This document shows, in pieces, positions 1 to 64,000 of a stretch of 64,000 nt of DNA. Numbering within the stretch: the first letter of the stretch is position 1; every line of letters starts with the position of its first letter. The notes beneath the pieces were generated by a model, which saw only the letters and a list, made by a program, of their open reading frames with translations, searched no databases and was not told the DNA's origin. Source of the stretch: an uncultured Lachnospiraceae bacterium (GTDB lineage Bacteria > Bacillota > Clostridia > Lachnospirales > Lachnospiraceae); assembly GCA_902801515.1 (NCBI GenBank), contig CADCII010000002.1, positions 96,076 to 160,075 of the forward strand, given 5' to 3'. A program made the position numbers and the translations under genes.

Positions 1-519
1 ATGACCTCCGATATCTACCTCTTTTCCTATGATGCAGCCTCCACTGATCCCGGTTCCAGGCATGATCGAGGTATAGTCTCCTATCGTCACATCATGACCT
101 ATTCTGACGCTGTCGTTCAATACAACTCCGGCACCAATCTTACAGTTTACGGAGACCTGCGTCCAACCATAAATAACACTTCCGGGGCCTATTTCTGAGT
201 AAGGAGCAATATAAGCACCATATCCTACCAGTGTTGCAAACTGTACTCCTTTATCCATCAGACTCTTCTGAATCACCGCTTTTGTTTTTGCATTTCCAAT
301 CGTGCAGGTGCAGCAAACATCATCCTTATAATCGAGAATCCAATCTTGTCTCCCAAGCCAGGGATAGCCATCGATCATATCCCCTTCCTTGTACTGATCG
401 CCATCATCAATGAATCCGAGTAATTCATAGCCCACCCCTCTCTGATTCATAAAGGGAAGGATCGAAGCTGCCACTTCTCTTCCGAATCCCCCTGCACCTA
501 GCAGAACAAGCTTCTTCAT
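1..519 (-). CDS. NeuD/PglD-like sugar O- or N-acetyltransferase (3' end outside window)
   Basis: Reading from the ATG at 519, 173 codons are visible before the window edge. The N-terminus has a nucleotide-binding-type glycine motif (LVLLGAGGFGRE). From about residue 105 the chain becomes hexapeptide repeats of a left-handed beta helix (for example CKIGAG, VRIGHD, VTIGDY, CIIGKE), the acetyl-CoA-binding fold of the PglD/NeuD family. Members acetylate the amino group of UDP-4-amino sugars (PglD) or O-acetylate sialic acids (NeuD). The gene overlaps the sugar transferase by 4 nt (ATGA), so the two are translationally coupled. With the aminotransferase two genes upstream this suggests synthesis of a UDP-diacetamido sugar such as bacillosamine; the exact acceptor is inferred. 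The catalytic His of PglD was not assigned. Confidence 0.85.
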   Translation of the reverse strand, partial: MKKLVLLGAGGFGREVAASILPFMNQRGVGYELLGFIDDGDQYKEGDMIDGYPWLGRQDWILDYKDDVCCTCTIGNAKTKAVIQKSLMDKGVQFATLVGYGAYIAPYSEIGPGSVIYGWTQVSVNCKIGAGVVLNDSVRIGHDVTIGDYTSIMPGTGISGGCIIGKEVDIGGH

Positions 520-1244
520 GCTTTTCCCTCTCCCATAAACTCTTCCATGGTAGCCGAATGATCTGAATTAATTCCTTCTTTTTTTACAACCGTGCGCACT
601 GTTTTTAAGACAATCTTCATGTCTCCCAGGAATGTGATCTGGTCAACGTATCTCACATCCCAGTCAAACTTCTCCTCCCAGGTAAGGTCATTCCGGCCAT
701 TGACCTGTGCAGGCCCGGTAAACCCGGGTCGTACTTCATGGCGCCTTGCCTGATATTTATTATACCGGGACAGATATTGCACGAGAAGCGGCCGTGGACC
801 GACTACGCTCATATCGCCTTTTATCATATTGAAAAGCTCGGGCATTTCGTCCAAAGATGTCGAACGGAGCTTTCTTCCAAACGCAGGGAGTCTGTCTTCA
901 TCCGGAAGGAGATTGCCATCCGCATCCTTCTTGTCTGTCATGGTGCGGAACTTATATAGCTTGAAGATCTTCCCATCTTTTCCGGGACGATCCTGCGTAA
1001 AGAAAATCGGAGAGCCCAGCTTCAGCCACACAAGAAGAGCCGTTATAAGCAATATCGGTGAAAAAACAAGCAGTGCTCCTGTTGACAGAAAGGCATCCAG
1101 AGGACGCTTGATATAGCGTTCATAGGGACCATAAGGCTGATGTGAACCACTGCTTTTCCCAACACGCTCACGAATAAAAGCAATGATGCCTGATAAAGTG
1201 CTGACGGCTGATATAACCAATATAATCCGTTTGATATACTTCAT
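516..1244 (-). CDS. Undecaprenyl-phosphate sugar phosphotransferase (PglC/WcaJ C-terminal type)
   Basis: The 242-residue protein transfers a sugar-1-phosphate from a UDP-sugar to undecaprenyl phosphate, the first membrane step of glycan or exopolysaccharide assembly. It has a short N-terminal hydrophobic stretch, then the bacterial sugar-transferase domain: KRPLDAFLSTGALL re-entrant helix near residue 46, the catalytic RPGKDGKIFKLYKFRTM block, the DE pair in LRSTSLDEMPELFN, and GDMSVVGPRPLL. At this length it is the minimal monotopic type with one extra membrane segment, not the long WbaP type. The start ATG has AGGA about 10 nt upstream. It lies in the same operon as the aminotransferase and acetyltransferase, which would make its donor sugar. 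The donor itself cannot be read from the sequence. Confidence 0.9.
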   Translation of the reverse strand: MKYIKRIILVISAVSTLSGIIAFIRERVGKSSGSHQPYGPYERYIKRPLDAFLSTGALLVFSPILLITALLVWLKLGSPIFFTQDRPGKDGKIFKLYKFRTMTDKKDADGNLLPDEDRLPAFGRKLRSTSLDEMPELFNMIKGDMSVVGPRPLLVQYLSRYNKYQARRHEVRPGFTGPAQVNGRNDLTWEEKFDWDVRYVDQITFLGDMKIVLKTVRTVVKKEGINSDHSATMEEFMGEGKA

Positions 1245-1296
1245 ATTAATCGCTTCCTGCAGGAACCGTTAAGCCAGCGTTCCAGATCCGGTTTTC

Positions 1297-2607
1297 TCAA
1301 AGAAAACACCTGTGTATGATCTCTATCACTTTCTCCTGCTGCGCTTCGGTTATCTTACTGTCGCTTGGCAGGCACAGACCTCTCCGGAAGATGTCTGCTC
1401 CCACATCAGCCGCACCACCGGCGATATAGGCGTTTGTCCTTCCCCTTCCGTTCCCCTCTGCCGTGACGAACGGAGATGTTCGATAGATAGGCTGCATATG
1501 CATGGGTTTCCAGACAGGTCGTCCTTCCGAATTAAAAGCAGCCAGAGCATCCAGGACTTCATCTGGAGAACTTTTCCCCTTATCAGATTGGTACAGATAG
1601 TCCCTCTCTCCACGGGCACAAGGTGCCATGGCACCTTCATCGATCAGCATGCAGCTGAGCCAGTGATTCGGGATACTGTTTTCTTCGTCAAACGGATTCA
1701 TTTTAACAGGAAGACCTTTTAAGCCCTCTTTATATCTATTATAGATCGCACGCTTCTGCTCGATGTGTTTCTCCAGATAAGGAATCTGCCCTCTCACGAT
1801 ACCTGCTGTGATATTGCTCATACGGTAATTATATCCGATCTCTTCGTGCTGATACCATGGGGCTGCCTCCCGGCTCTGAGTGCTCCACTTACGAACCTTT
1901 TCCGCATCCTCTTTGATATCCGTAAGAAACATACCGCCGGTTGAGCCTGTGATAATCTTATTCCCATTAAAGGAGATACAGTTATACTGTCCCAGAGCGC
2001 CGGTCTCCACCCACTGGCCATTCAGCTTATACTTTGCCCCCAGAGACTCTGCCGCATCTTCTACGATCAATGCTCCATGCCGGTCACAGATATCTTTTAA
2101 CTCCCGCATCTTTGCCGGAGTTCCATAAAGGTGTGCAATCACGACCAGCCTGACTTCCGGGAAGAGTTCAAATGCCTTCTCAAGCGCTTCCGGGCTCATG
2201 TTCCAGGTGTCATATTCCGTATCGATGAAAACGGCTTCTCCGTCTTCATACGCAATCGGATTAACGGAGGCGTCGAACGTCATGTCGCTGGCGAACACCT
2301 TCCGGCCTGCCAGAGTTCCCCTGTTCGTCCGCGCCTGGCCATATAGTTTTTCCGCCGCCAGTTTTGTAGCCAGATGCAGAGCAGCTGTGCCGGAAGACAG
2401 CGCGACAGCATATCGGTTTCCCGTAAACGCAGCTATCTCCATCTCCACAGCATCGATGTTCGCTCCGACCGTGGACACCCAGTTAGTCTGGATTGCTTCA
2501 TCCACCCAATGCTGCTCCTCCCCATGAATTGTGGGGGAAGAGATCCACAATTTTGACTCAAATGGTTCTATACCCGCAAAGCGGGGATCAGATAATATAT
2601 TCTTCAC
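1297..2607 (-). CDS. DegT/DnrJ/EryC1/StrS PLP-dependent sugar aminotransferase (PglE-like)
   Basis: This 436-residue protein belongs to the sugar aminotransferases that convert a UDP-4-keto-6-deoxy sugar to the 4-amino sugar using glutamate. Visible family features are the WVDEAIQTNWVSTVG N-terminal block, ALSSGTAALHLA, IVEDAAESLG and the SFNGNK motif whose Lys forms the Schiff base with PLP. The start is GTG, supported by GGAG 8 nt upstream. It sits between the giant repeat protein and the PglC-like transferase; with the PglD-like gene this gives the PglE-PglC-PglD set. The 4,6-dehydratase (PglF) is not in the window. Assignment to bacillosamine-type rather than legionaminic or other amino sugars is inference. 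Confidence 0.9.
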   Translation of the reverse strand: MKNILSDPRFAGIEPFESKLWISSPTIHGEEQHWVDEAIQTNWVSTVGANIDAVEMEIAAFTGNRYAVALSSGTAALHLATKLAAEKLYGQARTNRGTLAGRKVFASDMTFDASVNPIAYEDGEAVFIDTEYDTWNMSPEALEKAFELFPEVRLVVIAHLYGTPAKMRELKDICDRHGALIVEDAAESLGAKYKLNGQWVETGALGQYNCISFNGNKIITGSTGGMFLTDIKEDAEKVRKWSTQSREAAPWYQHEEIGYNYRMSNITAGIVRGQIPYLEKHIEQKRAIYNRYKEGLKGLPVKMNPFDEENSIPNHWLSCMLIDEGAMAPCARGERDYLYQSDKGKSSPDEVLDALAAFNSEGRPVWKPMHMQPIYRTSPFVTAEGNGRGRTNAYIAGGAADVGADIFRRGLCLPSDSKITEAQQEKVIEIIHRCFL

Positions 2608-2674
2608 TTCTCACACTCCGCCGTCAATGTTGTCCAGATATTCCGTGGTGCTCAATTCCGCCGGCGGACAGCTT

Positions 2675-5600
2675 TTATACCGCATCTTCCAGTTCCAGCT
2701 CATCGAGCAGCTTATAGATCTTATATTTCAAATATGCCTCATCTGTCATACCTGCCACGTCTGTCACGTCTGCCACGTCTGCCACATCTGTCCCATCTGT
2801 CTCATCTGGGCTGATGCTCCAGATCTGTCCCTTAAACCTCTCAACACTAAGTGGATTCCAGCTGTCCGGATCTACGCTCTTCCTGTCCTGATCGAACATA
2901 TTGGAGATGACCAGATTGCCGAATTCATCATAATATCCGTTCCATCCGGCCACACCGTATTCGTTGTTCACAAGCTTATTGTAGCGATCCAGGCGGCGTT
3001 CTGAGATCAGCCGGCCCCTCTCATCGTAACCGTATTCGATACTGGAATATCCCACACTGCAATTTACGGCAGCACCGAATTCGTCCAGGTATTTCTCCCA
3101 GGCAACATTATCGTTCTCATCGATTTTGTACTCGTAAACGGCATATCCGTCTGTCGTGAGGATCGGATTCCCGGATTGATCCGTATAGGTAATGTCATAT
3201 ATACCTGTCACCGGATAATACAGCATATTCCTGCCCCAGGCGTCGTTGTTCGCCTGCGTTGCGGCACCTTCCTCATCGAGGTAATACTCATGGTACTGTT
3301 CTACCGGCTCAATGCTGCTCAGATCATAGTCATAGCGGACCGCTGCGTATCCGAATCCGCTGTCCACAGGAAGGTCTCTCTGATCCAGCCAGGTCTTCAG
3401 TTCAATATTGCCATAGCCGTTGTAATCGTTCCGGATACCATACACGCCTTCCACCGCAGTCGGTTTTTCTTCATCGTCAAAGTAGTGAATCAGAGACACA
3501 TCCTTGCGTGAAGTGTACTCCATGACAGTCATATGGCAGCCCTCCGGTCCGTCCACCGGGTTGTCATCCGCGTCATACCAGCGGATCTCGAAGGAATTCT
3601 CATACCGGTCATACGTCTGCAGAGAATAAGCCCATCCTTCTCCCTCATCCACGGTCTCGTTTATGACCTTCATGACATAGGTCTGACTCTCTTTATCCTC
3701 TGATACCAGTTTCCTGCGGCTGTATCCGGCTTCGATCACAGCGGGCCTGCCGAATTCGTCCTTATAGTATTCTTCTTCTATGAGGCCGCTTTCGGTATAG
3801 CTGATCTTATGGGTGGCAAAGCCCTCCCGGCAGTTGACCGGCATATCCTCTTCATCCAAATACTCCTCGCTGATCAGACGGCCCAATTCATCAAAGTCAT
3901 TCAAAATGGCTGCATAGTGAACATCCTTCGATATGACACCCCGCCCCATGGTATCCAGATACCGTTCGGAAGTCAAATTGCCCAGACCGTCATAGGTATA
4001 CAGCGCTGTCGCATAGCCTAAAGTAGTATCTGTCAGGTTCTCTTTTGTGTCATAGTAAGACTCTTCCGTGACATTTCCAAACTCATTGTATACAGTCTTT
4101 TTGATAGCATATCCTCGCTGACACTCACACAGGTTCTCTCCTCGGTCATAATAACTCACCGAAGTCTCCCTGCCGGCCAGGTCATAAGTAAACCGGGCCT
4201 CGGCATACTGTCCGCTATAGAAAGTGGCGACGCCAAGCGTATCAAAGTACCGGATTGAGAGAACTCTTCCGTCCGGATCCACCTCGCGGTGCAGCCAGGA
4301 ATACTGGTCGTCAATGTGGATTGCCGGCTTTCCATCCATGTTCAGCAGATGCTCTTCGATGCAGTGGTTCCGGTCATCATAGGTGTAGATAACCTCACTG
4401 TAGCCATAACAGCACCAAGTTCTCTCACCCTCTTCGTTGTAATAGCTCTCGCTGATCAGGTTGTCACTGTTGTCATACTCAAAAGCTATAGCGGCATAGC
4501 CGGTATCCAGCACAATCGGACGACCTTCTTCATCCAGATATTCTATTCGGATATTGCGTCCTCTGTTATCCCATGATTTACGGATCACTGCGTATCCTAA
4601 CGAGCATGCGACCGGCTGGTCTTCCCGATCCAGATATGTCTCGGTCAGGATCCTGCCGTTCTTGTCAACCGTACGGAGTATCGCCGAGTAGCCGTCATTG
4701 ATATAAGTTCGCTCATACTTATCATCCAGATAGGTCACGCGGATCACATACTGGTTTTCATCATACAGATACTGCTGCGCGGCATATCCGTCTTTGGAGA
4801 TGATCGGCTGTCCTGACGTATCTATATACGTCATACTCAGGACCTGTCCACGGTCGCCGTACTCATAGCGTATCCCCGCATAACCTGCTGAGTTGAGTGC
4901 GGGCATACCTCGAACGTCCAGATAGTTCTCGCTTATCATCCTGTCATTGTCATCATACGTGTATGTGACCGAGGCGCAGCCCTGCCCGGTCTCCACCGGC
5001 TGCAAAGCTGCCGACAGGAAGTCTATGCGAATCAGGTTTCCCCGGGAGTCAAAGTGAGTTTGCGTCGTTGCAATACGGTCTGTCGTGGACGCGATACGCT
5101 CATTCTCATCCAGATACTGCTCAAGGATCACATGGTTGTTACTGTCGTATTCCCTCTTCCAGACAGAGAAGCCCTCCGGAACCCGGGTCAGTTTGTCATT
5201 CTCATTCAGGTAGCGCACCTGCAGGGTATTGCCTGCATTGTCATAAACATAGCCGATCGCGGAGTAACCCTTCTTGACCGTGATCCGGTTCATGTTTTCA
5301 TCCAGATAACTCTCCTGTACCATCCGGTTCAGAGAATCGTACTTATATTCCACAGCCGCATAGCCGCCTGTAATCATGACTTTTGTCTCATTCAGGTAAT
5401 AGACATTGCTGAGACAGTTATTCGCCGCGTCGTAGGTATGAACGATCCTGTTGTAGCCGTCGGCCAGCTCGGCCGGCTGTCCTTCAAAGATATACCAGGC
5501 CTCTTCCGTGCAGTTGCCATTATCATCCCGTACATAGGTAATATAACTCCAGCTGCTTTCCTGCAGGATGTATCTGCCGGTCTCACCAAAATACCCCTCG

Positions 5601-8600
5601 CTGGTCAGATTCCCCTGCTCATCCCAGGTCTGCACTTTCCGGGCATAGCCCCCTGCCGTAACGATCAGGTTACCGGCCCCATCGGAGAACTCCTCTGTCA
5701 ACAGATGGCCTGTCTCATCGTAAGTACACTCACGGAGCGCATAGCCCTTAGCAGAGATGACCGGTTCTCCCTTCAGGCCGAAATAAGCCTCTGTAAGAAC
5801 ATTGCCGTTGCTGTCGTAACTGTAGGTTACCGACGCATAGTCACCACGGTACATACAGGGGGCATCAGTCTCATCGAAGTACTTCTCAGAGAGAAGCCTG
5901 TCCTCATCGTCATATTCGCGCAGGATTTTTGCCACGCCGGCTCTGACACTCGTGATATTTCCGTCTTTTCCGTAGTAGACCTCGCTCACCGGATTTCCGT
6001 TCAGGTCATACTCTCGCACGAAGGAAGCATAGCCGTCCGGACACTCCGCCGGATCTCCGTCTGCATCGAAGTAGTGCTCTTCCAGCTCACGGCCATCCTC
6101 GTCCCAGGTATATTCCGCCCTCTGGTAACCAGCCGGGACAGTGACCGGTTTCAGATCTGCACCAAAGTAGGCAACGCTGATCCGGTTGCCCATATAGTCA
6201 TAAGTCTCTTCACAGCGTGCATATCCATCGACCGATTCGACTGGTTCCCGGTTCTCGTCCAGATACATAACTGCGGTTTGTACGCCGTTCTCATCGTATT
6301 CCCGGACCAGGACCGCATACCGGTCTTCATTGACGATCAGGCTACCGTCCGCATCGTAGTAGGCTTCTTCCAGGACATTCCCATAGGAATCACACTTCCG
6401 CGCAAACCAGGCATAACCCACCGAGCCAGGCATAACAGGTTCACCGTTTTCGTCAAAGTATGCCTTCCGAAGGAGATTCCCGTTCAGGTCATATTCCTGC
6501 TCAAAAGAAGCGTAGCCGTCCGTGCACAAGACCGGATTCCCGTCAGGATCCAGGTACTCGATCCGCCTTACAAGTCCGGTTCGTTCATCGTATTCCTGCC
6601 GGAAGGCAGCATAACCTTCCTTAATCATGACCGGCTCCAGATCTGTTCCAAAATATGCTTCGTAGATTACATGATGATGAACGTCGTATTCGCGTTCGAT
6701 ATGTGCCTTGCCGCTTACGAGCATCAGATCGCCTGCTGCATTGTAATAGGAGATCCTGATCCGGTTACCGCTCCTGTCATACACATAGCGGCGTGCGGCA
6801 TATCCATCCGGCTGGATCAGCGCTTCCCCACTGGCAGCAAAGTATCTGTCTCCGGTCAGGTGATCAGCAAAGTCATAAGAATGAACCTGTGCCGCATACT
6901 GACCTCCTGCCGTCACCATCCGACCATCTTCCCCGAGATAAATCTCCCAGAGCAGCCGCCCTTCCTCGTTGTATTCACGGCAGACGGATGCATACCCCTG
7001 GGCAATCCGGCCGGGATTCCCTTCCTGATCAAAATAGCTGGCGGATATCTGCTCCATATCCTTGTTGTAGTTGTAGAGTACCTTGTGAGCACCGGTGGAC
7101 ACGTTGGTATCAGGCCTACCGTTCGCATCAAAGAAAGATTCGGACATCAGCAGTTTCTGGCTCGGACCTTCATAGGTCATGCTCCGGGCATAGCAGCCGT
7201 TCTTTGCTTCCATCGGATTTCCGTCTTCGTCAAAGTATTCTTCATATACCGGTTGTGCATCCGCCTTCGTATCCCCGTATTCATAATGGATCGAAGCATA
7301 CTGCAGCTCATCACTGCGGGTCGGCTCCCAGTTTTCATCCATGAAGGTCACGCTTATGACCTGGCCGTATTCATTCCGCTCATTTACATATCCGGCGTAG
7401 CCCGCCTTCATATTGATCAGCTCCAGGTCCGTCCCGAAATACTTTTCCTGGCGGATCTGTTTCATTGCTTCTGACACCCGCTGATCCTTCTTCCAGCTGC
7501 TTCCTGGTACATCGGCAAACTTGTACTCGATTCGTGCCATGCTGTTTCCGGTCATGGTATATTCATCTTCCGTATCATACCAGGTGATGCGGTAGTCGAA
7601 GTCGTCTCCGTTGTATTCATACTCGGCGACGGAAAAGCCGTCTGTGATCATCGTCCTCTGGCCATCCGCACCATAATAAGTCTCGTAATGCTTCAGGTTC
7701 GAGTCCTCGTAGTATTCAAAAGTAACTTTCGCATACCCGCCCTCGACTTTGATCAATTGCCCATCGTCCCCGAGATAGTCTCTTTCAGTGATCCGATTGA
7801 GGCTGTCGTAGATGCATACCAGAGATGCGTATCCGTCCTCTGACAGGATCGGTTCCCCTTCTGTATCATAATAATCGGTCCGGATCAGGCTTCCGTTGTC
7901 ATTATATGTCTGCTCTCTGCGATGCCAGTGTTTTTTACCCAGTACCGGCTTTCCGTCTATTCCGAAGATCTCCTGCGTCGTAGACTGATATACAGAATAA
8001 TCCAGATTTTTCTCGATCATCTCGCCTTCCGGAACACCCAGCTTCTCTGCGAGATATTCTGCATCTTCCGTTCTGTCCGCATAGGCTTGTGCACTGTATT
8101 CCGACACGACTGTCGCACCGCCCTCCGTACCGATAAGCGGGGAGCCATCTTCATCCAGATATCGTTTGATGACAGAAAAAGCAGGGCCTTTCCCATCTTC
8201 GATCTCGTACAGAATCTGCGCGTACCCGCCGGATGGCCGGGTCAGGTTTCCTTCCGCGTCAAAGTATTCGGTTGACCGAAGATTCCCATCCTCCCAGGTA
8301 TCACGTCGATAACTGTAACCTCCCGGTATGTCAGCGCGGCTTCCATCTGCAGCATATCGGTCTTCCGTCATGACGCAGGTATGCCCCTGAGAGTCAGTAA
8401 AGTAGGTGTATTCTGACCGTGCGTAACCGGTATCGATCGTATCAACTGGCTCGCCATTCAGCCCATAATATTCTTCGGTCAGGATGTCACCGTATTCGTT
8501 CCTGGTATACTCCGCCTGATGGAAGCCTCTGGCGTTCATGGCCGGATTGCCTTCCAGATCACAAGTCGTCTCCCGGATCACATTCCCAGCCTGATCCCAT

Positions 8601-8788
8601 TCGCAGAAGGTCTCAGTCAGTTCCGGAAGCTGCAAATCGGAAGCCATGTTTACACTGGCTTCCTGTGCTGCCGTTTCCGTCGAGTTTCCTTCTCCCGTCC
8701 AGGCCGGAGTGATGCTTCCAATCGTAAGCCACAGGAAGATCGCTGCTGTGATCCCGGTTTTCTTATGTCTTGATACGAACTTATGCAT
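2675..8788 (-). CDS. Giant secreted YD/RHS-like repeat protein, about 2,037 residues
   Basis: I place the start at the ATG at 8788, giving a basic N-terminus and a hydrophobic segment (IFLWLTIGSITPAWTGE), a likely signal peptide; earlier in-frame ATGs would lie inside the kinase gene. Nearly all of the rest is roughly 55-60 tandem units of about 31-35 residues with the pattern GYA-x4-EYD-x2-GN-x3-E-x-Y-x-D-x2-G-x-PV. The units resemble YD/RHS repeats but no RHS core-domain or variable toxin tip is visible. The C-terminus ends in an acidic TD/AD repeat and a short helix, with no LPXTG sorting signal. No strong ribosome site precedes the start, so translation may couple to the kinase gene 19 nt upstream. 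Its place inside a glycan operon suggests a role in surface polymer assembly, binding or adhesion; that is inference. I do not recognise a named family. Confidence 0.85.
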   Translation of the reverse strand: MHKFVSRHKKTGITAAIFLWLTIGSITPAWTGEGNSTETAAQEASVNMASDLQLPELTETFCEWDQAGNVIRETTCDLEGNPAMNARGFHQAEYTRNEYGDILTEEYYGLNGEPVDTIDTGYARSEYTYFTDSQGHTCVMTEDRYAADGSRADIPGGYSYRRDTWEDGNLRSTEYFDAEGNLTRPSGGYAQILYEIEDGKGPAFSVIKRYLDEDGSPLIGTEGGATVVSEYSAQAYADRTEDAEYLAEKLGVPEGEMIEKNLDYSVYQSTTQEIFGIDGKPVLGKKHWHRREQTYNDNGSLIRTDYYDTEGEPILSEDGYASLVCIYDSLNRITERDYLGDDGQLIKVEGGYAKVTFEYYEDSNLKHYETYYGADGQRTMITDGFSVAEYEYNGDDFDYRITWYDTEDEYTMTGNSMARIEYKFADVPGSSWKKDQRVSEAMKQIRQEKYFGTDLELINMKAGYAGYVNERNEYGQVISVTFMDENWEPTRSDELQYASIHYEYGDTKADAQPVYEEYFDEDGNPMEAKNGCYARSMTYEGPSQKLLMSESFFDANGRPDTNVSTGAHKVLYNYNKDMEQISASYFDQEGNPGRIAQGYASVCREYNEEGRLLWEIYLGEDGRMVTAGGQYAAQVHSYDFADHLTGDRYFAASGEALIQPDGYAARRYVYDRSGNRIRISYYNAAGDLMLVSGKAHIEREYDVHHHVIYEAYFGTDLEPVMIKEGYAAFRQEYDERTGLVRRIEYLDPDGNPVLCTDGYASFEQEYDLNGNLLRKAYFDENGEPVMPGSVGYAWFARKCDSYGNVLEEAYYDADGSLIVNEDRYAVLVREYDENGVQTAVMYLDENREPVESVDGYARCEETYDYMGNRISVAYFGADLKPVTVPAGYQRAEYTWDEDGRELEEHYFDADGDPAECPDGYASFVREYDLNGNPVSEVYYGKDGNITSVRAGVAKILREYDDEDRLLSEKYFDETDAPCMYRGDYASVTYSYDSNGNVLTEAYFGLKGEPVISAKGYALRECTYDETGHLLTEEFSDGAGNLIVTAGGYARKVQTWDEQGNLTSEGYFGETGRYILQESSWSYITYVRDDNGNCTEEAWYIFEGQPAELADGYNRIVHTYDAANNCLSNVYYLNETKVMITGGYAAVEYKYDSLNRMVQESYLDENMNRITVKKGYSAIGYVYDNAGNTLQVRYLNENDKLTRVPEGFSVWKREYDSNNHVILEQYLDENERIASTTDRIATTQTHFDSRGNLIRIDFLSAALQPVETGQGCASVTYTYDDNDRMISENYLDVRGMPALNSAGYAGIRYEYGDRGQVLSMTYIDTSGQPIISKDGYAAQQYLYDENQYVIRVTYLDDKYERTYINDGYSAILRTVDKNGRILTETYLDREDQPVACSLGYAVIRKSWDNRGRNIRIEYLDEEGRPIVLDTGYAAIAFEYDNSDNLISESYYNEEGERTWCCYGYSEVIYTYDDRNHCIEEHLLNMDGKPAIHIDDQYSWLHREVDPDGRVLSIRYFDTLGVATFYSGQYAEARFTYDLAGRETSVSYYDRGENLCECQRGYAIKKTVYNEFGNVTEESYYDTKENLTDTTLGYATALYTYDGLGNLTSERYLDTMGRGVISKDVHYAAILNDFDELGRLISEEYLDEEDMPVNCREGFATHKISYTESGLIEEEYYKDEFGRPAVIEAGYSRRKLVSEDKESQTYVMKVINETVDEGEGWAYSLQTYDRYENSFEIRWYDADDNPVDGPEGCHMTVMEYTSRKDVSLIHYFDDEEKPTAVEGVYGIRNDYNGYGNIELKTWLDQRDLPVDSGFGYAAVRYDYDLSSIEPVEQYHEYYLDEEGAATQANNDAWGRNMLYYPVTGIYDITYTDQSGNPILTTDGYAVYEYKIDENDNVAWEKYLDEFGAAVNCSVGYSSIEYGYDERGRLISERRLDRYNKLVNNEYGVAGWNGYYDEFGNLVISNMFDQDRKSVDPDSWNPLSVERFKGQIWSISPDETDGTDVADVADVTDVAGMTDEAYLKYKIYKLLDELELEDAV
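2741..2803. repeat. 9-bp tandem minisatellite inside the giant gene
   Basis: Seven consecutive 9-bp units vary around GTCTGCCAC (plus-strand reading). On the coding strand they give three-residue repeats such as VAD and VTD near the C-terminus of the giant protein. Whole-unit gain or loss would keep the frame, so the number may vary between strains. Confidence 0.8.
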
Positions 8789-8807
8789 TATTCTGCTATC
8801 TGATTTC

Positions 8808-10355
8808 TTAATGAGTTTTTTTCCTGCCCCTGTGAGGCTTTCTCTTTCTTGGTTTCTCTGCCGGTGAGGCGGCATTCCGTAACTTAGCTGTTTGCTGCTG
8901 TGATTCTTGTACCTGTGCGGCCTGCGCCGTCTGTACAACATCCTCGGACGGATGTTTCCGATAGTCATATTTGCTGTAATAGCTCTTGTAGTACTTTCTC
9001 CTGTAGTACCCGCCTTCGTCGATCTTCTCTCCGTAGAATACAAAGCCCATCACATTCATACCGGTCATCTCCGCAGAGATCAGCGCTTTCCGGATGTCCC
9101 TGTGATCCGAATAGTTCTGCCTGATGACAAAGAGACAACCCGCCACCTGTGTAGACAGTGCTAACGGATCCGATACAATGTTGATCGGCGGCATATCCAG
9201 GAGCACCAGGTCGTACATCCCTTCGATTTCTTCCAAAAGCTTCTGCATAGTATCCGATGCCAGCAGTTCGGCAGGGTTCGGCGGGAACGCTCCGGCCGGA
9301 AGGATATCCAGGTTCTCTCTCACATTCCTCAGGATACAGTTCTGCAGGCTGCTCTCTCCAGCCAGAATCTCCGAGAGTCCTTTACTGTGTTTGTCATACT
9401 GGAAGATATCTCTCTGGCAGGCACGTCTGAGGTCACCTTCAATAAGCAGCGTCTTCTTTCCTCCCTGTGCACATGAGACTGCCAGATTCGCAGCGACCGT
9501 GGACTTGCCCTCTCCGCAGATGGCACTGGTGATCACCACCGAGCGGGATTTCTTTCCAACAAGGCTGTAAAGAAGATTCATGCGCAGTTTTGCATAGCTC
9601 TCCAACAACTCCAGGGGACTTAGATCTGTGAGCAGAAAAGCGCCGGGGTTATTCTCACTCCCCTTCGTCCTCTTGATCGAAGCAAGAACCGGAAACGTAT
9701 ATGCATCCGTCAGATCCTTGGAATCCGTGATTCTGCGGTTAAAAAGGAAGAGAAGAAGCAAAATCACGCCGCTCAGCATTACACCGACGACGGCTCCGAG
9801 CATCCCTCTATACACCGGCCGCCTGTTATCCTCATACATCGGTTCCATCGCATAGTCAATTACTTCTACGCTGCCGGCTCCGACGACGCGGATCAGCTCT
9901 TCCGGAGCCACATCCAGCACTGCATTGGTAATATCCATGGAAAGCTTTGGATCTGAAGTCGTGGAACTGACACTGACGACACCGGTTTCCGAGACAGAAG
10001 ACATATGCAGGCTGGACGCGATAAATCCCGGCATAATTCCGGGATAGTCTGCCGCCAGCCTGTCTGTCACCACTTCCATGACTTTGTTGCTCTTGACCAC
10101 GATCATGTAAGTATCAATCAGCTTGACTGCAGAATCCAGATCCATCGAGGTGGCGTACTGATAATTCACCAGGTTCGGGTTGCTGTTGTACACATACATT
10201 GTCCCGGACGCAGTGTAGGTAGTCGGCATGCGGTGAGTGGTGTTCCAGTAGCGCACGCCGAACCCGATCACGGCGCACAGAATCAGTATCCAGATCCGTT
10301 TCAGTACATACCGGATCAGTTTGAACAGGTCGATTCTGAATACGTTATTTTCCAT
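8808..10355 (-). CDS. Fused Wzz chain-length regulator and bacterial tyrosine kinase (CpsC-CpsD fusion)
   Basis: The 515-residue protein combines both halves of a polysaccharide co-polymerase. Residues about 20-37 and 184-205 are membrane helices enclosing a Wzz-type extracytoplasmic domain. The cytoplasmic half is a BY-kinase: Walker A GEGKST at 281-286, Walker A' LLIEGDLRR near 303, Walker B LVLLDMPP near 383. Near the C-terminus a cluster of seven tyrosines within about 20 residues is the expected autophosphorylation tail, followed by a very basic end. Firmicutes usually encode these halves as separate genes, so the fusion is notable. It heads the glycan operon, 19 nt before the giant repeat gene, and probably controls polymer length and export. 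GGAGG lies unusually far (about 14 nt) from the ATG. Confidence 0.9.
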   Translation of the reverse strand: MENNVFRIDLFKLIRYVLKRIWILILCAVIGFGVRYWNTTHRMPTTYTASGTMYVYNSNPNLVNYQYATSMDLDSAVKLIDTYMIVVKSNKVMEVVTDRLAADYPGIMPGFIASSLHMSSVSETGVVSVSSTTSDPKLSMDITNAVLDVAPEELIRVVGAGSVEVIDYAMEPMYEDNRRPVYRGMLGAVVGVMLSGVILLLLFLFNRRITDSKDLTDAYTFPVLASIKRTKGSENNPGAFLLTDLSPLELLESYAKLRMNLLYSLVGKKSRSVVITSAICGEGKSTVAANLAVSCAQGGKKTLLIEGDLRRACQRDIFQYDKHSKGLSEILAGESSLQNCILRNVRENLDILPAGAFPPNPAELLASDTMQKLLEEIEGMYDLVLLDMPPINIVSDPLALSTQVAGCLFVIRQNYSDHRDIRKALISAEMTGMNVMGFVFYGEKIDEGGYYRRKYYKSYYSKYDYRKHPSEDVVQTAQAAQVQESQQQTAKLRNAASPAEKPRKRKPHRGRKKTH

Positions 10356-10406
10356 AGATATATATGATTCCTCCGATGGGGACAGCAGGTTCTAAAACGA
10401 TACAAT

Positions 10407-10435
10407 ATTATACATAATTTTGCATGAATTTGCAC
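10407..10435 (-). promoter_or_regulatory. Probable promoter of the glycan operon
   Basis: On the minus strand a perfect TATAAT (10412-10407) follows GTGCAA (10435-10430) with 17 bp between. The upstream stretch holds a 10-bp direct repeat (TGCAAATTCA then TGCAAAATTA) overlapping the -35 area, a possible regulator site. It lies about 50 bp before the kinase start. Confidence 0.5.
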
Positions 10436-10504
10436 AAAAACCGTAAAAGGGCAAACCGCCTCACTTTGATTACTATATCACAGGGAGGCAGGAATTGAAA
10501 CAGC

Positions 10505-10633
10505 TTAATCCGGGTTTGATGTGTAGGTTATGTTTCCTGTAGTCATATCGATCTATGCACTGCCGATGCCATCTCCGCATACATGGACTCTGCCCTCTTT
10601 GGTGAGCTGCAGATCATAATCGATCTTGCTGTT
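10505..10633 (-). pseudogene. Decayed 3' fragment of a DUF4097 gene
   Basis: Translating the minus strand gives a stretch that lines up with the last 39 residues of the intact DUF4097 protein encoded at 22173-23015: K-I-(N/D)-Y-D-L, then V-C-G-D-G-x-G-S, then I-D-x-T-T-G-(D/N)-I-T. An in-frame TAG replaces a codon after GDGIGSA and the fragment ends at TAA (10507-10505). No start or upstream part of the gene remains in the gap. It is therefore a remnant of a paralogue, left between the glycan operon promoter and the exporter terminator. Confidence 0.8.
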
Positions 10634-10642
10634 TAAGCATCG

Positions 10643-10670
10643 AAAAAGGCGGCTTTTCATCCGCCTTTTT
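10643..10670. terminator. Rho-independent terminator, readable both ways
   Basis: AAAAAGGCGG and CCGCCTTTTT form a perfect 10-bp stem around an 8-nt loop, with A/T runs at both feet. It lies 57 bp past the stop of the ABC exporter, so it most likely ends the RiPP operon on the minus strand. Confidence 0.85.
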
Positions 10671-10727
10671 CAACTGTATTCCAGTGCTGTTTGTCCGATT
10701 ATCCCCAAAACCGAATCACGATCGTGG

Positions 10728-12491
10728 CTAGAAATTCCGTACAATACTGTCAATTTCCTGCTGGTCCAGCCTGGTAATCCGTTTGTCGACGACCCGGTAT
10801 ACCCGGTCGCACATGGAGAGAACTGTCGGTCGATGAGTGGTGATAATGAAGGTCTTTCCCGGAGATTTCTGAAGAATGTTGCGAAGTACAGTTCGCTCTG
10901 TCTCCACATCCAGGGCACTGGTAGCTTCGTCCATCAACATGATTGGGGCGTCGCGAAGAAGAGCCCGCGCGATAGAGATGCGCTGCGCCTGGCCTTCAGA
11001 CAGACCTTTGCCCCGCTCATAGACGCTGTTGTTGATCCCGTCCGGAAGTTTCTCCACGAATTCCCAGGCGCAGGCAAGTTTCAGCGCTGCTGTGATCTCA
11101 TCGTCTGTCGCATCCTGTTTTGCCAGTCGCAGGTTTTCCGCGATCGTCCCACTGAGCATGGTATTGCCCTGAGGTACATATGAGATCAGTTGGCGGCTCT
11201 CGGCGCTGATCGTAAGAGGCTCTTCACTGTCATTCTCCGGCATGAAAGTACTGGTGCCGTCGCTTGGCTCAATAATTCCCAGCAGAAGTCTGAGAACGGT
11301 CGTCTTTCCTTCCCCGCTGGGACCTACCAGAGCGGTGATCTGTCCGGGATGGGCTTCGAAATCCGATGCCTCGATCACCATCTCATCTCCATCATCATAC
11401 TTGAAGTCCACCTGATCCAGTTTCAGCGTCAGACCGCCCTTGAAGTATTCAGCAGGGATTTCATTTTTATCATGCTTCTCTCTGGGAAGATTCATCAATT
11501 CCTGGATACGGTGTGCAGATACACTGCTGCTGATGAATCCGGGCACGATGCCTACCAGGCCATGAAAGGCACTGCTCAGAGCGCCTCGCTGCTGCAGAAA
11601 CAGCGTCATGGTACCATAGGTAATATGGCCGCCCCACAGCAGAAACAGAGCATATCCGTACGCCACATATTCGATCAGCAGACTCAGGATTGCCATGAAC
11701 ACATTCGTCCGGATCTGAAACATATTCCAGGCGAGGGTAATGCGCCGGTACTGCATCTGCAATTCCCGAAGCTGCAGACTGAATGAATCCATGATGCCGA
11801 AGCTCTTAACCGTATCCAGATTATACAGTGCTTCTGACTCAAAAGAGTACATCCGGCTGGTGGTCTCCATCATCTCCTTCCGATGCTCTTTCTGTTTCTT
11901 CACCAGATACCGGCTCATCAGCAGGATCACAGGTGCGCTGGACAGCGCAATCAGGCTCATCACCGGACTGTAATACCAGATCACGATAAAAGTACTGACG
12001 AAGCTGTAAACAGATATAATCACACCCGGCAGCCAGCTGATTGCATTGTCTGCGACGGTGCCAATATCTCCATGAAATCGGTTGAGTATATCACCGTTGG
12101 AAAACTGATTCAGCGACTGCCATCCGGCATCCATCACGCTGTCAAAGACATCACCGCGAATTGCATTGGTCATATCTACATTAAGTTTCTGGCGGATACG
12201 GCCAATCAGATTACTGATCGCAAGTGAGATAAGCGCGCTTCCAGCCATTATAAGAGCCGCCATCCAGAGCTGATCTGACTTATGACCGATTACCACATCC
12301 ACCAGGAACTTGCCGGCTACAGAAGACACCAGTCCCAGGGTACTGCTCAGTAAGCCCAGTACTGTATACGCTGCGATAGGACCCTTGAATCGTCTGGAAT
12401 AGGAGAAAATCCATTTCCAGTCCAGAAAGATTTCCCCAAAGGTATCGTTCTTCCAGCGTGTTTTAATCTGATTCAGAGTAAATGAATTCAT
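10728..12491 (-). CDS. ABC exporter, fused membrane and ATPase domains, likely peptide exporter
   Basis: The 587-residue half-transporter has an N-terminal six-helix ABC membrane domain (from about residue 30 to 320) and a C-terminal ATPase with Walker A GPSGEGKTT, signature LSEGQ and Walker B/catalytic Glu in IMLMDEATSAL, followed by the switch His in TTHRPT. It lacks an N-terminal C39 peptidase domain, so it is not expected to cut a leader itself. It is the last gene of the RiPP cluster, downstream of the Cys-rich precursor, and is probably the exporter of the mature product or a self-immunity pump. The ribosome site is weak (AAGG close to the ATG), consistent with low expression. A strong hairpin lies between it and the precursor gene. 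Confidence 0.9.
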   Translation of the reverse strand: MNSFTLNQIKTRWKNDTFGEIFLDWKWIFSYSRRFKGPIAAYTVLGLLSSTLGLVSSVAGKFLVDVVIGHKSDQLWMAALIMAGSALISLAISNLIGRIRQKLNVDMTNAIRGDVFDSVMDAGWQSLNQFSNGDILNRFHGDIGTVADNAISWLPGVIISVYSFVSTFIVIWYYSPVMSLIALSSAPVILLMSRYLVKKQKEHRKEMMETTSRMYSFESEALYNLDTVKSFGIMDSFSLQLRELQMQYRRITLAWNMFQIRTNVFMAILSLLIEYVAYGYALFLLWGGHITYGTMTLFLQQRGALSSAFHGLVGIVPGFISSSVSAHRIQELMNLPREKHDKNEIPAEYFKGGLTLKLDQVDFKYDDGDEMVIEASDFEAHPGQITALVGPSGEGKTTVLRLLLGIIEPSDGTSTFMPENDSEEPLTISAESRQLISYVPQGNTMLSGTIAENLRLAKQDATDDEITAALKLACAWEFVEKLPDGINNSVYERGKGLSEGQAQRISIARALLRDAPIMLMDEATSALDVETERTVLRNILQKSPGKTFIITTHRPTVLSMCDRVYRVVDKRITRLDQQEIDSIVRNF

Positions 12492-12621
12492 AACCTTATG
12501 CTATTCATGTAATAGAATCTGTTGATTATATTGTTTGTAATCAACATGGTCCTCAGTTTGAACCTTAGTCTGTATACCTGACAAAATTACTATAATGGAT
12601 TGTTCCGCCTGGTTCAATGAA

Positions 12622-12655
12622 ATAGCGTTTCCGGATATCAATCCGAAAACGCTAT
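12622..12655 (-). terminator. Strong hairpin between precursor and exporter genes (partial terminator or attenuator)
   Basis: Two 15-nt arms (ATAGCGTTTCCGGAT and ATCCGAAAACGCTAT) pair with a single imperfect position around a 4-nt loop, about 100 bp after the precursor stop. On the minus strand only a short T-rich tail follows (ATTTCATT). This resembles hairpins that keep structural-peptide mRNA abundant relative to exporter mRNA; that role is inferred. Confidence 0.6.
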
Positions 12656-12752
12656 AGTCTTCTTTCTGGCACTCACTTATGTAAGCCTTCTCATCATTGA
12701 ATGGAATGCATCAATTCTTCCTGGAAGCATTATATCCGCCGAAATACTGAAG

Positions 12753-13010
12753 TCAGAACATGCTGCAGGTCAGTTTCCAGGCAGCACAGCCATCTCCCAT
12801 AGAACCTGGGGGAGACGTTACATTCTGGCAATTCCCATTCGAGAAACTGCCGCATTTATAACCGGTAGAAGACCATGCAATATTATTGCATGAAACCCCC
12901 CTTGTATAGGAACCACAAGTAAAAGATCCGATTGGATTATCACCTGAACAGTATATAAACGAATCCATATCAAATTCCATCACTTCAGCTTCGGGCTTTA
13001 CGTATGTCAT
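12753..13010 (-). CDS. Cys-rich RiPP precursor peptide, 85 residues
   Basis: The ATG at 13010 has an excellent AAGGAG 6-nt upstream. The first about 20 residues (MTYVKPEAEVMEFDMDSFIY) look like a leader: charged, no signal peptide, with the K-P-x2-E-x3-F-D pattern. The remainder is rich in Gly, Ser, Asn and Cys, with seven Cys at 21, 32, 41, 53, 61, 75 and 82. Two segments repeat: FTCGSYTRGVSCNN (30-43) and YKCGSFSNGNCQN (51-63), so C32/C41 match C53/C61. Position between a PqqD-like carrier, a radical SAM/SPASM enzyme and an ABC exporter makes it the likely substrate of the cluster. It has its own promoter. No named precursor family was recognised; thioether (sacti- or ranthipeptide) crosslinking is the leading guess, not shown. 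Confidence 0.75.
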   Translation of the reverse strand: MTYVKPEAEVMEFDMDSFIYCSGDNPIGSFTCGSYTRGVSCNNIAWSSTGYKCGSFSNGNCQNVTSPPGSMGDGCAAWKLTCSMF

Positions 13011-13093
13011 ATTTGTCTCCTTATATCCATATATCCATCTCTATGGTGAATAGGAACCATCGAAGAACACTTGTAAATAAGTATATCAGATAA

Positions 13094-13122
13094 AGTGTAT
13101 CGTAGAAGAACTTTTTCGTCAA
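13094..13122 (-). promoter_or_regulatory. Promoter of the RiPP precursor gene
   Basis: TTGACG (13122-13117) and TACACT (13099-13094) on the minus strand are spaced by exactly 17 bp. The predicted start lies about 75 nt before the precursor ATG, in the 171-bp gap after the PqqD-like gene. A private promoter would let the peptide be made in excess over its enzymes. Confidence 0.6.
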
Positions 13123-13181
13123 GAGTATCATCAGATTGTGCAAAGTGCAAAGTACACTCCCGGCTTCGCAGATAGATTCCA

Positions 13182-13448
13182 TTATTCCTCCACTGCAAAT
13201 GCAACTCTGCCGAGGAACTCATCCAGGTCTTTTTCTGCAGTCTCCTGATCCAGATCTTCGTAGCGGTCAAGCATTGCCTGTATCAGCTTTTCCCTGCTGT
13301 CTGCCCCATCTTGGATACTCTGCCACAGAAAGGCTCCGCTCTCATTCAGGCGAATCACACCGTTGAAGTTCTTGCTGGCGTCTCCTACAGTAACCACGAT
13401 ATAACCGATCCCAAGTTTTTTGATGATAAATCCTTCTTTGATCTTCAT
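13182..13448 (-). CDS. PqqD-family peptide chaperone (RiPP recognition element)
   Basis: This 88-residue protein matches the PqqD winged-helix-like fold: an N-terminal strand pair (FIIKKLGIGYIVVTVG), the central NGVIRLNESGAFLWQSIQDG segment typical of the family, and a C-terminal helical part with the LIQAMLDRY and DLDEFLGRV helices. PqqD proteins bind the leader of a RiPP precursor and present it to a radical SAM enzyme. The ATG follows AAGGAG at good spacing. It lies directly upstream of the precursor gene and 18 nt after the kinase-like gene, as in many rSAM RiPP clusters. Binding to the leader at 12753-13010 is inferred. Confidence 0.88.
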   Translation of the reverse strand: MKIKEGFIIKKLGIGYIVVTVGDASKNFNGVIRLNESGAFLWQSIQDGADSREKLIQAMLDRYEDLDQETAEKDLDEFLGRVAFAVEE

Positions 13449-13466
13449 CCTGTCTCCTTCTTTCGT

Positions 13467-14276
13467 TCATATTCCAAAGTAATCAGCGGCCACCTCTGCT
13501 GCTGAGCTGTCATTGCGGCAGCGAAGCCGGTACATTGGTACTGTCTGTGCCATACGGTCGATCAGTTCCATCATTTTCAGCAAATCTACCTGTCCACCCT
13601 GAAGATGGAAGTGCTGCATCAATTCTCCCAGGTGTTCTGAGGCCTGCACCGGGAAGATGGAATTCTCCTCCCCTCTCTCCAACAGGCACAGGGCTTTAAG
13701 TGGTGCGCTGGTCCTTGTCTGCCAGTTCTCTTTTCCGCACCAGGGTGTTCCGTATGCGATAAGCTGATCCCCTCTGAATCTGCAGACCGGCTTGTCGCCG
13801 TTGATAACAGCAACCCGCTCTCCCAGCACTTCCTGCCAGTATCTTGTGTGGGTGCTCTTGCCGGTCCCGCTCTTTGCGGCGAAGGCATATGCCTGACCAT
13901 CAACAGCAACCACCGAAGCGTGCATGACGAAAGCATCGAAAGCAGGCAGTGCGTTGCTGATCTTCTCATAGGTTACCACGCCTTCAGCGTATGCGTCACT
14001 GAAAATAGAATCTGGTGCTTTCTCTCTCTCCTGACGAATCTCCTTCTCCGATACAGATATGGAGATATCAGCCAGGCGGAGATTGCATTCGGCTGTGTCT
14101 GCTGTCAGGATTGTACCTGCTGCCTGTGTCGTGTCTTTCTGCCCGTAATCATCCGCGGAAAAAGCTGCAGAGCTGTCTGAAAAATCCTCTATGATATATT
14201 CCCGGCACAGATCATGCACATAGCCATACCGATTCTCGATGCGGATCACCAGGCCGGCTATCTCAATTCGAAACAT
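13467..14276 (-). CDS. HPr-kinase-like P-loop protein of a RiPP cluster
   Basis: I choose the ATG at 14276 because GGGGAGG stands 6-7 nt before it; an upstream in-frame ATG at 14300 has no such site. The 269-residue protein has an N-terminal domain of unclear function and a C-terminal HPr kinase/phosphorylase-like domain: MHASVVAVDGQAYAFAAKS with Walker A SGTGKST near residues 137-142, then INGDKP and YGTPWCGKENW, which recur in these peptide-cluster homologues. Relatives in lasso-peptide clusters phosphorylate a Ser of the peptide, while others next to PqqD genes have no known role. The capsule for true HPr kinase is lacking: length, N-terminus and context differ. Peptide phosphorylation is a hypothesis; the precursor has a Ser third from its end. 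Confidence 0.8.
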   Translation of the reverse strand: MFRIEIAGLVIRIENRYGYVHDLCREYIIEDFSDSSAAFSADDYGQKDTTQAAGTILTADTAECNLRLADISISVSEKEIRQEREKAPDSIFSDAYAEGVVTYEKISNALPAFDAFVMHASVVAVDGQAYAFAAKSGTGKSTHTRYWQEVLGERVAVINGDKPVCRFRGDQLIAYGTPWCGKENWQTRTSAPLKALCLLERGEENSIFPVQASEHLGELMQHFHLQGGQVDLLKMMELIDRMAQTVPMYRLRCRNDSSAAEVAADYFGI

Positions 14277-14308
14277 CCGCTGCCTCCCCTTGCTCTTCAT
14301 ACAAATGA

Positions 14309-15370
14309 CTATCTGCCTGTTAAAATACTGAATTTCTTATTTTTTGCTGCCAGTTTTTGGTACAGCAATATTACCAGGAAATAGAATGCCAGGCTGATAA
14401 ACAGCAGCGGATACTCTACCCAACGCAGATTTACCCCGATTCGTCTTCCCACAAAATTATAGACTCTCCTGGCATAAATATTGGTTGTAATATTCAGCCC
14501 CATTACAATAATCGAATATCTTCCAAAAGTGCAGAACAGATCTTTGAGGTACAATGTATGCATCGATCTGCATATCCACATCAGGGCACAGCTCATCAAT
14601 GCCACCTGGAATATGAATATCAGCAGATCCTTTCCATACTGTCTGAAATACATATCTGTATTGCCGTTCCACATGATGATCATACTTGCTGCTATGATCA
14701 TCAAAACAGGCACTCTCATGGTCTGAATCTTATCTAACAGCCGCTTTTCTTTGATATAGTATCCGATCAGCATAAATACGGAACCGATCAGTGCCACGTC
14801 CAGATGCCAGGGCAATAACGGCGCTTCGAAATAGTACGTTACATAATTTATCGCAATGAAAACTACCGCCAAAACACATTGCCACATTGGTTTACAGTTA
14901 ACAAGCAGATAGAATGCCAGCTGGCTCAGGAATAAACATGTTAAAAACCACAGTGCAGTACAGTTTTGCGGAAGAAATACCCCATCAACCCGAATGCTGG
15001 TAGCGATCCATCCAAGATTTTTAATCGCCGTCAGCAGCATGTCACTGTGACGATTATTAAAATAAAATATAGGAAAATTGATAACAAAACAGATCGCACA
15101 CCAAAGGAAATACGGAATAACGTAATTCCTGAACCGGGCTGCTGCAAACTTCCCAAACCCTCTTTCAGACCACTTTTGCCTGTTGAAAAGGAAACCTGAC
15201 AATACGAAGAAAAGCGGTACATGAAAGCCGAATATCCATTTAGTGAGAGGACGCCAGATCAAAGCATGCCCGGCAACCATCAAAACGATACCTATCCCGC
15301 GAAGATAATCGATCCATTCTTCTCTTTGCTTTATTCCATTCGTATTGGTTTTTTCCTGCAGTAAAGACAT
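14309..15370 (-). CDS. Acyltransferase family 3 membrane protein
   Basis: About 353 residues with ten or so membrane helices. Near the N-terminus are family signatures YLRGIGIVLMVAGHALIW (with the catalytic-type His), FHVPLFFVLSGFLF and FRNYVIPYFLW. These integral enzymes move an acetyl or other acyl group from a cytoplasmic donor to an extracytoplasmic sugar or peptide. The ATG at 15370 has GGAG about 10 nt upstream; a TTG start at 15397 is possible but lacks one. The gene lies between the radical SAM enzyme and the kinase-like gene, all on one strand, so it may acylate the peptide. Because a glycan operon lies nearby, acylation of surface polysaccharide is the alternative. Confidence 0.85.
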   Translation of the reverse strand: MSLLQEKTNTNGIKQREEWIDYLRGIGIVLMVAGHALIWRPLTKWIFGFHVPLFFVLSGFLFNRQKWSERGFGKFAAARFRNYVIPYFLWCAICFVINFPIFYFNNRHSDMLLTAIKNLGWIATSIRVDGVFLPQNCTALWFLTCLFLSQLAFYLLVNCKPMWQCVLAVVFIAINYVTYYFEAPLLPWHLDVALIGSVFMLIGYYIKEKRLLDKIQTMRVPVLMIIAASMIIMWNGNTDMYFRQYGKDLLIFIFQVALMSCALMWICRSMHTLYLKDLFCTFGRYSIIVMGLNITTNIYARRVYNFVGRRIGVNLRWVEYPLLFISLAFYFLVILLYQKLAAKNKKFSILTGR

Positions 15371-15462
15371 TTTCTTTAATCTCCATGTGCTTTCCAATCT
15401 TTATGTATGTGTACGCTGGATAACACATAATATCCGTAATTATACCTGTGATCGCATCGCCC

Positions 15463-16905
15463 TCACTGCCTCTGGTCTTTCTCCTTCTGTTTCTGGGCTT
15501 TCTGCTCCTGAAAGATCTGGTATACGATACGAAGTTCTCGCTCCAGTTTTCGTTTCTCCTGCCGGTAACATGCGTCATATTCCGTACGGTTGGGACAGCG
15601 GTCGAACTCTGTGCAATGGGGAAGGAATACACAGCCTGTACATTCCTCCCGTACTCCGCAGGGAGCAGCCACCTTGTCCCACGCCTCCTGGTTAATACCT
15701 GTCTTCACATCGCCATAATGCATGTTTTCGGGCATGGCATCACAGGCGTACAGGTCTCCTTCTGCATCGATCAACACGTTGCATTCCGGAGCGGTTACCA
15801 TACAGTAGTGAGACTTGAAGGTAAACAGTTCTCCGAGGTCAAACGGCATCAGCCCCTGGCGATGGATGTAATCATTTATCTCCAGCACCCGCTCTTCCAG
15901 AGTGTCGCTCCCGGCATCCGCCGGACAGGCGTCCAGGCCTTCTCCCTGCTGTGCGAACAGCGAGTGTGCATACACCTGCAGCCGCTTCTTCTCTTCTTCG
16001 CTGAATTCATTTTTCAGGAAATCCACCACCCGGAAGATCTCTCCCAGGTTCTTCTCATCCACATTCAGGCGCACGGTCACGCCGATCCCTTCCGCCCGCA
16101 GCAGATGCATGCTTCGGATCACTGCTGCAAATGGATCCTTCAGAGCGGCTGTATAGCGCTTGCGTTTTTCGTATTCTTCGGCCATTCCGTCCAGAGTGAT
16201 CTGGATCTTTTCGACCTTCCAGTCTTCTGCTGCCTTCTTCGCAAGCTCTTCGGTAAACAGACTGCCATTACTGGTCATTTCTGCCGTATATTCGATCCCG
16301 GCATCCTTCAGTCCTGCGCAGATGCGGTCGATGTTGTCCCATGCGCACAGGGGTTCTCCTCCGAACCAGTGGATATGGATTTTTTTGTCATCTGCCGGCT
16401 TGTGTTCCAGAATAAACCGCAGTGTATCTTCTACCGTCTCTCTGCTCATCTTATGATACTTCATTCCCTGCTCGAAACAGTAGAAGCATCTGGCATTGCA
16501 GGTAGTGGTGGGCAGGATCACGTAATGGGTGATACCCTTCGGAAGTTCTTCCTTGAGCACCAGGATATCCTTAAGTTCCAGGTAGGTGCGGCTCTCCTGT
16601 TCATCCTCCGGAACCAGGAAATGATCCGCATACAGTTTAGCAGGAATCTCTTCCTCCAGCACAGAGGACGGAAAGAGTCTGTCGTCCGCAAAGTAGTCGA
16701 TGTACTTCGGCTCCAGAAGCAGGATCTTGCGCGTCAGGGTATGGAACAGCAGATACTGCCCTTTTATGTACATGACATGCACAAAGCAGCTTCTGCGGAT
16801 GTTCTTATCTTCTGCCGGTTTCTTCTGCGCACCCAGCAGCATGCAGGCGCGCGGGTCGCCTGGGCACAGGCACTCTGCGATATTGTTATCTTTACGATCG
16901 TTCAT
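15463..16905 (-). CDS. Radical SAM/SPASM peptide maturase
   Basis: This 480-residue enzyme opens the RiPP operon. The radical SAM cluster motif C-x3-C-x2-C is at 136, 140 and 143 (CNARCFYC), followed by HWFGGEPL (the GGE motif that helps bind SAM) near 179-186. The C-terminal SPASM region has Cys at 368, 375, 388, 416, 422, 425, 431, 437 and 446, enough for two auxiliary 4Fe-4S clusters. The N-terminal 130 residues contain three more Cys (12, 14, 21) and may include a peptide-binding element. Related enzymes install thioether or C-C crosslinks in Cys-rich peptides. A Lys/Gln-rich tail ends the protein. Its likely substrate is the seven-Cys precursor at 12753-13010. The start has only a weak ribosome site (GGATAAAG). 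Confidence 0.92.
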   Translation of the reverse strand: MNDRKDNNIAECLCPGDPRACMLLGAQKKPAEDKNIRRSCFVHVMYIKGQYLLFHTLTRKILLLEPKYIDYFADDRLFPSSVLEEEIPAKLYADHFLVPEDEQESRTYLELKDILVLKEELPKGITHYVILPTTTCNARCFYCFEQGMKYHKMSRETVEDTLRFILEHKPADDKKIHIHWFGGEPLCAWDNIDRICAGLKDAGIEYTAEMTSNGSLFTEELAKKAAEDWKVEKIQITLDGMAEEYEKRKRYTAALKDPFAAVIRSMHLLRAEGIGVTVRLNVDEKNLGEIFRVVDFLKNEFSEEEKKRLQVYAHSLFAQQGEGLDACPADAGSDTLEERVLEINDYIHRQGLMPFDLGELFTFKSHYCMVTAPECNVLIDAEGDLYACDAMPENMHYGDVKTGINQEAWDKVAAPCGVREECTGCVFLPHCTEFDRCPNRTEYDACYRQEKRKLERELRIVYQIFQEQKAQKQKEKDQRQ

Positions 16906-17005
16906 ATTTTCGCTTTATCCATTCCGATTCTCTTACTGGTGCTGCGTCAATCTGTCAGCGTGTGAGTCATCCAGGCTGTTATCTTCTCCTGTCTGTTATC
17001 GGATA

Positions 17006-17034
17006 ATTATATAGGATTAGTCCCCTTCATACAA
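17006..17034 (-). promoter_or_regulatory. Promoter of the radical SAM operon
   Basis: On the minus strand TTGTAT (17034-17029) and a perfect TATAAT (17011-17006) are separated by 17 bp. The leader to the enzyme start is about 95 nt. No other gene start lies between. Confidence 0.65.
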
Positions 17035-17050
17035 CGGTAACGAACAAACA

Positions 17051-17098
17051 AAACAACCAGATATATACCCGCTCTGTGCCGGTATCTCCTGGTTGTTT
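17051..17098. terminator. Terminator between kdpE and the RiPP operon
   Basis: AAACAACCAG (17051-17060) pairs with CTGGTTGTTT, and the stem extends inward through ATA-ACC/GGT-TAT. On the minus strand the stem is followed by TGTTTGTTC, so it ends the potassium operon, whose last stop codon is about 40 bp before it. Confidence 0.75.
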
Positions 17099-17136
17099 CT
17101 GTTGTTATTATGTTTATTGCGGTTCCGCACACCTTC

Positions 17137-17838
17137 TCACAGCTTCACCATTCTGTACCCGATCCCTACATGTGTCTGGATCATGGGTTCTCTCTCCTGG
17201 CTGCTGAGTTTCCTCCGAAGAGTCGTCACGACTACGCGCAGTGTGGCCATGTTGTTCTCCCAGCTGCTCCCCCAGATGTTCTGGGTGATGTACTTGTAGG
17301 TCAGTACTTTGCCGGTGTTTTTCGCAAGAAGGCACAGCAGGCGGTATTCGGTCTGCGTCAGGTGCAGTTCTTCCTCATTCAGGAACACGGTGTGCGCGGC
17401 GTAATCGATCTTCAGTCCGGCGTTCACATATATGGAGGATTCTTTTCCTGCCAGATTCTCCAGATAGTTCAGGCGCCGGAATGTGACACGGAGCCGGGCG
17501 AGGAGTTCTTCCACAGAGAATGGTTTTGTGATATAGTCGTCCGCCCCTGCATCAAGGGCTCCGATCTTGTCCGTGTCGTCGCTGCGCGCACTGATTACCA
17601 GGATCGGTGCCTGTGACCAGGACCGTACCTGGCGGATTACTTCTGTCCCGTCCATGTCCGGGAGCCCCAGGTCCAGAAGCAGGATCGAGGGGTTGTAGGA
17701 GGATGCCATCATCAGCGCCTCTGTCCCGTTCACTGCTTCCAGGTAGGAATAGCCGTGCATCTTCAGTGTTGTCGCTATCAGGTTCCGTACCGGTTTGTCG
17801 TCTTCGACAACCAGTATCTTAGATGTTTCCGTTTCCAT
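17137..17838 (-). CDS. kdpE: KdpE-type response regulator (OmpR family)
   Basis: A 233-residue regulator with a receiver domain (acidic pair EDD near residues 12-14, phospho-acceptor Asp in LLLDLGLPDMDG, conserved Lys in ITKPF) and a C-terminal winged helix (LTQTEYRLLCLLAKNTGKVLT, then the recognition helix and wing RVVVTTLRRKL). It overlaps the kinase gene by 20 bp. In related bacteria KdpDE controls the Kdp ATPase in response to potassium limitation; here no kdpFABC is present and the pair follows ktrB-ktrA, so it probably controls the Ktr system or genes elsewhere. Confidence 0.9.
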   Translation of the reverse strand: METETSKILVVEDDKPVRNLIATTLKMHGYSYLEAVNGTEALMMASSYNPSILLLDLGLPDMDGTEVIRQVRSWSQAPILVISARSDDTDKIGALDAGADDYITKPFSVEELLARLRVTFRRLNYLENLAGKESSIYVNAGLKIDYAAHTVFLNEEELHLTQTEYRLLCLLAKNTGKVLTYKYITQNIWGSSWENNMATLRVVVTTLRRKLSSQEREPMIQTHVGIGYRMVKL

Positions 17839-19804
17839 CCAGTAAGATCTCCTTCTTTGGCAGGCTGAACCAGATCCTCAGTCCGTGTGGCACCAGGTTC
17901 TGTGCATGTATGCTGCCTTCGTGTGCCTCCACTATGGACTGGCACACGCCAAGTCCCAGGCCCAGTCCTCTGCGGCTGTCTGCCCCGGTTCTGTCTCCCA
18001 TGTAGAACAGTTCGAACAGTTTTGACAATTCTTCTTCGGCAACTCCCGGTCCGTTGTCACTCACACTGACAAAGACTTCCTGCTCTGTTCCCGACGTTTC
18101 GATACATATCTTAGAACCGTCCGGAGTGTATTTGATCGAGTTGTTGACCAGATTGATGATCACCTGTTCTATCAGCGCCGCGTCAGCTTCGACAAACAGA
18201 TTCTCACCGCCCGGCTCGAAGATCACTCTGCGGTTTCCTACGCTGCGGTCTGAATGCTGCAGCGCTTCACTGATCACGTCATCGATCAGTTCGATATCCT
18301 TGTTAAGTTTCAGCTCCTTATTCTCAAGCCTGGTCACGGAGAGAAGATTCTGCACGACGCTTATCAGCCAGTAGGAATCTTCTCTGATATCCCGGTAGAT
18401 CTCTTTCTTTGTTTCCTCATCCATCCGGTCCGAATCGGCCAGAAGATTGTCCGCATTTCCGTAGATAGAGGTGAGTGGCGTTCTGAGGTCGTGGGAAATG
18501 GAGCGAAGAAGTGTAGTGCGAAGCTGCTCATTCTTCATCGAAGCAGCAGCCTCCTCTCTGGCCCTCTCACTGTATTCATTTTCCATAGCAAGCGCGCACT
18601 CACTGACAATGGAGTCACAGATACTGTGTGTAAATGAACTCATTTCCTTTTTGTCGCGGCTGATGGCAAACACTCCATAGGAGTGTCCATGGATCCGCAC
18701 GGGCAGGAATAAATAATCTGACTCCGGGCAGGTGTCTGTCCACGCACCCACACTCTTACCCTCTCTCAGTGCCCGGGAAGCGGTCTCGTGGTCTTTTTCG
18801 GACAGAGCGGGCAGCTGTCCCTGTCCGTCCGGGAGTGCCTGCTCCTCATATCCGGGGACCAGGATCTGTGGTTCTTTCAGAGCCCCGCCCTCTGCCGGAT
18901 AGATCAGGATCGTTCTTCCTGTCAGTTTGAGCAGCTGGCTGCCCGTCACCTCCAGGATCTTCCCCCTGCTGTCCTCCTGTCCGAGCAGACGGCTGGCGTC
19001 CAGCAGGATCTGTGTGCGGAAGGCCTTTTTGGAGGACTGGCGCGCGTATTCCTTCAGGCGGGACGCGAGTGTGCCGGTGATGAACGCCGCGATGAACATG
19101 ATGACAAATGTGATCATGTATCCGGGGTCATATACCTGAAAATAAAACAGCGGCTCTGTGAACAGGTAGTTGAAGATGACTACACTGGCAGCGGCGCTGA
19201 CGATGCCGGCAAGCGGGCTGCTGGTCAGCACGGCGGTCAGGGTCACGCACAGGATGTACAGGGTGATGATGTTGGCATCCTGAAGACCTGCCTTCTGGAA
19301 CAGAAGCGCAAGAGCGGTCGCAGCGCCAAGAAGCGCCGCGACCTTCAGCATGTCTTTAATCACTCCGTGCTCAGCCTGCTGGCTGATCTTTACATTTCTC
19401 TGGGCCCGGGCGGAGACGTCGGGTATGATCATCAGCGTCTTGTCCGGAAGCAGCGTCGACAGCCTGTCGGAGAGGGATGTCTGGAACAGCCTCTTCAACA
19501 CTGGTACGGCACTCTGCCCGAGTATGACCGTATCCGCTTCGCTCATGTGGGCGTATTCCGCAATCCTTGTGGGGACGTCTTCCCCGTAGACCGTCTCGGT
19601 GCGGGCTCCTATGCGAGCGGCAAGAGCCATGTTGGCGTCCAGTCTGCGGCTGCTCTCGTCGGAGAGTGTGGAATGTGTCGGCGTCTCAACGAAGAGCGCG
19701 ATCAACTGTGAGTCCCTCGCCTGCGCAACCTGCGCCGCGGTCCGGATGATCCTCGCTCCGGAAGGAGCCGGGGAGACGCATACGATTATCTTTCGGCTAC
19801 TCAT
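17819..19804 (-). CDS. KdpD-like sensor kinase lacking the N-terminal KdpD domain
   Basis: The 661-residue kinase starts directly with a universal-stress (Usp) domain (residues 1-130, IIVCVSPAPSGARIIRTA), followed by four close membrane helices (about 160-250, the DUF4118 core of KdpD), a GAF-like linker, the phospho-acceptor helix (SISHDLRTPLTSIYG) and a HATPase domain (NLVNNSIKYTPDGS, DNGPG, GLGLGLG). Full KdpD has about 900 residues with an extra ATP-binding KdpD domain before Usp; that part is missing. The N-terminus in canonical KdpD senses stimuli, so signal input here must differ. The start has a weak site. It lies 12 nt after a small membrane protein in a potassium-uptake operon. Confidence 0.88.
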   Translation of the reverse strand: MSSRKIIVCVSPAPSGARIIRTAAQVAQARDSQLIALFVETPTHSTLSDESSRRLDANMALAARIGARTETVYGEDVPTRIAEYAHMSEADTVILGQSAVPVLKRLFQTSLSDRLSTLLPDKTLMIIPDVSARAQRNVKISQQAEHGVIKDMLKVAALLGAATALALLFQKAGLQDANIITLYILCVTLTAVLTSSPLAGIVSAAASVVIFNYLFTEPLFYFQVYDPGYMITFVIMFIAAFITGTLASRLKEYARQSSKKAFRTQILLDASRLLGQEDSRGKILEVTGSQLLKLTGRTILIYPAEGGALKEPQILVPGYEEQALPDGQGQLPALSEKDHETASRALREGKSVGAWTDTCPESDYLFLPVRIHGHSYGVFAISRDKKEMSSFTHSICDSIVSECALAMENEYSERAREEAAASMKNEQLRTTLLRSISHDLRTPLTSIYGNADNLLADSDRMDEETKKEIYRDIREDSYWLISVVQNLLSVTRLENKELKLNKDIELIDDVISEALQHSDRSVGNRRVIFEPGGENLFVEADAALIEQVIINLVNNSIKYTPDGSKICIETSGTEQEVFVSVSDNGPGVAEEELSKLFELFYMGDRTGADSRRGLGLGLGVCQSIVEAHEGSIHAQNLVPHGLRIWFSLPKKEILLDGNGNI

Positions 19805-19816
19805 AATGACGGATCC

Positions 19817-20077
19817 TTATCTGGGTCGGACGTGCCGTTCCGAATCCTTCACCTTACTCCGGAGACGGAGTTTGTCAAGAAGGCGCTTCATCTGTACGGG
19901 AGTATGCTTCTTCGGTGCATTTTCAGCTGATTTCATTTCATTTTCCACCTGACACTTTATGTCTGCATCTTCAGGCAGGATCACATGCTCGATAAAATGA
20001 TCTGCTATTCTTACAAATACTCTCATGATCCCTGCGCCAAGCAGGAACGCCAGAACCAATAACACATCACGCATCAT
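19817..20077 (-). CDS. Small single-pass membrane protein of the Ktr operon
   Basis: An 86-residue protein with a good GAGGAGG site. Residues 4-21 are hydrophobic (VLLVLAFLLGAGIMRVFV), followed by a charged cytoplasmic-type tail rich in Lys, Arg and Glu with a helical stretch (VQMKRLLDKLRLRSK). I recognise no family. It sits 4 nt after ktrA and 12 nt before the kinase gene, so it is co-transcribed with the potassium genes and may be an accessory or regulatory subunit of either Ktr or the KdpD-like kinase. Confidence 0.7.
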   Translation of the reverse strand: MMRDVLLVLAFLLGAGIMRVFVRIADHFIEHVILPEDADIKCQVENEMKSAENAPKKHTPVQMKRLLDKLRLRSKVKDSERHVRPR

Positions 20078-20081
20078 AATG

Positions 20082-20747
20082 TTACCTCCTCTCCGAGCTG
20101 TTCTTGCCCAGGCAGTTCCGAATGTCCTGCTGGCTTCCCAGCGCGATTACACTCTGGTTGTGCTCAAACCGAAATTCTGTTCCGACAGCGATCACCATGT
20201 TCGATCCGCTCCTCACTGCCAGGATATTCAGCTGATAGCGGTTCCGGATATCCAGGTCCCTGATCGTATGTCCGATCCATTTCTCAGGCACCAGGAACTC
20301 ATAGATCCCATAGCCGTCAGCAAGTTCCAGGTAGTCAAACAGGTTGTCGGAGCTGACATGAAGGGACAGCCAGTTCGCCATCTGCTTCTCAGGATAGACA
20401 ACCTCGTCGGCTCCATTTCGAAGGAGAAACTTCTCCTGGGTGTCGCGGGCTGCGCGGGAGATCACGCGTTTTGCGCCAAGCTCCTTGAGAAGTGAAGTGA
20501 CCTCCAGCGATGACAGGAAGTCGTCTCCGATCGCGACGATGCAGGTGTCAAAGTTCCGGACGCCCAGCCCTTTCAGAAAGTCTGCGTTGGACGCATCGCC
20601 AACCAGGACACGGTCCGCGAACGGCGCAGCCATCTCCACCCGCTCTTCCTTTTTATCGACCGCCATTACCTCAACATTCATTTCCGAGAGCCGGTGGGCG
20701 ATCCTTCTGCCGAACCGGCCGACTCCGATCAGTAATATCGACTTCAT
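20082..20747 (-). CDS. ktrA: KtrA/TrkA-type RCK regulatory subunit of potassium uptake
   Basis: A 221-residue cytoplasmic gating subunit. The N-terminal RCK domain has a Rossmann nucleotide-binding motif (ILLIGVGRFGRRIA), the acidic end of strand two (VDKKEE) and GDASN. A C-terminal RCK_C domain follows from about residue 140 (EFLVPEKWIGHTIRDLDIRNRY). Such subunits form octameric rings that bind ATP/ADP and often c-di-AMP in the C-domain and open the KtrB channel. A strong AAGGAGG site precedes the ATG. ktrB ends 9 nt upstream. Confidence 0.92.
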   Translation of the reverse strand: MKSILLIGVGRFGRRIAHRLSEMNVEVMAVDKKEERVEMAAPFADRVLVGDASNADFLKGLGVRNFDTCIVAIGDDFLSSLEVTSLLKELGAKRVISRAARDTQEKFLLRNGADEVVYPEKQMANWLSLHVSSDNLFDYLELADGYGIYEFLVPEKWIGHTIRDLDIRNRYQLNILAVRSGSNMVIAVGTEFRFEHNQSVIALGSQQDIRNCLGKNSSERR

Positions 20748-20756
20748 ATATCCTCC

Positions 20757-22076
20757 TTATCCAACGGTCACCCTCTCCGTGATCCTTCGCGCGTTGCCGT
20801 GACGGATCTGCGGGATGACTGCGTAAACCATCGTCAGTCCTCCGACCCGTCCCAGGAACATCAGCAGGATCAGGATCAGCTTGGACGCGGTCGACAGTGA
20901 CGGCGTTATCCCGAGCGTCAGGCCAACGGTTCCGACTGCGGACGCGCTCTCAAACAGACAGGTCAGCAGCGGCAGGCCTTCAATCCGGCTGATGATACAT
21001 CCCGCCATCAGGAACAGGCTCAGGTACATCATGCAGATACATACGGCATTGCGGATCACGGACTCTTCAATTCTCCGGTTGTGGAAGTTGGTGTCCTTCT
21101 CTCGAAGAAGCACTGAGCGCACAGACAGGAAGATCACGCCGAAGGTCGTCACCTTCATGCCGCCGGCAGTCGAACCCGGTGCGCCGCCTATCAGCATCAG
21201 CAGTATGATCAGCATCTTTCCCGCTTCGCTGAAAACATTCATGTCTACCGTCGCGAATCCTGCCGTCCTTGGCGTCACGGATGAGAAAAATGAATGCAGC
21301 AGCCGTTCATTTACCGGTCCTTCTCTGAATTCCAGCAGGAAGAACAGGATCAGAGGGATGGTGATAAGTACCAGCGTCATGTTCAGGATCAGTCTGCTCT
21401 GCAGCCTGAAGCGGCTCAGCCTGCCCCCTCTGTGGAAGATGTCGTCCCAGGTAAGGAATCCCAGTCCGCCCCATATGATCAGGCCTCCGATCACCAGATT
21501 GACCCACGGGTTGGCGGCGTAAGATGCCAGTGATGAATACGCCCCCCTGCAGCCGAGCAGGTCGAATCCTGCGTTACACATGGCTGAGATTGAATGGAAC
21601 ACGGAAAACCACAGGCCCCTGAGCATACCGAAATCCCTTGCAAATACCGGAAACAGGGCGGCTGCTCCCACAGCCTCCGACGCGAACAGCAGGACCAGGA
21701 TGAACCTGGCAAGACGGATCACTCCTCCTGCGTGCGGCGCCGAGATGGAGTCCTGCACCGTACCTCTCTCACGAAGGCCGATCTTTCTGCCGGTGACCAG
21801 TGCCGCCGCACAGATCATCAGCATCACGCCCATGCCGCCAGTCTGGATCAGAAGCAGGATGACAGCCTGTCCAAATCCGGACCACGCCTGCCAGGTATCC
21901 CTGACGACCAGACCGGTGACACAGACCGCTGAAGTTGCCGTAAACAGAGCGTCCGCCGGCGGACATGGGACAGTTCCTGAAGAGGCTGCCGGCGTCATCA
22001 GCAGCAGCGTGCCTGTCAATATGATCATTGCAAATCCGAATAAAATAATCTGAAATGCAGAAAAATTCCGATACAT
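20757..22076 (-). CDS. ktrB: KtrB/TrkH-type potassium channel subunit
   Basis: A 439-residue membrane protein with four M1-P-M2 repeats. The four filter loops are visible: TSAVCVTGLVV, SAMCNAGFDLLG, TPRTAGFATVD and SAVGTVGLTLG, each with the conserved Gly. It forms the ion path of the Ktr sodium-dependent potassium uptake system together with the RCK subunit downstream. I use the ATG at 22076 (AGGCGG 9 nt before) rather than a TTG nine nt upstream. It is the first gene of a five-gene operon ending in kdpDE-like genes. Confidence 0.92.
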   Translation of the reverse strand: MYRNFSAFQIILFGFAMIILTGTLLLMTPAASSGTVPCPPADALFTATSAVCVTGLVVRDTWQAWSGFGQAVILLLIQTGGMGVMLMICAAALVTGRKIGLRERGTVQDSISAPHAGGVIRLARFILVLLFASEAVGAAALFPVFARDFGMLRGLWFSVFHSISAMCNAGFDLLGCRGAYSSLASYAANPWVNLVIGGLIIWGGLGFLTWDDIFHRGGRLSRFRLQSRLILNMTLVLITIPLILFFLLEFREGPVNERLLHSFFSSVTPRTAGFATVDMNVFSEAGKMLIILLMLIGGAPGSTAGGMKVTTFGVIFLSVRSVLLREKDTNFHNRRIEESVIRNAVCICMMYLSLFLMAGCIISRIEGLPLLTCLFESASAVGTVGLTLGITPSLSTASKLILILLMFLGRVGGLTMVYAVIPQIRHGNARRITERVTVG

Positions 22077-22172
22077 GATGACCAACCGCCTTTCATGGAT
22101 TGATTATCATGCATCGGATATTAAAAGGGTGTTAGAAACAAACCGATGAGATTAAGATTGTATAAAGATATA

Positions 22173-23015
22173 TTACTTTGATGCAGCCGTGAGTGTTATG
22201 TCTCCGGTAGTCGTATCAATCTTCACGCTGCCGCTTCCGTCTCCGCATACATAGGCTCCGCTCTCCTTGGCAAGCGGGAGATCGTAGTTTATTTTACCTG
22301 TGACAGTATCCAGATGAGCGGAGAATCCCGGCTTCTCGGACAGGGCAGCTGTGACGTCTCCCGTTGTCACGTCAATGTCCAGCTTCTCCAGTCCTGGCGC
22401 GCTCAGCTTCACGTCACCGCTCGTTGTGTCGATCTCAGCGCTCCTGACTTTGTCCAGCGTCGCTTCGACATTGCCGGAAACAGAAGACATCTTGAGCTCA
22501 TCGGCGCCGCTCAGGTCAAGTTTGATATCGCCGCTGACGACGTCGATCGTCATCTTCTGTGCCTCGAGGGACGGAAGATGCACATCTCCCGAAGTTGCGT
22601 CGATATTCACATTTTCCAGGGCGATGCTTTCCGGAAGTTTTACTGTCAGCTCTTTATCTTGATTGAAACCAAATGAGAAGAAGCTGCTTCCTTTCTTGGC
22701 GAACCGGATCCTCAGAGTATCGTCGTCAAGCCACCAGCGCATCTTCTTGTCTTCGCTGAGACTCTTGCGCGACTTTTCACTGATCTCGACCGTGTCTTCA
22801 TCGTGATACTCGAATATAATATTTCCGCTGGTCCAGTCGATGTCCAGGTTTTTGACGGTATCTTCGATAACCGCATCCCCGACGGTGTATTTATCAGCGT
22901 CTTCATAGTTGTATGCCGCAAATGAAACGATGTGATGTACTCCCGATGCCACTGCTGCGATGACAAGAGCGCTGCAGATAACAGCAACCGATTTAGCTAA
23001 TGTATTAGTTTTCAT
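22173..23015 (-). CDS. DUF4097-family beta-repeat surface protein
   Basis: About 280 residues with an N-terminal membrane anchor or signal (SVAVICSALVIAAVASG) and a C-terminal array of short beta repeats of the form L-x-I-D-x-T-S/T-G-D-V, typical of the DUF4097 adhesin-like fold. The ATG at 23015 has AAGGGAG 6 nt upstream and lies within the end of the anti-sigma gene (11-bp overlap). DUF4097 proteins commonly follow ECF sigma/anti-sigma pairs in Firmicutes and are thought to act at the envelope; their function is unknown. A decayed copy of its C-terminal coding end lies at 10505-10633. Confidence 0.88.
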   Translation of the reverse strand: MKTNTLAKSVAVICSALVIAAVASGVHHIVSFAAYNYEDADKYTVGDAVIEDTVKNLDIDWTSGNIIFEYHDEDTVEISEKSRKSLSEDKKMRWWLDDDTLRIRFAKKGSSFFSFGFNQDKELTVKLPESIALENVNIDATSGDVHLPSLEAQKMTIDVVSGDIKLDLSGADELKMSSVSGNVEATLDKVRSAEIDTTSGDVKLSAPGLEKLDIDVTTGDVTAALSEKPGFSAHLDTVTGKINYDLPLAKESGAYVCGDGSGSVKIDTTTGDITLTAASK

Positions 23016-23751
23016 TTTTCTCCCTTCTCTTTCTGAGGATCTCACTTGTAATCACTACGATGCCCGCGATGATGCCGAGCGTAAACAGTATGCTCCCTGA
23101 GGTTATTTTTCCGCGTCTTGTGATCATATTCATCATGTTGATGAACAGGATAGCGTCCGTCCCGAGCACGATCATGACCGGATTGCTGTCACCGATCATC
23201 TTCCTGACCGGCCTTGCCCTGACCAGGAACGGCAGGGATACCAGCCCGAGCCCGAACAGTGTGGCGCTCGACGCGATCCAGAACCACCGTCCGTGTGAGT
23301 ACAGGCAGGTCACTGCGAGAAGCAGCATCAGGCTTGCGCAGAATGCACAGAATGTCCAGAATGCTCTGTCTTCAGGCACCATCAGGGGGACGATAACCAG
23401 AGACGCCGCCACCAGCATGGAGGCCAGCACTACGAAAAACACGCCCAGGGAAGACCCTGTATAGATGTTGATCACCAGGTACGCCAGGATCGGGATCATG
23501 AAAAGTCCCGACATCGCGGATCCCACCGCCGCCGACCGGCGTCTGAAACGGGTCTCCCCATATCTGATCACCGAAGTCTTTTCATTTCTCAGAGAATCAT
23601 CGATCTCTGTTTTCCGGATCCGCTCCAGCTCCTCGCGGCAGGCACTGCATTCTTCAAGATGCTCGTCCACCATCTGGCGGCTCTTCTCGCTGCAGGCATC
23701 GTCCGCGTACAGCGGCAGAATATCGCGGATCACTTCGCAATCTATCTTCAT
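23005..23751 (-). CDS. Membrane anti-sigma factor with zinc-finger N-terminus
   Basis: The 248-residue protein begins with a ZAS/zf-HC2 domain: MKIDCEVIRDILPLYADDACS and the H-x3-C-x2-C motif HLEECSAC, which binds zinc and holds the cognate ECF sigma factor. The rest contains six membrane helices, more than the single one of simple anti-sigmas, so it may sense envelope state within the membrane. Its start overlaps the sigma-factor stop by 4 nt (ATGA), the usual arrangement for a stoichiometric sigma/anti-sigma pair. Confidence 0.9.
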   Translation of the reverse strand: MKIDCEVIRDILPLYADDACSEKSRQMVDEHLEECSACREELERIRKTEIDDSLRNEKTSVIRYGETRFRRRSAAVGSAMSGLFMIPILAYLVINIYTGSSLGVFFVVLASMLVAASLVIVPLMVPEDRAFWTFCAFCASLMLLLAVTCLYSHGRWFWIASSATLFGLGLVSLPFLVRARPVRKMIGDSNPVMIVLGTDAILFINMMNMITRRGKITSGSILFTLGIIAGIVVITSEILRKRREKNEN

Positions 23752-24299
23752 GTCTGATCCATCCTTTCCTGTATTTTCAGTCTGGCACGGTGATAAGTGA
23801 CACGGGCCCAGTTCTCAGTCTTTCCGAAGATCATTCCGATCTCGCGGAAGCTCAGTTCGCCGAAGATCCTGAGTTCGAACACTTCCCTGTACGGTTCGTC
23901 CAGACCATGCAGCGCTACATGGATCCGGAATGAAGTATCCCGGTCGATCGCCTTTTTCTCGAGGCCTCCGCCGGACTCCGGCATATCCTCAGGGATCGGT
24001 TCGGTCTTCTTCTGCCGCCGCTTCTCGTCTACGAAATAGTTCTTCGCGATAGCGCACAGCCAGGTCACCTCACTGGAATCCCCGCGGAATTCATTTTTCC
24101 TGGAGAACGCCCGGAAGAAAGTCTCCTGCGTAATCTCCTCCGCCAGGTTCCTGTCCCCCGCCAGCGTCATAGCGTAGGAGAACACCCGCATGTAGTATGT
24201 TTCGTACAACTTCTGACTGTTCTGACTGTTCAGACCTGACGGTTTCCGGCTGGTCTGATCATCCAGACCTGACGGTTTTCGGCTGATTAGGGCTGCCAC
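23748..24299 (-). CDS. ECF-type RNA polymerase sigma factor
   Basis: A 183-residue group IV sigma factor. Region 2 has the LYETYYMRVFSYAM and EEITQETFFRAF helices with the WLCAIAKNYFVDEKRR core-binding part; region 4 has YREVFELRIFGELSFREIG and the helix-turn-helix TENWARVTYHRARLK. The start is GTG, fixed by a near-perfect AAGGAGGTGA site. The first 25 residues are an added tail made of two near-identical 11-residue units (SRKPSGLDDQT, SRKPSGLNSQN). An ECF-like promoter lies 30-60 bp upstream, suggesting autoregulation, with its anti-sigma and a DUF4097 protein in the same operon. Confidence 0.92.
   Translation of the reverse strand: MAALISRKPSGLDDQTSRKPSGLNSQNSQKLYETYYMRVFSYAMTLAGDRNLAEEITQETFFRAFSRKNEFRGDSSEVTWLCAIAKNYFVDEKRRQKKTEPIPEDMPESGGGLEKKAIDRDTSFRIHVALHGLDEPYREVFELRIFGELSFREIGMIFGKTENWARVTYHRARLKIQERMDQT
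24231..24285. repeat. In-frame duplication at the 5' end of the sigma gene
   Basis: Two 22-bp copies beginning CAGACCTGACGG (24231-24252 and 24264-24285) differ at one position and are 33 bp apart, giving the duplicated SRKPSGL at the N-terminus. A smaller TTCTGACTG doublet lies next to them (24211-24229). Confidence 0.8.
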
Positions 24300-24329
24300 T
24301 TTCTCACCTCCTTTCTTGCAGACTCATCG

Positions 24330-24359
24330 ATTAGACGGATGTTAATCGTTTTCGTTACA
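24330..24359 (-). promoter_or_regulatory. ECF-type promoter upstream of the sigma operon
   Basis: On the minus strand TGTAAC (24359-24354) and CGTCTAAT (24337-24330) are spaced by 16 bp. This matches the TGwAAC / CGTC pattern recognised by many Bacillus-type ECF sigma factors and does not look like a SigA promoter. The predicted start lies about 20 nt before the GTG. Recognition by its own product is inferred. Confidence 0.65.
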
Positions 24360-24426
24360 AGAAATTATAAATTTTTTTTGGGAATTTGACGATAGTTTTT
24401 TTTGGGGGTAGGATTGGGGGGAGAAT

Positions 24427-24713
24427 TGGGCAGGAGGCGCTGATAGTTTTGCCCCATGCCCAGGCAATTGAGAAAAGCCAAGTAAGTTTGGGCAAGAGGG
24501 GGTGAATAACAAGACTTCACACCCAGAGGAAAGGTACAAGCCCGGGCGGAACAAACGAATAACAAGACCTCTTGCCCAAAAAAGAAACAAGTAAAGAAAG
24601 ATAAAGAAAACGATTGGGGAGGAAAGAAGAATAACAAGTCTTCGTGCCCAGAGAGGAAGCAAGTTAAGATTCAAGCTTGGGCAGTATGGACGAATAACAC
24701 GACTTTTTACCCA
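24427..24713. repeat. Array of five imperfect 36-bp repeats with TGGGC/GCCCA ends
   Basis: Units lie at 24427-24462, 24489-24525, 24543-24578, 24615-24650 and 24678-24713. Each starts near TGGGC and ends near GCCCA or ACCCA, so the ends are inverted repeats; four share the centre GAATAACAAGACTT or a close variant. Gaps are 26, 17, 36 and 27 bp. The region is A/G-rich on the plus strand, unlike its neighbours. The copies are too diverged and the gaps too uneven for a CRISPR. An open frame spans it on the minus strand but has no ribosome site. This 560-bp gap (24300-24867) otherwise holds only the ECF promoter. Confidence 0.65.
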
Positions 24714-24867
24714 AATCTTCAATTAAGACTTCGAATAGTCTTTCTCTTAAGTAAGTCAGAGACCGGATCCGATGAGTCCCAACGCGCTTATAAATTGAGA
24801 CAAGTTGAGAGTCGGGTCAAAAGAAGCCCAACAAACTATATAGATCCGACGTAAAGTGAGTGTGGAC

Positions 24868-25446
24868 ATGAAGAAAAAGATCAAGACAGTACTGCTGCTC
24901 CTGCCGGTTATCCTTCTTCTGAGCGGATGTGCTGCGGAGCAAGTTAAAAGTAAGGCATCTTCCGCTTCTGATTCTGAGGAAGATGCTATTATGGATATCT
25001 TTAACAGCCTGTTTTCATTTGACCGGGAGATGGTTGTGGGAAAGAACATTGCTCTGGATGAGATTACGGATTTCTACTGCATCCGTTCTTCTTCGACCTT
25101 TCCGCCGGATTACCAGGCTTACCGGTTCTTCATCGAAGACGGAAAGCAGCAGTTCTACCATGAGACCAGAGAAGGCGACTCATGGCCGCTTACTGAAGAA
25201 GATATAACTGTCTCCGGCACGAAGGATCTGACGCAGGAAGAATGGGATGAATTCTGTTCATTCCTGGAAGGCGGACACGTGAAGAAGGAAGATGATGAGC
25301 CGATAGACGGCGATGACGGTCCCTGGTTTACCCTGTACTGGAAGAGGGACCGCTCCGAATTCCGGAATTTCAGTTTTGCAGCGTACGATGCACAAGTCTC
25401 CTTTGAGGACTACTGTGCCGAGCTGGCAGGATCTGATGTCCAATAA
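24868..25446 (+). CDS. Secreted lipoprotein of unknown function
   Basis: About 192 residues. The N-terminus is a lipoprotein signal: MKKKIKTV, a hydrophobic run and the lipobox LLSGC, so the Cys would be lipidated and the protein tethered outside the membrane. The mature part is acidic and predicted mixed alpha/beta with no recognised domain (motifs such as FYCIRSSSTFPPDYQAYRF, PWFTLYWKRD). I use the ATG at 24868; a GTG at 24856 in frame is possible, and neither has a strong ribosome site. It stands alone, transcribed away from the ECF operon and towards the DUF3021 gene. Confidence 0.75.
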   Translation: MKKKIKTVLLLLPVILLLSGCAAEQVKSKASSASDSEEDAIMDIFNSLFSFDREMVVGKNIALDEITDFYCIRSSSTFPPDYQAYRFFIEDGKQQFYHETREGDSWPLTEEDITVSGTKDLTQEEWDEFCSFLEGGHVKKEDDEPIDGDDGPWFTLYWKRDRSEFRNFSFAAYDAQVSFEDYCAELAGSDVQ

Positions 25447-25485
25447 CTTTCCCCCGCTTGCCGGGAGACTGTATAGCACAAGTGC

Positions 25486-25556
25486 TTGCACGAGTGACAG
25501 GCACTTGTTCATCGTTGCACGAGTGACAGGCACTTGTTCAACAAGCACTTGTTCAT
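25486..25556. repeat. Dispersed palindromic element, locus A (two copies plus a fragment)
   Basis: Copies at 25486-25511 and 25515-25540 read TTGCACGAGTG, ACAGG, CACTTGTTCA; a partial arm follows at 25541-25556. The element lies between the convergent ends of the lipoprotein and DUF3021 genes, where its hairpin might terminate both transcripts. Confidence 0.85.
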
Positions 25557-25993
25557 ATTGACTTTTCATGCCCCTGCTGGAATCTTTTCAGGTCCTCGGT
25601 CATGCTCTTTGCTGTCCTTGCGTCCAGCATCCACATGATCACATTGACAAGGATGTATATGATTACGACGCTGAGTGCGACTGCGGCTGCCATGAAGATG
25701 GTCTGTCTGTTCAGTGGATCGTCTCCGAACATGAATGCCAGCAGGAGTACTATGATCAGCAGCATCTGCATAACCTTGCGGATCACTGCCTGCTTCACAG
25801 ACAATTCCTTGTCGGTGGAAATGATCAGGCTGGGGATGATGCCGATCAGGCCATAGACCAGCGGGTAGAGAAATGCTTCGTATCCGAATCTCTGCTGTGG
25901 GCTGAGCAATGATCCCAGGATCAGCATGGCGGCGTTGATCAGTGTTACGGATATAAAATAGCTGCCGGCGGCTTCTCTGATTCGTTCTTTCAT
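25553..25993 (-). CDS. DUF3021 family membrane protein
   Basis: A 146-residue protein with four membrane helices (starting at about residues 10, 40, 73 and 100) and a charged C-terminal tail. DUF3021 proteins almost always follow a LytTR regulator gene and are thought to modulate it from the membrane, in the manner of small LytTR regulatory systems. The ATG at 25993 is supported by GGAGGTG 7-8 nt upstream. The LytTR gene ends 19 nt before it. Confidence 0.85.
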   Translation of the reverse strand: MKERIREAAGSYFISVTLINAAMLILGSLLSPQQRFGYEAFLYPLVYGLIGIIPSLIISTDKELSVKQAVIRKVMQMLLIIVLLLAFMFGDDPLNRQTIFMAAAVALSVVIIYILVNVIMWMLDARTAKSMTEDLKRFQQGHEKSI

Positions 25994-26012
25994 CAATCTG
26001 CACCTCCGTTCC

Positions 26013-26450
26013 TTATCCGCGCAGTTTTTCCCTGACTTCAGGGACGTATTTTCTGGAAATGATCACGTTTTCATCGTTCTTCAGCCGGCACAGGAATCTT
26101 CCGTTCAGCGCCGGCCTGATCGCGACAATCTTCATCATATTTACGATGATCGATTTTGAGATCCTGACAAAACTTCGCTCCGGCAGGATTTCTTCGAATT
26201 CATACAAACGCCTGCGCGACTCATAACATTCATTTTCCAGATACAGATATGTGCGGTCATCCACAGCCTCGATGTAATAAATATCCGACAGCGGGATCTG
26301 GTACAGCGATTCCCCGCTGTACGCATCCACGCTGCCCTGATGCAGTTTGACAGAGCGTATTATCTCATCGACCCGATCATCATGCCGGTGGCAGCCGATC
26401 TCAATATATTCCGTCTCTTTATTCTGAATGATCTTTACCCTGATCTGCAT
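26013..26450 (-). CDS. LytTR-domain DNA-binding regulator without receiver
   Basis: The 145-residue protein has a short N-terminal extension and a LytTR DNA-binding domain from about residue 45: LYQIPLSDIYYIEAVDDRTYLYLE, ESRRRLYEFEEILPERSFVRISKSIIVNMMKI and the RYVPEVRE-like end (ISRKYVPEVREKL). Without a receiver domain it belongs to the LytTR-DUF3021 type, where the partner membrane protein probably controls activity. It starts 4 nt after the hydrolase stop and is followed by the DUF3021 gene, so the three form one operon. Confidence 0.9.
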   Translation of the reverse strand: MQIRVKIIQNKETEYIEIGCHRHDDRVDEIIRSVKLHQGSVDAYSGESLYQIPLSDIYYIEAVDDRTYLYLENECYESRRRLYEFEEILPERSFVRISKSIIVNMMKIVAIRPALNGRFLCRLKNDENVIISRKYVPEVREKLRG

Positions 26451-26454
26451 ACGA

Positions 26455-27828
26455 TCAATAACTCTCCTTAACCGAGAACGCTCCGGTGTCTTTCAGGAAA
26501 CTGTCAAAGAAGCCAAGTACCAGTGCATTTACCTGATCTATACACTCACCCGCGTCCACCTCACCTGTGCCGAGCAGTTTTGCAAGAGGCGGGGAGAACA
26601 GCGGAAGATCTGTGAAGTTCATATGCGCCGCACCCTTGAAATAAGTCTCATATCCGTTCACCGCATTATCCAGTATAACATTGTTGACATAGACATAGCC
26701 TGCTTCTTTGGTCTCTGCCAATGACTGATGATGACTCTCGGAATCAATACACAGCAGAGGCTTATCATAAGGCAGTTCATTTGCCTGGATCACACCGTCC
26801 TTAACGCCGGTCTCTTCACCAAGCATCGTTCCGTCCAGATCGATAACCGCCGATATGTCATCTCTCCTTCCGACAGTCACTGCCGTCGCCCCGCCGAGCG
26901 AATGCCCCATCAGACCGATCTTATTGTAATCTATCGCATTCAGAAGGGAAAGTATCCTGTCTGCAGCATTGCCGTCACAGTGCCATGTATCCGGGACAGC
27001 GCCGGTCTCTCCTGCCGCCTTGACCTGATCTATAACAGCAGTCATGTCAGACTCGCGAAGCGTCATCCATTCTGAGGTCATATTATAAGCATCCGACTCC
27101 GGCATATCATCACTTCCGCCAATCTTCATGGCCGACCGGAAGAATCCCGGATCTACTGTTATGGTCTTTCCATTCGAGTCCTTCGTGAAAAATGAATGAT
27201 ACGGATGATCCAGGCTGATGACCGCATAGCCATGGCTCGCCAGTTCCAGGAATGTCGAAGCGTTGCTCTGATAATATCCGAACGCACCGTGACTGAAGAT
27301 TACCAGCGGAAGAGATTGTTCCGGAAGATCCGCCGCATTCTCAGGATAGTAGAAATGCATCGGCACTTCTCGATATGAACCGTCGTTCTCAAAACTCTCT
27401 GTTCTGTCCGTATCGATGAGAATCGCTTCACACTCAGCCGGCGTGTACTCTCCGGTCACTGCCCTGCCATGATAATCTGCGAACAGGAACGAAGGAAGCA
27501 TACCGCCCGATATGAGCAGGATACTGAGGATCGCGCTCCATACGATCGCCGCCCTCTTCTTCCTCTTCTCATTTTTCCGGTTGATGAGCCAGAAGATCAC
27601 TGAAACCAGAATACGGACCAGAAGCAGGATCACGAGACCCTTGAATCGAAATGATAAGTCGATCCCGGGGAGAAGAAGCATTAGAAGAAAGATGATGATC
27701 TCTCCCGCGTTAACCGCCAGACGCTTCAAAGTCCAGCTCTTCTTCATTTCCGGATCCGTACATTCAAAAGCCGCGAATCCAACCTCCGTGATGACTAATA
27801 TCAGTAATAATACCAGTGCCATGTCCAT
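26455..27828 (-). CDS. Membrane-anchored alpha/beta hydrolase (PAF-acetylhydrolase/chlorophyllase-like)
   Basis: 457 residues: four N-terminal membrane helices (about 1-130) followed by an extracytoplasmic or membrane-near alpha/beta-hydrolase domain. The nucleophile elbow is GHSLGG, the likely catalytic Asp is in VIDLDG and the His in AAHMNFTD; LVIFSHGAFGYY is the oxyanion-hole strand. The layout resembles platelet-activating-factor acetylhydrolase and chlorophyllase relatives that hydrolyse esters. The substrate is unknown. It heads the LytTR-DUF3021 operon, an unusual partner for this regulator type. Confidence 0.85.
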   Translation of the reverse strand: MDMALVLLLILVITEVGFAAFECTDPEMKKSWTLKRLAVNAGEIIIFLLMLLLPGIDLSFRFKGLVILLLVRILVSVIFWLINRKNEKRKKRAAIVWSAILSILLISGGMLPSFLFADYHGRAVTGEYTPAECEAILIDTDRTESFENDGSYREVPMHFYYPENAADLPEQSLPLVIFSHGAFGYYQSNASTFLELASHGYAVISLDHPYHSFFTKDSNGKTITVDPGFFRSAMKIGGSDDMPESDAYNMTSEWMTLRESDMTAVIDQVKAAGETGAVPDTWHCDGNAADRILSLLNAIDYNKIGLMGHSLGGATAVTVGRRDDISAVIDLDGTMLGEETGVKDGVIQANELPYDKPLLCIDSESHHQSLAETKEAGYVYVNNVILDNAVNGYETYFKGAAHMNFTDLPLFSPPLAKLLGTGEVDAGECIDQVNALVLGFFDSFLKDTGAFSVKESY

Positions 27829-27997
27829 ACCCGCCTTTCCGGTTGTCTGTGTAACAGTGTCAGCTGAAGAGTTGTTTCAGTGTGCCAGCCGAGGGGCTGT
27901 GCCAGCTTAGATTTTTATCGTCTGAGGGGAATATAAAGCATCCCCTGCTGCCCTTCAATCGATCCGGGGGTAAGATGCACAGAGAGGCGGTAAGATG

Positions 27998-28033
27998 CAA
28001 AAAACAGCGCAGCCGCCTGTACGACTACGCTGT
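27998..28033 (-). terminator. Terminator after the aldo/keto reductase
   Basis: On the minus strand ACAGCGTAGTCG pairs with CGGCTGCGCTGT (12 bp, two G-U pairs) around a 6-nt loop and is followed directly by TTTTTGC. It lies 53 bp after the reductase stop. Confidence 0.8.
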
Positions 28034-28085
28034 ATTATTCCATATTATGTAATCCCTGATCCGTGCTCAATGAAAGCCGCTTTTC

Positions 28086-28979
28086 TCAGCGGATCTGCTG
28101 TCCTCCTGCTGCGTAGATCTCGAACCATTCTGGATGCTCCAGCTGCACATCCAGAGCCTGGATGGCAAGGTCGAGTCTTTCAAGTTTGCTGCTGCCTGCA
28201 AGCGCGATCGCTCCTACCGGATGATACAGGATCCATGCGTAGATGATGGTCGCAGGACTTACGCCGTGGCGCCCGGCGATCTCTTCAATCTTCGCCCGGA
28301 CTGCCGTGCAGACTGTATCGTCTGTTTCTTGGAAGATCCTTCCGCCTGCGAGCGGTGACCAGATCATGGGATGTATACGGTTTCCGGACAGGAAGTCTAT
28401 CATGCCGGACTTGAAATGCTCATAGCAGAGCGGATTCCATTCGATCTGGTTTGTGACAAGCTGTCCATCGACGGCTTTATTCAGAGCTTTGAACTTGAAT
28501 GGATCGAAGTTGGATACGCCGATCTCCCGGACCAGTCCTTCCTTCTTCAGGTCAAGGAGCGCCCGGCCTGTTTCCCACGGATCCAGCAGCGGATCCTCTC
28601 TGTGGATAAGGTACAGATCGATGTAGTCGGTCTGCAGTCTCTGCAGGCTCTCTTTGCAGGACTTTATGATACGGTCATATGTCGTATCATAATAGCCGAA
28701 CGGTTCCCCATTGATCATTGCACGGGATATGCCGGTCTTTGTAACCAGTTCTGTCTTTCCCCGGATCGACGGGTCTTTCGCAAATGCTTCTCCCATCAGT
28801 CTCTCACAGTGAGTTCCGCCATAAACTTCGGCTGTGTCAAATGTTGTGACACCTCTGTCAATACAGCCGTTCATAAATGAGACCAGTTCTTCTGTTGAAA
28901 ACTCCCAGCCGGTCAGTCTCCAGAATCCCTGTGCAATGACAGACAGGGAGAGGTTTTCTGATAACGCTGTCTTTCTCAT
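28086..28979 (-). CDS. Aldo/keto reductase
   Basis: A 297-residue NADPH-dependent TIM-barrel oxidoreductase of the YdhF-like branch. Catalytic tetrad members are visible: Asp in TTFDTAEVYGG, Tyr in the same motif, Lys in ELVTKTGI and His in DLYLIHRED. NADP-binding parts include WSPLAGGRIF and ALAGSSKLERL. The start at 28979 has AAGGAG with 6 nt spacing. It has its own terminator and no clear operon partner, and the substrate cannot be predicted beyond a carbonyl or sugar. Confidence 0.9.
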   Translation of the reverse strand: MRKTALSENLSLSVIAQGFWRLTGWEFSTEELVSFMNGCIDRGVTTFDTAEVYGGTHCERLMGEAFAKDPSIRGKTELVTKTGISRAMINGEPFGYYDTTYDRIIKSCKESLQRLQTDYIDLYLIHREDPLLDPWETGRALLDLKKEGLVREIGVSNFDPFKFKALNKAVDGQLVTNQIEWNPLCYEHFKSGMIDFLSGNRIHPMIWSPLAGGRIFQETDDTVCTAVRAKIEEIAGRHGVSPATIIYAWILYHPVGAIALAGSSKLERLDLAIQALDVQLEHPEWFEIYAAGGQQIR

Positions 28980-29057
28980 GGGCAACTCCTTTTCATTTTC
29001 ATGTTTTCTTAATTTATATCGGTATACTGCTGCGTCCGGTACATATTTTCGCCAGGT

Positions 29058-31238
29058 TCATTCACCGAATATATACCGGCCATTTCCTACGACCCGCTTC
29101 TCATTTCCCAGTATGATCTCGGTCTGCACCGGTGTCTCGATCTCGTATCGGATTCCATTGTCGGTGTATTTCCATGCGGAGCGGATTCTTCCCTGGACCG
29201 TATCGAGTATGGCGCTCATGCTCTGCACCCGTCTGTCAGGATGCGGTTCGATCTTTGCCCGGGCGAATCCCGGCTCAAGCGGCTGTATGCCGCAGGCCTC
29301 TCCAAATACCCAGTCAGCCACGGATCCGTAGGCGTAATGGTTGTAAGAGTTCATGTCATCATCCCAGAATGTTCCGTCCGGTTTGATGCCGTCCCAGTGT
29401 TCCCACACGGTGGTCGCACCTCTGGACACGGAATACAGCCAGCCCGGGTATTCTCTGCGAAGAAGCAGTGACCATGCGATCTCTGCATATCCGTACCGGG
29501 TCAGTTCGTGCAGGAGATACGGGGTTCCAAGCAGGCCGGTCTGCAGCTTCATACCACATGCGCGGATCTGGTAAGCCAGTGCGGCAGCGACTTTCTCGGG
29601 GGACTCGGCCAGGTTAAAATGAAGCGCCAGTACTTTTTCGGTCTGTGTGTTCAGCCGTCCTCCGAATGTCTTCTGAAATGCGCTGACGATCTGTCCGTGC
29701 AGTTCTTCGTAAGCCTTCACATCCCTGCCCAGAAGTTTTCCGACACGGATCACGATGTCAACGGAGTTTGCGTAAAATGCGCTGCACACGAGGTCGTCGT
29801 TGCTGTATCCTCTCTTGGACAGTTCGATGGTTGCCGGTTTGTAATCCGGCGGTGCGTCCAGTGCCAGCCAGTCGCCGTAGGTCCAGCATCCGGTCCAAAG
29901 GTAAGGCGTCTTTGAAACGGTCGGAATATAGGCGATCCATTTTTCCATCGCCTCGTACATGTCTGCGACAAATGAGATATCCCCGTAGGTCTGGTACAGC
30001 TGCCAGGGGATGATCGTCACGGCGTCGGACCACGCAGCTCCGCCCGGGTTGTATGCGGTAAGGCTCGGGATCACTTCCGGAACCCAGCCGTTCTCATGCT
30101 GAGCCGCCCTCATATCACCCAGCCATTTGCGGAAAAACTGCCGCACATCGTACTGGTAGGTGGCGGTCCGGCAGAAGATCTGGCCGTCTCCGGTCCAGCC
30201 GTACCGCTCATCTCTCTGCGGACAGTCGGTCGGGATATCAAGATAGTTGCCCTTCTGGCTCCAGACGATGTTCTCAAACAGCTGGTTCAGCAACGGACTG
30301 CTGCACTGAAGCCAGCCGGTACGGTTCATTTCCGAATGAAGAACAATCGCATGGATCTGATCCGCACTGAAATTTTCAGGTGCTTCGTCGATCCGCAGAT
30401 ACCGGAAGCCGAAAAAGGTCAGCCTGGGTTTGTAGGACTGGTGCCCCTCCCGGCAGATGTAGTGCAGCTGGCTCCTTGCCGAGCGATAGTTGGCTGTATA
30501 GAAGTTGCCGCTGCGGTCCAGGACCTCAGCTGTGGACAGACTCAGCCGCTCGCCCGCATGCGCATCCATTTCAAATGCCATGTACCCGGTCATGTTCTGG
30601 CCGAAGTCAAGCACCCACTCACCCTTTGGAGTGCGGAAGGAGCGGCAGGGATAGATGGTCTCCTGCTCCCGGACCTGAGGTCCTTCCTGCTCGATGAGGA
30701 TATTCTTCGGATAGACGCAGGTCTGTGCCTTCTCATACTCCATCTTCAGGGTCATGTCCACATCTTCCCCGATGAAGATACCGCTCAGGGTCACTGTGCT
30801 TTTTGACACTTCCCAGCTGTCGTCCGTCAGGATGACTTCCTCACTTCCGTCTTCATAGACGATATGAAGTGCCGCGATCAGCATCGCCGGCAGGAATTCA
30901 TCCGGATTCTGCGTACCGGTCCAGGGAGCATTCGTGCGCCGGAACCACCCATTTCCCACAGTGACCTCCAGGGAATTATTCTCCTGAAGCATCGAGGTGA
31001 TATCGTATCGCTGGACCTGCAGCCGCTTGCTGTATTCAGTCCAGCCGGGAGCCAGTATGAAATCGCCGACCCTGCTGCCATTCAGCTGCGCCTCGTACAC
31101 GCCGTCGCAGGTGACTTCGAGGCTGGCTGCCTTCACCCTGCCGCGGCACGCAAAGATCTTGCGGAACACCGGGACAGTCAGGGAGTCGGCATCTTTCATT
31201 CGGATCCAGGAAGCATGTGAAGCATGTCGGATCAGCAT
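29058..31238 (-). CDS. GH78 family alpha-L-rhamnosidase
   Basis: 726 residues. An N-terminal beta-sandwich (VFRKIFACRGRVKAASLEVTCDG, GDFILAPGWTEYSKRLQ) is followed by the (alpha/alpha)6 catalytic domain with DCPQRDERYGWTGDGQIF, whose acidic residues match the GH78 catalytic motif DxxRxxxxGW-GD, and a C-terminal beta domain. It removes terminal rhamnose from plant or bacterial glycans such as rhamnogalacturonan or flavonoid rhamnosides. No signal peptide is present, so it acts in the cytoplasm on imported oligosaccharides or glycosides. The ATG at 31238 follows AAAGGAG. It is 14 nt after the beta-helix gene, in one operon with it and GH10. Confidence 0.92.
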   Translation of the reverse strand: MLIRHASHASWIRMKDADSLTVPVFRKIFACRGRVKAASLEVTCDGVYEAQLNGSRVGDFILAPGWTEYSKRLQVQRYDITSMLQENNSLEVTVGNGWFRRTNAPWTGTQNPDEFLPAMLIAALHIVYEDGSEEVILTDDSWEVSKSTVTLSGIFIGEDVDMTLKMEYEKAQTCVYPKNILIEQEGPQVREQETIYPCRSFRTPKGEWVLDFGQNMTGYMAFEMDAHAGERLSLSTAEVLDRSGNFYTANYRSARSQLHYICREGHQSYKPRLTFFGFRYLRIDEAPENFSADQIHAIVLHSEMNRTGWLQCSSPLLNQLFENIVWSQKGNYLDIPTDCPQRDERYGWTGDGQIFCRTATYQYDVRQFFRKWLGDMRAAQHENGWVPEVIPSLTAYNPGGAAWSDAVTIIPWQLYQTYGDISFVADMYEAMEKWIAYIPTVSKTPYLWTGCWTYGDWLALDAPPDYKPATIELSKRGYSNDDLVCSAFYANSVDIVIRVGKLLGRDVKAYEELHGQIVSAFQKTFGGRLNTQTEKVLALHFNLAESPEKVAAALAYQIRACGMKLQTGLLGTPYLLHELTRYGYAEIAWSLLLRREYPGWLYSVSRGATTVWEHWDGIKPDGTFWDDDMNSYNHYAYGSVADWVFGEACGIQPLEPGFARAKIEPHPDRRVQSMSAILDTVQGRIRSAWKYTDNGIRYEIETPVQTEIILGNEKRVVGNGRYIFGE

Positions 31239-31252
31239 TGGAGGATCTCCTT

Positions 31253-33238
31253 TCAAATGAATACAATCTCCTTGTCCCATGATGAGAACGGTCCCGGGAG
31301 CACGTCGCCGGTGTGTTCATTTCCCGCAAAATCACACGGGACGCAGGAGACGGGGCTTCGCTTTGTGATCTTTGACGGGTCTCTCATCACCTGGGCAGGT
31401 TTCGCAGGACCCGGTGCGTGAAGCGGACTGTCATGGCGCTCTGTCAGGCGCACCTTTCCATTTTCCACCTCAAATCCGAACCAGGCACTGTCTGAGGTCT
31501 GGTCGAATCCGCAGAATTCTTTCCACGTGTCAAGGTCAAGGCACAGTTCCGGCGCCGGATACATCACTCGCAGATATCCGCCGCTCATGCACAGGAACAG
31601 ATTGCCTTCCGATTCATTGTCCTGCGTCGGAAAGACGATCGCAGCTTCACGGCAGTCATAGAAGATGTTGTTGAGGATCTTCGCCTTCCTGGAAGTGCCG
31701 CCTCTCTCCAGTCCTCCCATACGGAAGCCGACCGGCTTCGCATAGTAACCACTGTGCCTGCATCTGCCGATCAGGTTGTGGGCGACGATCAGGCGGTCTG
31801 TTCCTTCGCAGTAGACACCGTATCCGTTGACAACATCATGCTCTTTCATTTTATACCATCCCGTAGAGCCGGGCTCTGCCGGAACCTTAGCCGGATCAAA
31901 GCGGCCCTCCACGTTCCAGATGATATTGTTGTCGATCAGATTGACACCTTCCTTAGTGCACTCGATAAAAATGGCTTCTCTCTGCTCGATCCCGTTGATG
32001 AAAAGATTCGAAGTAATACGGGTGTTTTCATTTCCGCAGTCAAGCCACAGATGGTCCGCACGGAAAGTATCACGGAATACATTTCTGCGGATCAGGCCGT
32101 TCACACTGTTGTGAAGCTTGATACCGGCAGCTTCCCAGGACAGCTCCATCTTCTGCCAGCCTGTACCCTCGATCACATTGTCCTCGATCAGCATGCGCTC
32201 CGACCACAGACCGGCGATACCGCACACGCCGGCATTGCGGATATGGCAGCCGCGGATCACGGACCAGCCGATCAGCTGACCCTCAATGTATTCATGATGC
32301 CAGCATTCATTTCCGATATCGATCGCAAGCGCATTTGCCCAGTTCACCTGGCAGTCTTCCACGATCCAGTGGTGGCCGCGGAAGCTGGAGATGGCGCCGC
32401 GCTGGGGCACGGGTGCTCCTCCCGCCGCATGCTCACAGATCAGTCCCTTCACATAGATATAGGAGAGGAACGGAATCTTCGGGGCGAAGCACTGTTCCCG
32501 GACGGATACTTCGATCAGATGGTCATGCGGATCTTCGTCGCCTTTCAGCCGGAAATGAACGGTCTGTCCGTTTGCCTCGACCCAGTAGGTGTTCTCCTCT
32601 TCCCCGATCAAATGATAGAGGGGGACCTGCTTCAGGGGCTCGCCGTCGCAGTAAATGCATCCTCTGCGATTGAGGTAGGTGGTCATATCCGTCTTGTCAT
32701 ATTCGATGAACAGGCGGTCGTGGATGATGTTGACTGCGCAGAACGGGTTGTAGCCGCGGAACATGTCAGGATCCAGTTCATGCTTCCAGATCGCTGGCTG
32801 AGAGTGCTTTGTTCCGGAGGCGGATTCCTTACGGTCCGTAGATTCCGTCCGGTCTGTGAATTCCGGAAGCGGCCTCAGTTTCCAGCCGGTGCTCTTCTCA
32901 AACTGCGTCACCTCATCCGACGCCCGGATGTACACATCCTCTCCCGGGTACGCCTCGTAGCAGAGCATGTGCGCAGGATCCGAACCGCCCTGGGCAGGAC
33001 AGACACATTCCCTGTAGATCCCGCCGCGGATCAGCACCTTTGTTCCCGGCTGCGCCAGAGCGGCAGCACGGTTGATGGTCTTGAACGGAGCGTCCTCACT
33101 CCCGTCATTGTCATCGGAAGAGGCAGGGTTCGAGCAGTCTACATAGAGCGTTTGGGTATAGGTACAGTCCTCTTCCCAGAATTCATATTCATTTCCGTCC
33201 GGAAGAATCGCGGACAGGTCTCGATTGCGGGTTGGCAT
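31253..33238 (-). CDS. Right-handed parallel beta-helix protein, probable carbohydrate-active enzyme
   Basis: About 661 residues with a DUF1565-type N-terminus (TLYVDCSNPASSDDNDGSED, FKTINRAAALAQPGTKVLIRGG) and a long series of beta-helix coils (VIRGCHIRNAGVCGIAG, LIEDNVIEGTGW, LIRRNVFRDT, RITSNLFING). This fold is shared by pectate lyases and several glycosidases acting on xylan or rhamnogalacturonan. No signal peptide is visible. The ATG at 33238 has GAGG at 8 nt; an ATG two codons earlier overlaps the xylanase stop (ATGA) and could be used by coupling. Catalytic residues and substrate were not assigned; the neighbours suggest decorated xylan or pectin pieces. Confidence 0.8.
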   Translation of the reverse strand: MPTRNRDLSAILPDGNEYEFWEEDCTYTQTLYVDCSNPASSDDNDGSEDAPFKTINRAAALAQPGTKVLIRGGIYRECVCPAQGGSDPAHMLCYEAYPGEDVYIRASDEVTQFEKSTGWKLRPLPEFTDRTESTDRKESASGTKHSQPAIWKHELDPDMFRGYNPFCAVNIIHDRLFIEYDKTDMTTYLNRRGCIYCDGEPLKQVPLYHLIGEEENTYWVEANGQTVHFRLKGDEDPHDHLIEVSVREQCFAPKIPFLSYIYVKGLICEHAAGGAPVPQRGAISSFRGHHWIVEDCQVNWANALAIDIGNECWHHEYIEGQLIGWSVIRGCHIRNAGVCGIAGLWSERMLIEDNVIEGTGWQKMELSWEAAGIKLHNSVNGLIRRNVFRDTFRADHLWLDCGNENTRITSNLFINGIEQREAIFIECTKEGVNLIDNNIIWNVEGRFDPAKVPAEPGSTGWYKMKEHDVVNGYGVYCEGTDRLIVAHNLIGRCRHSGYYAKPVGFRMGGLERGGTSRKAKILNNIFYDCREAAIVFPTQDNESEGNLFLCMSGGYLRVMYPAPELCLDLDTWKEFCGFDQTSDSAWFGFEVENGKVRLTERHDSPLHAPGPAKPAQVMRDPSKITKRSPVSCVPCDFAGNEHTGDVLPGPFSSWDKEIVFI

Positions 33239-33240
33239 AA

Positions 33241-34461
33241 TCATTTCCTCACTACTTCTGTATTCTCTTCACCGGCCGTCAGACAGAAGGTTCCGACTGG
33301 TCTGCCTGCTGCATCTTCAATACAGTATTCACCTTTGAAACCGTGAACGCGCGCAAAACCATTTTCATCCGTGCGGATCTCTTCTACCGTTTTCCATTCT
33401 TCATGTATCAGGTGACGGAGCATGTCATAGGACGGTTTCCTGCGGTTCTCCACCGTGATGACTCCTGAAGGTGCGCCGAGCCAGGCTCCGTCCGTGAAGT
33501 CCCACCCGGTGATCGCCTCCACGAGAGGATGAGCAAACAGGAAGCGATACATTTCCTCCATCTCGCGCGCCTGCCGCTCCTCGCCCTCCGGGGTCGTCGG
33601 CCAGTCCGGAATCTGATAGTCATTGAGATCAACAATCTCCGGCGGCATCAGATGTCCCGACACCAGAGTGTTTTCTGTGAAGTGAAGCGGCAGTCCGAAG
33701 CCTTCGAAACGGTTCAGGATTTCCTGCAGCTTTTCCACTCCCATATATCCCTGGTGCTGGTGAGTCTGCAGACCGATCGCACTGATGGGAACACCTGCTT
33801 CAAGAAGGTCCCGTATCAGCGCCGCATAACGGTCGCTCAGGTTGAAATCATTGATGAGCAGCACAGCATCCGGATTAGCCGCCTTCGCCGCCGCGAAAAC
33901 TTCCTTCACCAGACCCACTCGGCCATATTCTTTGCAGATCCTTGTGACAGCGTTGTCATACCTGTCATACTCAGGCATGATGACAACTTCATTTATCACG
34001 TCCCACATATCGATCACGCCTGCGAAATCCCTGACATCTCTGTCGATCCGCGCCAACTGCTTCTCGAGAATCGTGTGGTTGTCATATTCCATCAGCCAGT
34101 CTGCGCATACAGTATGCCAGCACAGCGGGTGGCCTTTGACCTTCTTGCCCCGCTCTGTCAGGTATTTCGCTGCGTTCATCCGGTTCTCAAACTGCGTCTC
34201 CCCTTCGGTCGGCTCATAGAGCCCCCAGTAAAAAGACATAGTCCCGTAATTGTAAAGATCGCACCATTTCTGCATGCGGTCCTCATAGAACGGATCACCC
34301 TTCTTCTCATTTGCCGCAAGCATCGCGTCAAAAGCACCGCAGCCAAACAGGAACTCATGCTCCGTCTGCCTGACCTTGAACACAGAATTCGCCGCAGCGT
34401 TTCCATCTTTGTCAGTGATGTGCAGGACCGTATCCGCCTGCCGGTAGGTATAGTCAGCCAT
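33241..34461 (-). CDS. GH10 family xylanase-like enzyme, cytoplasmic
   Basis: A 406-residue (beta/alpha)8 enzyme of family GH10. The acid/base Glu lies in MWDVINEVV and the nucleophile Glu in LHFTENTLVSG; substrate-binding KGHPLCWH and GLQTHQHQGYM are also present. The usual pattern DVVNE is kept as DVINE. There is a small N-terminal beta domain and a short C-terminal extension, but no signal peptide or binding module, so it likely cleaves short imported xylo-oligosaccharides or related glycosides. The ATG at 34461 has AAGGGA about 11 nt upstream. It is the first gene of the GH10, beta-helix and GH78 operon. Confidence 0.9.
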   Translation of the reverse strand: MADYTYRQADTVLHITDKDGNAAANSVFKVRQTEHEFLFGCGAFDAMLAANEKKGDPFYEDRMQKWCDLYNYGTMSFYWGLYEPTEGETQFENRMNAAKYLTERGKKVKGHPLCWHTVCADWLMEYDNHTILEKQLARIDRDVRDFAGVIDMWDVINEVVIMPEYDRYDNAVTRICKEYGRVGLVKEVFAAAKAANPDAVLLINDFNLSDRYAALIRDLLEAGVPISAIGLQTHQHQGYMGVEKLQEILNRFEGFGLPLHFTENTLVSGHLMPPEIVDLNDYQIPDWPTTPEGEERQAREMEEMYRFLFAHPLVEAITGWDFTDGAWLGAPSGVITVENRRKPSYDMLRHLIHEEWKTVEEIRTDENGFARVHGFKGEYCIEDAAGRPVGTFCLTAGEENTEVVRK

Positions 34462-34487
34462 GTTCGTTAAATCCCTTCTATATTTCT

Positions 34488-34553
34488 TGAACAAGTGACT
34501 GAACAAGTGACAGGCACCTGTTCAATGTTGCACGAGTGACAGGCACTTGTTCA
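34488..34553. repeat. Dispersed palindromic element, locus B (fragment plus two copies)
   Basis: A half element (34488-34499) precedes full copies at 34500-34524 (arms TGAACAAGTG and CACCTGTTCA) and 34528-34553 (CACGAGTG and CACTTGTTCA), both with the ACAGG centre. It fills the gap between the SDR stop and the xylanase start. Confidence 0.85.
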
Positions 34554-34558
34554 CTATA

Positions 34559-35272
34559 TTACCAGGGGTAGGGTTTTCCTTCCCAGGTGATGAACAGGTC
34601 GCCGTTTTTGTCTTTTCTGCGCTCTTCGAAGAGCAGGCGGAGTGTCTCTGCGTGCGGGAATGGTTCCAGCGGTGCTTCGGCGTTGCCTTCGTTGGTGCGC
34701 ATCCAGCCGGGATGGATGCAGATGATGTTCACGTTTTTCTCATCGCGGATTGCGTTTGCGATGGTTTTCGTCATCATGTTGACGGAGGCTTTGGTCATTG
34801 CGTAGTCGGTCAGATTTGTCCGGTAGCAGGCTCCGATACTTCCAGCTTCTGATGAGATGTTGACGATCAGTGCTGCTTCGCTCTTCTGGAGCGGCGGATA
34901 GCAGGCCTGAATCACGCGGAGGGGTCCGACTGCCCCTACGTTGAATGCCGGAGCCATCGCGTCCGGGTCTGCTTTAAGTACATTTTCACCGCAGTCCGGT
35001 GCTGTCGTGACGGCGTTGTTGATCAGCAGATCCAGGTGGTCGACGGCAGCTGCGACCTGGCTGATTCCTTCTCGTACGGACTGTGTATCTCCGATATCCA
35101 TGATAATGATTGTCAGAGTTTCCGGGTATTCATTTTTCAACGCATTCAGTGCGGCTGATTCTTTCCTTGCTGATGCGAAGACTCTGTCGCCGGCCATCAG
35201 GTATCTGCGGACCAGGTTGAATCCGAGAGCCATCTCGCGGCCGGTTCCTGTGATCAATACGTTCTGTCCCAT
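34559..35272 (-). CDS. Short-chain dehydrogenase/reductase
   Basis: 237 residues with an N-terminal dinucleotide fold (VLITGTGREMALG, an altered TG-x3-G-x-G), the NNAV strand, the active-site Ser in NISSEAGS and the Y-x3-K pair YAMTK. It oxidises or reduces a hydroxyl/keto group, presumably on a sugar-derived metabolite, using NAD(P). It lies between the GH10 operon and the iron-dependent alcohol dehydrogenase, and both flanks carry pairs of the dispersed palindrome. Confidence 0.88.
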   Translation of the reverse strand: MGQNVLITGTGREMALGFNLVRRYLMAGDRVFASARKESAALNALKNEYPETLTIIIMDIGDTQSVREGISQVAAAVDHLDLLINNAVTTAPDCGENVLKADPDAMAPAFNVGAVGPLRVIQACYPPLQKSEAALIVNISSEAGSIGACYRTNLTDYAMTKASVNMMTKTIANAIRDEKNVNIICIHPGWMRTNEGNAEAPLEPFPHAETLRLLFEERRKDKNGDLFITWEGKPYPW

Positions 35273-35306
35273 TTATTTACCTCTCTAGTTTTCTGGACAA
35301 GTATCC

Positions 35307-35357
35307 TTGAACAAGTGACAGGCACCTGTTCAAGAACGAGTGACAGGCACTTGTTCA
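35307..35357. repeat. Dispersed palindromic element, locus C (two copies)
   Basis: Full copy at 35307-35333 (TTGAACAAGTG, ACAGG, CACCTGTTCAA) directly followed by 35334-35357 (GAACGAGTG, ACAGG, CACTTGTTCA), in the gap between the SDR start and the alcohol dehydrogenase stop. Confidence 0.85.
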
Positions 35358-35373
35358 TTGTACTGTTGGGAAC

Positions 35374-35409
35374 TCCCCGGTTTCCGGCTGTTGACCGGAA
35401 ACCGGGGAG
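35374..35409. terminator. GC-rich hairpin after the alcohol dehydrogenase
   Basis: CTCCCCGGTTTCCGG and CCGGAAACCGGGGAG form a 15-bp perfect stem around a 6-7-nt loop, 22 bp past the dehydrogenase stop. There is no clear T run on the minus side, so it may work as an mRNA end stabiliser instead of a classic terminator. Confidence 0.6.
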
Positions 35410-35430
35410 CCATGAAGAAAAAAGCTGTTG

Positions 35431-36609
35431 TCACACGCTTGCTCTGTAGATGGCCAGCATGTCTTCTTCGTTCAATACTCTTGCAGACCCGGAGGCGCCT
35501 CCGACGCTGACGGAACATTTGTGAGCCATGGTCTTGAGTTCTTCTTCTGTCGGGCTGATTCCGAGTTCTCTCATATTGGTCGGCATATTGATGCTTCTGT
35601 AGAAATCTTCCATTGCCTCGATTCCCTTGAGGGCGATCTCTTCATCTGTTCCTGCCGGTTCTACGCCCATCACGTTGATTGCGTATCTCTTGAAGCGGGG
35701 CAGGCAGTTCTTGTAGACGTATCTTGCCCAGCTTCCCCAGATTGCGGCAAGTCCTGCGCCGTGCGCGACATCGTACAGGCCGCCCATTTCATGCTCCAGC
35801 ATATGGGTCATCCAGTCGCCGCCGTCGTTGCCGCAGCCGGTCAGTCCGTTGTGCGCGAGGCTTCCTGCCCACATGACTTCTGCGCGGGCGTCGTAGTTCT
35901 TCGGATCTTTCGCAAGAATCTGTGCATTTGTCTTGACCGTGCGAAGAAGGCCTTCTGCCATGGAGTCTGTGATCTCCATGTTTCCGCCGTTGGTGAAATA
36001 ACGTTCCATGGTGTGCATCATGATATCGGTGCAGCCGCATGCAGTCTGGTAGTCCGGAAGTGTCATGGTAAGTTCCGGATTCATGATCGCGAACTTCGGT
36101 CTGCCGTGGTCGCTGCTGTAGCCTCTCTTGACCAGGCCTTCTTCCTTCGTGATAACCGAAGAATCACTCATTTCACTGCCTGTCGCAGCGAGGGTCAGGA
36201 TGACTCCGAGGGGAAGACATGCCTTAACGTCTCTCTTTCGATCGTAGAAATCCCACACGTCGCCTTCGTTTGTGACGCCGTATCCGATCGCCTTGGCTGA
36301 GTCGATGGCACTTCCGCCGCCCACCGCGAGCAGGAAGTCGATGCCTTCTTTTTTGCACAGTTCGATTCCTTCATATACAAGTCCCAGATGCGGGTTCGGG
36401 ACTGCGCCGCCGAGCATGACATACGGAATGCCTGCTGCATCGAGGGTGTCTGTGACTCTCTTCATGAGACCGGAGCGGATCACGCTGCCGCCACCGTAGT
36501 GGATCAGGACTTTGGTGCCGCCGAATTCACGGATCAGGTCAGCTACTTTCAGCTCTGTTTCTTTACCGAAGACGACTTTGGTTGGTGTGTAGTAATTGAA
36601 ACCGAACAT
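35431..36609 (-). CDS. Iron-containing alcohol dehydrogenase (butanol dehydrogenase/YqhD type)
   Basis: A 392-residue group III dehydrogenase. The N-terminal dinucleotide fold includes YGGGSVIRSG and AVGGGSAIDSAKAI; the metal-binding residues lie in CTDIMMHTMERYF and THMLEHEMGGLYDVAHGAGLA. The C-terminal part carries a degenerate family tail. It reduces aldehydes to alcohols with NAD(P)H, useful in fermentation or detoxification of sugar-derived aldehydes. The ATG at 36609 follows AAGGAGG. It precedes the SDR gene on the same strand. Confidence 0.92.
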   Translation of the reverse strand: MFGFNYYTPTKVVFGKETELKVADLIREFGGTKVLIHYGGGSVIRSGLMKRVTDTLDAAGIPYVMLGGAVPNPHLGLVYEGIELCKKEGIDFLLAVGGGSAIDSAKAIGYGVTNEGDVWDFYDRKRDVKACLPLGVILTLAATGSEMSDSSVITKEEGLVKRGYSSDHGRPKFAIMNPELTMTLPDYQTACGCTDIMMHTMERYFTNGGNMEITDSMAEGLLRTVKTNAQILAKDPKNYDARAEVMWAGSLAHNGLTGCGNDGGDWMTHMLEHEMGGLYDVAHGAGLAAIWGSWARYVYKNCLPRFKRYAINVMGVEPAGTDEEIALKGIEAMEDFYRSINMPTNMRELGISPTEEELKTMAHKCSVSVGGASGSARVLNEEDMLAIYRASV

Positions 36610-36684
36610 TGTTTTCCTCCTTGTGGTGTTTCTTAAATTATAAATACGTATTGTAAATAAGTGCCGTTTCAAGTTTCCTGATCT

Positions 36685-37812
36685 TTATCTGATCGTATGC
36701 AGTTCGTAATCCCTTGTTCCAAGGCCGATCTTCTCGCCGTGGGCCAGGGTCTCTTTCCAGCGGACATTTGGATTGCTGTCCAGGAAATGATCGTGATGGT
36801 GGTGCCAGTTCGGATCTGCAAGATGATCTCCCAGCTGGCTGTTGGCGACTGGAGTTGCCTGCAGACAAAGATCCGCGCAGGCCTGGTCCAGAGCTACCGG
36901 ATCGAAAGATGCAAGCATGCCGATATTTGGAAGTATCGGTGCGTCATTTTCACTGTGACAGTCACAGTTTGGAGATACATCCATGATCAGGCTGATATGG
37001 AAGTTCGGACGTCCATGGCAAAGTGCGTGAGAATATTCCGCGATCTTGCAGCAAAGGATCTCATTTGCAGAACCATTGATGTTGGAGATTGCGTTAAATG
37101 CGCAGCCGCCGATGCAGCGCCCGCAGCCTTTGCAGATATCAGGATCGATGTACGCTTTGCCATCTTCTCTATATGAAATGGCGTCGCTGCCGCACTCCTT
37201 CGCGCAGCGTCTGCAGCCGCGGCACAGATCGGTATCAACCTGCGGGGTCCCTTCATTGTGCTGATGCATCTTGCCTGCGCGGCTTCCGCCTCCCATACCG
37301 ATGTTCTTGAGCGCACCGCCAAATCCGGTGCTTTCATGTCCTTTGAAATGACTCAGTGAAATGAGTATGTCTGCGTCCATCAGGGCTCTTCCGACGAGTG
37401 CTGTTTTGCAGTATTCTCCGTTCGGCACCTCGACTTCCACATCGTCAGTGCCTCTCAGGCCATCTGCGATCAGGACATGACATCCGGTGGTGATGGTGTT
37501 GAATCCATTGATCTCCGCACAGGTGAGATGGTCGATCGCGTTGGCGCGGCTTCCGGGATACAGGGTGTTGCAGTCTGTCAGGAACGGAATTCCTCCCAGT
37601 TCACGGATCACATCTGCCACTGCTTTGACATAGTTGGGGCGAAGATATGCGCAGTTGCCAAGCTCGCCAAAATGCATCTTGATCGCTACATATTTCTTTT
37701 CAAAATCAATTCCTGCAATGCCGGCCGCGCGGCACAGTTTCTGCAGTTTTGTGCACTGGCTTACGCCTTCTGTCGTTCTGAAATCTGTGTAGAATACTTT
37801 CGCTTTTTCCAT
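36685..37812 (-). CDS. DUF362 protein with a two-cluster ferredoxin domain
   Basis: A 375-residue protein. Residues 1-180 form a DUF362 domain (VAIKMHFGELGN, FLTDCNTLYPGSRAN, HFKGHESTGFGGALKNIGMG). It is followed by two 4Fe-4S motifs: CRGCRRCAKECGSDAI and CKGCGRCIGGCAFNAI. The ATG at 37812 is supported by GAGG at 7 nt; further upstream ATGs lack a site. DUF362 proteins with ferredoxin domains are common in strict anaerobes, with no defined reaction. It is the first minus-strand gene of a divergent pair with the oxidoreductase operon. Confidence 0.9.
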   Translation of the reverse strand: MEKAKVFYTDFRTTEGVSQCTKLQKLCRAAGIAGIDFEKKYVAIKMHFGELGNCAYLRPNYVKAVADVIRELGGIPFLTDCNTLYPGSRANAIDHLTCAEINGFNTITTGCHVLIADGLRGTDDVEVEVPNGEYCKTALVGRALMDADILISLSHFKGHESTGFGGALKNIGMGGGSRAGKMHQHNEGTPQVDTDLCRGCRRCAKECGSDAISYREDGKAYIDPDICKGCGRCIGGCAFNAISNINGSANEILCCKIAEYSHALCHGRPNFHISLIMDVSPNCDCHSENDAPILPNIGMLASFDPVALDQACADLCLQATPVANSQLGDHLADPNWHHHHDHFLDSNPNVRWKETLAHGEKIGLGTRDYELHTIR

Positions 37813-37924
37813 ATTTTTCCTCACTTTCACTGTCAGCGACGCCGTGGTCACTCATTTTCATTTATATCCTTATTTATGCCATGTTACTCGTCATATTTTG
37901 CCGTATTACAGGTCGGATTCTACG

Positions 37925-37962
37925 GAATCGGAAGATATGCCCGACAGAATCGGAAAATATGC
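37925..37962. promoter_or_regulatory. Tandem 16-bp direct repeat, possible AraC-type operator
   Basis: GAATCGGAAGATATGC (37925-37940) and GAATCGGAAAATATGC (37947-37962) differ at one base and start 22 bp apart, about two helix turns, as in AraC/XylS half-sites. They lie in the 375-bp divergent region 37813-38187. The same gap holds an inverted repeat CCTGGT-CA-ACCAGG at 38115-38128. I could not settle the promoters here. The AraC regulator at 45416-46273 is the nearest candidate to bind. Confidence 0.5.
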
Positions 37963-38187
37963 GCAGTTTTTCCTCCCAACTTGTTGAGATATGTCAGATA
38001 TTGAGAACTTTTCCTCACTTCTGCCTTAATTAAAGCATTTTTTGCGTAACAGTACCAGTTGATTCGCTGAGTAAATATTCATTTTTTCATCTACTGTTTA
38101 TATAGACGGTGTTTCCTGGTCAACCAGGCAGTAAAGGCTGACCTGGATTATACGGGTTGACTCAGGCAGTATTGGCGGGGGTTGTTT

Positions 38188-39342
38188 ATGAGAAGATTTC
38201 GAATCGGCATCCTGGGCTGCGGCTATATCAGCAATACTTATATCTCGGATATCCAGACTTTCTATAAAGATCTGAAGATCGCTGCCTGTGCGGATCTCGT
38301 TCCGGAAGTCGCGATGGCTCAGGCGGATAAGTACGGGATCGCGAAGTCATGCACGCCGGACGAGCTTCTGGCGGATGACAGCATCGACATCATCGTCAAT
38401 CTGACGCCTCCCGATATGCATCCTGAAGTAAACCGTAAGATCATAGCTGCCGGGAAGCATCTGTTCTGTGAGAAGCCCTTCGCGCCTTCGCTTGAAGAAG
38501 CCAGACAGGTTCTGGACATGGCGGACCGCAAAGGCGTCAGAGTAGGCTGCGCGCCGGATACATTTCTCTCATCCGGGCTGCAGAGTATGCGTTTCTACCT
38601 GGATTCAGGCATTATCGGAAAGCCGTTTTTCGTCGCCGCGAACATGACCAACTTCGGCGTAGAGACATGGCACCCGAATCCATTTCCTTATTATACAGAC
38701 CACGCAGGCCCCATGTTTGACATGGCACCTTATTATCTGTCCGCAATTATCTCCCTCCTCGGACCGATTGAAAGTGTTGCTGCCTTCAGCGCAATGCCCT
38801 CCGGGACCCGGCATGTATACACCGGTCCCAGGGCAGGCGCGGATATCGAGACATCCATTCCGACTCATTTTTCATCCATACTCCGCCTGAGGAATGGCGT
38901 GATAGTCAGCATGAATATGAGTTTTGACATATACCGCTCGGATCTGCCCGCGCTGGAGATCTGCGGAACGGATGGGACACTCTCCTACCCCGATCCGAAT
39001 TTCGGCGGCGGCACACCGAAGGTGTACAGGAAGGAGCAGTATACCGGGACGGTGTATCAGCAGACTGAGGCTGCCGAGGCGAGACGGGAGAAGTTCTACG
39101 AGCTTCCGGAGCTGTACGCCCGGGTGAAAGATTATTCAAGAGGGCTGGGTGTGCTGGAGCTTGCGGACGCGATCCGCACCGGACGCAGGAACCGCACCGG
39201 AGCGGACCTGATTCTTCATATAACAGAAGCGATCGAAGCAGTCCGTGCGTCAGCTGAAAACGGCGGATTCTACACCATGCAGACGACCTGCGAGAGGCCG
39301 GAGGCAATCCCGCCCGGAGTGCAGGCAGACAAGTTCAGGTGA
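38188..39342 (+). CDS. Gfo/Idh/MocA family oxidoreductase
   Basis: A 384-residue NAD(P)-dependent sugar oxidoreductase. The Rossmann motif is IGILGCGYISNTYI, and the family EKP motif is in HLFCEKPFAPS, whose Lys contacts substrate and cofactor. The second domain carries the MFDMAPYYLSAI helix. The ATG at 38188 has GGGGG at 6 nt; a TTG two codons before is the alternative. It opens the plus-strand operon with VOC, isomerase and ABC importer. Related enzymes oxidise a ring hydroxyl of a sugar or glycoside to a ketone as the first catabolic step. Confidence 0.9.
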   Translation: MRRFRIGILGCGYISNTYISDIQTFYKDLKIAACADLVPEVAMAQADKYGIAKSCTPDELLADDSIDIIVNLTPPDMHPEVNRKIIAAGKHLFCEKPFAPSLEEARQVLDMADRKGVRVGCAPDTFLSSGLQSMRFYLDSGIIGKPFFVAANMTNFGVETWHPNPFPYYTDHAGPMFDMAPYYLSAIISLLGPIESVAAFSAMPSGTRHVYTGPRAGADIETSIPTHFSSILRLRNGVIVSMNMSFDIYRSDLPALEICGTDGTLSYPDPNFGGGTPKVYRKEQYTGTVYQQTEAAEARREKFYELPELYARVKDYSRGLGVLELADAIRTGRRNRTGADLILHITEAIEAVRASAENGGFYTMQTTCERPEAIPPGVQADKFR

Positions 39343-39394
39343 AAACCAGGAAACCTGGTTCATTTTACTCACAAGTGAAAGGAGACACAAAAAC

Positions 39395-39853
39395 ATGGCA
39401 GGAGTATTGGGAACCCACATGCTGGCACAGGTCGGCTTCATCGTCAAAGACGTCGAAGAGACCAAGAAAAAATGGGCAGCGTTCCTCGGCGTAGATGTGC
39501 CTGAAACACAGCCGATCGGAGACTTCGCTACGACCCAGACGAATTTCCAGGGCGAGCCCGCGCCGGAAGCATACTGCTGGATGGCATTCTTTGATGTCGG
39601 ACCAAACCTTCAGCTGGAACTGATCCAGCCGAACGACAAGCCCTCCACCTGGAGAAACTTCCTCGACGAACACGGCGAAGGCATCCATCACGTCGCGTTC
39701 CAGATTAAAGATTCCAAAGCAATGGTCGCCAATGCAGAAGCTGCAGGCCTGAAACTGGTCCAGCACGGCGTCTACGGGGACGGAAGCGGCGAATACAACT
39801 ACCTCGACGCCCCGGATCTCAAATGCATCGTTGAACTGCTTGAAAGTTATTGA
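39395..39853 (+). CDS. VOC (glyoxalase-fold) family protein 1
   Basis: 152 residues with two beta-alpha-beta3 modules of the vicinal oxygen chelate fold: HMLAQVGFIVKDVEETKKKW with an N-terminal His, LQLELIQP with the first Glu, GIHHVAFQIKDSKA with a second His, and KCIVELLES with the terminal Glu. These positions match the metal ligands of glyoxalase I and methylmalonyl-CoA epimerase relatives. The ATG at 39395 has GGAG at 10 nt. It lies in the sugar operon and probably isomerises or cleaves an oxidised intermediate; a second VOC gene closes the operon. Confidence 0.88.
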   Translation: MAGVLGTHMLAQVGFIVKDVEETKKKWAAFLGVDVPETQPIGDFATTQTNFQGEPAPEAYCWMAFFDVGPNLQLELIQPNDKPSTWRNFLDEHGEGIHHVAFQIKDSKAMVANAEAAGLKLVQHGVYGDGSGEYNYLDAPDLKCIVELLESY

Positions 39854-39860
39854 GCGAATG

Positions 39861-39987
39861 TGAACAAGTGACTGTGAACAAGTGACAGGCACCTGTTCAG
39901 GACGGGTGCATATGCGTTTGCACGAGTGACAGGCACTTGTTTAGGAACGAGTGACAGGCACTTGTGCAAGAAAGGCACTTGTGCAAG
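39861..39987. repeat. Dispersed palindromic element, locus D (three copies plus fragments)
   Basis: A half element at 39861-39874 precedes full copies at 39875-39899 (CACCTGTTCA arm), 39918-39943 (CACTTGTTTA arm) and 39945-39970 (CACTTGTGCA arm). More arm-like pieces run to 39987. This is the largest cluster in the window and lies inside an operon, between the VOC and isomerase genes. Confidence 0.85.
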
Positions 39988-40015
39988 AGGGGCGCTTGTT
40001 CAGGAAGGGAGTGGC

Positions 40016-40831
40016 ATGAGGCTTGGATCTTCTTCTCCGCTGGATCACGCGGATCCGGTGCAATGGGCGAGGCGCCACAGGGAGCTTGGCCTGGAGGTGA
40101 TCAATTTTCCGCTCAATTGTGAGTCGGATCCGGGGTTGATTGATGCCTACGCGAAGGCGGTGGCGGATGAGGGGCTGGCGATCGCTGAGGTTGGCGTATG
40201 GCGCAATCCGATGTCTCCGGATCCGGCGGAGCGGGAGTCTTCTCTTCGGTTTGCGATCGGGCAGCTGGAGCTGGCGGACCGGCTGGGGGCCTGCTGCTGT
40301 GTGAATATCCTGGGGGCCAGGGGGCCCAGGTGGGACGGTGCTTACAGGGAGAATTTCTCGGAAGAGACCTGGAAGATGGGTGTTTCGATGATTCGTGAGG
40401 TCATCGATGCAGTCCGGCCGACTCGGACGTTTTTCACAATCGAGTCGATGCCCTGGATGTACCCTACAAGTCCGGATGAATACCTGCAGCTTCTGGAGGA
40501 TGTGGACCGGGATCGTTTTGCGGTTCACCTGGATATGTTCAACTGGATGACGTCTCCGCAGAGGTATTTCTATAACGAAGAGTTTGCTGACGAGTGTTTT
40601 GAGAAGCTTGGAAAATTCGTAAAGAGCTGTCACTTGAAAAATGTACTTCTCGAGGGTGACTACACTCTGCACCTGAGGGAGACTGCCCCGCAGGATGGCG
40701 GTGTGAATATCGCGCATCTTGTCCGGCGGGCGGAATCGTATGACAGCGCCATGCCATTTATCATTGAGCATCTTGATTCAGATGAGGCTTATCTGAACAG
40801 TATTGCATACGTACAAAGTATCACAAAGTAA
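40016..40831 (+). CDS. Sugar phosphate isomerase/epimerase (AP endonuclease family 2 TIM barrel)
   Basis: A 271-residue TIM barrel of the xylose-isomerase-like superfamily. Metal-ligand strands are seen in TFFTIESMPWM (Glu), AVHLDMFNWM (Asp), KSCHLKNVLLEG (His) and PFIIEHLDSDE (Glu). The ATG at 40016 is chosen for AAGGGAG at 5 nt; frames upstream run into the palindromic repeats. Members isomerise or epimerise keto-sugars or 3-keto-glycosides. Its pairing with a Gfo/Idh oxidoreductase is a recurring catabolic module. Confidence 0.88.
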   Translation: MRLGSSSPLDHADPVQWARRHRELGLEVINFPLNCESDPGLIDAYAKAVADEGLAIAEVGVWRNPMSPDPAERESSLRFAIGQLELADRLGACCCVNILGARGPRWDGAYRENFSEETWKMGVSMIREVIDAVRPTRTFFTIESMPWMYPTSPDEYLQLLEDVDRDRFAVHLDMFNWMTSPQRYFYNEEFADECFEKLGKFVKSCHLKNVLLEGDYTLHLRETAPQDGGVNIAHLVRRAESYDSAMPFIIEHLDSDEAYLNSIAYVQSITK

Positions 40832-40871
40832 CGCAACATTAAGCAACATAACATTCACAAGGAGGTAACTT

Positions 40872-42197
40872 ATGAAAAAGTCTATCGCTGCGCTGCTTGC
40901 ACTTACACTGGCAGCAACAACCGCATTTTCATTTGGCGCAATGGCAGATGAGGGCGCTGATCTTGTATGGTGGGGCTGGACCCCGGGTTCTCCGGTAAAT
41001 GAAGAGTATATCGCGGAATTCAATAAGGAATATCCGGATATCAACGTTACCTGGAAGCAGATCACGATCGATGACTATGACGCGACTCTGAAGCCGGCTC
41101 TGGCAAATGGAGAAGGTGTTGACCTGTTTGAGTGCTCCGCCGGTTCCGCAAATGGCGGCGTTTCTGTCTATGGTCCGTCCGCGATCGATCTTACAGATGC
41201 TGTCAAAGAGGCGCTCGGTGATGATTATACTGACAAGCTCAGTGAGATCTCTCTGAACACGATGACTGTTGACGGTGAGCTGAAAGCTCTCGGTGTAGGT
41301 GCTGTCTATGCAGGAAATCTGTGGATCAACAAGGATCTGTTTGACAAGTATGAAGTCGAGATCCCGACCGATATGGAATCCTGGAAGAAGGCCTGCGCTA
41401 CTTTCGAGGAAAATGGAATCATCGGTTTTGTCCAGGGCGCCGGCCAGGGTGCTTTCAACATGGACACCTTCCATGCAATCTGCGACAACGTAAGCCCGGG
41501 CGATTTCCAGAAGGCTACTCTCGGCGAGATCGAGTGGACCGAAGATACCTTCGTTACCGGACTTGAGCTGTGGAAGTCTCTCTTTGACGAGGGCATCATG
41601 CAGCCGGGCGCACTTGGCGTTCAGCAGTATCCGGAAGCAAATAACATGTTCCTGTCTCAGCAGGCTGCTATGGTCATGATGGGCTCCTGGTTCACCATGA
41701 ACACTCTGCCGGCAACAATGAAGGCAAATATGGAGTCCGCTTCTTCCACGGATGAACCGTTCACCATGATCCCGATCAACTTCCCGGACATTGCCGGCAC
41801 AGGCAACGTCGGATCCATGTTCTGCGACATCGACTATGCGACCGCTGTTCCTGCGACTGCAGCAAACCAGGATGCTTCTGTGAAGTTTGCTCTGTGGCTT
41901 GGAACTTCTGAGGCCGGTCAGCAGATCATCGCTGATTCTCTTAACGTAGTTCCGGTCCTCAAGTCCGCTGTCCCGAACTGGGATAACATCGAACTGGTCA
42001 ATCCGGAAGCTCAGAATGAAGCAGTTCAGGAATACCTCGCCAATGCGATGGCTCAGCCTGAAAATGCACGTTTCGGCAACATCAGCGCAGACCTCAACTC
42101 TGCTATGATGGACGTTCTTGCAGGTGTCGCTTCCGACACAATGTCGATCGAAGACGGCCTTGCACAGCTCGCAGAAGTTCAGGGTGAAACCTGGTAA
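40872..42197 (+). CDS. ABC sugar importer, extracellular solute-binding protein
   Basis: A 441-residue family 1 binding protein with a perfect AAGGAGGT site. The signal peptide is MKKSIAALLALTLAATTAFS followed by FGAMADEG with an AMA-type cleavage site. There is no lipobox Cys, which is unusual because Gram-positive binding proteins are normally lipoproteins. The mature part has typical motifs (YIAEFNKEYPDINVTWKQI, GELKALGVGAVYAGNLWINK, AAMVMMGSWF). It delivers an oligosaccharide or glycoside to the two permeases downstream. The matching ATPase is not in the operon, so a shared MsmK-type ATPase is likely. Confidence 0.92.
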   Translation: MKKSIAALLALTLAATTAFSFGAMADEGADLVWWGWTPGSPVNEEYIAEFNKEYPDINVTWKQITIDDYDATLKPALANGEGVDLFECSAGSANGGVSVYGPSAIDLTDAVKEALGDDYTDKLSEISLNTMTVDGELKALGVGAVYAGNLWINKDLFDKYEVEIPTDMESWKKACATFEENGIIGFVQGAGQGAFNMDTFHAICDNVSPGDFQKATLGEIEWTEDTFVTGLELWKSLFDEGIMQPGALGVQQYPEANNMFLSQQAAMVMMGSWFTMNTLPATMKANMESASSTDEPFTMIPINFPDIAGTGNVGSMFCDIDYATAVPATAANQDASVKFALWLGTSEAGQQIIADSLNVVPVLKSAVPNWDNIELVNPEAQNEAVQEYLANAMAQPENARFGNISADLNSAMMDVLAGVASDTMSIEDGLAQLAEVQGETW

Positions 42198-42216
42198 CCA
42201 TACTTCCTTGTGGAAA

Positions 42217-42300
42217 GGGGTTCCCGGTTCTCCGGGAACCCCCGGTTACTGCCATCCTGATACTGCTGCACAGGTTCAAGGCAGGCATCAAGCCTGCCTT
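42217..42300 (+). promoter_or_regulatory. Two hairpins between binding protein and permease genes
   Basis: GGGGTTCCCGG and CCGGGAACCCC (42217-42242) make a perfect 11-bp stem with a 4-nt loop. A second stem, AAGGCAGGC with GCCTGCCTT (42278-42300), is followed by TCTC. As in mal operons, such structures may stabilise binding-protein mRNA and reduce permease expression. Confidence 0.65.
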
Positions 42301-42323
42301 TCTCAATAGAGGTGACATTGGTT

Positions 42324-43202
42324 ATGAAAAATAAAAAATCCGCAAAGGCCCTGAGAATCAACGGGCTTCCGTGGATACTGCCCGCATTTCTGTTTCTGGT
42401 GATCATCATCTACTTCTCGATCGGTTTTACATTTAACCTGTCTGCATACAACTGGGACGGTCTCAGTCCTGTCAAGGAGTTCTGGGGCTGGGAAAACTAC
42501 AGAAGACTGTTCAACGACAAAGTCTTCTGGAAATGCCTGTCCAACACGGTTATTTATTTCATCATTACTTTTGTGATCCAGAATGTGCTGGGATTCCTGT
42601 TTGCTGCGATCCTTCACTCTGATGTAAAACTCCCCACGGTCCACAAATGCCTGATCTTCATCCCGACGATCATCGCGCCTGCGACCATGGCACCGGTTTT
42701 CAGGCTTCTGTTCAGCCCCCAGGGTATGCTGCAGTCAATCTTCAAAACGCTGCATATCCCGATCACGGTTGACTGGCTGTCCAATCCCCACACTGCGCTG
42801 TTTGTCCTGATGAGCGTCGCGATCTGGGAATTCACAGGTATGAGTTTCATCCTGTATTTCGCGGCGATGAGCCAGATTGACCATGAGATGCTCGAAGCCG
42901 CGCGTATCGACGGAGCCGGCGATCTGAGAGTAATCTGGTCCATGGTAGTTCCCTACTGCAGAGGAACCACGATCTCTCTGGCAATGCTCGGCGTTATCGG
43001 CGCGCTCAAGACATTTGAGATCCCGTACCTGATCACGACAGGCGGCCCCAACCATGCGACTGAATTCCTTGGCACCTACATCTACAGGCAAGGTATCCGA
43101 AACGCCCACCTTGGCTATGCGGCAGCTCTGTCTGTTACTCTGCTGGTGCTGGCCGTTATCGGCGCGTTCCTCACCAACCGCCTAAACAGTGAGGAGGGAT
43201 GA
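42324..43202 (+). CDS. ABC sugar importer permease, MalF type
   Basis: A 292-residue inner-membrane permease with six predicted helices. The EAA loop that contacts the ATPase is EMLEAARIDGAGDLRVIWSMVVPYCRG. The start at 42324 has GAGGTG 9 nt before; a GTG at 42312 lies in that site. It pairs with the downstream permease, which starts 3 nt after its stop, and with the binding protein upstream. The substrate is probably a plant-derived sugar or glycoside, judging from the oxidoreductase and glycosidase neighbours. Confidence 0.92.
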   Translation: MKNKKSAKALRINGLPWILPAFLFLVIIIYFSIGFTFNLSAYNWDGLSPVKEFWGWENYRRLFNDKVFWKCLSNTVIYFIITFVIQNVLGFLFAAILHSDVKLPTVHKCLIFIPTIIAPATMAPVFRLLFSPQGMLQSIFKTLHIPITVDWLSNPHTALFVLMSVAIWEFTGMSFILYFAAMSQIDHEMLEAARIDGAGDLRVIWSMVVPYCRGTTISLAMLGVIGALKTFEIPYLITTGGPNHATEFLGTYIYRQGIRNAHLGYAAALSVTLLVLAVIGAFLTNRLNSEEG

Positions 43203-43205
43203 TCC

Positions 43206-43994
43206 ATGTTTGATATAAGAAATAAAAGAAAGAAAGTTGTTCTTCAGATAATCCTTCTTCTGATGACGATCCCGTATGCAGTCCCGCTGATTCAGATGGT
43301 CCTGGGATCTCTGGGCGGTATCGGCCTTGGCAACTATAAAGCTGTCTGGGCAACCGGCGTTGTTCCCACCTTCTTCAGGAACTCTGCGATCATCGCTGTG
43401 GGAGTCATCATACTGGTTTATTTCTTCAGTATGACTGCCGGGTTTGCTTTCGCGAAGCTGTATATAAGAGGGAAGGAAGTCTTTTTCTGGCTGATCCTCG
43501 CGGCACTGACACTGCCGGAAGTCATCATGCTGACTCCGCTGTTCGTCACCTTCCAGAAACTGCATATGTACAACACATTTTTCGCGGTGATTTTCCCCTC
43601 CGCTGCGCTGCAGCTGCCCTTCGCGATCCTGCTGACCCGCAACTATGACACGGGCATCCCGGACGCACTCATGGAAGCCGCCCGCATCGACGGAGCATCT
43701 CCCGTAAAAGTGTTCTGGTACATAATCCTTCCTCTGGCACGCCCGATCGCGTCATCTGTCACGATGCTGACGCTGATCAATGCCTGGAACTCGTACCTTC
43801 TGCCTCTTCTGTTCCTTCAGGATCCGAAGTTGCAGACCGTCACGCTGCTGCCCCAGTTCTTCCAGGGTGAATTCACCAATGACCAGACCAAGATCCTGGC
43901 CGCGGCTGTGCTGACAGCCATCCCGGAGATCGTAGCTTATCTGTGCATGCAGAAGAGTTTCGAGAAAGGCATGAGCGCAGGGGCACTGAAATAA
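43206..43994 (+). CDS. ABC sugar importer permease, MalG type
   Basis: A 262-residue permease with six helices and the EAA motif ALMEAARIDGASPVKVFWYIILPLARP. A GAGGAGGG site precedes the ATG. The C-terminal FEKGMSAGALK tail is the standard MalG-family end. It forms the heterodimeric channel with the previous gene. Confidence 0.92.
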   Translation: MFDIRNKRKKVVLQIILLLMTIPYAVPLIQMVLGSLGGIGLGNYKAVWATGVVPTFFRNSAIIAVGVIILVYFFSMTAGFAFAKLYIRGKEVFFWLILAALTLPEVIMLTPLFVTFQKLHMYNTFFAVIFPSAALQLPFAILLTRNYDTGIPDALMEAARIDGASPVKVFWYIILPLARPIASSVTMLTLINAWNSYLLPLLFLQDPKLQTVTLLPQFFQGEFTNDQTKILAAAVLTAIPEIVAYLCMQKSFEKGMSAGALK

Positions 43995-44076
43995 AAGTCA
44001 AAAATCGCTCATTTCGGACTATGGAACTAACAGAATTTCACATCTATAAGCGTCGATATGAGCAGAGGTATATATT

Positions 44077-44820
44077 ATGAATTTACTCTTTGAAAATGAA
44101 TTATGCGTGGTAACCGGCGCTGCCAACGGCATCGGCAAAGCCATTGCGCAGCGCTTCCTCGAAGAAGGTGCAGACCTGATCATCGCCGACTACGATGACA
44201 AGACAGCCTCGGAAGCATTTGCCGGCAACCCTCATGTCCTTGACATCATCAAGGCAGACGCCACGATGATCGAAGATCTGGAAAAGATTGCGGAATCTGT
44301 CAAAAAAACAGGACGTTTTGTCAAGGCGGTCGTTCCGACCGTCGGAAATGGCCCGCAGAATCCGATCCCGAATATCACCCCGGAAGAGTTCCACAAAGTC
44401 ATGGACCTGAATGTATTCTCGTCCTTCTTCACGGTCCAGAAACTGCTGCCCTACATGACAGAAGGTTCTGCCATCGTGCTGATCTCTTCCATCGCAGGAT
44501 TCCAGGGCGGTGAAAATGCACTGGTCTACAATGCCGCCAAGGCAGCGATAAGATCCATGGCGCGTTCATTTGCAGGCGAACTTGCCAAAAGAGGGATCCG
44601 CGCCAACGCGATCAGCCCGGGGCCGACCGACACCAAAGGTTTCTCCGACTTTGTCCATGACGATCCCGGCATCCGCAATGGCATCCTGTCCATGATCCCG
44701 ATCGGACACATCGGACAGCCCTGCGAGATCGCGGCAGTCGCAGCCTTCCTCGCATCCGACCAGTCCACCTACGTAACCGGAGCCGAGGTCATCACAGACG
44801 GCGGATTCACAAACCGGTAA
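44077..44820 (+). CDS. SDR family oxidoreductase in the sugar operon
   Basis: 247 residues. The cofactor motif is TGAANGIGKAIA, with an acidic residue at the end of strand two (IIADYDD) that favours NAD. The catalytic Ser lies in LISSIAGFQGG, the Tyr-Lys pair in YNAAK, and the family tail is ITDGGFTNR. The usual NNAG strand is replaced by VPTVGN. It would oxidise or reduce an intermediate of the imported sugar. It is preceded by AGAGG and lies 16 nt before the second VOC gene. Confidence 0.9.
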   Translation: MNLLFENELCVVTGAANGIGKAIAQRFLEEGADLIIADYDDKTASEAFAGNPHVLDIIKADATMIEDLEKIAESVKKTGRFVKAVVPTVGNGPQNPIPNITPEEFHKVMDLNVFSSFFTVQKLLPYMTEGSAIVLISSIAGFQGGENALVYNAAKAAIRSMARSFAGELAKRGIRANAISPGPTDTKGFSDFVHDDPGIRNGILSMIPIGHIGQPCEIAAVAAFLASDQSTYVTGAEVITDGGFTNR

Positions 44821-44836
44821 TCAGAAAGGAGTTCTT

Positions 44837-45298
44837 ATGGCACTCTCATCTACCAGGATCATCAAAGTGATCATCGTAACAGATGACCTTGACAAGACTG
44901 TCTCAGCCTATAAGCTGCTGTTCGGAACCGGCTGTGCGCCGGCATCAGATGAAGCGGAACCAAAGATGGTCCGGACCCCCTACACGAAATACCTGGGCCA
45001 GGACATCACAGACACTCCCATGAAAGTGGAAAGCGTATTCAGTGACAATTTCTGGTTCGAGATCATCCAGCCGATGGGCGACAACGATCCCTGGGCAGCA
45101 TGGCTCAAGGAGCACGGCACATCCCTGTACTCGGTATGCCTGCTCTCAGACGGACCGCTCGAAGCAGACGAAGAAGTAATGAAACAGGCCGGATTCGAAT
45201 CAATCTTCAAACAGGAAAAAGGATTCGAGGCATATGAATATTTCGATACGGCAGACGCACTCGGCCTGCTGGTAGAAGTGAAAGAGCATTATAAATGA
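44837..45298 (+). CDS. VOC (glyoxalase-fold) family protein 2
   Basis: A 153-residue glyoxalase-fold protein (IIKVIIVTDDLDKTVSAYKLLFG, FWFEIIQPMGD, SLYSVCLLSDG, LGLLVEVKEHYK). The first His position of the typical metal site is not obvious, so it may lack metal or use other ligands. It is the last gene of the plus-strand operon and is followed by a strong bidirectional terminator. Together with the first VOC gene it frames the isomerase and importer; the reaction is unknown. Confidence 0.82.
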   Translation: MALSSTRIIKVIIVTDDLDKTVSAYKLLFGTGCAPASDEAEPKMVRTPYTKYLGQDITDTPMKVESVFSDNFWFEIIQPMGDNDPWAAWLKEHGTSLYSVCLLSDGPLEADEEVMKQAGFESIFKQEKGFEAYEYFDTADALGLLVEVKEHYK

Positions 45299-45369
45299 AA
45301 TAAGAGGAGCTTACTGATCAGCTCAAAGAGCGTACGATAATACTATAATAAAAATAATATTATAAAAAC

Positions 45370-45401
45370 GATGCCAGCTGAATCAGGCTTCAGCTGGCAT
45401 C
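45370..45401. terminator. Strong bidirectional terminator
   Basis: GATGCCAGCTGAA and TTCAGCTGGCATC pair perfectly over 13 bp around a 6-nt loop. T-rich tails exist on both strands (AATTTTATTT on plus, GTTTTTATAA on minus), so it ends both the sugar operon and the convergent AraC gene. Confidence 0.92.
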
Positions 45402-45415
45402 AATTTTATTTATCA

Positions 45416-46273
45416 TCAGGTGATCATCTTACTCCGGAATTCAGAGGGCGAAATACCCTTCACCTTGCGGAACGCACGGTTGAACGTCGAAATACTGGAG
45501 AAACCAGCTTCAAACGCAATATCCGTAATATGCCTGGACGGGTCAAGCGAGATAGCTTCCGCTCTCCGGATGCGTTCATTTGTCAGGTAATCAACAAACG
45601 TCATGCCGGTATACCGCTTGAACAGATGTGAAAAATGCGATTTGCTGATCCCCACATGGCGGGCCGCGTCATCAAGCGTAAGAGGCAGTCCGCAATTATC
45701 CGTTATATACAGGCAGGCCTCCGCCATCAGCTTCAGCGACTCCTGCTCCTTGCCTCCGGGCTGCACACCCTCGCCCTCTTCATCCCCGGTCCAGTACTCT
45801 CCCAGCTGCGCGAAGAAATTCAGCATACATGCAAACATCTTCGTCTCGGTAAACGACTCGGAAGAGAAATACAGCTCCACAATCTTCTTGATCCCCAGAA
45901 CCATCTGCTCACTTTGGATCTGAGACGGGTCATAACGCAGATAATGACGGCGCGGATGACTATTGACCAGCTGGCTCAGCTCACTCAGCCCCGACAGCAA
46001 CTCAACCGGAAACTGAATAATAAGCCACGAATCCTCACGCGGAGCCTGGACAGAATGCAGTTCACCAGGATAGACGATCACAATATCATTGATCAGAAGG
46101 TCATGCGGATTAAAATTGACCGCAGCAGTATTCTGGTCGGACAGACTCAGCAGAATCTCCACATAAGGATGCCAGTGAAGCTGCCCGTTAACCTCCATAT
46201 TCATTCTCCGGGAGACATTGATCTTCTTCCCATCCTCAAAAACCAGCGCCTCATAATAAGCCGAAACCGCCAT
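45416..46273 (-). CDS. AraC family regulator, likely of the carbohydrate region
   Basis: 285 residues: an N-terminal cupin sensor (HWHPYVEILLSLSDQ, DIVIVYPGELHSVQAP) and a C-terminal pair of helix-turn-helix motifs (LTLDDAARHVGISKSHFSHLFKRYTG and HITDIAFEAGFSSISTFNRAFRKVKG, ending in SPSEFR). The cupin usually binds a sugar. GGAGGGG precedes the ATG. It lies next to the oxidoreductase-importer operon, facing it, and is a good candidate to control it, possibly through the 22-bp spaced repeats at 37925-37962. Confidence 0.92.
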   Translation of the reverse strand: MAVSAYYEALVFEDGKKINVSRRMNMEVNGQLHWHPYVEILLSLSDQNTAAVNFNPHDLLINDIVIVYPGELHSVQAPREDSWLIIQFPVELLSGLSELSQLVNSHPRRHYLRYDPSQIQSEQMVLGIKKIVELYFSSESFTETKMFACMLNFFAQLGEYWTGDEEGEGVQPGGKEQESLKLMAEACLYITDNCGLPLTLDDAARHVGISKSHFSHLFKRYTGMTFVDYLTNERIRRAEAISLDPSRHITDIAFEAGFSSISTFNRAFRKVKGISPSEFRSKMIT

Positions 46274-46312
46274 AGAACCCCTCCGTCAGGCAAGATAAAC
46301 ACGTACCTGTTG

Positions 46313-46380
46313 TTGCACAAGTGCCTGTCACTCGTTCAAGCGTCACTCGCACCTTGAACAGGTGCCTGTCACTTGTTCAA
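46313..46380. repeat. Dispersed palindromic element, locus E (two copies, reverse orientation)
   Basis: Copies at 46313-46339 (TTGCACAAGTG, CCTGT, CACTCGTTCAA) and 46354-46380 (TTGAACAGGTG, CCTGT, CACTTGTTCAA). They sit in the 367-bp divergent gap 46274-46640, which also holds a palindrome at 46477-46493 (ATGTGC and GCACAT arms) and a TATAAT at 46565-46570 for the next gene. Confidence 0.85.
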
Positions 46381-46640
46381 CTCGTCTGGTACATTACCAT
46401 CATAGCACAGCCGTGCCTGCGAAGGAACAGCACCAGCGTTGATAAAACGCTGTCTGGATTGCCTGCCTGATTTATCATGTGCTGCATGCACATACTGAAC
46501 ATGCATTTAACTTGTTTGTATGAGAAATTTAAGAAAAATCCATGGCGTTTTGTTTTTCCTGCCGTATAATAAAATGCGAACGATACAAAGTTTATCTGTT
46601 ATCGATATTATTAATTTCTATATAAGGAGGCTATGCAAAA

Positions 46641-47711
46641 ATGCTGAAAAAAACTATGATCGCGGCCCTTGCCGCTGCAGCAGCTCTGTGCCTGGCTGTT
46701 CCGGCCATGGCTGAAGAGACTGAGAAGAAGAATACATTTACAACCGCAGACGGAGTTCTTTCTATCGATCTGCCAAATGAGAGCTGGGCACAGCTTGAGG
46801 ATCCTTCTAAATGGGTTGCTCTTTCTGACGGTTCCAACCTGATCACGATTGACCATTATTCCAATGGTGAAGAACTTCCGGAGATTGTTGTAGCAGATGC
46901 TCATTATGTCAATACTCTGACCGCTGCATTTACGACACAGAATGAAGTGTTCATCGCTACCGGCTATGTAATCGATCCGGCAGTTATGAACAACATCAAT
47001 GAGTCCATGCTCTCTATCAAGATTCTTAAGTATGACACCAAACTTGCGGTCACAAAGGATGCTCCCAAGGATGAGTACACAATTGTTCCGAGAGATACGA
47101 CTATGTATGTCAAGGTCAGTGACTCTCTGTACGTCAGAAACGGATATTCTGTTGACAGCGGACTCCTCGGATCTCTTCAGAACGGAACAGCGGTCCACGT
47201 GACCGGCTCCGTGCAGAAGAACGGTGCAGATACCGGATGGGTGCAGATTGATTATAATAACGGTTCAGGATTCGTTGCAGGCAACTATCTGACAGATACT
47301 GCCCCGGCACAGTCTTCCGACAATCAGTCCTCTTCCCAGCAGAATCAGGACACTCCGAATGAGACCTACCTGGTTTACTCCCAGGGTTCCGGCCGTCCGG
47401 TCAATATCACCGGCAGCAATGGCGTGTTCTACGATGGTGAAGGCAATGTCTTCTACGCAGTCGGCGGAGGCAACTTCACTGATAACTATGGTGCTTACTA
47501 CAGCACGACGGTCCCGGCAAGCGCTCCGGATACTTCCGTTGTCGGACTTGTCTCTGACGGTTCCGGCCGCCCCGTAACTGTCATGCAGAATGAAGATGGT
47601 ACCTACTCTGATGAAGAGGGCAACATCTACCACGTAGAGCAGGACGGCTCCTACTCAGATGACTACGGCGCAACCTACAAAGTTTCCGGAACCAACGAAG
47701 GAAGCTATTGA
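46641..47711 (+). CDS. Secreted SH3-domain protein with C-terminal repeats
   Basis: A 356-residue protein with a classic signal peptide (MLKKTMIAALAAAAALCLAVPAMA). Residues about 30-135 form an unassigned domain; a bacterial SH3 domain follows (MYVKVSDSLYVRNGYSVDSG, GWVQIDYNNGSGFVAGNYL). After a Ser/Gln-rich linker come two copies of a roughly 40-residue unit starting GSGRPV and ending in DNYGAYY or DDYGATYK. SH3b domains bind peptidoglycan peptides, so it is probably a cell-wall-associated protein. AAGGAGG precedes the ATG, a perfect TATAAT lies about 70 bp upstream, and a strong terminator follows. Confidence 0.85.
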   Translation: MLKKTMIAALAAAAALCLAVPAMAEETEKKNTFTTADGVLSIDLPNESWAQLEDPSKWVALSDGSNLITIDHYSNGEELPEIVVADAHYVNTLTAAFTTQNEVFIATGYVIDPAVMNNINESMLSIKILKYDTKLAVTKDAPKDEYTIVPRDTTMYVKVSDSLYVRNGYSVDSGLLGSLQNGTAVHVTGSVQKNGADTGWVQIDYNNGSGFVAGNYLTDTAPAQSSDNQSSSQQNQDTPNETYLVYSQGSGRPVNITGSNGVFYDGEGNVFYAVGGGNFTDNYGAYYSTTVPASAPDTSVVGLVSDGSGRPVTVMQNEDGTYSDEEGNIYHVEQDGSYSDDYGATYKVSGTNEGSY

Positions 47712-47741
47712 AACAATTAAAACAAACGCCTTTTAAAGAAG

Positions 47742-47784
47742 CCCCGGTTTCTGCACTTGATGAAGTGCAGAAACCGGGGTTTTT
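47742..47784 (+). terminator. Terminator after the SH3 protein
   Basis: CCCCGGTTTCTGCACTT and AAGTGCAGAAACCGGGG form a perfect 17-bp stem with a 4-nt loop, followed by TTTTTG. Confidence 0.95.
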
Positions 47785-47816
47785 GTCGTCTGTCGGATAT
47801 ATGTATAAGACCGGGT

Positions 47817-47871
47817 TTGAACAGGTGACAGGCACTTGTTCATTCTTGGACGAGTGACAGGCACTTGTTCA
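47817..47871. repeat. Dispersed palindromic element, locus F (two copies)
   Basis: Copies at 47817-47842 (TTGAACAGGTG, ACAGG, CACTTGTTCA) and 47846-47871 (TTGGACGAGTG, ACAGG, CACTTGTTCA), between the SH3 terminator and the promoter upstream of yitT. Confidence 0.85.
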
Positions 47872-47878
47872 TTCAGCC

Positions 47879-47907
47879 TTGCGTTTTTCATCCGGTTGCG
47901 GTAAAGT
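47879..47907 (+). promoter_or_regulatory. Probable promoter upstream of the YitT gene
   Basis: TTGCGT (47879-47884) and TAAAGT (47902-47907) are spaced by 17 bp. The predicted start is a few bases before the terminator-like hairpin at 47916. Confidence 0.45.
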
Positions 47908-47915
47908 AGTGGCAG

Positions 47916-47972
47916 AAAAGATGCCTCGGCGCAGATCATTTGATTTGCCTGTGCGGCGTCTTTTTTGTTTTT
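47916..47972 (+). ncRNA. Promoter-proximal terminator hairpin: attenuator or small RNA
   Basis: AAAAGATGCC (47916-47925) pairs with GGCGTCTTTT (47955-47964), with further pairing of GCGCAG and CTGTGC inside, and a T-rich tail (TTTTTTGTTTTT) follows. It begins right after the predicted promoter start and ends about 25 nt before the YitT ATG. Transcription would either stop here, making an RNA of about 60 nt, or read through into yitT under some control. Confidence 0.45.
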
Positions 47973-47998
47973 CAAGCGGAAAAGTGAGGCTGATGAAT

Positions 47999-48877
47999 AT
48001 GAAAAATAATTCGGTTAATGTACGAAAACTGATGACTGACCTGCTGTTCATGGTCATTGGTGCGACACTTACTGCCGTCGCCACCAAGTATGTCTACGAC
48101 CCTTCCGGCCTTGTTACCGGCGGTGTCTCCGGTCTGTCCATTATCACCAGGTCGGTATGCGCCAGGTATCTCGGGCGTGAGTTCCCCCTGTGGCTGAGCA
48201 GCATCGTGTTCAATATCCCGATCTTTCTCTTTGCAATGAAGGTGCTGGGAGGAAGGAGTATTCTGAGAACTGCATTCGTGTGGCTGCTCCTGACCGCGGA
48301 GTTGTTCTTTCTCCCGGAGATTTCTTTCATCCCGGATAATCTGCTACTTGTTGCGATCTACGGCGGCATCCTGATGGGGGCGGGCTCAGGTCTCCTGCTG
48401 CAGTCCCGCGCCACTTCTGGCGGCTCTGACCTGCTGGGCGAATCGCTCCATCGCAAGATCAGAAGCGTCAGCGTCGGACGACTGATCCAGATCGTTGACG
48501 GAATCATTGTCGCAATGGGACTTCTGACATTTGGCGTCGAACACACCCTGTATGCGATGATCTCGGTATTTATCATGGGAAAGGTGATCGATCTTGTCCT
48601 CAATCAGGGGAAAAGCGCAAAGATGGCAACGATCATTTCTGATGAAAATGAACTGATCGCCTCTGAGATTATGTCTACTCTGGACAGAGGCGTTACGGGT
48701 CTGAACGGCAGAGGCATGTATACCGGGAAGGATAAGCGGGTTCTGATCTGCATCTGTTCCAACAAGGATCTGGTCAGCATCAAAGATATCGTGAAGAAGT
48801 ATGATCCCAGAGCTTTCCTGGTTGTCGGAAGTGTTACGGAAGCTCTCGGTGAGGGTTTCGTAGAAGAATGGAACTGA
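47999..48877 (+). CDS. YitT family membrane protein (DUF161 + DUF2179)
   Basis: A 292-residue protein with five to six N-terminal helices (VIGATLTAVATKYVYDPSGLVTGGVSGLS is the DUF161 signature start) and a C-terminal cytoplasmic DUF2179 domain (TLDRGVTGLNGRGMYTGKDKRVLICI, VKKYDPRAFLVV). Function is unknown; DUF2179 is thought to bind a small ligand. I use the ATG at 47999, where GTGAGG is 9 nt upstream; the ATG at 47993 is too close to that site. A strong terminator follows. Confidence 0.9.
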   Translation: MKNNSVNVRKLMTDLLFMVIGATLTAVATKYVYDPSGLVTGGVSGLSIITRSVCARYLGREFPLWLSSIVFNIPIFLFAMKVLGGRSILRTAFVWLLLTAELFFLPEISFIPDNLLLVAIYGGILMGAGSGLLLQSRATSGGSDLLGESLHRKIRSVSVGRLIQIVDGIIVAMGLLTFGVEHTLYAMISVFIMGKVIDLVLNQGKSAKMATIISDENELIASEIMSTLDRGVTGLNGRGMYTGKDKRVLICICSNKDLVSIKDIVKKYDPRAFLVVGSVTEALGEGFVEEWN

Positions 48878-48884
48878 CAAATAA

Positions 48885-48924
48885 GCCGCCGGCCGTTTTT
48901 CAATTACGGCCGGCGGCATTTTTT
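48885..48924 (+). terminator. Terminator after the YitT gene
   Basis: GCCGCCGGCCGT and ACGGCCGGCGGC make a 12-bp GC-rich stem followed by ATTTTTT. Confidence 0.95.
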
Positions 48925-48942
48925 ATGTTTCTTTCATTTTCC

Positions 48943-48988
48943 TGGTGAGCATTCTTTCATGGTGAACATTCTTTCTTGGTGAACATTC
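48943..48988. repeat. 17-bp tandem repeat, 2.7 copies
   Basis: TGGTGAGCATTCTTTCA, TGGTGAACATTCTTTCT and a truncated third unit TGGTGAACATTC follow each other without gaps, just after the yitT terminator. Confidence 0.85.
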
Positions 48989-49028
48989 CTGCACTGTCAG
49001 GGCTTTCTCTGACAATATCCGGGCGCTC

Positions 49029-49214
49029 TTACGCTGTCTGTGCGAGTTCTCCGTATGCTCTCACGATCTCTTCCAGAGAAGCGTTCTCTCCCGCGTGAGT
49101 CTTGCGGTATGACATGATCATCTGTCTGAGATAAAGCTGGGCCATGGGTCCCTGGCTGCCTGTAAGTACGCCGAAGAGTTCCTTGTTGTTCATTTCATAG
49201 AGCTTCTTGTTCAT
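49029..49214 (-). CDS. Small protein of unknown function
   Basis: A 61-residue protein starting MNKKLYEMNNKELFGVLTG with a good GGAGG site 8 nt upstream. It is predicted mostly helical and has no membrane segment, with conserved-looking parts LYLRQMIMSYRKTHAG and SLEEIVRAYGELAQT. I do not recognise it. It is divergent from the LysR gene and may be co-regulated through the shared 168-bp region. Confidence 0.65.
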   Translation of the reverse strand: MNKKLYEMNNKELFGVLTGSQGPMAQLYLRQMIMSYRKTHAGENASLEEIVRAYGELAQTA

Positions 49215-49382
49215 AGTCCCTGCCTCCATTCTATCTCAGTTTCGGACTTTCCTGATATCTTTTTCAAGGCTTTTGGAGCCTCGTTGACTTCCTGTCATCT
49301 GCATTATAGAATAGCGATGTGTATGACACAAACGGCAGATAATCATATTTGCTATGACATTTTGTAATGGGAGGATGCAGCG

Positions 49383-50273
49383 ATGGATGCCTTGAAATGC
49401 CGGGCTTTTCTGGCTACTGCGGAGCTTGGAAGTATGAGTGCTGCCGCCGAATCTCTCGGGTATACCCAGTCCGGAATCACCCGCATGATCCGCTCTCTGG
49501 AGGAGGAACTTGGCTTCTCTCTGTTTGTCAGGGAAAAAGCCGGCGTTGCCCTGACCGGCAACGGGAAAGAGATGCTTCCGGCGATCCACGATATTGTGCG
49601 TGCGGATGAGAAGGCGCAGCAGATCGCTCTAGAGATCAATCACATCACCAGGGGCGTTCTTACGATCGGAGGGTATTTCAGCATCTCGGCGCTTGTCCTG
49701 CCGCAGATCCTCTCGGTCTACCGCTCCAGATATCCCGGTATCGTTATCCGTCTTCAGGAAGGCGGAAACCGTGAGATGGCGAAATGGCTGACTGAGCGTT
49801 CTGTCGATGTCTGTTTCTGCGCCATGCCGGAAAAAGACGTGGTCTGCGACTGGATCGAGTTCTTCCAGGATGAGCTGGTCGCCTGGATACCAAAAAGCGA
49901 TCCCGACAGCAAGCTGAGTTCATTTCCACTCAAAAGACTGGAGAAAAAACCGCTGATCCAGACGCTGCCAAACCACGATACCGACCTCGACCGTCTTCTG
50001 AAAGAAAACCGGCTGCGGCCGGATATCCGCTTTACGACACGCGACACCTACACGACATACAACATGGTCGCAGCGGGGCTTGGGATCAGCTTTGACCAGA
50101 AACTGAACTCAAAGCGTTGGCATGGGGACGTGGCCGAGATCCCGTTCGATCCCCCGCAGTATATCTCCCTGGGGATCGCGGTTCCTTCCATGAAAGAGCT
50201 CTCTCCTGCCGCTCTAAAGTTTATTGAGTGCGTTGAGGAATATAAAACCAGCCAGGGGCTCCAGAGAAGCTGA
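49383..50273 (+). CDS. LysR family transcriptional regulator
   Basis: 296 residues with an N-terminal winged helix (MDALKCRAFLATAELGSMSAAAESLGYTQSGITRMIRSLEEELG) and a periplasmic-binding-like effector domain (RGVLTIGGYFSISALVLPQILSVYRSRYPGI, and GLGISFDQKL). GGAGG precedes the ATG. The divergent small protein gene shares its promoter region, and the symporter gene is convergent. The effector is unknown. Confidence 0.92.
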   Translation: MDALKCRAFLATAELGSMSAAAESLGYTQSGITRMIRSLEEELGFSLFVREKAGVALTGNGKEMLPAIHDIVRADEKAQQIALEINHITRGVLTIGGYFSISALVLPQILSVYRSRYPGIVIRLQEGGNREMAKWLTERSVDVCFCAMPEKDVVCDWIEFFQDELVAWIPKSDPDSKLSSFPLKRLEKKPLIQTLPNHDTDLDRLLKENRLRPDIRFTTRDTYTTYNMVAAGLGISFDQKLNSKRWHGDVAEIPFDPPQYISLGIAVPSMKELSPAALKFIECVEEYKTSQGLQRS

Positions 50274-50299
50274 CGGAAATGAAATATGCCTGCACGTAA

Positions 50300-50333
50300 A
50301 AAGGGCTCCATGCTGTCTTGCATGGAGTCCTTT
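50300..50333. terminator. Bidirectional terminator between LysR and symporter genes
   Basis: AAAGGGCTCCATGC and GCATGGAGTCCTTT pair over 14 bp (one G-U) around a 6-nt loop, with A/T runs at both feet, 26 bp after each of the two convergent stops. Confidence 0.85.
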
Positions 50334-50357
50334 CGAATACTCATTCTAAAACAGATT

Positions 50358-51695
50358 TTATTTCCAGCTGAAATTCACCAGACCGATTATGTACAGTGCG
50401 ATGACGACGATCGGAACAAAGTATTTGAAGATCGGCTTCATCCAGTCCTGAACCTTCATGCCTTCGCCGGCGTTGGCCTCGGCCTTGAAGTTTTCCCAGC
50501 CCCATCCGAAGCGGTCGCTGGTGCAGAACAGTGTCATGATAAGGGCACCGATCGGCAGCAGGTTGTTGCTGACGATGAAATCCCAGAAATCAAGCCATGC
50601 GCTGCCTTCTGCGAAAGGCTGGAAATGGAATACGCTGTATCCGAGCGCTGTTGTGATCGCACTCACAAATACGATGATGGCGCAGATGACAGAGCCCTTT
50701 TTGCGGTCCCATCCGGACAACTCTCTGACGCATGCAAGGATATTCTCGCAGACTGCCAGCACTGTTGAGAATGCTGCAAATGTCATGAACAGGAAGAATA
50801 TCGTTCCCCAGATGCGTCCGCCTTTCATGGTATTGAATACTGCCGCCATGGTTTCGAACAGAAGCGCCGGGCCCGCATTTACTTCAAGACCCAGTGACGT
50901 GCAGGCCGGGAAGATGATCAGTCCGGACATGATTGCAACGAAGGTGTCCAGGACGATAACATTTACAGACTCACCCATGAGTGAGCGCTCTCTTCCGATG
51001 TAGCTGCCGAAGATTGCCATGGAGCCGATACCGATCGACAGTGTGAAGAATGCCTGGTTCATTGCCGCAACGACAACGTTGAAGTTGATCTTGGTGAAAT
51101 CAGGCAGCAGATAGAAACGAAGTCCTTCAGCTGCTCCCGGCAGTGTAAAGCTTCTGACAGCAAGCACGAGCATCAGGCACAGCAGCGCGGTCATCATATA
51201 CTTTGTCACACGCTCAAGTCCTGACTGAATGTTAAATGAAAGCAGTATGAACGCGATTACGACAACGGCTGCAAGATAGCCAACGTTGATCCCCGGGTTG
51301 GTGATCATTCCGACAAAGCCGATATCTTTCGTCTTGCCAAGCAGGAAGCTTACAAAGTAATACACGATCCATCCGGTAACTACCGTATAGAAAGCCATCA
51401 GGCAGAAATTGCCAAGCATAGCAAGAATACCATGCAGATGCCATTTCTGACCCGGCTTCTCAAGCTTCTGGTACATCTTGACCGGGCTTGCCTGAGACGC
51501 ACGGCCGATCGAAAATTCAACAACCATTGCCGGAAGGCCCAGGAACAGGAGGCACAGAATGTATACTAATACAAAAGCTCCTCCACCATTCTGTCCCGTC
51601 ATCCACGGGAACTTCCACACGTTACCGCATCCGATTGCGCAGCCTGCGCTCAGAAAAATAAAACCTATGCGGCTTCCTAATCGTTCTCTTTCCAT
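50358..51695 (-). CDS. Sodium-dependent neurotransmitter-type symporter (SNF/NSS family)
   Basis: A 445-residue transporter of the LeuT fold with eleven helices. The family start is visible: RLGSRIGFIFLSAGCAIGCGNVWKFPWMTGQNGGGAFVLVYI is cut here to its parts GFIFLSAGCAIGCGN and WKFPWMTGQNGG, which form TM1 and its unwound substrate site. Bacterial members import amino acids with sodium. AAGGAG precedes the ATG. The eleven-helix length, lacking TM12, is common in bacterial members. Confidence 0.93.
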   Translation of the reverse strand: MERERLGSRIGFIFLSAGCAIGCGNVWKFPWMTGQNGGGAFVLVYILCLLFLGLPAMVVEFSIGRASQASPVKMYQKLEKPGQKWHLHGILAMLGNFCLMAFYTVVTGWIVYYFVSFLLGKTKDIGFVGMITNPGINVGYLAAVVVIAFILLSFNIQSGLERVTKYMMTALLCLMLVLAVRSFTLPGAAEGLRFYLLPDFTKINFNVVVAAMNQAFFTLSIGIGSMAIFGSYIGRERSLMGESVNVIVLDTFVAIMSGLIIFPACTSLGLEVNAGPALLFETMAAVFNTMKGGRIWGTIFFLFMTFAAFSTVLAVCENILACVRELSGWDRKKGSVICAIIVFVSAITTALGYSVFHFQPFAEGSAWLDFWDFIVSNNLLPIGALIMTLFCTSDRFGWGWENFKAEANAGEGMKVQDWMKPIFKYFVPIVVIALYIIGLVNFSWK

Positions 51696-51723
51696 AATAC
51701 TCCTTCTCCCTGAATAAAATAAA

Positions 51724-51754
51724 TTTCAGCGGTTAAAATTTCCAACCGCTGAAA
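51724..51754 (-). terminator. Terminator after the DegV gene
   Basis: TTTCAGCGGTT and AACCGCTGAAA form an 11-bp stem; on the minus strand the tail TTTATTTTATTC follows. It lies about 75 bp after the DegV stop. Confidence 0.75.
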
Positions 51755-51828
51755 GTCATTTTACCAGATTAAACTATTGAAGTAAAGACTAAGGTGATAA
51801 TCGATCAGGATTACAGGATACAGTACTG

Positions 51829-52677
51829 TCAGCCCACGATAAATAATACTCCCAGCGTCCCCGGGCCGCAGTGGCAAGAGACCACTCCGCCTGCCCTGGT
51901 CTCCAGAATCTCATCAAAATGATTCAGGCTCTTCAGATATGCCCTGACCGACTCCACAATCTCCGGGTCACACTTGGAATGTGTAATGAACACCCGGTCA
52001 CTCTGGGCAGTCTTCAGATCCTCTTCCATATCCCTGACATACTCAAGGACACATTTCGAAAGCCTGCCGCGATACTTTTTCTCCGGACGCATCGCCCCGT
52101 CCACCACAGCAATACGCGGATGAATCTTAAGAGCCGAACCGAACAGGGCAGACAGCCCCGAGCATCTCCCGCCGCGATACAGATACGTCAGCGTATCCAC
52201 CACGAAGCTGGCTCTTACAGCTCCACGAAGCTTCTCTATCTGTGCGGCGATCTCATTTCCGCTCATACCCTGTGCGGCAAGTTCAGCCGCCCTGATCACC
52301 AGCAGGCCGATCCCCGTAGAAAGATTCGCCGAATCAATGACAAACACCCGGTCTGTCATTTCCAGCCCCTCCGCCGCAAGCCTGCTGTTATTAAAGCTTG
52401 CCGACATAGACGAGGAGATCGTAAAGACCACGAACTCATCCGTGCCATCCTTCCCAGCCTTGAGGAACTCCTCAATATCAACAATCCCCGGCGCAGCCGT
52501 ACGCGGTGTCGTCTTGTGCTCATCAGACCACCTGTACAGCTCATCAGGCGTGATATCAATGCCGTCCCTATACTCTTCTTTACCAAGATGCACGTACAGC
52601 GGAATAATCCCTATTCCATACCTCTCCACCAGTTCAGGAGAAAGATCACAAGTACTGTCCGCAAGAATCCTGACCAT
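51829..52677 (-). CDS. DegV family fatty-acid-binding protein
   Basis: 282 residues with the family start VRILADSTCDLSPELVERYGI, the VFTISSSMSASFNNSRLAAE ligand-site Ser stretch, RGGRCSG, and the terminal GPGTLGVLF. DegV (FakB-type) proteins bind fatty acids and can present them to the kinase FakA for phospholipid synthesis. No fakA lies nearby. A good AAGGGAG site and its own terminator suggest a single-gene unit. Confidence 0.92.
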   Translation of the reverse strand: MVRILADSTCDLSPELVERYGIGIIPLYVHLGKEEYRDGIDITPDELYRWSDEHKTTPRTAAPGIVDIEEFLKAGKDGTDEFVVFTISSSMSASFNNSRLAAEGLEMTDRVFVIDSANLSTGIGLLVIRAAELAAQGMSGNEIAAQIEKLRGAVRASFVVDTLTYLYRGGRCSGLSALFGSALKIHPRIAVVDGAMRPEKKYRGRLSKCVLEYVRDMEEDLKTAQSDRVFITHSKCDPEIVESVRAYLKSLNHFDEILETRAGGVVSCHCGPGTLGVLFIVG

Positions 52678-52760
52678 ATCGCCACTCCCTTCATGTCACA
52701 CTGCCAGTCCAGAAACCCCGCTTCTTCCATTATTATATCAATTTCCCGGGATAGAGCAAC

Positions 52761-52785
52761 TGAACAAGTGCCTGTCACTCGTGCA
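52761..52785. repeat. Dispersed palindromic element, locus G (single copy)
   Basis: TGAACAAGTG, CCTGT, CACTCGTGCA, about 80 bp upstream of the DegV start. The gap 52678-52977 holds loci G and H and the hairpin between them, and no gene. Confidence 0.8.
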
Positions 52786-52833
52786 CACTGTCTCATCAGG
52801 GCCGATCTGCATGACATCCTCTACGCATAATAA

Positions 52834-52874
52834 ACCCCGGTTCCCGCATATAATGCATATACAGGAATCGGGGT
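52834..52874. terminator. Long hairpin between the palindromic loci G and H
   Basis: ACCCCGGTTCC and GGAATCGGGGT pair over 11 bp (one G-U) around an AT-rich 19-nt loop that is itself palindromic (ATATAATGCATAT). It lies downstream of the response-regulator operon. No long T run is seen. Confidence 0.45.
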
Positions 52875-52910
52875 AATCTGCTGTCTCTTATAAAAACGCC
52901 GGGGCCGGGT

Positions 52911-52974
52911 TTGCACAAGTGCCTGTCACCCGTTCTTAAACAAGTGCCTGTCACCTGTTCAGTCACCTGTTCAA
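52911..52974. repeat. Dispersed palindromic element, locus H (two copies plus fragment)
   Basis: Copies at 52911-52935 (TTGCACAAGTG, CCTGT, CACCCGTTC) and 52936-52961 (TTAAACAAGTG, CCTGT, CACCTGTTCA), then a half element to 52974, four bases before the regulator stop codon. Confidence 0.85.
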
Positions 52975-52977
52975 ATC

Positions 52978-53781
52978 TTAATAGTCGCCATAACTCAGTT
53001 CATCCAGTTCTGAGAGGTAGTAATCTGCCCAGCTGTACTGGCTCATATACCTGCCGGTGTAGGTGTATTTGGACCTACCTTTTTTCTCCATCCAGTCGTA
53101 GAGATCGCACTCGATCCTGTCGACTGCGATTGCCATGCTGCCGCGCTGTTTCAGGATGATTCCATCCAGTTTCAGTTTGGTAAATGTGTTCTGCAGGTCC
53201 TGGCGCAGGTTGCTGAGGTATGACCGCTTCTTCTCGGGGTCTCCGTCATCTTCCCACATGGATGCGATGAGTTCTCCATTTGTCGTCTGCGCGCCTTTGT
53301 TGTTCACAAGAAGCGCCAGTATCTCTTTTGTTTTCTTGTACTTGAACTCGATCGGTTTGCCATCCGCAAAGATCTCAAACTCGCCGAACGTCTGCGCGAA
53401 GATGCGCTTGTGCTCTTTCTGGTACTCAGGATATCTGAGATCCTCCAGTTCATTTGCCACTGCATCGTCCGTGGCCGGTTTGATCAGGTATCCGCTTGCG
53501 TGCATTTCCAGAGCGTCGTACGCATCGTCTTCTTCGTCGCTCAGGAATATCAGGTTGACGCTGGGGTTAAGTTCTTTCAGATAACGCCCCAGTTCCAGCC
53601 CGTCCAGTTCCTGCATCATTATGCTGATAAATGCAACATCCACTGTCTGCTCTCGTGCAAGCGCAAGTGCCTTCAGCGGGTCTTCAAACTCCAGAATCTC
53701 GGAATCAGGATCCTTCTCATAGATCAGGTCTGAAATGAGATCCAGGCTGTCTCGTTCATCATCTACCGCTATGATCGTCAT
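52978..53781 (-). CDS. Atypical response regulator with Ser at the phospho-acceptor site
   Basis: 267 residues, receiver plus winged-helix effector of the Trans_reg_C/SARP-like type (FGEFEIFADGKPIEFKYKKTKEILALLVNNKGA, SYLSNLRQDLQNTF). The receiver keeps the acidic pair (VDDE) and the Lys (YLIKPAT), but the strand that should carry the phosphorylated Asp reads VAFISIMMQELDG, with Ser in its place. It therefore probably works without phosphorylation. I take the ATG at 53781 (GGAGG at 8 nt); an ATG two codons earlier is too close to that site. It overlaps the previous gene by 23 bp and no histidine kinase is nearby. Confidence 0.85.
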   Translation of the reverse strand: MTIIAVDDERDSLDLISDLIYEKDPDSEILEFEDPLKALALAREQTVDVAFISIMMQELDGLELGRYLKELNPSVNLIFLSDEEDDAYDALEMHASGYLIKPATDDAVANELEDLRYPEYQKEHKRIFAQTFGEFEIFADGKPIEFKYKKTKEILALLVNNKGAQTTNGELIASMWEDDGDPEKKRSYLSNLRQDLQNTFTKLKLDGIILKQRGSMAIAVDRIECDLYDWMEKKGRSKYTYTGRYMSQYSWADYYLSELDELSYGDY

Positions 53782-54277
53782 TGTCATACCCTCCCGGCAA
53801 TCTGACCGCTGACACTTTCTGGTTTTTACGTTCTTCTGAAGTCATATGCAACGGATCCGCAGCGCCGACCAGCAGCATCTCTCCATCTTCAAATACCGAA
53901 TCACGCAGAGGTCCGGAACGAAGATCCGCCACAACAAGTGCGGCAAACCTGTCATAGTTATCATCATCAATCACAGGAAAATGATATTTCATCCGGTACC
54001 AGTGTTTTGAGTCATAGCCCACACTGCCGATATACAGGCGGTCAGCGGTTGCCGCCACCTCATCCGGTCCCGCAGGCTGTCCCATCTCAAGCCCCGTGTC
54101 TTCGCAGAAAAGAATCCCGTAAGCTCTGAGGATCCTGTCCCTTATAGTTTCCTCATGCCCGGAAGCATTTATCGACTTCATATCCATGGTTCGATAGTAG
54201 AATTCCTTCGCCTCATCACTTTCATCGAAATGAACTATCGATTCATAGAATTGCCTTCCCATCTCATAATCATTCAT
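53759..54277 (-). CDS. Unknown protein coupled to the atypical regulator
   Basis: A 172-residue acidic, soluble protein without signal peptide or membrane segment. Recognisable parts are MNDYEMGRQFYESIVHFDES, RDRILRAYGILFCEDTG and the strand-rich WYRMKYHFPVIDDDNYDRFAALVVADL. I know no family. It overlaps the regulator start, so both are made together; it may be a ligand-binding or co-regulator partner replacing a kinase. Confidence 0.65.
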   Translation of the reverse strand: MNDYEMGRQFYESIVHFDESDEAKEFYYRTMDMKSINASGHEETIRDRILRAYGILFCEDTGLEMGQPAGPDEVAATADRLYIGSVGYDSKHWYRMKYHFPVIDDDNYDRFAALVVADLRSGPLRDSVFEDGEMLLVGAADPLHMTSEERKNQKVSAVRLPGGYDNDDHSGR

Positions 54278-54410
54278 AATTCATGGTCTCCTGATAATCA
54301 GTGGTGAACCTCAGATGACTGAAGTCACATAAACACGCTCATATGTTGATCTGATATTCAAGTCCTCACTATATGATAATACTACATTTCAGCAACATGG
54401 CAAAGAGATA

Positions 54411-56117
54411 TCAGCTTTCGATTTTCATGAGGTTGTCCGGGACTTTTCTGCACGCCAGGTGGTTGACTGCGCAGGCAAGGGCTATGATCACCGGAACTGC
54501 GGCCGCGCATGCGATTATGATGATCCTCGTGACTCCAGGGATGCCCAGTTTCGGAAATACTGTTACAGACATCACGAAGAAACCTAATGAGATAATGCCG
54601 ACCACCATGAAGATCACGTTGATCACGCCGAGTTTCCTGGAAAACTCTGTCTCGCTGTCCCAGTTGAGCCGCGGCTTTCCTGAATTCTTTATGAGCAGCA
54701 GATTGATGATGATCAGGTTCAGGAAGAAGCTGACAGCTGCGCCGACGGGTATTACCCAGATGCCTGTGATGGGCATGCTGCCTGTCACTATGAAGACGAT
54801 TCCCAGAACGACTACATAAAGTACACTTCCCAGCGAACAGATGCGCATGCAGTAATTGCGTTTGCTCTTGTAGTAGTCCTGCAGGCTGACCGGCAGTGCG
54901 CGGATCGCGCTGAAGTTACTGCCTTCACGTGTAAACGCGGATCCCGGCAGGACGTTGAAACCGCAGGCAAAACACGACGCAGTGATTGCGAAGGTTACAA
55001 AGCACAGCAGAGCCGATACAGTGTCCAGAGGAAGCGACATCGACTTCAGCACGGAATCATTTCCAAAAATTAACGTCAGTGCGAACAGTACCGGCCATGC
55101 GAAGCTCATGACATAACCGTAGATCAGGAAGGCAGGATTTCTCCGGGTGCTCTTTGCTTCATAATCAGTCAGCGCCCTGAGGACATCGTTCTTCTTCCCG
55201 CTGCGGAGTATTTCTTCCGACACGGCTTTCTTCCTGCTGCCGGTAGCCTTCATTGATAATGCGCTGTTGAAATAAAACGCCTTGACTGCAAGCATTGCCA
55301 GCACGACAACGACAGCCGTTGCAGCCACGCTGACCGGCAGTGCCCAGGCTCTGCCCTCAAACATGAACTTCTTCATAAATTCAATGTTTGGGAAAACCGA
55401 GGAAACTGAAGAGAACGCATTGAATGCGGTCGCCGCAGCCTTACCTGCTTCCTCCCCGTGCAGCTGATTGCTGAAGTATACATATGCAATGGAGAGTCCA
55501 AATGTAAATATACCGCCGAGCGCTACAGTGATATCGCGGTTTCGGATAAATCCAAATATCCTGAAAATGAGCACGACCAGAAGTGTCGCTGCGAAGATTC
55601 CGGTGACAGGGATCAGGATGCTGGAGAGTACCGACCCGATATAGAACGCCAGTCCTGCGCCTTCACGGATACCAAATCCCAGACATATCCCGTTCAGAAC
55701 AACGAAACACAGACAGACCGGAAAAACAGCGACAACAGCGAGTTTCGCCATAACGATCTGGCTTGCGGAATAAGGCAGCGGAATAAGCAGCTCAAGGTCA
55801 TTTGCCGTATACAGCACCGTCACAATATCCTTGATCGCAAGAGCAAAAGTCATTATCAGCAGAGCCAGCATCAGCCCCTGCGCCGCGCCTTTGGCGGAAA
55901 TGAATCCTGCGACAAACGGCTGGATATAGTACACGCCTGCAGCCAGTCCCGCAGTAAGAGCCAGCAGGAAACCGCACAGCAGAAGCTTCGCCACCCCCGG
56001 CGATATCAGCGAATTGCCTTCTCCAAAAGCTGTTTTTCCATTACATTTTTGAAGAACCGTTATAAGCTTCCCGACTTTTGAGAAGCTTCCATATTGCTTT
56101 TTCTTCATCATCTTCAC
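54411..56117 (-). CDS. ABC-2 type exporter permease
   Basis: A 568-residue membrane protein with about 12 helices in two halves joined by a cytoplasmic loop (SMKATGSRKKAVSEEILRSG). It resembles large putative ABC exporter permeases of Firmicutes next to single ATPases. The start is uncertain: GTG at 56117, with ATGs at 56111 and 56108, none with a clear ribosome site. It lies 21 nt after the ATPase gene and forms a transporter with it. The substrate is unknown. Confidence 0.8.
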   Translation of the reverse strand: MKMMKKKQYGSFSKVGKLITVLQKCNGKTAFGEGNSLISPGVAKLLLCGFLLALTAGLAAGVYYIQPFVAGFISAKGAAQGLMLALLIMTFALAIKDIVTVLYTANDLELLIPLPYSASQIVMAKLAVVAVFPVCLCFVVLNGICLGFGIREGAGLAFYIGSVLSSILIPVTGIFAATLLVVLIFRIFGFIRNRDITVALGGIFTFGLSIAYVYFSNQLHGEEAGKAAATAFNAFSSVSSVFPNIEFMKKFMFEGRAWALPVSVAATAVVVVLAMLAVKAFYFNSALSMKATGSRKKAVSEEILRSGKKNDVLRALTDYEAKSTRRNPAFLIYGYVMSFAWPVLFALTLIFGNDSVLKSMSLPLDTVSALLCFVTFAITASCFACGFNVLPGSAFTREGSNFSAIRALPVSLQDYYKSKRNYCMRICSLGSVLYVVVLGIVFIVTGSMPITGIWVIPVGAAVSFFLNLIIINLLLIKNSGKPRLNWDSETEFSRKLGVINVIFMVVGIISLGFFVMSVTVFPKLGIPGVTRIIIIACAAAVPVIIALACAVNHLACRKVPDNLMKIES

Positions 56118-56138
56118 TATCAGACATTCTTAAAAATG

Positions 56139-56864
56139 TCACTCTTTCACATCAGTAAGTTCAAGGAAAATGTTCTCCAGAGACACCTGTGATTTGTGCG
56201 TTGCCTTCAGGTCGTCCAGGGTTCCTGTGAACAGCAGCTCTCCGTTTTTAATGATGCAGATCTCATCACACAGCTTCTCCGCAACCTCAAGAACATGAGT
56301 CGAGAAGAAAACAGATTTGCCCTTTTCAGCGTGTTCGCGCATCATCTGTTTCAGTTCAAATGCAGCCTGCGGATCAAGTCCTGTCATGGGTTCATCCAGG
56401 ATCCAGACCGAAGGATCATGGATGAGTGCACCCATGATCATGATCTTCTGGCGCATGCCATGTGAATAAGACAGGATCCGGCTGCCCAGCTCATCATAGA
56501 TTCCGAACCGTTTCGCATAGTTCTCAATGAACCCGGCCCTGCCTTCCATGGGAGTGTCATATACATCCGCCATAAAGTTCAGGTACTCGAGTCCGGTCAG
56601 CCTCAGGAAATGATCCGGGCTGTCTGAGACGTAGCCGAACTGATGCTTCGCATTCAGAGCGTCATTTACGACATCGATACCGTTGATCGAGATCGATCCT
56701 TCCGTCGGTCTGATCACACCGGTGATCGCTTTGATCGTCGTGGATTTCCCCGCTCCGTTCTGCCCGATAAAACCTGTAATGGCACCGTCTTTTGCAGTAA
56801 ATGAGATATTCTTCACTGCTTCATGATCACCGTATCTTTTGGTGAAATTCTCTACGCGTATCAA
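56139..56864 (-). CDS. ABC transporter ATPase
   Basis: A 241-residue ATPase with Walker A GQNGAGKST, signature LSYSHGMRQK (the glycine-containing C-loop in modified form), Walker B VWILDEPMTGLDP and the switch His in FFSTHVLE. It belongs to the branch serving ABC-2 exporters for antimicrobials, drugs or lipids. The start is TTG with an AAGGAGG site 7 nt before. It stands between the Lnt-like gene and the permease. Confidence 0.92.
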   Translation of the reverse strand: MIRVENFTKRYGDHEAVKNISFTAKDGAITGFIGQNGAGKSTTIKAITGVIRPTEGSISINGIDVVNDALNAKHQFGYVSDSPDHFLRLTGLEYLNFMADVYDTPMEGRAGFIENYAKRFGIYDELGSRILSYSHGMRQKIMIMGALIHDPSVWILDEPMTGLDPQAAFELKQMMREHAEKGKSVFFSTHVLEVAEKLCDEICIIKNGELLFTGTLDDLKATHKSQVSLENIFLELTDVKE

Positions 56865-56890
56865 GGTAGAACCTCCTTATATGATTCACT

Positions 56891-58423
56891 TTATATTAAT
56901 CTGCGAATTAACCCGACGCCTGCCAGCACTGCAAGTGCGGCAACATAAAGCCAGTCGAGAACGGGGCCGATTATCTCATAAACGGTATGAAGCGCCCTGA
57001 CCGGAACTTCTGCAAAAACGACGTTCTCGTAGCCTGAACCCGCCGTGTCTGAGTGCATGATGACACGTCCATACTGATCCGTTGCAGTGCTGACGCCATC
57101 CATGCAGGACCGCACAAAACTCACGCCGTTCTCCACCGAGCGAAGCTCCGCCCATTTGGTGTGAAACGCCCGGATCGGCTCCCAGTCCCATGTCGGCACA
57201 AGGAAGAGATCCGTTTCGTTGTCCAGTCCGTCCCGGACATAGGTCTGAAAATCGGAATCCATACAGATGACAGATGCAAGCTTTACGGTTTCTCCGTACG
57301 GAAGCTCGACGGTCTTGTTTGGAATAACGCCTTTACCCTCTGTCACATATCCTGTCTCAACAAAATTAACCAGATGAGACTTGTAATACTTCCATACAGT
57401 CTTGCCGCTGTTATCAATCAGATACTCGACATTATCTGTCAATCCTTCCTGGCTGTTATCTTTGTCTTCCACCTCAAGAGCAATGAGAACGAATATATTA
57501 TTCTCTTTCGCAGCTTCAGACACCGCCTCGATCATTGCTGCTTCTTCCTGATCCGATATGGTAAATGCTTCCTCGCAAAACAGCAGAATATCGGCTCTCG
57601 CTGCAGCGGCTGTCTGTGCGGATTGCTTTACCGATGCAATACTCTCCTCAAGTGAGAGCGCTATATACTCATCGCTCAGAAAATCGCCGGTATACGGACC
57701 TGTAGTCAGAGCAACCTTTATGTTCGGCTCCGTATAATCCGCAAATGCAAGTCGTATGCCGCCGAAAGAAAAGACTGCGATGAAAACGGAAAGATAGACC
57801 GCCGCAGCTCTTTTTGCTTTCTCTGATCTTTCCCTGTAATTGTCCAGCACATACATCAGAACAGAAGAAAGCCATACAACCAGAATGCTGATACCGTAGG
57901 AGCCGAAAACAGATGCAATCTGGATCAGCGGATCATTTCCGGTCTGAGTAGCAGAGACCGATCCTATCGTGGCTGTGGGTGTCAGCTGCATGATAAATTC
58001 CACAGCGGCAAATGAAAGCGGATAGATCAGTGTCGCCAGGAAGGTTTTGTCCTTACGGGCAAATAAGAAGTCAATCACAAGGGGTATGCAGGCGGTCAGT
58101 CCCAGTGCGAAACCGGCCACGATATTCTCCGGGACAGTTCCTGCTGCGCAGCCATACCACTTAACCGCCGAGAGCAGGACCATTACAGCGCAGGGAATCA
58201 GCAGGCCATATACCTTCTTGCTTCTTCGTGTAAAACAAAGCATACAGAACGGCCATATCCACGCCATGACAGGAACATTCCATCTTCCGCTGGACAGCAG
58301 AAATGCGGCAGCTCCTGCTGCGAAAAGTATCCATTTATAGTCTCTTTGATTATTCATAGATTTCATCTGCATTTTATTTAAGCTTTCAAATGTCTTATCT
58401 GCAAAACACATTTTGCCTGACAT
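56891..58423 (-). CDS. Apolipoprotein N-acyltransferase-like membrane nitrilase
   Basis: 510 residues: about six N-terminal helices (to about 230), then a nitrilase-fold domain with the expected Glu (LLFCEEAF), Lys (WKYYKSHLVNF) and Cys (SVICMDSD), and a last C-terminal helix. This is the Lnt plan, in which the enzyme acylates the N-terminal Cys of lipoproteins. Most Firmicutes lack Lnt and use other systems, so the role may differ. The exact start is uncertain among ATGs at 58423, 58411, 58372, 58366 and 58357. It precedes the ABC pair by 26 nt. Confidence 0.8.
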   Translation of the reverse strand: MSGKMCFADKTFESLNKMQMKSMNNQRDYKWILFAAGAAAFLLSSGRWNVPVMAWIWPFCMLCFTRRSKKVYGLLIPCAVMVLLSAVKWYGCAAGTVPENIVAGFALGLTACIPLVIDFLFARKDKTFLATLIYPLSFAAVEFIMQLTPTATIGSVSATQTGNDPLIQIASVFGSYGISILVVWLSSVLMYVLDNYRERSEKAKRAAAVYLSVFIAVFSFGGIRLAFADYTEPNIKVALTTGPYTGDFLSDEYIALSLEESIASVKQSAQTAAAARADILLFCEEAFTISDQEEAAMIEAVSEAAKENNIFVLIALEVEDKDNSQEGLTDNVEYLIDNSGKTVWKYYKSHLVNFVETGYVTEGKGVIPNKTVELPYGETVKLASVICMDSDFQTYVRDGLDNETDLFLVPTWDWEPIRAFHTKWAELRSVENGVSFVRSCMDGVSTATDQYGRVIMHSDTAGSGYENVVFAEVPVRALHTVYEIIGPVLDWLYVAALAVLAGVGLIRRLI

Positions 58424-58506
58424 ATACTCAATATCTTCATCCCTATAATCTTGTTATACGTTTTTCCGTTTTTATATCCATGTGATTTTTTTAACCAGTT
58501 TTAATA

Positions 58507-58572
58507 TTATCGGATTTCATTATATCTGCCGGTGACGGCTATTACAAACCCTGGTACGTTTTTTGCCAGAAA
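58507..58572 (-). pseudogene. Decayed 3' fragment of a YcxB-like gene
   Basis: The minus strand reads F-L-A-K-N-V-P-G-F-V-I-A-V-T-G-R-Y-N followed by three changed residues and a stop. The intact gene at 59956-60501 has the same run with only P replaced by T. Upstream sequence no longer matches, so this is a leftover 3' end of a copy, inside the 350-bp gap 58424-58773. Confidence 0.8.
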
Positions 58573-58575
58573 TCA

Positions 58576-58615
58576 GAAACCTCATACCACAGGGCAAACT
58601 GCGGTATGAGGTTTC
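58576..58615. terminator. Long hairpin next to the YcxB remnant
   Basis: GAAACCTCATACC and GGTATGAGGTTTC pair over 13 bp, extended inward by CAG and CTG. T-rich sequence follows on the plus strand only after 15 bases, so the function as terminator is weak. Confidence 0.5.
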
Positions 58616-58773
58616 CTGGTCATGATGGGTTTTGGGGTTTTTGTTTTTGGGGTTTGGATTTTATCCGGCGTCGTGAAAGACAGCGGATTGTCCTTCTTGC
58701 CGAGAGGGGGCCTGGAAGGAAGATTTGTTATTATTCCGCTGTCAGTCCGTGCGCCTTAGGTGGTGGGAGCTCT

Positions 58774-59700
58774 CTACTCAAGCCATCCTTGCAGAGCGGT
58801 TATGTTATAATTCATAAATTTATTCTTCGCATATTCTTCATCGGATTTCCAACTGTTTGGCGTGCGTCCTATCACTCTTTTGAAATTGCGGATGAAGGTC
58901 GAAACGCTCTCATAGCCCACTTTGTCCGAGACCATCGCTATTGACAGGTCCGTCTCCCGAAGCAGTGCGCATCCTTTCTGAATACGGAAAAAATTGACAT
59001 ACTCCATCGGCTTCATATTCATGTATTTCTCGAAAACCTTTCGAAAATAGCTCTCGCTCATTCCACAGGAACGGGTCAGATCTTTAGCAAGGATTTTGGA
59101 CATATAGTTTTTTTTGACATAATCTATCGCCGGAAAAATATCTAAAGTCACTGTCTCTCTTTCCGGGAGATCCGAGTTCTGCAGTTTACGGATTATTTCT
59201 ACGACAAGCATTAACTGAAAATGTGCGACCATGTCTCTGAACATATATTCTTTATCCTGCAGTTCGGAAAAAATGCTCTGCACAAAAAATGTCAGTTTTT
59301 GAATATTCATATCCGGTGTGAGAAGACGTCCCTCTCTTTCGATTTCATGTGCGATGTTATCCCTGAGAATCTCATCGTCCGGATATAGTTTTTTCAGAAC
59401 CTCATAAATATCAAAGTACATCCATTCCCAGCCGGCCTTCTTACCAAAGGTATTTGTTGTATGCAGTTCTCTTCTGGGAATTAAGGAGATGCATCCCGGA
59501 TAAAAAAGCAGTTCCCTCTCTCCCAGAATCATTTCTCCTTCACCTGCATAGCAGTGCCCGACTTCAAAATAATTATGAAAGTGCAGTTTATCTTTTCCTT
59601 CACCGTATTCTTTGTTCCAGCCTTTACCTGTCAAGGCGAGCAAAATATCTCCCTGGGGTATGTCATAATAACGAAATTCAACCTGTTTTTTTTCATTCAT
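58774..59700 (-). CDS. AraC family regulator with cupin domain
   Basis: 308 residues: cupin sensor (HFHNYFEVGHCYAGEGEMILGERELLFYPG) written here in parts HFHNYFEVGHCYAG and ELLFYPGCISLIP, and a C-terminal double helix-turn-helix (KILAKDLTRSCGMSESYFRKVF, SIAMVSDKVGYESVSTFIRNFKR), ending in TPNSWK. GGGGAG precedes the ATG at 10 nt. No clear target operon adjoins; the nearest genes are the Lnt-ABC group and the YcxB-like gene. Confidence 0.9.
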   Translation of the reverse strand: MNEKKQVEFRYYDIPQGDILLALTGKGWNKEYGEGKDKLHFHNYFEVGHCYAGEGEMILGERELLFYPGCISLIPRRELHTTNTFGKKAGWEWMYFDIYEVLKKLYPDDEILRDNIAHEIEREGRLLTPDMNIQKLTFFVQSIFSELQDKEYMFRDMVAHFQLMLVVEIIRKLQNSDLPERETVTLDIFPAIDYVKKNYMSKILAKDLTRSCGMSESYFRKVFEKYMNMKPMEYVNFFRIQKGCALLRETDLSIAMVSDKVGYESVSTFIRNFKRVIGRTPNSWKSDEEYAKNKFMNYNITALQGWLE

Positions 59701-59865
59701 AAGCAGTAACTCCCCTGCCGCACATCCAATAACACGGTACGATTACTTTTGCCTGTTATTCTAACACCTGCCTTATGCATGGTAATTCGCACATTCGTTT
59801 TATTTATTTACAGTTTCACTTTTAAGATTTCCATACAACTCTGTCCCGATCCTGTGCGCCGGAAG

Positions 59866-59912
59866 AATAAAAAAAGCTCCATGCCGCAGCTTCTTCTGCA
59901 GCATAAAGCTTT
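59866..59912 (-). terminator. Terminator after the YcxB-like gene
   Basis: On the minus strand AAAGCTTTATGCTGCAG pairs with CTGCGGCATGGAGCTTT over 17 bp including G-U pairs, around a 6-nt loop, followed by TTTTATT. Confidence 0.85.
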
Positions 59913-59955
59913 ACACTGTTTCTTCTCAACTAAAACTGTATTCCTCATTTTCCGA

Positions 59956-60501
59956 TCATCTGACTACTCTTACGCCAACATGATTGTCTTCAAGGTATTT
60001 CATGATGTCATCGTTATATCTGCCGGTGACCGCTATTACGAACCCGGTTACATTTTTTGCCAGAAAACAGGTGGACTCTTTAAATGATCTGACTACCGTC
60101 ACGTCATTCCAGCCAACTCGGATTACCTGAGACCCGCCTTTGTTCAACTCAACTCCCTTTTCATCCAGCGTAACCGTTGACGTCCTGTTATCACTCAGAT
60201 AAGCATTCACCATCTTATTCATATTGATCTGATAAGCAATCAGAAGTATAAACGCCAGGCCTGTAATAACAAGTACGACTCCGGTCCAGACATTGAAACC
60301 GTTAAAGATTCCACCTAAAAGCCATATTATAAACAAGCCTGCCATTACGCCTGTCCATATGGGAAAAGATTTGAAATTATCCTTCAGTTTTGCTTCTGGT
60401 TTTTTTATAAGCTGCCTGTACTGGCTGATTACATTTACTACTTCTTTGCAGTATTCTTTCGTTCCTTTTTCTTTTACCTCTATAATCATAAGATATGTCA
60501 T
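59956..60501 (-). CDS. YcxB-like membrane protein
   Basis: A 181-residue protein with two adjacent helices (IWTGVMAGLFIIWLLGGIF, TGVVLVITGLAFILLIAY) and a C-terminal YcxB/PH-like beta domain (TVTLDEKGVELNKGGSQVIRVGW, FVIAVTGRYNDD). Proteins of this type are widespread in Firmicutes with unknown function. The ATG has AAAGGA close by. A fragment of a near-identical copy persists at 58507-58572. Confidence 0.8.
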   Translation of the reverse strand: MTYLMIIEVKEKGTKEYCKEVVNVISQYRQLIKKPEAKLKDNFKSFPIWTGVMAGLFIIWLLGGIFNGFNVWTGVVLVITGLAFILLIAYQINMNKMVNAYLSDNRTSTVTLDEKGVELNKGGSQVIRVGWNDVTVVRSFKESTCFLAKNVTGFVIAVTGRYNDDIMKYLEDNHVGVRVVR

Positions 60502-60640
60502 ACCATCCTTTCTTCATCCGCATCAGTACATCATGTTATACGATTTCCTTTTTTTATATCCATGTGTTTAAATGTGAAGAAAAAGTGATGATATGAGCTG
60601 GTAAAATACTCAGGAATTGTCATTTTCCACCAACTGCGTA

Positions 60641-61045
60641 TCAGCAGTTCAATCCCTTGATCATGACTCTGCCATCCACAACCTCATAGCCAAATTTCCT
60701 GTACAGGCTGTGAGCATCCCGTGTCACCAGAATCCCTCGAAGCCCCGCATATACCGGCAATGACTCAATATATGATACTAATGCTGTACCGAGACCTTTG
60801 TTCCGGTACTCTTCATCAACAACTACATCGCAAAGATAATATGTGGTCGCATAGTCACTGATTACTCTGGCAAAGCCGGCAAGTTTATTCTCACCCTCAA
60901 TAAAAATCCCGTAGCAGGAAGAATTGCGGACAGATTTCTCAATCTGCTCGTCCGATCGTTTATCAGCCCAATAGGTAGATTGCAGAAGTTTGATAATATC
61001 GTCGGGATTCATTTGGCTTAAATCATCAACAATTTTGTATTTCAT
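60641..61045 (-). CDS. GNAT family N-acetyltransferase
   Basis: 134 residues with the acetyl-CoA loop VVVDEEYRNKGLGTALV (motif R/Q-x2-G-x-G/A) and a C-terminal LYRKFGYEVVDGRVMIKG. It likely acetylates a small molecule or amino group. GAGGTG precedes the ATG, and the preceding secreted-protein gene lies 9 nt downstream of its end on the same strand order (61055-61348 is upstream). Confidence 0.9.
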   Translation of the reverse strand: MKYKIVDDLSQMNPDDIIKLLQSTYWADKRSDEQIEKSVRNSSCYGIFIEGENKLAGFARVISDYATTYYLCDVVVDEEYRNKGLGTALVSYIESLPVYAGLRGILVTRDAHSLYRKFGYEVVDGRVMIKGLNC

Positions 61046-61054
61046 TCTGTCACC

Positions 61055-61348
61055 TCATACCAGTGCCTTCCCCATCTCATATGCCTTTTTCATTTCTTCC
61101 GGAAATACACAGTCGTGCCGTTCCTGTTTCGCTTTCGCATCACCGTCCAGCATATGATCCCGAAGCAGACGGCCATATTCCAGCATCTCATCATCCGGTT
61201 CATAGGACGGGTCAGTCACTGTCTCAACATAACCGATCAATGTGCAAAGCGCCGGAGCATCTGAATTCCATTCATCGAATTGCTCTGATGCGCAAACAGT
61301 ACAACATACAATAAAAGCAGTTACACAAGCAGCTATTATTTTTTTCAT
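61055..61348 (-). CDS. Small secreted protein
   Basis: 97 residues from the ATG at 61348: signal peptide MKKIIAACVTAFIVCCTVCA, then an acidic mature part (SEQFDEWNSDAPALCTLIGY, DDEMLEYGRLLRDHMLDGDA) with helical character. A purine-rich AAGGGAAG site precedes the start; longer upstream frames lack one. It may be a regulatory or binding peptide; family not recognised. It is 9 nt upstream of the GNAT gene. Confidence 0.7.
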   Translation of the reverse strand: MKKIIAACVTAFIVCCTVCASEQFDEWNSDAPALCTLIGYVETVTDPSYEPDDEMLEYGRLLRDHMLDGDAKAKQERHDCVFPEEMKKAYEMGKALV

Positions 61349-61573
61349 TGCTTTTCTCTTCCCTTTCCAGGTAATGCAGGCGTCCGTGGGGTTTATGGCA
61401 CGTTTATATCCCTTCTGGAATTCTTGGCTTCCTTCTTCTAAAGATTCGAGCACCGAGATCCTTAGGAAAAGACAAAATGGATCATGCATGATTCCCGGAA
61501 TGCCTCATACAGAGAAAGCACTGCAGGTTTCGCATCGAAGAAAAACAGCTCATCTATAGGCATTATCAACCAC

Positions 61574-61900
61574 TCACTTTCTGATGAACCTGTCCTCTGA
61601 TTCCGGTGTCTCCGCACTCACAAACCGCTCCACGGTCATGTGGAGATCATACTTCTCCCGAAGAGCGGTAATCGTTGCCATCATGGGAGAAGCATGATGC
61701 GCATCGATAGCCTGCTGATCCCGCCAACTGTCGATGAGCAGCACGGTCTCCGGATCGTCAAGGGACTGGTAGTACTCATAGCGCAGGTTGCCGTCTTCAG
61801 TCCGGATGGCATCTGCCGTCCCAGAGGACTCCATCTCTTCTGCAAACCTGCGGGCATTGCCGTTCGTGCCGGTATAATACAAATTCACTGTTAGAGCCAT
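61574..61900 (-). CDS. Antibiotic biosynthesis monooxygenase (ABM/YgiN-like) domain protein
   Basis: A 108-residue ferredoxin-like alpha-beta barrel protein. The pattern NLYYTGTNGNARRFAEEM, YEYYQSLDDPETVLLIDSWRDQQAIDAHHAS is seen in parts YYQSLDDPETVLLIDSW and AHHASPMM, typical of ABM proteins that act on quinones or related small molecules as dimers. GAGGTG lies 8 nt before the ATG. Its start overlaps the end of a decayed tag fragment, so it may be translated from a transcript running through that remnant. Confidence 0.85.
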   Translation of the reverse strand: MALTVNLYYTGTNGNARRFAEEMESSGTADAIRTEDGNLRYEYYQSLDDPETVLLIDSWRDQQAIDAHHASPMMATITALREKYDLHMTVERFVSAETPESEDRFIRK

Positions 61901-62142
61901 CGCTGTTTCACCTCTTTATCCAAATGTTTCTTCCGGTCTTTGCTGATCCTGTCGGAAAAACCATTGCTGACCGGGATCAGGCCATCATCGTGGCCGGTGT
62001 ATAGAATCGTCTTACCATCAGAGAATCCCCAGATGTAATAACAGAAGCTGCCGAACTCCTCCCTCACTTTCCGGTATCACCGAGCATTGTTGATTACAGC
62101 CTGTACCTTACATGGAGAGCGGATCATACCCTCTGTTTTTAA
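61892..62142 (-). pseudogene. Remnant of DNA-3-methyladenine glycosylase I (tag)
   Basis: One minus-strand frame reads G-M-I-R, K-V-Q-A-V-I-N-N-A-R, then a TGA, then K-V-R-E-E-F-G-S-F-C-Y-Y-I-W-G-F-S-D-G-K and later F-S-D-R-I-S-K-D-R-K-K, before running out. These blocks are in the order and style of Tag (INNA, EEFGSF-x3-IWGF, SDxISKDLKKRGF). The 5' half and the C-terminal zinc-binding end are missing and the in-frame stop breaks it. The other gene parts were not found in the window. Confidence 0.7.
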
Positions 62143-62151
62143 CCGTAGCCT

Positions 62152-63351
62152 TTATTCATGCTTCAGCAGCCAGTCTGATAGATTATGGATCTTTATACCT
62201 TCATAGTCATAGGTCGCATGTCTGGTATTGGCCAGGATCATTTTGGGATACGCATCCTTGATCTTAAGCAAAGGATCATACTCCCGCTCAAACGTCTCAG
62301 GACGTGAGATATCATCGCTGACCTGGATATACATTTTTTCATCGCCGCGGACTGCCACAAAATCCACTTTTTTCTGATACAGTTTTCCAACGTATACCTC
62401 GAAACCGCGCCGCATCAGCTCAATACAGACAATGTTTTCATACATCCGTCCGTAATCAAGATTCCGCCTGCCAAGTCTGGCAAAGCGTATACCGGTATCG
62501 CTCAGATAGTATTTCACGGAAGTCTTCAGATATTTCTTTCCGCGGATATCATATCGGCGTACGCCATAGAAAACATATGCATCGCAGAGATATCTGATAT
62601 AGTTTCCGACAGTCTTGTGATTGGTTACGACCACATTTGCTGTCAATGTATCGCTGATATTGTTGGGCGAAGTCAGATTGGATACGTTATCCATCATGAA
62701 CTCTGCCAGATGTTCCAGCGTCGTTGTATCCGGCAGATGATACTTCGTAACCAGGTCCCTGTTGATAATCGTATCGTAAACATCTCTGATATAGTTTGTG
62801 CGGTCTCTCTCAGCACGGTATTCATAAGAGCCAGCCAGACCGCCTTTGATCACATAATCATCAAAGAGCTTTGCCGTGTCCTGTTTCTCCGCATAGTAGC
62901 GGCAGAATTCCGCAAAGCTGAATGGGAACACATGGATCTCAATATAACGCCCCGTAAACAGTGTTGTCAGGTCGGAACTCAGGAGGAAGGCATTGGACCC
63001 GGTGATATAAAGATCATATTTCCGGGAAGTATGGAGGCTGTTGATCGCAAGCTCAAATCTCTCACACAGCTGCACTTCATCCACAAACACATAATTCTGT
63101 TTTCCGGCAACATAATGACTTTCAATGTAATCATACAGAGCATGGTATTCCTTTAATCCTTCATATTTCAGATCAAAGAAATCCACAAAAATAATATTGG
63201 CCTCCGGCTGAATCTCCTTGATTCTGCGGATATAAGCCTTCATCAGTTCAGATTTGCCGCTGCGGCGCACTCCGGTAATGATCTTGATATCCGGGGTACC
63301 CATGAGATCAAGAAGCCGCTGCATGTATTCTGGTCTTTCAATATAGTTCAT
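62152..63351 (-). CDS. AAA-family ATPase with DUF4143 domain
   Basis: A 399-residue protein: N-terminal AAA_14 ATPase (Walker A TGVRRSGKSELM, Walker B YVFVDEVQ, and the sensor ITGSNAFLLSS) and a C-terminal DUF4143/nuclease-like part (ILANTRHATYDYEGIKIHNLSDWLL; the KKVDFVAV strand carries the D-x-V typical of a restriction-like fold). These proteins are common in anaerobes, with unknown role, sometimes linked to defence or mobile regions. It stands alone between decayed fragments. Confidence 0.9.
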   Translation of the reverse strand: MNYIERPEYMQRLLDLMGTPDIKIITGVRRSGKSELMKAYIRRIKEIQPEANIIFVDFFDLKYEGLKEYHALYDYIESHYVAGKQNYVFVDEVQLCERFELAINSLHTSRKYDLYITGSNAFLLSSDLTTLFTGRYIEIHVFPFSFAEFCRYYAEKQDTAKLFDDYVIKGGLAGSYEYRAERDRTNYIRDVYDTIINRDLVTKYHLPDTTTLEHLAEFMMDNVSNLTSPNNISDTLTANVVVTNHKTVGNYIRYLCDAYVFYGVRRYDIRGKKYLKTSVKYYLSDTGIRFARLGRRNLDYGRMYENIVCIELMRRGFEVYVGKLYQKKVDFVAVRGDEKMYIQVSDDISRPETFEREYDPLLKIKDAYPKMILANTRHATYDYEGIKIHNLSDWLLKHE

Positions 63352-63427
63352 CGTATCGCTTCCGAAATTGTAATTTTTTTAAAGTTTCGCACCTGTGCTC
63401 ATAGTTTACTCAGAATTACCCTGCTTG

Positions 63428-63583
63428 TCAATGTGAGAAGGCTTTACACATTGTTTCATATGTTCTTTTGAGCTCTGGCATATCGTATTTCGGAACCAGA
63501 TCCTTTTTGCAGAACTCGACCATGAGTTTCAGTCCATTTGAGTAATACGCAAGGCAAAAAAGAAAAACCTCATGCCATGACAT
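63428..63583 (-). other. Coding-like remnant of unknown origin
   Basis: A short minus-strand frame (about 40 useful codons, from about 63556 to the TGA at 63430-63428) encodes a natural-looking sequence: YYSNGLKLMVEFCKKDLVPK and YDMPELKRTYETMCKAFSH. It has no ribosome site and its front end overlaps a terminator T run. It looks like the C-terminal end of a lost gene; I cannot name the family. Another possible tail (VNRSHLGRIFGEE) ends at 63694. The rest of 63352-63789 shows no gene. Confidence 0.35.
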
Positions 63584-63603
63584 TCATTTGTCACAGCACA
63601 AGG
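63553..63603 (-). terminator. Terminator downstream of the YoeB-like gene
   Basis: On the minus strand CCTTGTGCTGTGAC pairs with GTCATGGCATGAGG over 14 bp (four G-U pairs) around an 8-nt loop, followed by TTTTTCTTTTTT. Confidence 0.8.
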
Positions 63604-63789
63604 CTTGTTGTTTCTATATCGAACTAGATACATTTATCGCTTATTCGTACTCGATTGATGATACTGTATCCTGTGCCCTTAGGTTCCTTTAAGACTATAT
63701 CTTGTACTCATATTCCGAAGTTTCCAGATGTTCTTCTGTTTCTTCACCAAAAATGCGACCAAGATGCGACCGGTTAACTGTTCAATATC

Positions 63790-64000
63790 TCACTTGTCAT
63801 CATAATGCCCGCCACATTGGATTACGGTTATCGTATTGTCATCAGCACTGAAGATCAGACGGTTTTTCTGATCTATACGGACACTTGCATATCCGCTGAA
63901 GTCTCCCTTAAGCATTTCTACCTTGCCATAGGAGCATTGATACCCGTTTCGCATAATATCTTTCAGTAGTTTATTTGTCCTTTTCAGCGTTGCCTTTTCT
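63790..64000 (-). CDS. Txe/YoeB-family toxin, 5' end outside window
   Basis: The visible 70 codons encode the C-terminal part of a RelE-fold mRNA interferase: a helix KATLKRTNKLLKDIMRNG, then FSGYASVRIDQKNRLIF, DDNTITVIQCGGHYDDK and the stop at 63792-63790. The R-I-D-x-K-x-R-L-I-F strand and the terminal G-H-Y-D motif are YoeB hallmarks, including the His and Tyr of the active site. The partner antitoxin would lie upstream, beyond the window edge. YoeB cuts mRNA at translating ribosomes when free of antitoxin. Confidence 0.85.
   Translation of the reverse strand, partial: EKATLKRTNKLLKDIMRNGYQCSYGKVEMLKGDFSGYASVRIDQKNRLIFSADDNTITVIQCGGHYDDK

Follow-up and report, generated by a model that had tools for sequence, protein, structure and literature searches.

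A cysteine-rich precursor with a C-x-x-aromatic/branched pattern in a candidate radical SAM peptide cluster of an uncultured Lachnospiraceae bacterium

What becomes of a small cysteine-rich peptide that is encoded among a radical SAM enzyme, a PqqD-type protein and an HPr-kinase-like protein? We address this question in a 64,000-nt stretch of DNA from an uncultured Lachnospiraceae bacterium (GCA_902801515.1, contig CADCII010000002.1, positions 96,076-160,075), hereafter the window. An earlier note on this DNA had described a candidate RiPP system of six genes, and all six are found on the minus strand: a radical SAM/SPASM peptide maturase (15463..16905, 480 aa; Pfam Radical_SAM, 58.1 bits), an acyltransferase-3 gene inside the cluster (14309..15397, 362 aa; Pfam Acyl_transf_3, 84.0 bits), an HPr-kinase-like protein (13467..14300, 277 aa; named from a TIGR04249 ScmC match and from Foldseek), a putative PqqD-type leader-binding protein (13182..13448, 88 aa; Pfam PqqD, 53.1 bits versus a gathering score of 23.4), a Cys-rich precursor (12753..13010, 85 aa; called from its open reading frame and the precursors of relatives) and an ABC exporter with membrane and ATPase domains (10728..12491, 587 aa; Pfam ABC_membrane, 93.4 bits, and ABC_tran, 90.4 bits). 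The small gene does encode seven Cys and has AGGAG six bases before its ATG. The exporter exists as described but lies outside the span of 12622-17034 that had been assigned to the system. Separate promoters had also been proposed for the small gene and for the enzymes. Both strings can be read in the sequence, the first (TTGACG-17-TACACT) at 13122..13094 and the second (TTGTAT-17-TATAAT) at 17034..17006, but the former is one of 9 promoter-like sites in 12400..17200, where shuffles yield 8.5 (sd 3.1), and the latter is absent from the list of the promoter scan. Given that the number of sites is at chance level, we rejected promoters as evidence.

The RiPP assignment is supported by the gene set itself and by its recurrence in other genomes. 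Close relatives of the radical SAM gene occur in eight genomes, with a PqqD-like protein in all eight and a visible precursor in seven; none is visible in the eighth locus (L010), where the contig ends. Conservation of the small gene beside the radical SAM gene, on which the original proposal had been made to depend, is thus what we observe, and because similar precursors lie beside similar radical SAM and PqqD genes in further genomes, the gene set is not a product of chance. The precursors of four relatives (L009, L011, L048 and L075) are 68-75% identical to that of the window, and two further close loci (L008 and L052) carry cores of different sequence. The ABC exporter is 74-83% identical in L048, L052 and L075. 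The five window-type precursors, counting the window's own, have six of the seven Cys in common. At the site of the seventh, C21, L011 also has Cys, and L009, L048 and L075 have Thr. For four of these precursors (L075 left out), pN/pS is 0.17-0.36 over 6 pairs, indicating purifying selection, and identity is 0.73-0.86 in the core versus 0.50-0.68 in the leader. Such strong core conservation suggests a constant target or role and not a fast-evolving antibiotic.

Overlapping draws of 61, 392 and 391 genomes gave a strong match to the precursor in its own genome only, plus four weak matches (E 0.0004-0.0024; G039, G024, G298 and G440). Distant relatives of the radical SAM enzyme were found in 8 of 397 genomes besides its own; these loci were set aside since the kinase-like, PqqD and precursor proteins of the window had no tblastn match in them, and a PqqD profile matches two of them weakly (L029 and L030). 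Two other loci carry a kinase-like gene (L012 and L013, the latter also with PqqD), and were left out of the eight because their genomes have no close radical SAM gene. The radical SAM protein has no plasmid match at E 1e-40, the 25 matches of the precursor pattern in viral contigs include no relative, and none of three precursors searched against PHROG gave a match. The window precursor has no match in Pfam and none in NCBIfam up to E 1.

The precursor consists of a leader, MTYVKPEAEVMEFDMDSFIY, followed by a six-unit core that reads CGSY CNNI CGSF CQNV CAAW CSMF. The leader is conserved, with the consensus M-K/T-Y-x-K-P-E-x-E-V-V-x-F-D. Across eight cores, of which five are close relatives of one another, the residue three positions after each core Cys is Tyr, Phe, Trp, Ile or Val in 46 of 46 cases (Y21, F9, W6, I6, V4), a count without the five Cys that lie on the leader/core border or ahead of it. 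All five break the rule and were left out because we set the border after them. The omitted residues are C21 in the window precursor and its counterpart in L011, both with Asp at +3, and three Cys of L008, two before the counted-frame core (Ser and Asp at +3) and one in the leader frame (Glu). Leu and Met never occupy +3 (0/46), though together they make up 20 of the 525 core residues. In the four distinct cores, a hydrophobic residue stands at +3 of 22/22 Cys and F, Y or W at 20/22, with 7/22 at the next best offset; none of 20,000 composition-keeping shuffles of these cores, scanned at 16 offsets, reaches 22, and the largest value is 14. This rule, which we write C-x-x-Phi, is absent from the earlier note and is the strongest clue to the chemistry.

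Other partners for the Cys were considered and rejected. Gly at -3 occurs at 25/46 core Cys, compared with 46/46 for the +3 residue, and no further offset stands out. Asp, Asn, Glu or Gln at one fixed offset fail (0/22 at +3; best 7/19 elsewhere), as do Ser or Thr (0/22 at +3; best 9/22 elsewhere). One of the cores, L052b, has two units only. Six more distant relatives, with precursors picked by eye, show mixed +3 residues: D,D,D in L049; D,L,S,E in L050; L,E in L051; K in L053; G,S,P in the second cluster of L052; and D,S,D,Y,C,V in L029. In L049, whose radical SAM enzyme is 41% identical, all three Cys have Asp at +3, as though an acceptor like the Asp of freyrasin sat at this position.

In an alignment of five proteins the radical SAM enzyme has a CxxxCxxC motif (C136, C140, C143) and nine later invariant SPASM-type Cys. 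Its best NCBIfam match is TIGR04463 (137.4 bits over residues 43-438, versus a cut-off of 525), and it falls under the cut-off of every NCBIfam model among the matches listed, the top scores being RiPP and peptide maturases, PapB among them. Among chains of solved structure, the one closest to it in sequence is 5wgg (E 4e-11), which we take to be the SCIFF maturase CteB. The predicted structure is poor (pLDDT 52.2), so we draw no active-site argument from it.

Based on these data, we think it reasonably probable that the cluster belongs to a new RiPP family in which a PqqD-led radical SAM enzyme makes six +3 thioethers, likeliest at the beta carbon, and the product is ABC-exported. The PqqD-type protein would bind the conserved leader and pass its cargo on to the radical SAM/SPASM enzyme, which would move along the core and link all six conserved Cys to their respective +3 residues. 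The predicted product would carry six small C-x-x-Phi thioether rings, each costing 2 Da (-12 Da in total), and the ABC exporter would release it. For the full-length precursor, the calculated monoisotopic mass is 9095.82 without modification and would be 9083.73 with all six links in place. We favor attachment at the beta carbon of the +3 residue because the C-beta hydrogen is benzylic or tertiary in Tyr, Phe, Trp, Ile and Val, while Leu and Met, which lack such a hydrogen, are never found at +3; as a counterpoint, the set of +3 residues is equally compatible with an alpha link. More tentatively, and less likely than not, these acceptors would differ from the Asn, Thr and Asp acceptors of ranthipeptides named in passages of a review (PMC8326336), in that no amide, hydroxyl or acid group adjoins their C-beta, and the rule, which admits a benzylic or tertiary C-beta only, would by itself predict the chemistry.

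The +3 rule suits alpha as well as beta linkage, and the product could be sactipeptide-like, the same enzyme linking every Cys to the +3 residue at its alpha carbon in small, unnested sactionine rings. Met, Tyr and Phe acceptors occur in known sactipeptides, according to passages of PMC8326336. Nevertheless, nothing obvious in alpha chemistry would bar Leu and Met, both of which are missing from +3, and the NCBIfam neighbors of the enzyme include the ranthipeptide maturase PapB in addition to the 5wgg match, so we consider alpha linkage unlikely. A different reading of the same residues, that the enzyme modifies the aromatic side chains themselves (for example by carbon-carbon or ring links) while the Cys form disulfides or bind metal, draws on the 36 of 46 +3 residues that are aromatic and on radical SAM enzymes with Tyr or Trp as their targets, described in parts of PMC8326336. 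This seems very unlikely to us, given that two of the six window-type units carry Ile or Val, which have no ring, in all five precursors, and that the register is fixed to the Cys, with other offsets unremarkable except Gly at -3.

The kinase-like and acyltransferase genes raise the further possibility that the peptide is both phosphorylated and acylated. The kinase-like protein, aligned and numbered from the ATG at 14276, was modeled with a pLDDT of 84.9, and its best Foldseek match is the L. casei HprK/P chain 1kkm_B (E 1.9e-06, prob 1.00, TMt 0.46), which gives it the HPr kinase fold. Kinase-like genes are also present in the more distant loci L049-L053, and in the portions of PMC10368454 available, the HPr-kinase-like lasso enzyme BsfK phosphorylates its precursor, a reaction that a discrete leader-binding protein speeds. 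H119, K140 and D161 are kept, but G160 replaces the first Asp of the Asp-Asp pair, and Gly-Asp is found in 7/7 aligned kinase-like members; the same portions of PMC10368454 report that both Asp mattered in BsfK. Moreover, two of the eight clusters retain only a remnant of the kinase-like gene, and these two still hold the precursor, radical SAM, PqqD and exporter genes. Acylation, raised as a possibility in the earlier note, is not supported: the acyltransferase gene is found in one of the eight close loci, tblastn (E up to 1) over the loci assembled to that point returned copies of the window only, and its GC content of 40.9%, against 52.4% and 52.6% for the flanking genes, suggests insertion. 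We therefore dropped acylation from the proposed system, and the acyltransferase is probably a bystander. Combined phosphorylation and acylation of the peptide is, in our view, quite unlikely, and we propose that the kinase-like gene may encode a tailoring or helper factor that is optional or has changed its function. The peptide could also act at the cell surface, with the cluster and the acyltransferase working with neighboring exopolysaccharide genes. Wzz/Wze-like capsule-type genes, named by eye, lie at 8808-10355 near the window cluster, and others near the L008 and distant L051 clusters (Pfam CpsB_CapC), but by eye none was recognized beside L011, L048 or L075, and we give this idea scant credence.

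The nearest known kind is the ranthipeptides, whose thioethers go to a non-alpha carbon; the cluster shares with them the pairing of a Cys-rich precursor and a radical SAM/SPASM maturase. Freyrasin is described in passages of PMC8326336 and PMC9413430, where the single radical SAM enzyme PapB forms six Cys-Asp thioethers at the beta carbon within CX3D motifs. A Cys-rich peptide with several thioethers from one enzyme is what we predict here from the genes. In contrast to the CX3D (or E) motifs of PapB and freyrasin precursors, every counted core Cys here fits C-x-x-Phi, with Asp also at +4 in only two units, both in L008, that read as the PapB motif (CTGYD and CSNYD); in addition, the window enzyme scores 94.1 bits against the NF047865 cut-off of 340, and its cluster has a separate PqqD protein and a kinase-like gene. 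SCIFF likewise pairs a clostridial Cys-rich peptide with a radical SAM maturase (PMC8326336, in part) and shares the 5wgg connection, but the window enzyme reaches 51 bits versus a TIGR03974 cut-off of 425 and the precursor matches no NCBIfam model. The name of the best-scoring family, TIGR04463 (rSAM_vs_C_rich), returned no paper in our literature search. BsfA-type lasso clusters, as far as parts of PMC10368454 describe them, also combine a discrete leader-binding protein with an HPr-kinase-like gene. They differ in having Asp-Asp where the kinase-like protein has Gly-Asp, and by Pfam and NCBIfam none of the six proteins of the cluster is a lasso cyclase or a leader peptidase; the Pfam matches of the exporter contain no peptidase C39. 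The SynChlorMet cassette also has radical SAM proteins, and its ScmC family (TIGR04249) is the NCBIfam model that the kinase-like protein matches best, but at 25.8 bits versus a cut-off of 125, and the radical SAM enzyme reaches 49.6 bits versus 400 for ScmE. In open-licence PMC papers we found neither this gene set, nor a radical SAM precursor of the C-x-x-aromatic type, nor the combination of HPr kinase, PqqD and radical SAM, which is weak evidence of novelty because only such papers were covered.

The C-x-x-[Y/F/W/I/V] rule is simple and testable, and it predicts the site of each crosslink. If the proposal is true, the enzyme would place many tight thioether rings at aromatic and branched residues, which would be useful chemistry, and the clusters would represent a new bacterial peptide family.

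The cluster proposed in the earlier note consists of real genes on the minus strand of the window. In transcription order these encode a radical SAM/SPASM protein (rSAM; 16905..15463; Pfam Radical_SAM, 58.1 bits, cut-off 29.5), an acyltransferase-3 protein (15397..14309; Acyl_transf_3, 84.0 bits, cut-off 31), an HPr-kinase-like protein (14300..13467), a PqqD protein (13448..13182; PqqD, 53.1 bits, cut-off 23.4), an 85-residue Cys-rich peptide, the precursor (13010..12753), and lastly an ABC exporter (12491..10728; ABC_membrane 93.4 and ABC_tran 90.4 bits). No NCBIfam, Pfam or PHROG model matched the precursor up to an E value of 1. Both promoter strings are present as described, but a scan found 9 promoter-like sites against 8.5 expected. 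RiPP and peptide maturases top the rSAM enzyme's best 25 of 58 NCBIfam matches, among which MoaA and similar enzymes with non-peptide substrates score far lower. Its CxxxCxxC motif and nine later cysteines, of SPASM type by eye, are invariant in five of five aligned members, and among solved chains 5wgg is closest to it in sequence.

Using the kinase-like protein as a query against genome contigs, we obtained six loci. A profile (alignment A2) of the rSAM proteins from the window and four of these loci was then searched around those loci's genomes, adding three close members (G1173, locus L048; G1344, L052; G1422, L075). Close rSAM genes, defined by more than 800 bits, score 806-991 and occur in eight genomes (the window's, L008, L009, L010, L011, L048, L052 and L075); the next relative, at locus L049, scores 416 bits. 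The family is rare. In a draw of 397 genomes from the organism's own family, only its own genome carries a close rSAM gene, and draws around the relatives, which overlap and count their centre genomes, gave 2/120, 1/116, 3/120, 4/190 and 2/190.

The PqqD gene adjoins the rSAM gene at all eight loci, and a precursor gene accompanies it at seven, so the small gene is indeed conserved in relatives; none was found at L010, whose contig stops 156 bases past the last gene. A downstream exporter is present at six of eight (by tblastn in the window, L048, L052 and L075, by ORF reading in L009 and L011), the L008 and L010 contigs stopping before its position. The acyltransferase is found at one of eight. 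The gene order at L052 is that of the window, except that the acyltransferase is missing and a second precursor is present. At L009, L011, L048 and L075 the precursor lies upstream of the rSAM gene, and at L008 it comes last, behind a peptidase-like gene. A peptidase S24-like gene follows PqqD at L008 (11007-11435; Pfam 22.1 bits, slightly under the cut-off of 23.3) and at L010 (7159-7602; assigned by likeness) and is a candidate leader protease; none was seen in the window's cluster.

The precursors of L009, L011, L048 and L075 are of the window type (68-75% identity), with six invariant cysteines; the seventh, C21, is Thr in three of the four. L008 has one precursor and L052 two (90 and 86 residues), with leaders of the window kind and different cores. 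At L008 (11592-11884) leader and core lie in different frames joined at a T run, perhaps an assembly error, otherwise a real lesion; its core frame alone entered our counts. The second L052 precursor (6124-6384) has only two C-x-x-Phi units; the stretch at its C-terminus, GGYTFVSRGNNKGQHWQLQ, is similar to a short ORF without Cys that lies between PqqD and exporter in L009 (2859-3011).

The cores follow a strict spacing rule. With the core border set after C21 of the window and L011 (both with Asp at +3) and after three L008 cysteines (+3 Ser and Asp, pre-core in the counted frame; Glu in the leader frame), all five thus excluded before counting, all 22 cysteines of the four distinct cores (window, L008, L052a, L052b) have F, Y, W, I, V, L or M at +3, and 20 have F, Y or W. 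No other offset exceeds 7/22, and 20,000 shuffles that kept the composition gave at most 14 at any of 16 offsets. In the full set of eight cores, of which five are related, the rule holds at 46 of 46 cysteines (Y21, F9, W6, I6, V4), with no Leu or Met at +3; Ile or Val fills this position in two of six units in each of the five window-type precursors. Beyond this, the one clear preference is for Gly at -3 (13/22 in the four cores, 25/46 in the eight). At L049, the nearest outside relative (rSAM 41% identical), Asp stands at +3 of three out of three cysteines, and five more distant relatives (L050, L051, L053, a second L052 cluster and L029) have mixed residues there; therefore, the rule is shown for this family only.

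By analogy with the freyrasin enzyme, we propose that the rSAM enzyme would join each core Cys to its +3 residue. Such a link could be made to the alpha carbon of that residue, the main rival, or to its beta carbon. The C-beta hydrogen of Y, F, W, I and V is weak, being benzylic or tertiary; L and M have no such hydrogen, and because of this difference the beta link is the favoured prediction from sequence. The freyrasin enzyme forms six links in CX3D motifs, each between a Cys and the beta carbon of an Asp (PMC8326336, PMC9413430).

The earlier note also suggested phosphate. The kinase-like protein scores 25.8 bits with NCBIfam ScmC (cut-off 125) and passes no Pfam cut-off; its predicted model (pLDDT 84.9) best matches Lactobacillus casei HprK/P (E 1.9e-06). 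All seven aligned members keep H119, K140 and D161, and all seven have Gly in place of the first Asp of a pair that is retained in similar proteins at L014, in the own genome, and L053. In the lasso kinase BsfK, both Asp are important and phosphorylation is faster with a discrete leader-binding protein (PMC10368454). On these grounds, a putative PqqD-assisted kinase is a fair idea, its activity uncertain and an intact copy absent from two clusters. The intact gene is present at six of eight loci. Remnants lie upstream of the precursor at L048 (4496-4597) and L075 (6076-6335), in clusters that nevertheless retain whole precursor, rSAM, PqqD and exporter genes; the L048 genome carries other kinase-like genes.

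Several neighbouring features were also seen. Capsule/exopolysaccharide-type genes lie near clusters in the window (8808-10355) and L010 (3644-4348), both by eye, and CpsB_CapC (Pfam) genes at L008 (7738-8442) and L051 (5608-6333). A 2122-residue ORF of uncertain start with many similar repeats occupies 2675-9043 of the window. Peptide pairs, one member short and Cys-bearing and the other with a Gly-Gly-type leader, occur in distant relatives that have rSAM, PqqD and kinase-like genes (L052 14020-14424, L050 7893-8359). Further clusters of the own genome, at L014 (G000:C2:53000-72000; 5184-6611, 12235-15183) and L016 (G000:C71; 3019-6319), combine kinase-like, PqqD and signal-peptidase-like (by eye) genes with an rSAM gene of another kind and with short peptides whose leader is of the Y-x-x-P type.

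The system is of a kind already known, a ranthipeptide-like rSAM RiPP in which the recognition protein is separate. The family itself scores under the cut-offs of the NCBIfam models among the matches listed and was not found in the literature searched. Its window-type precursors have pN/pS of 0.17-0.36 (six pairs of four precursors, L075 left out), and the leader is less conserved than the core. Because the core is strongly conserved, we mildly favor a constant target, a signal or a structural role for the peptide rather than that of a fast-evolving antibiotic.
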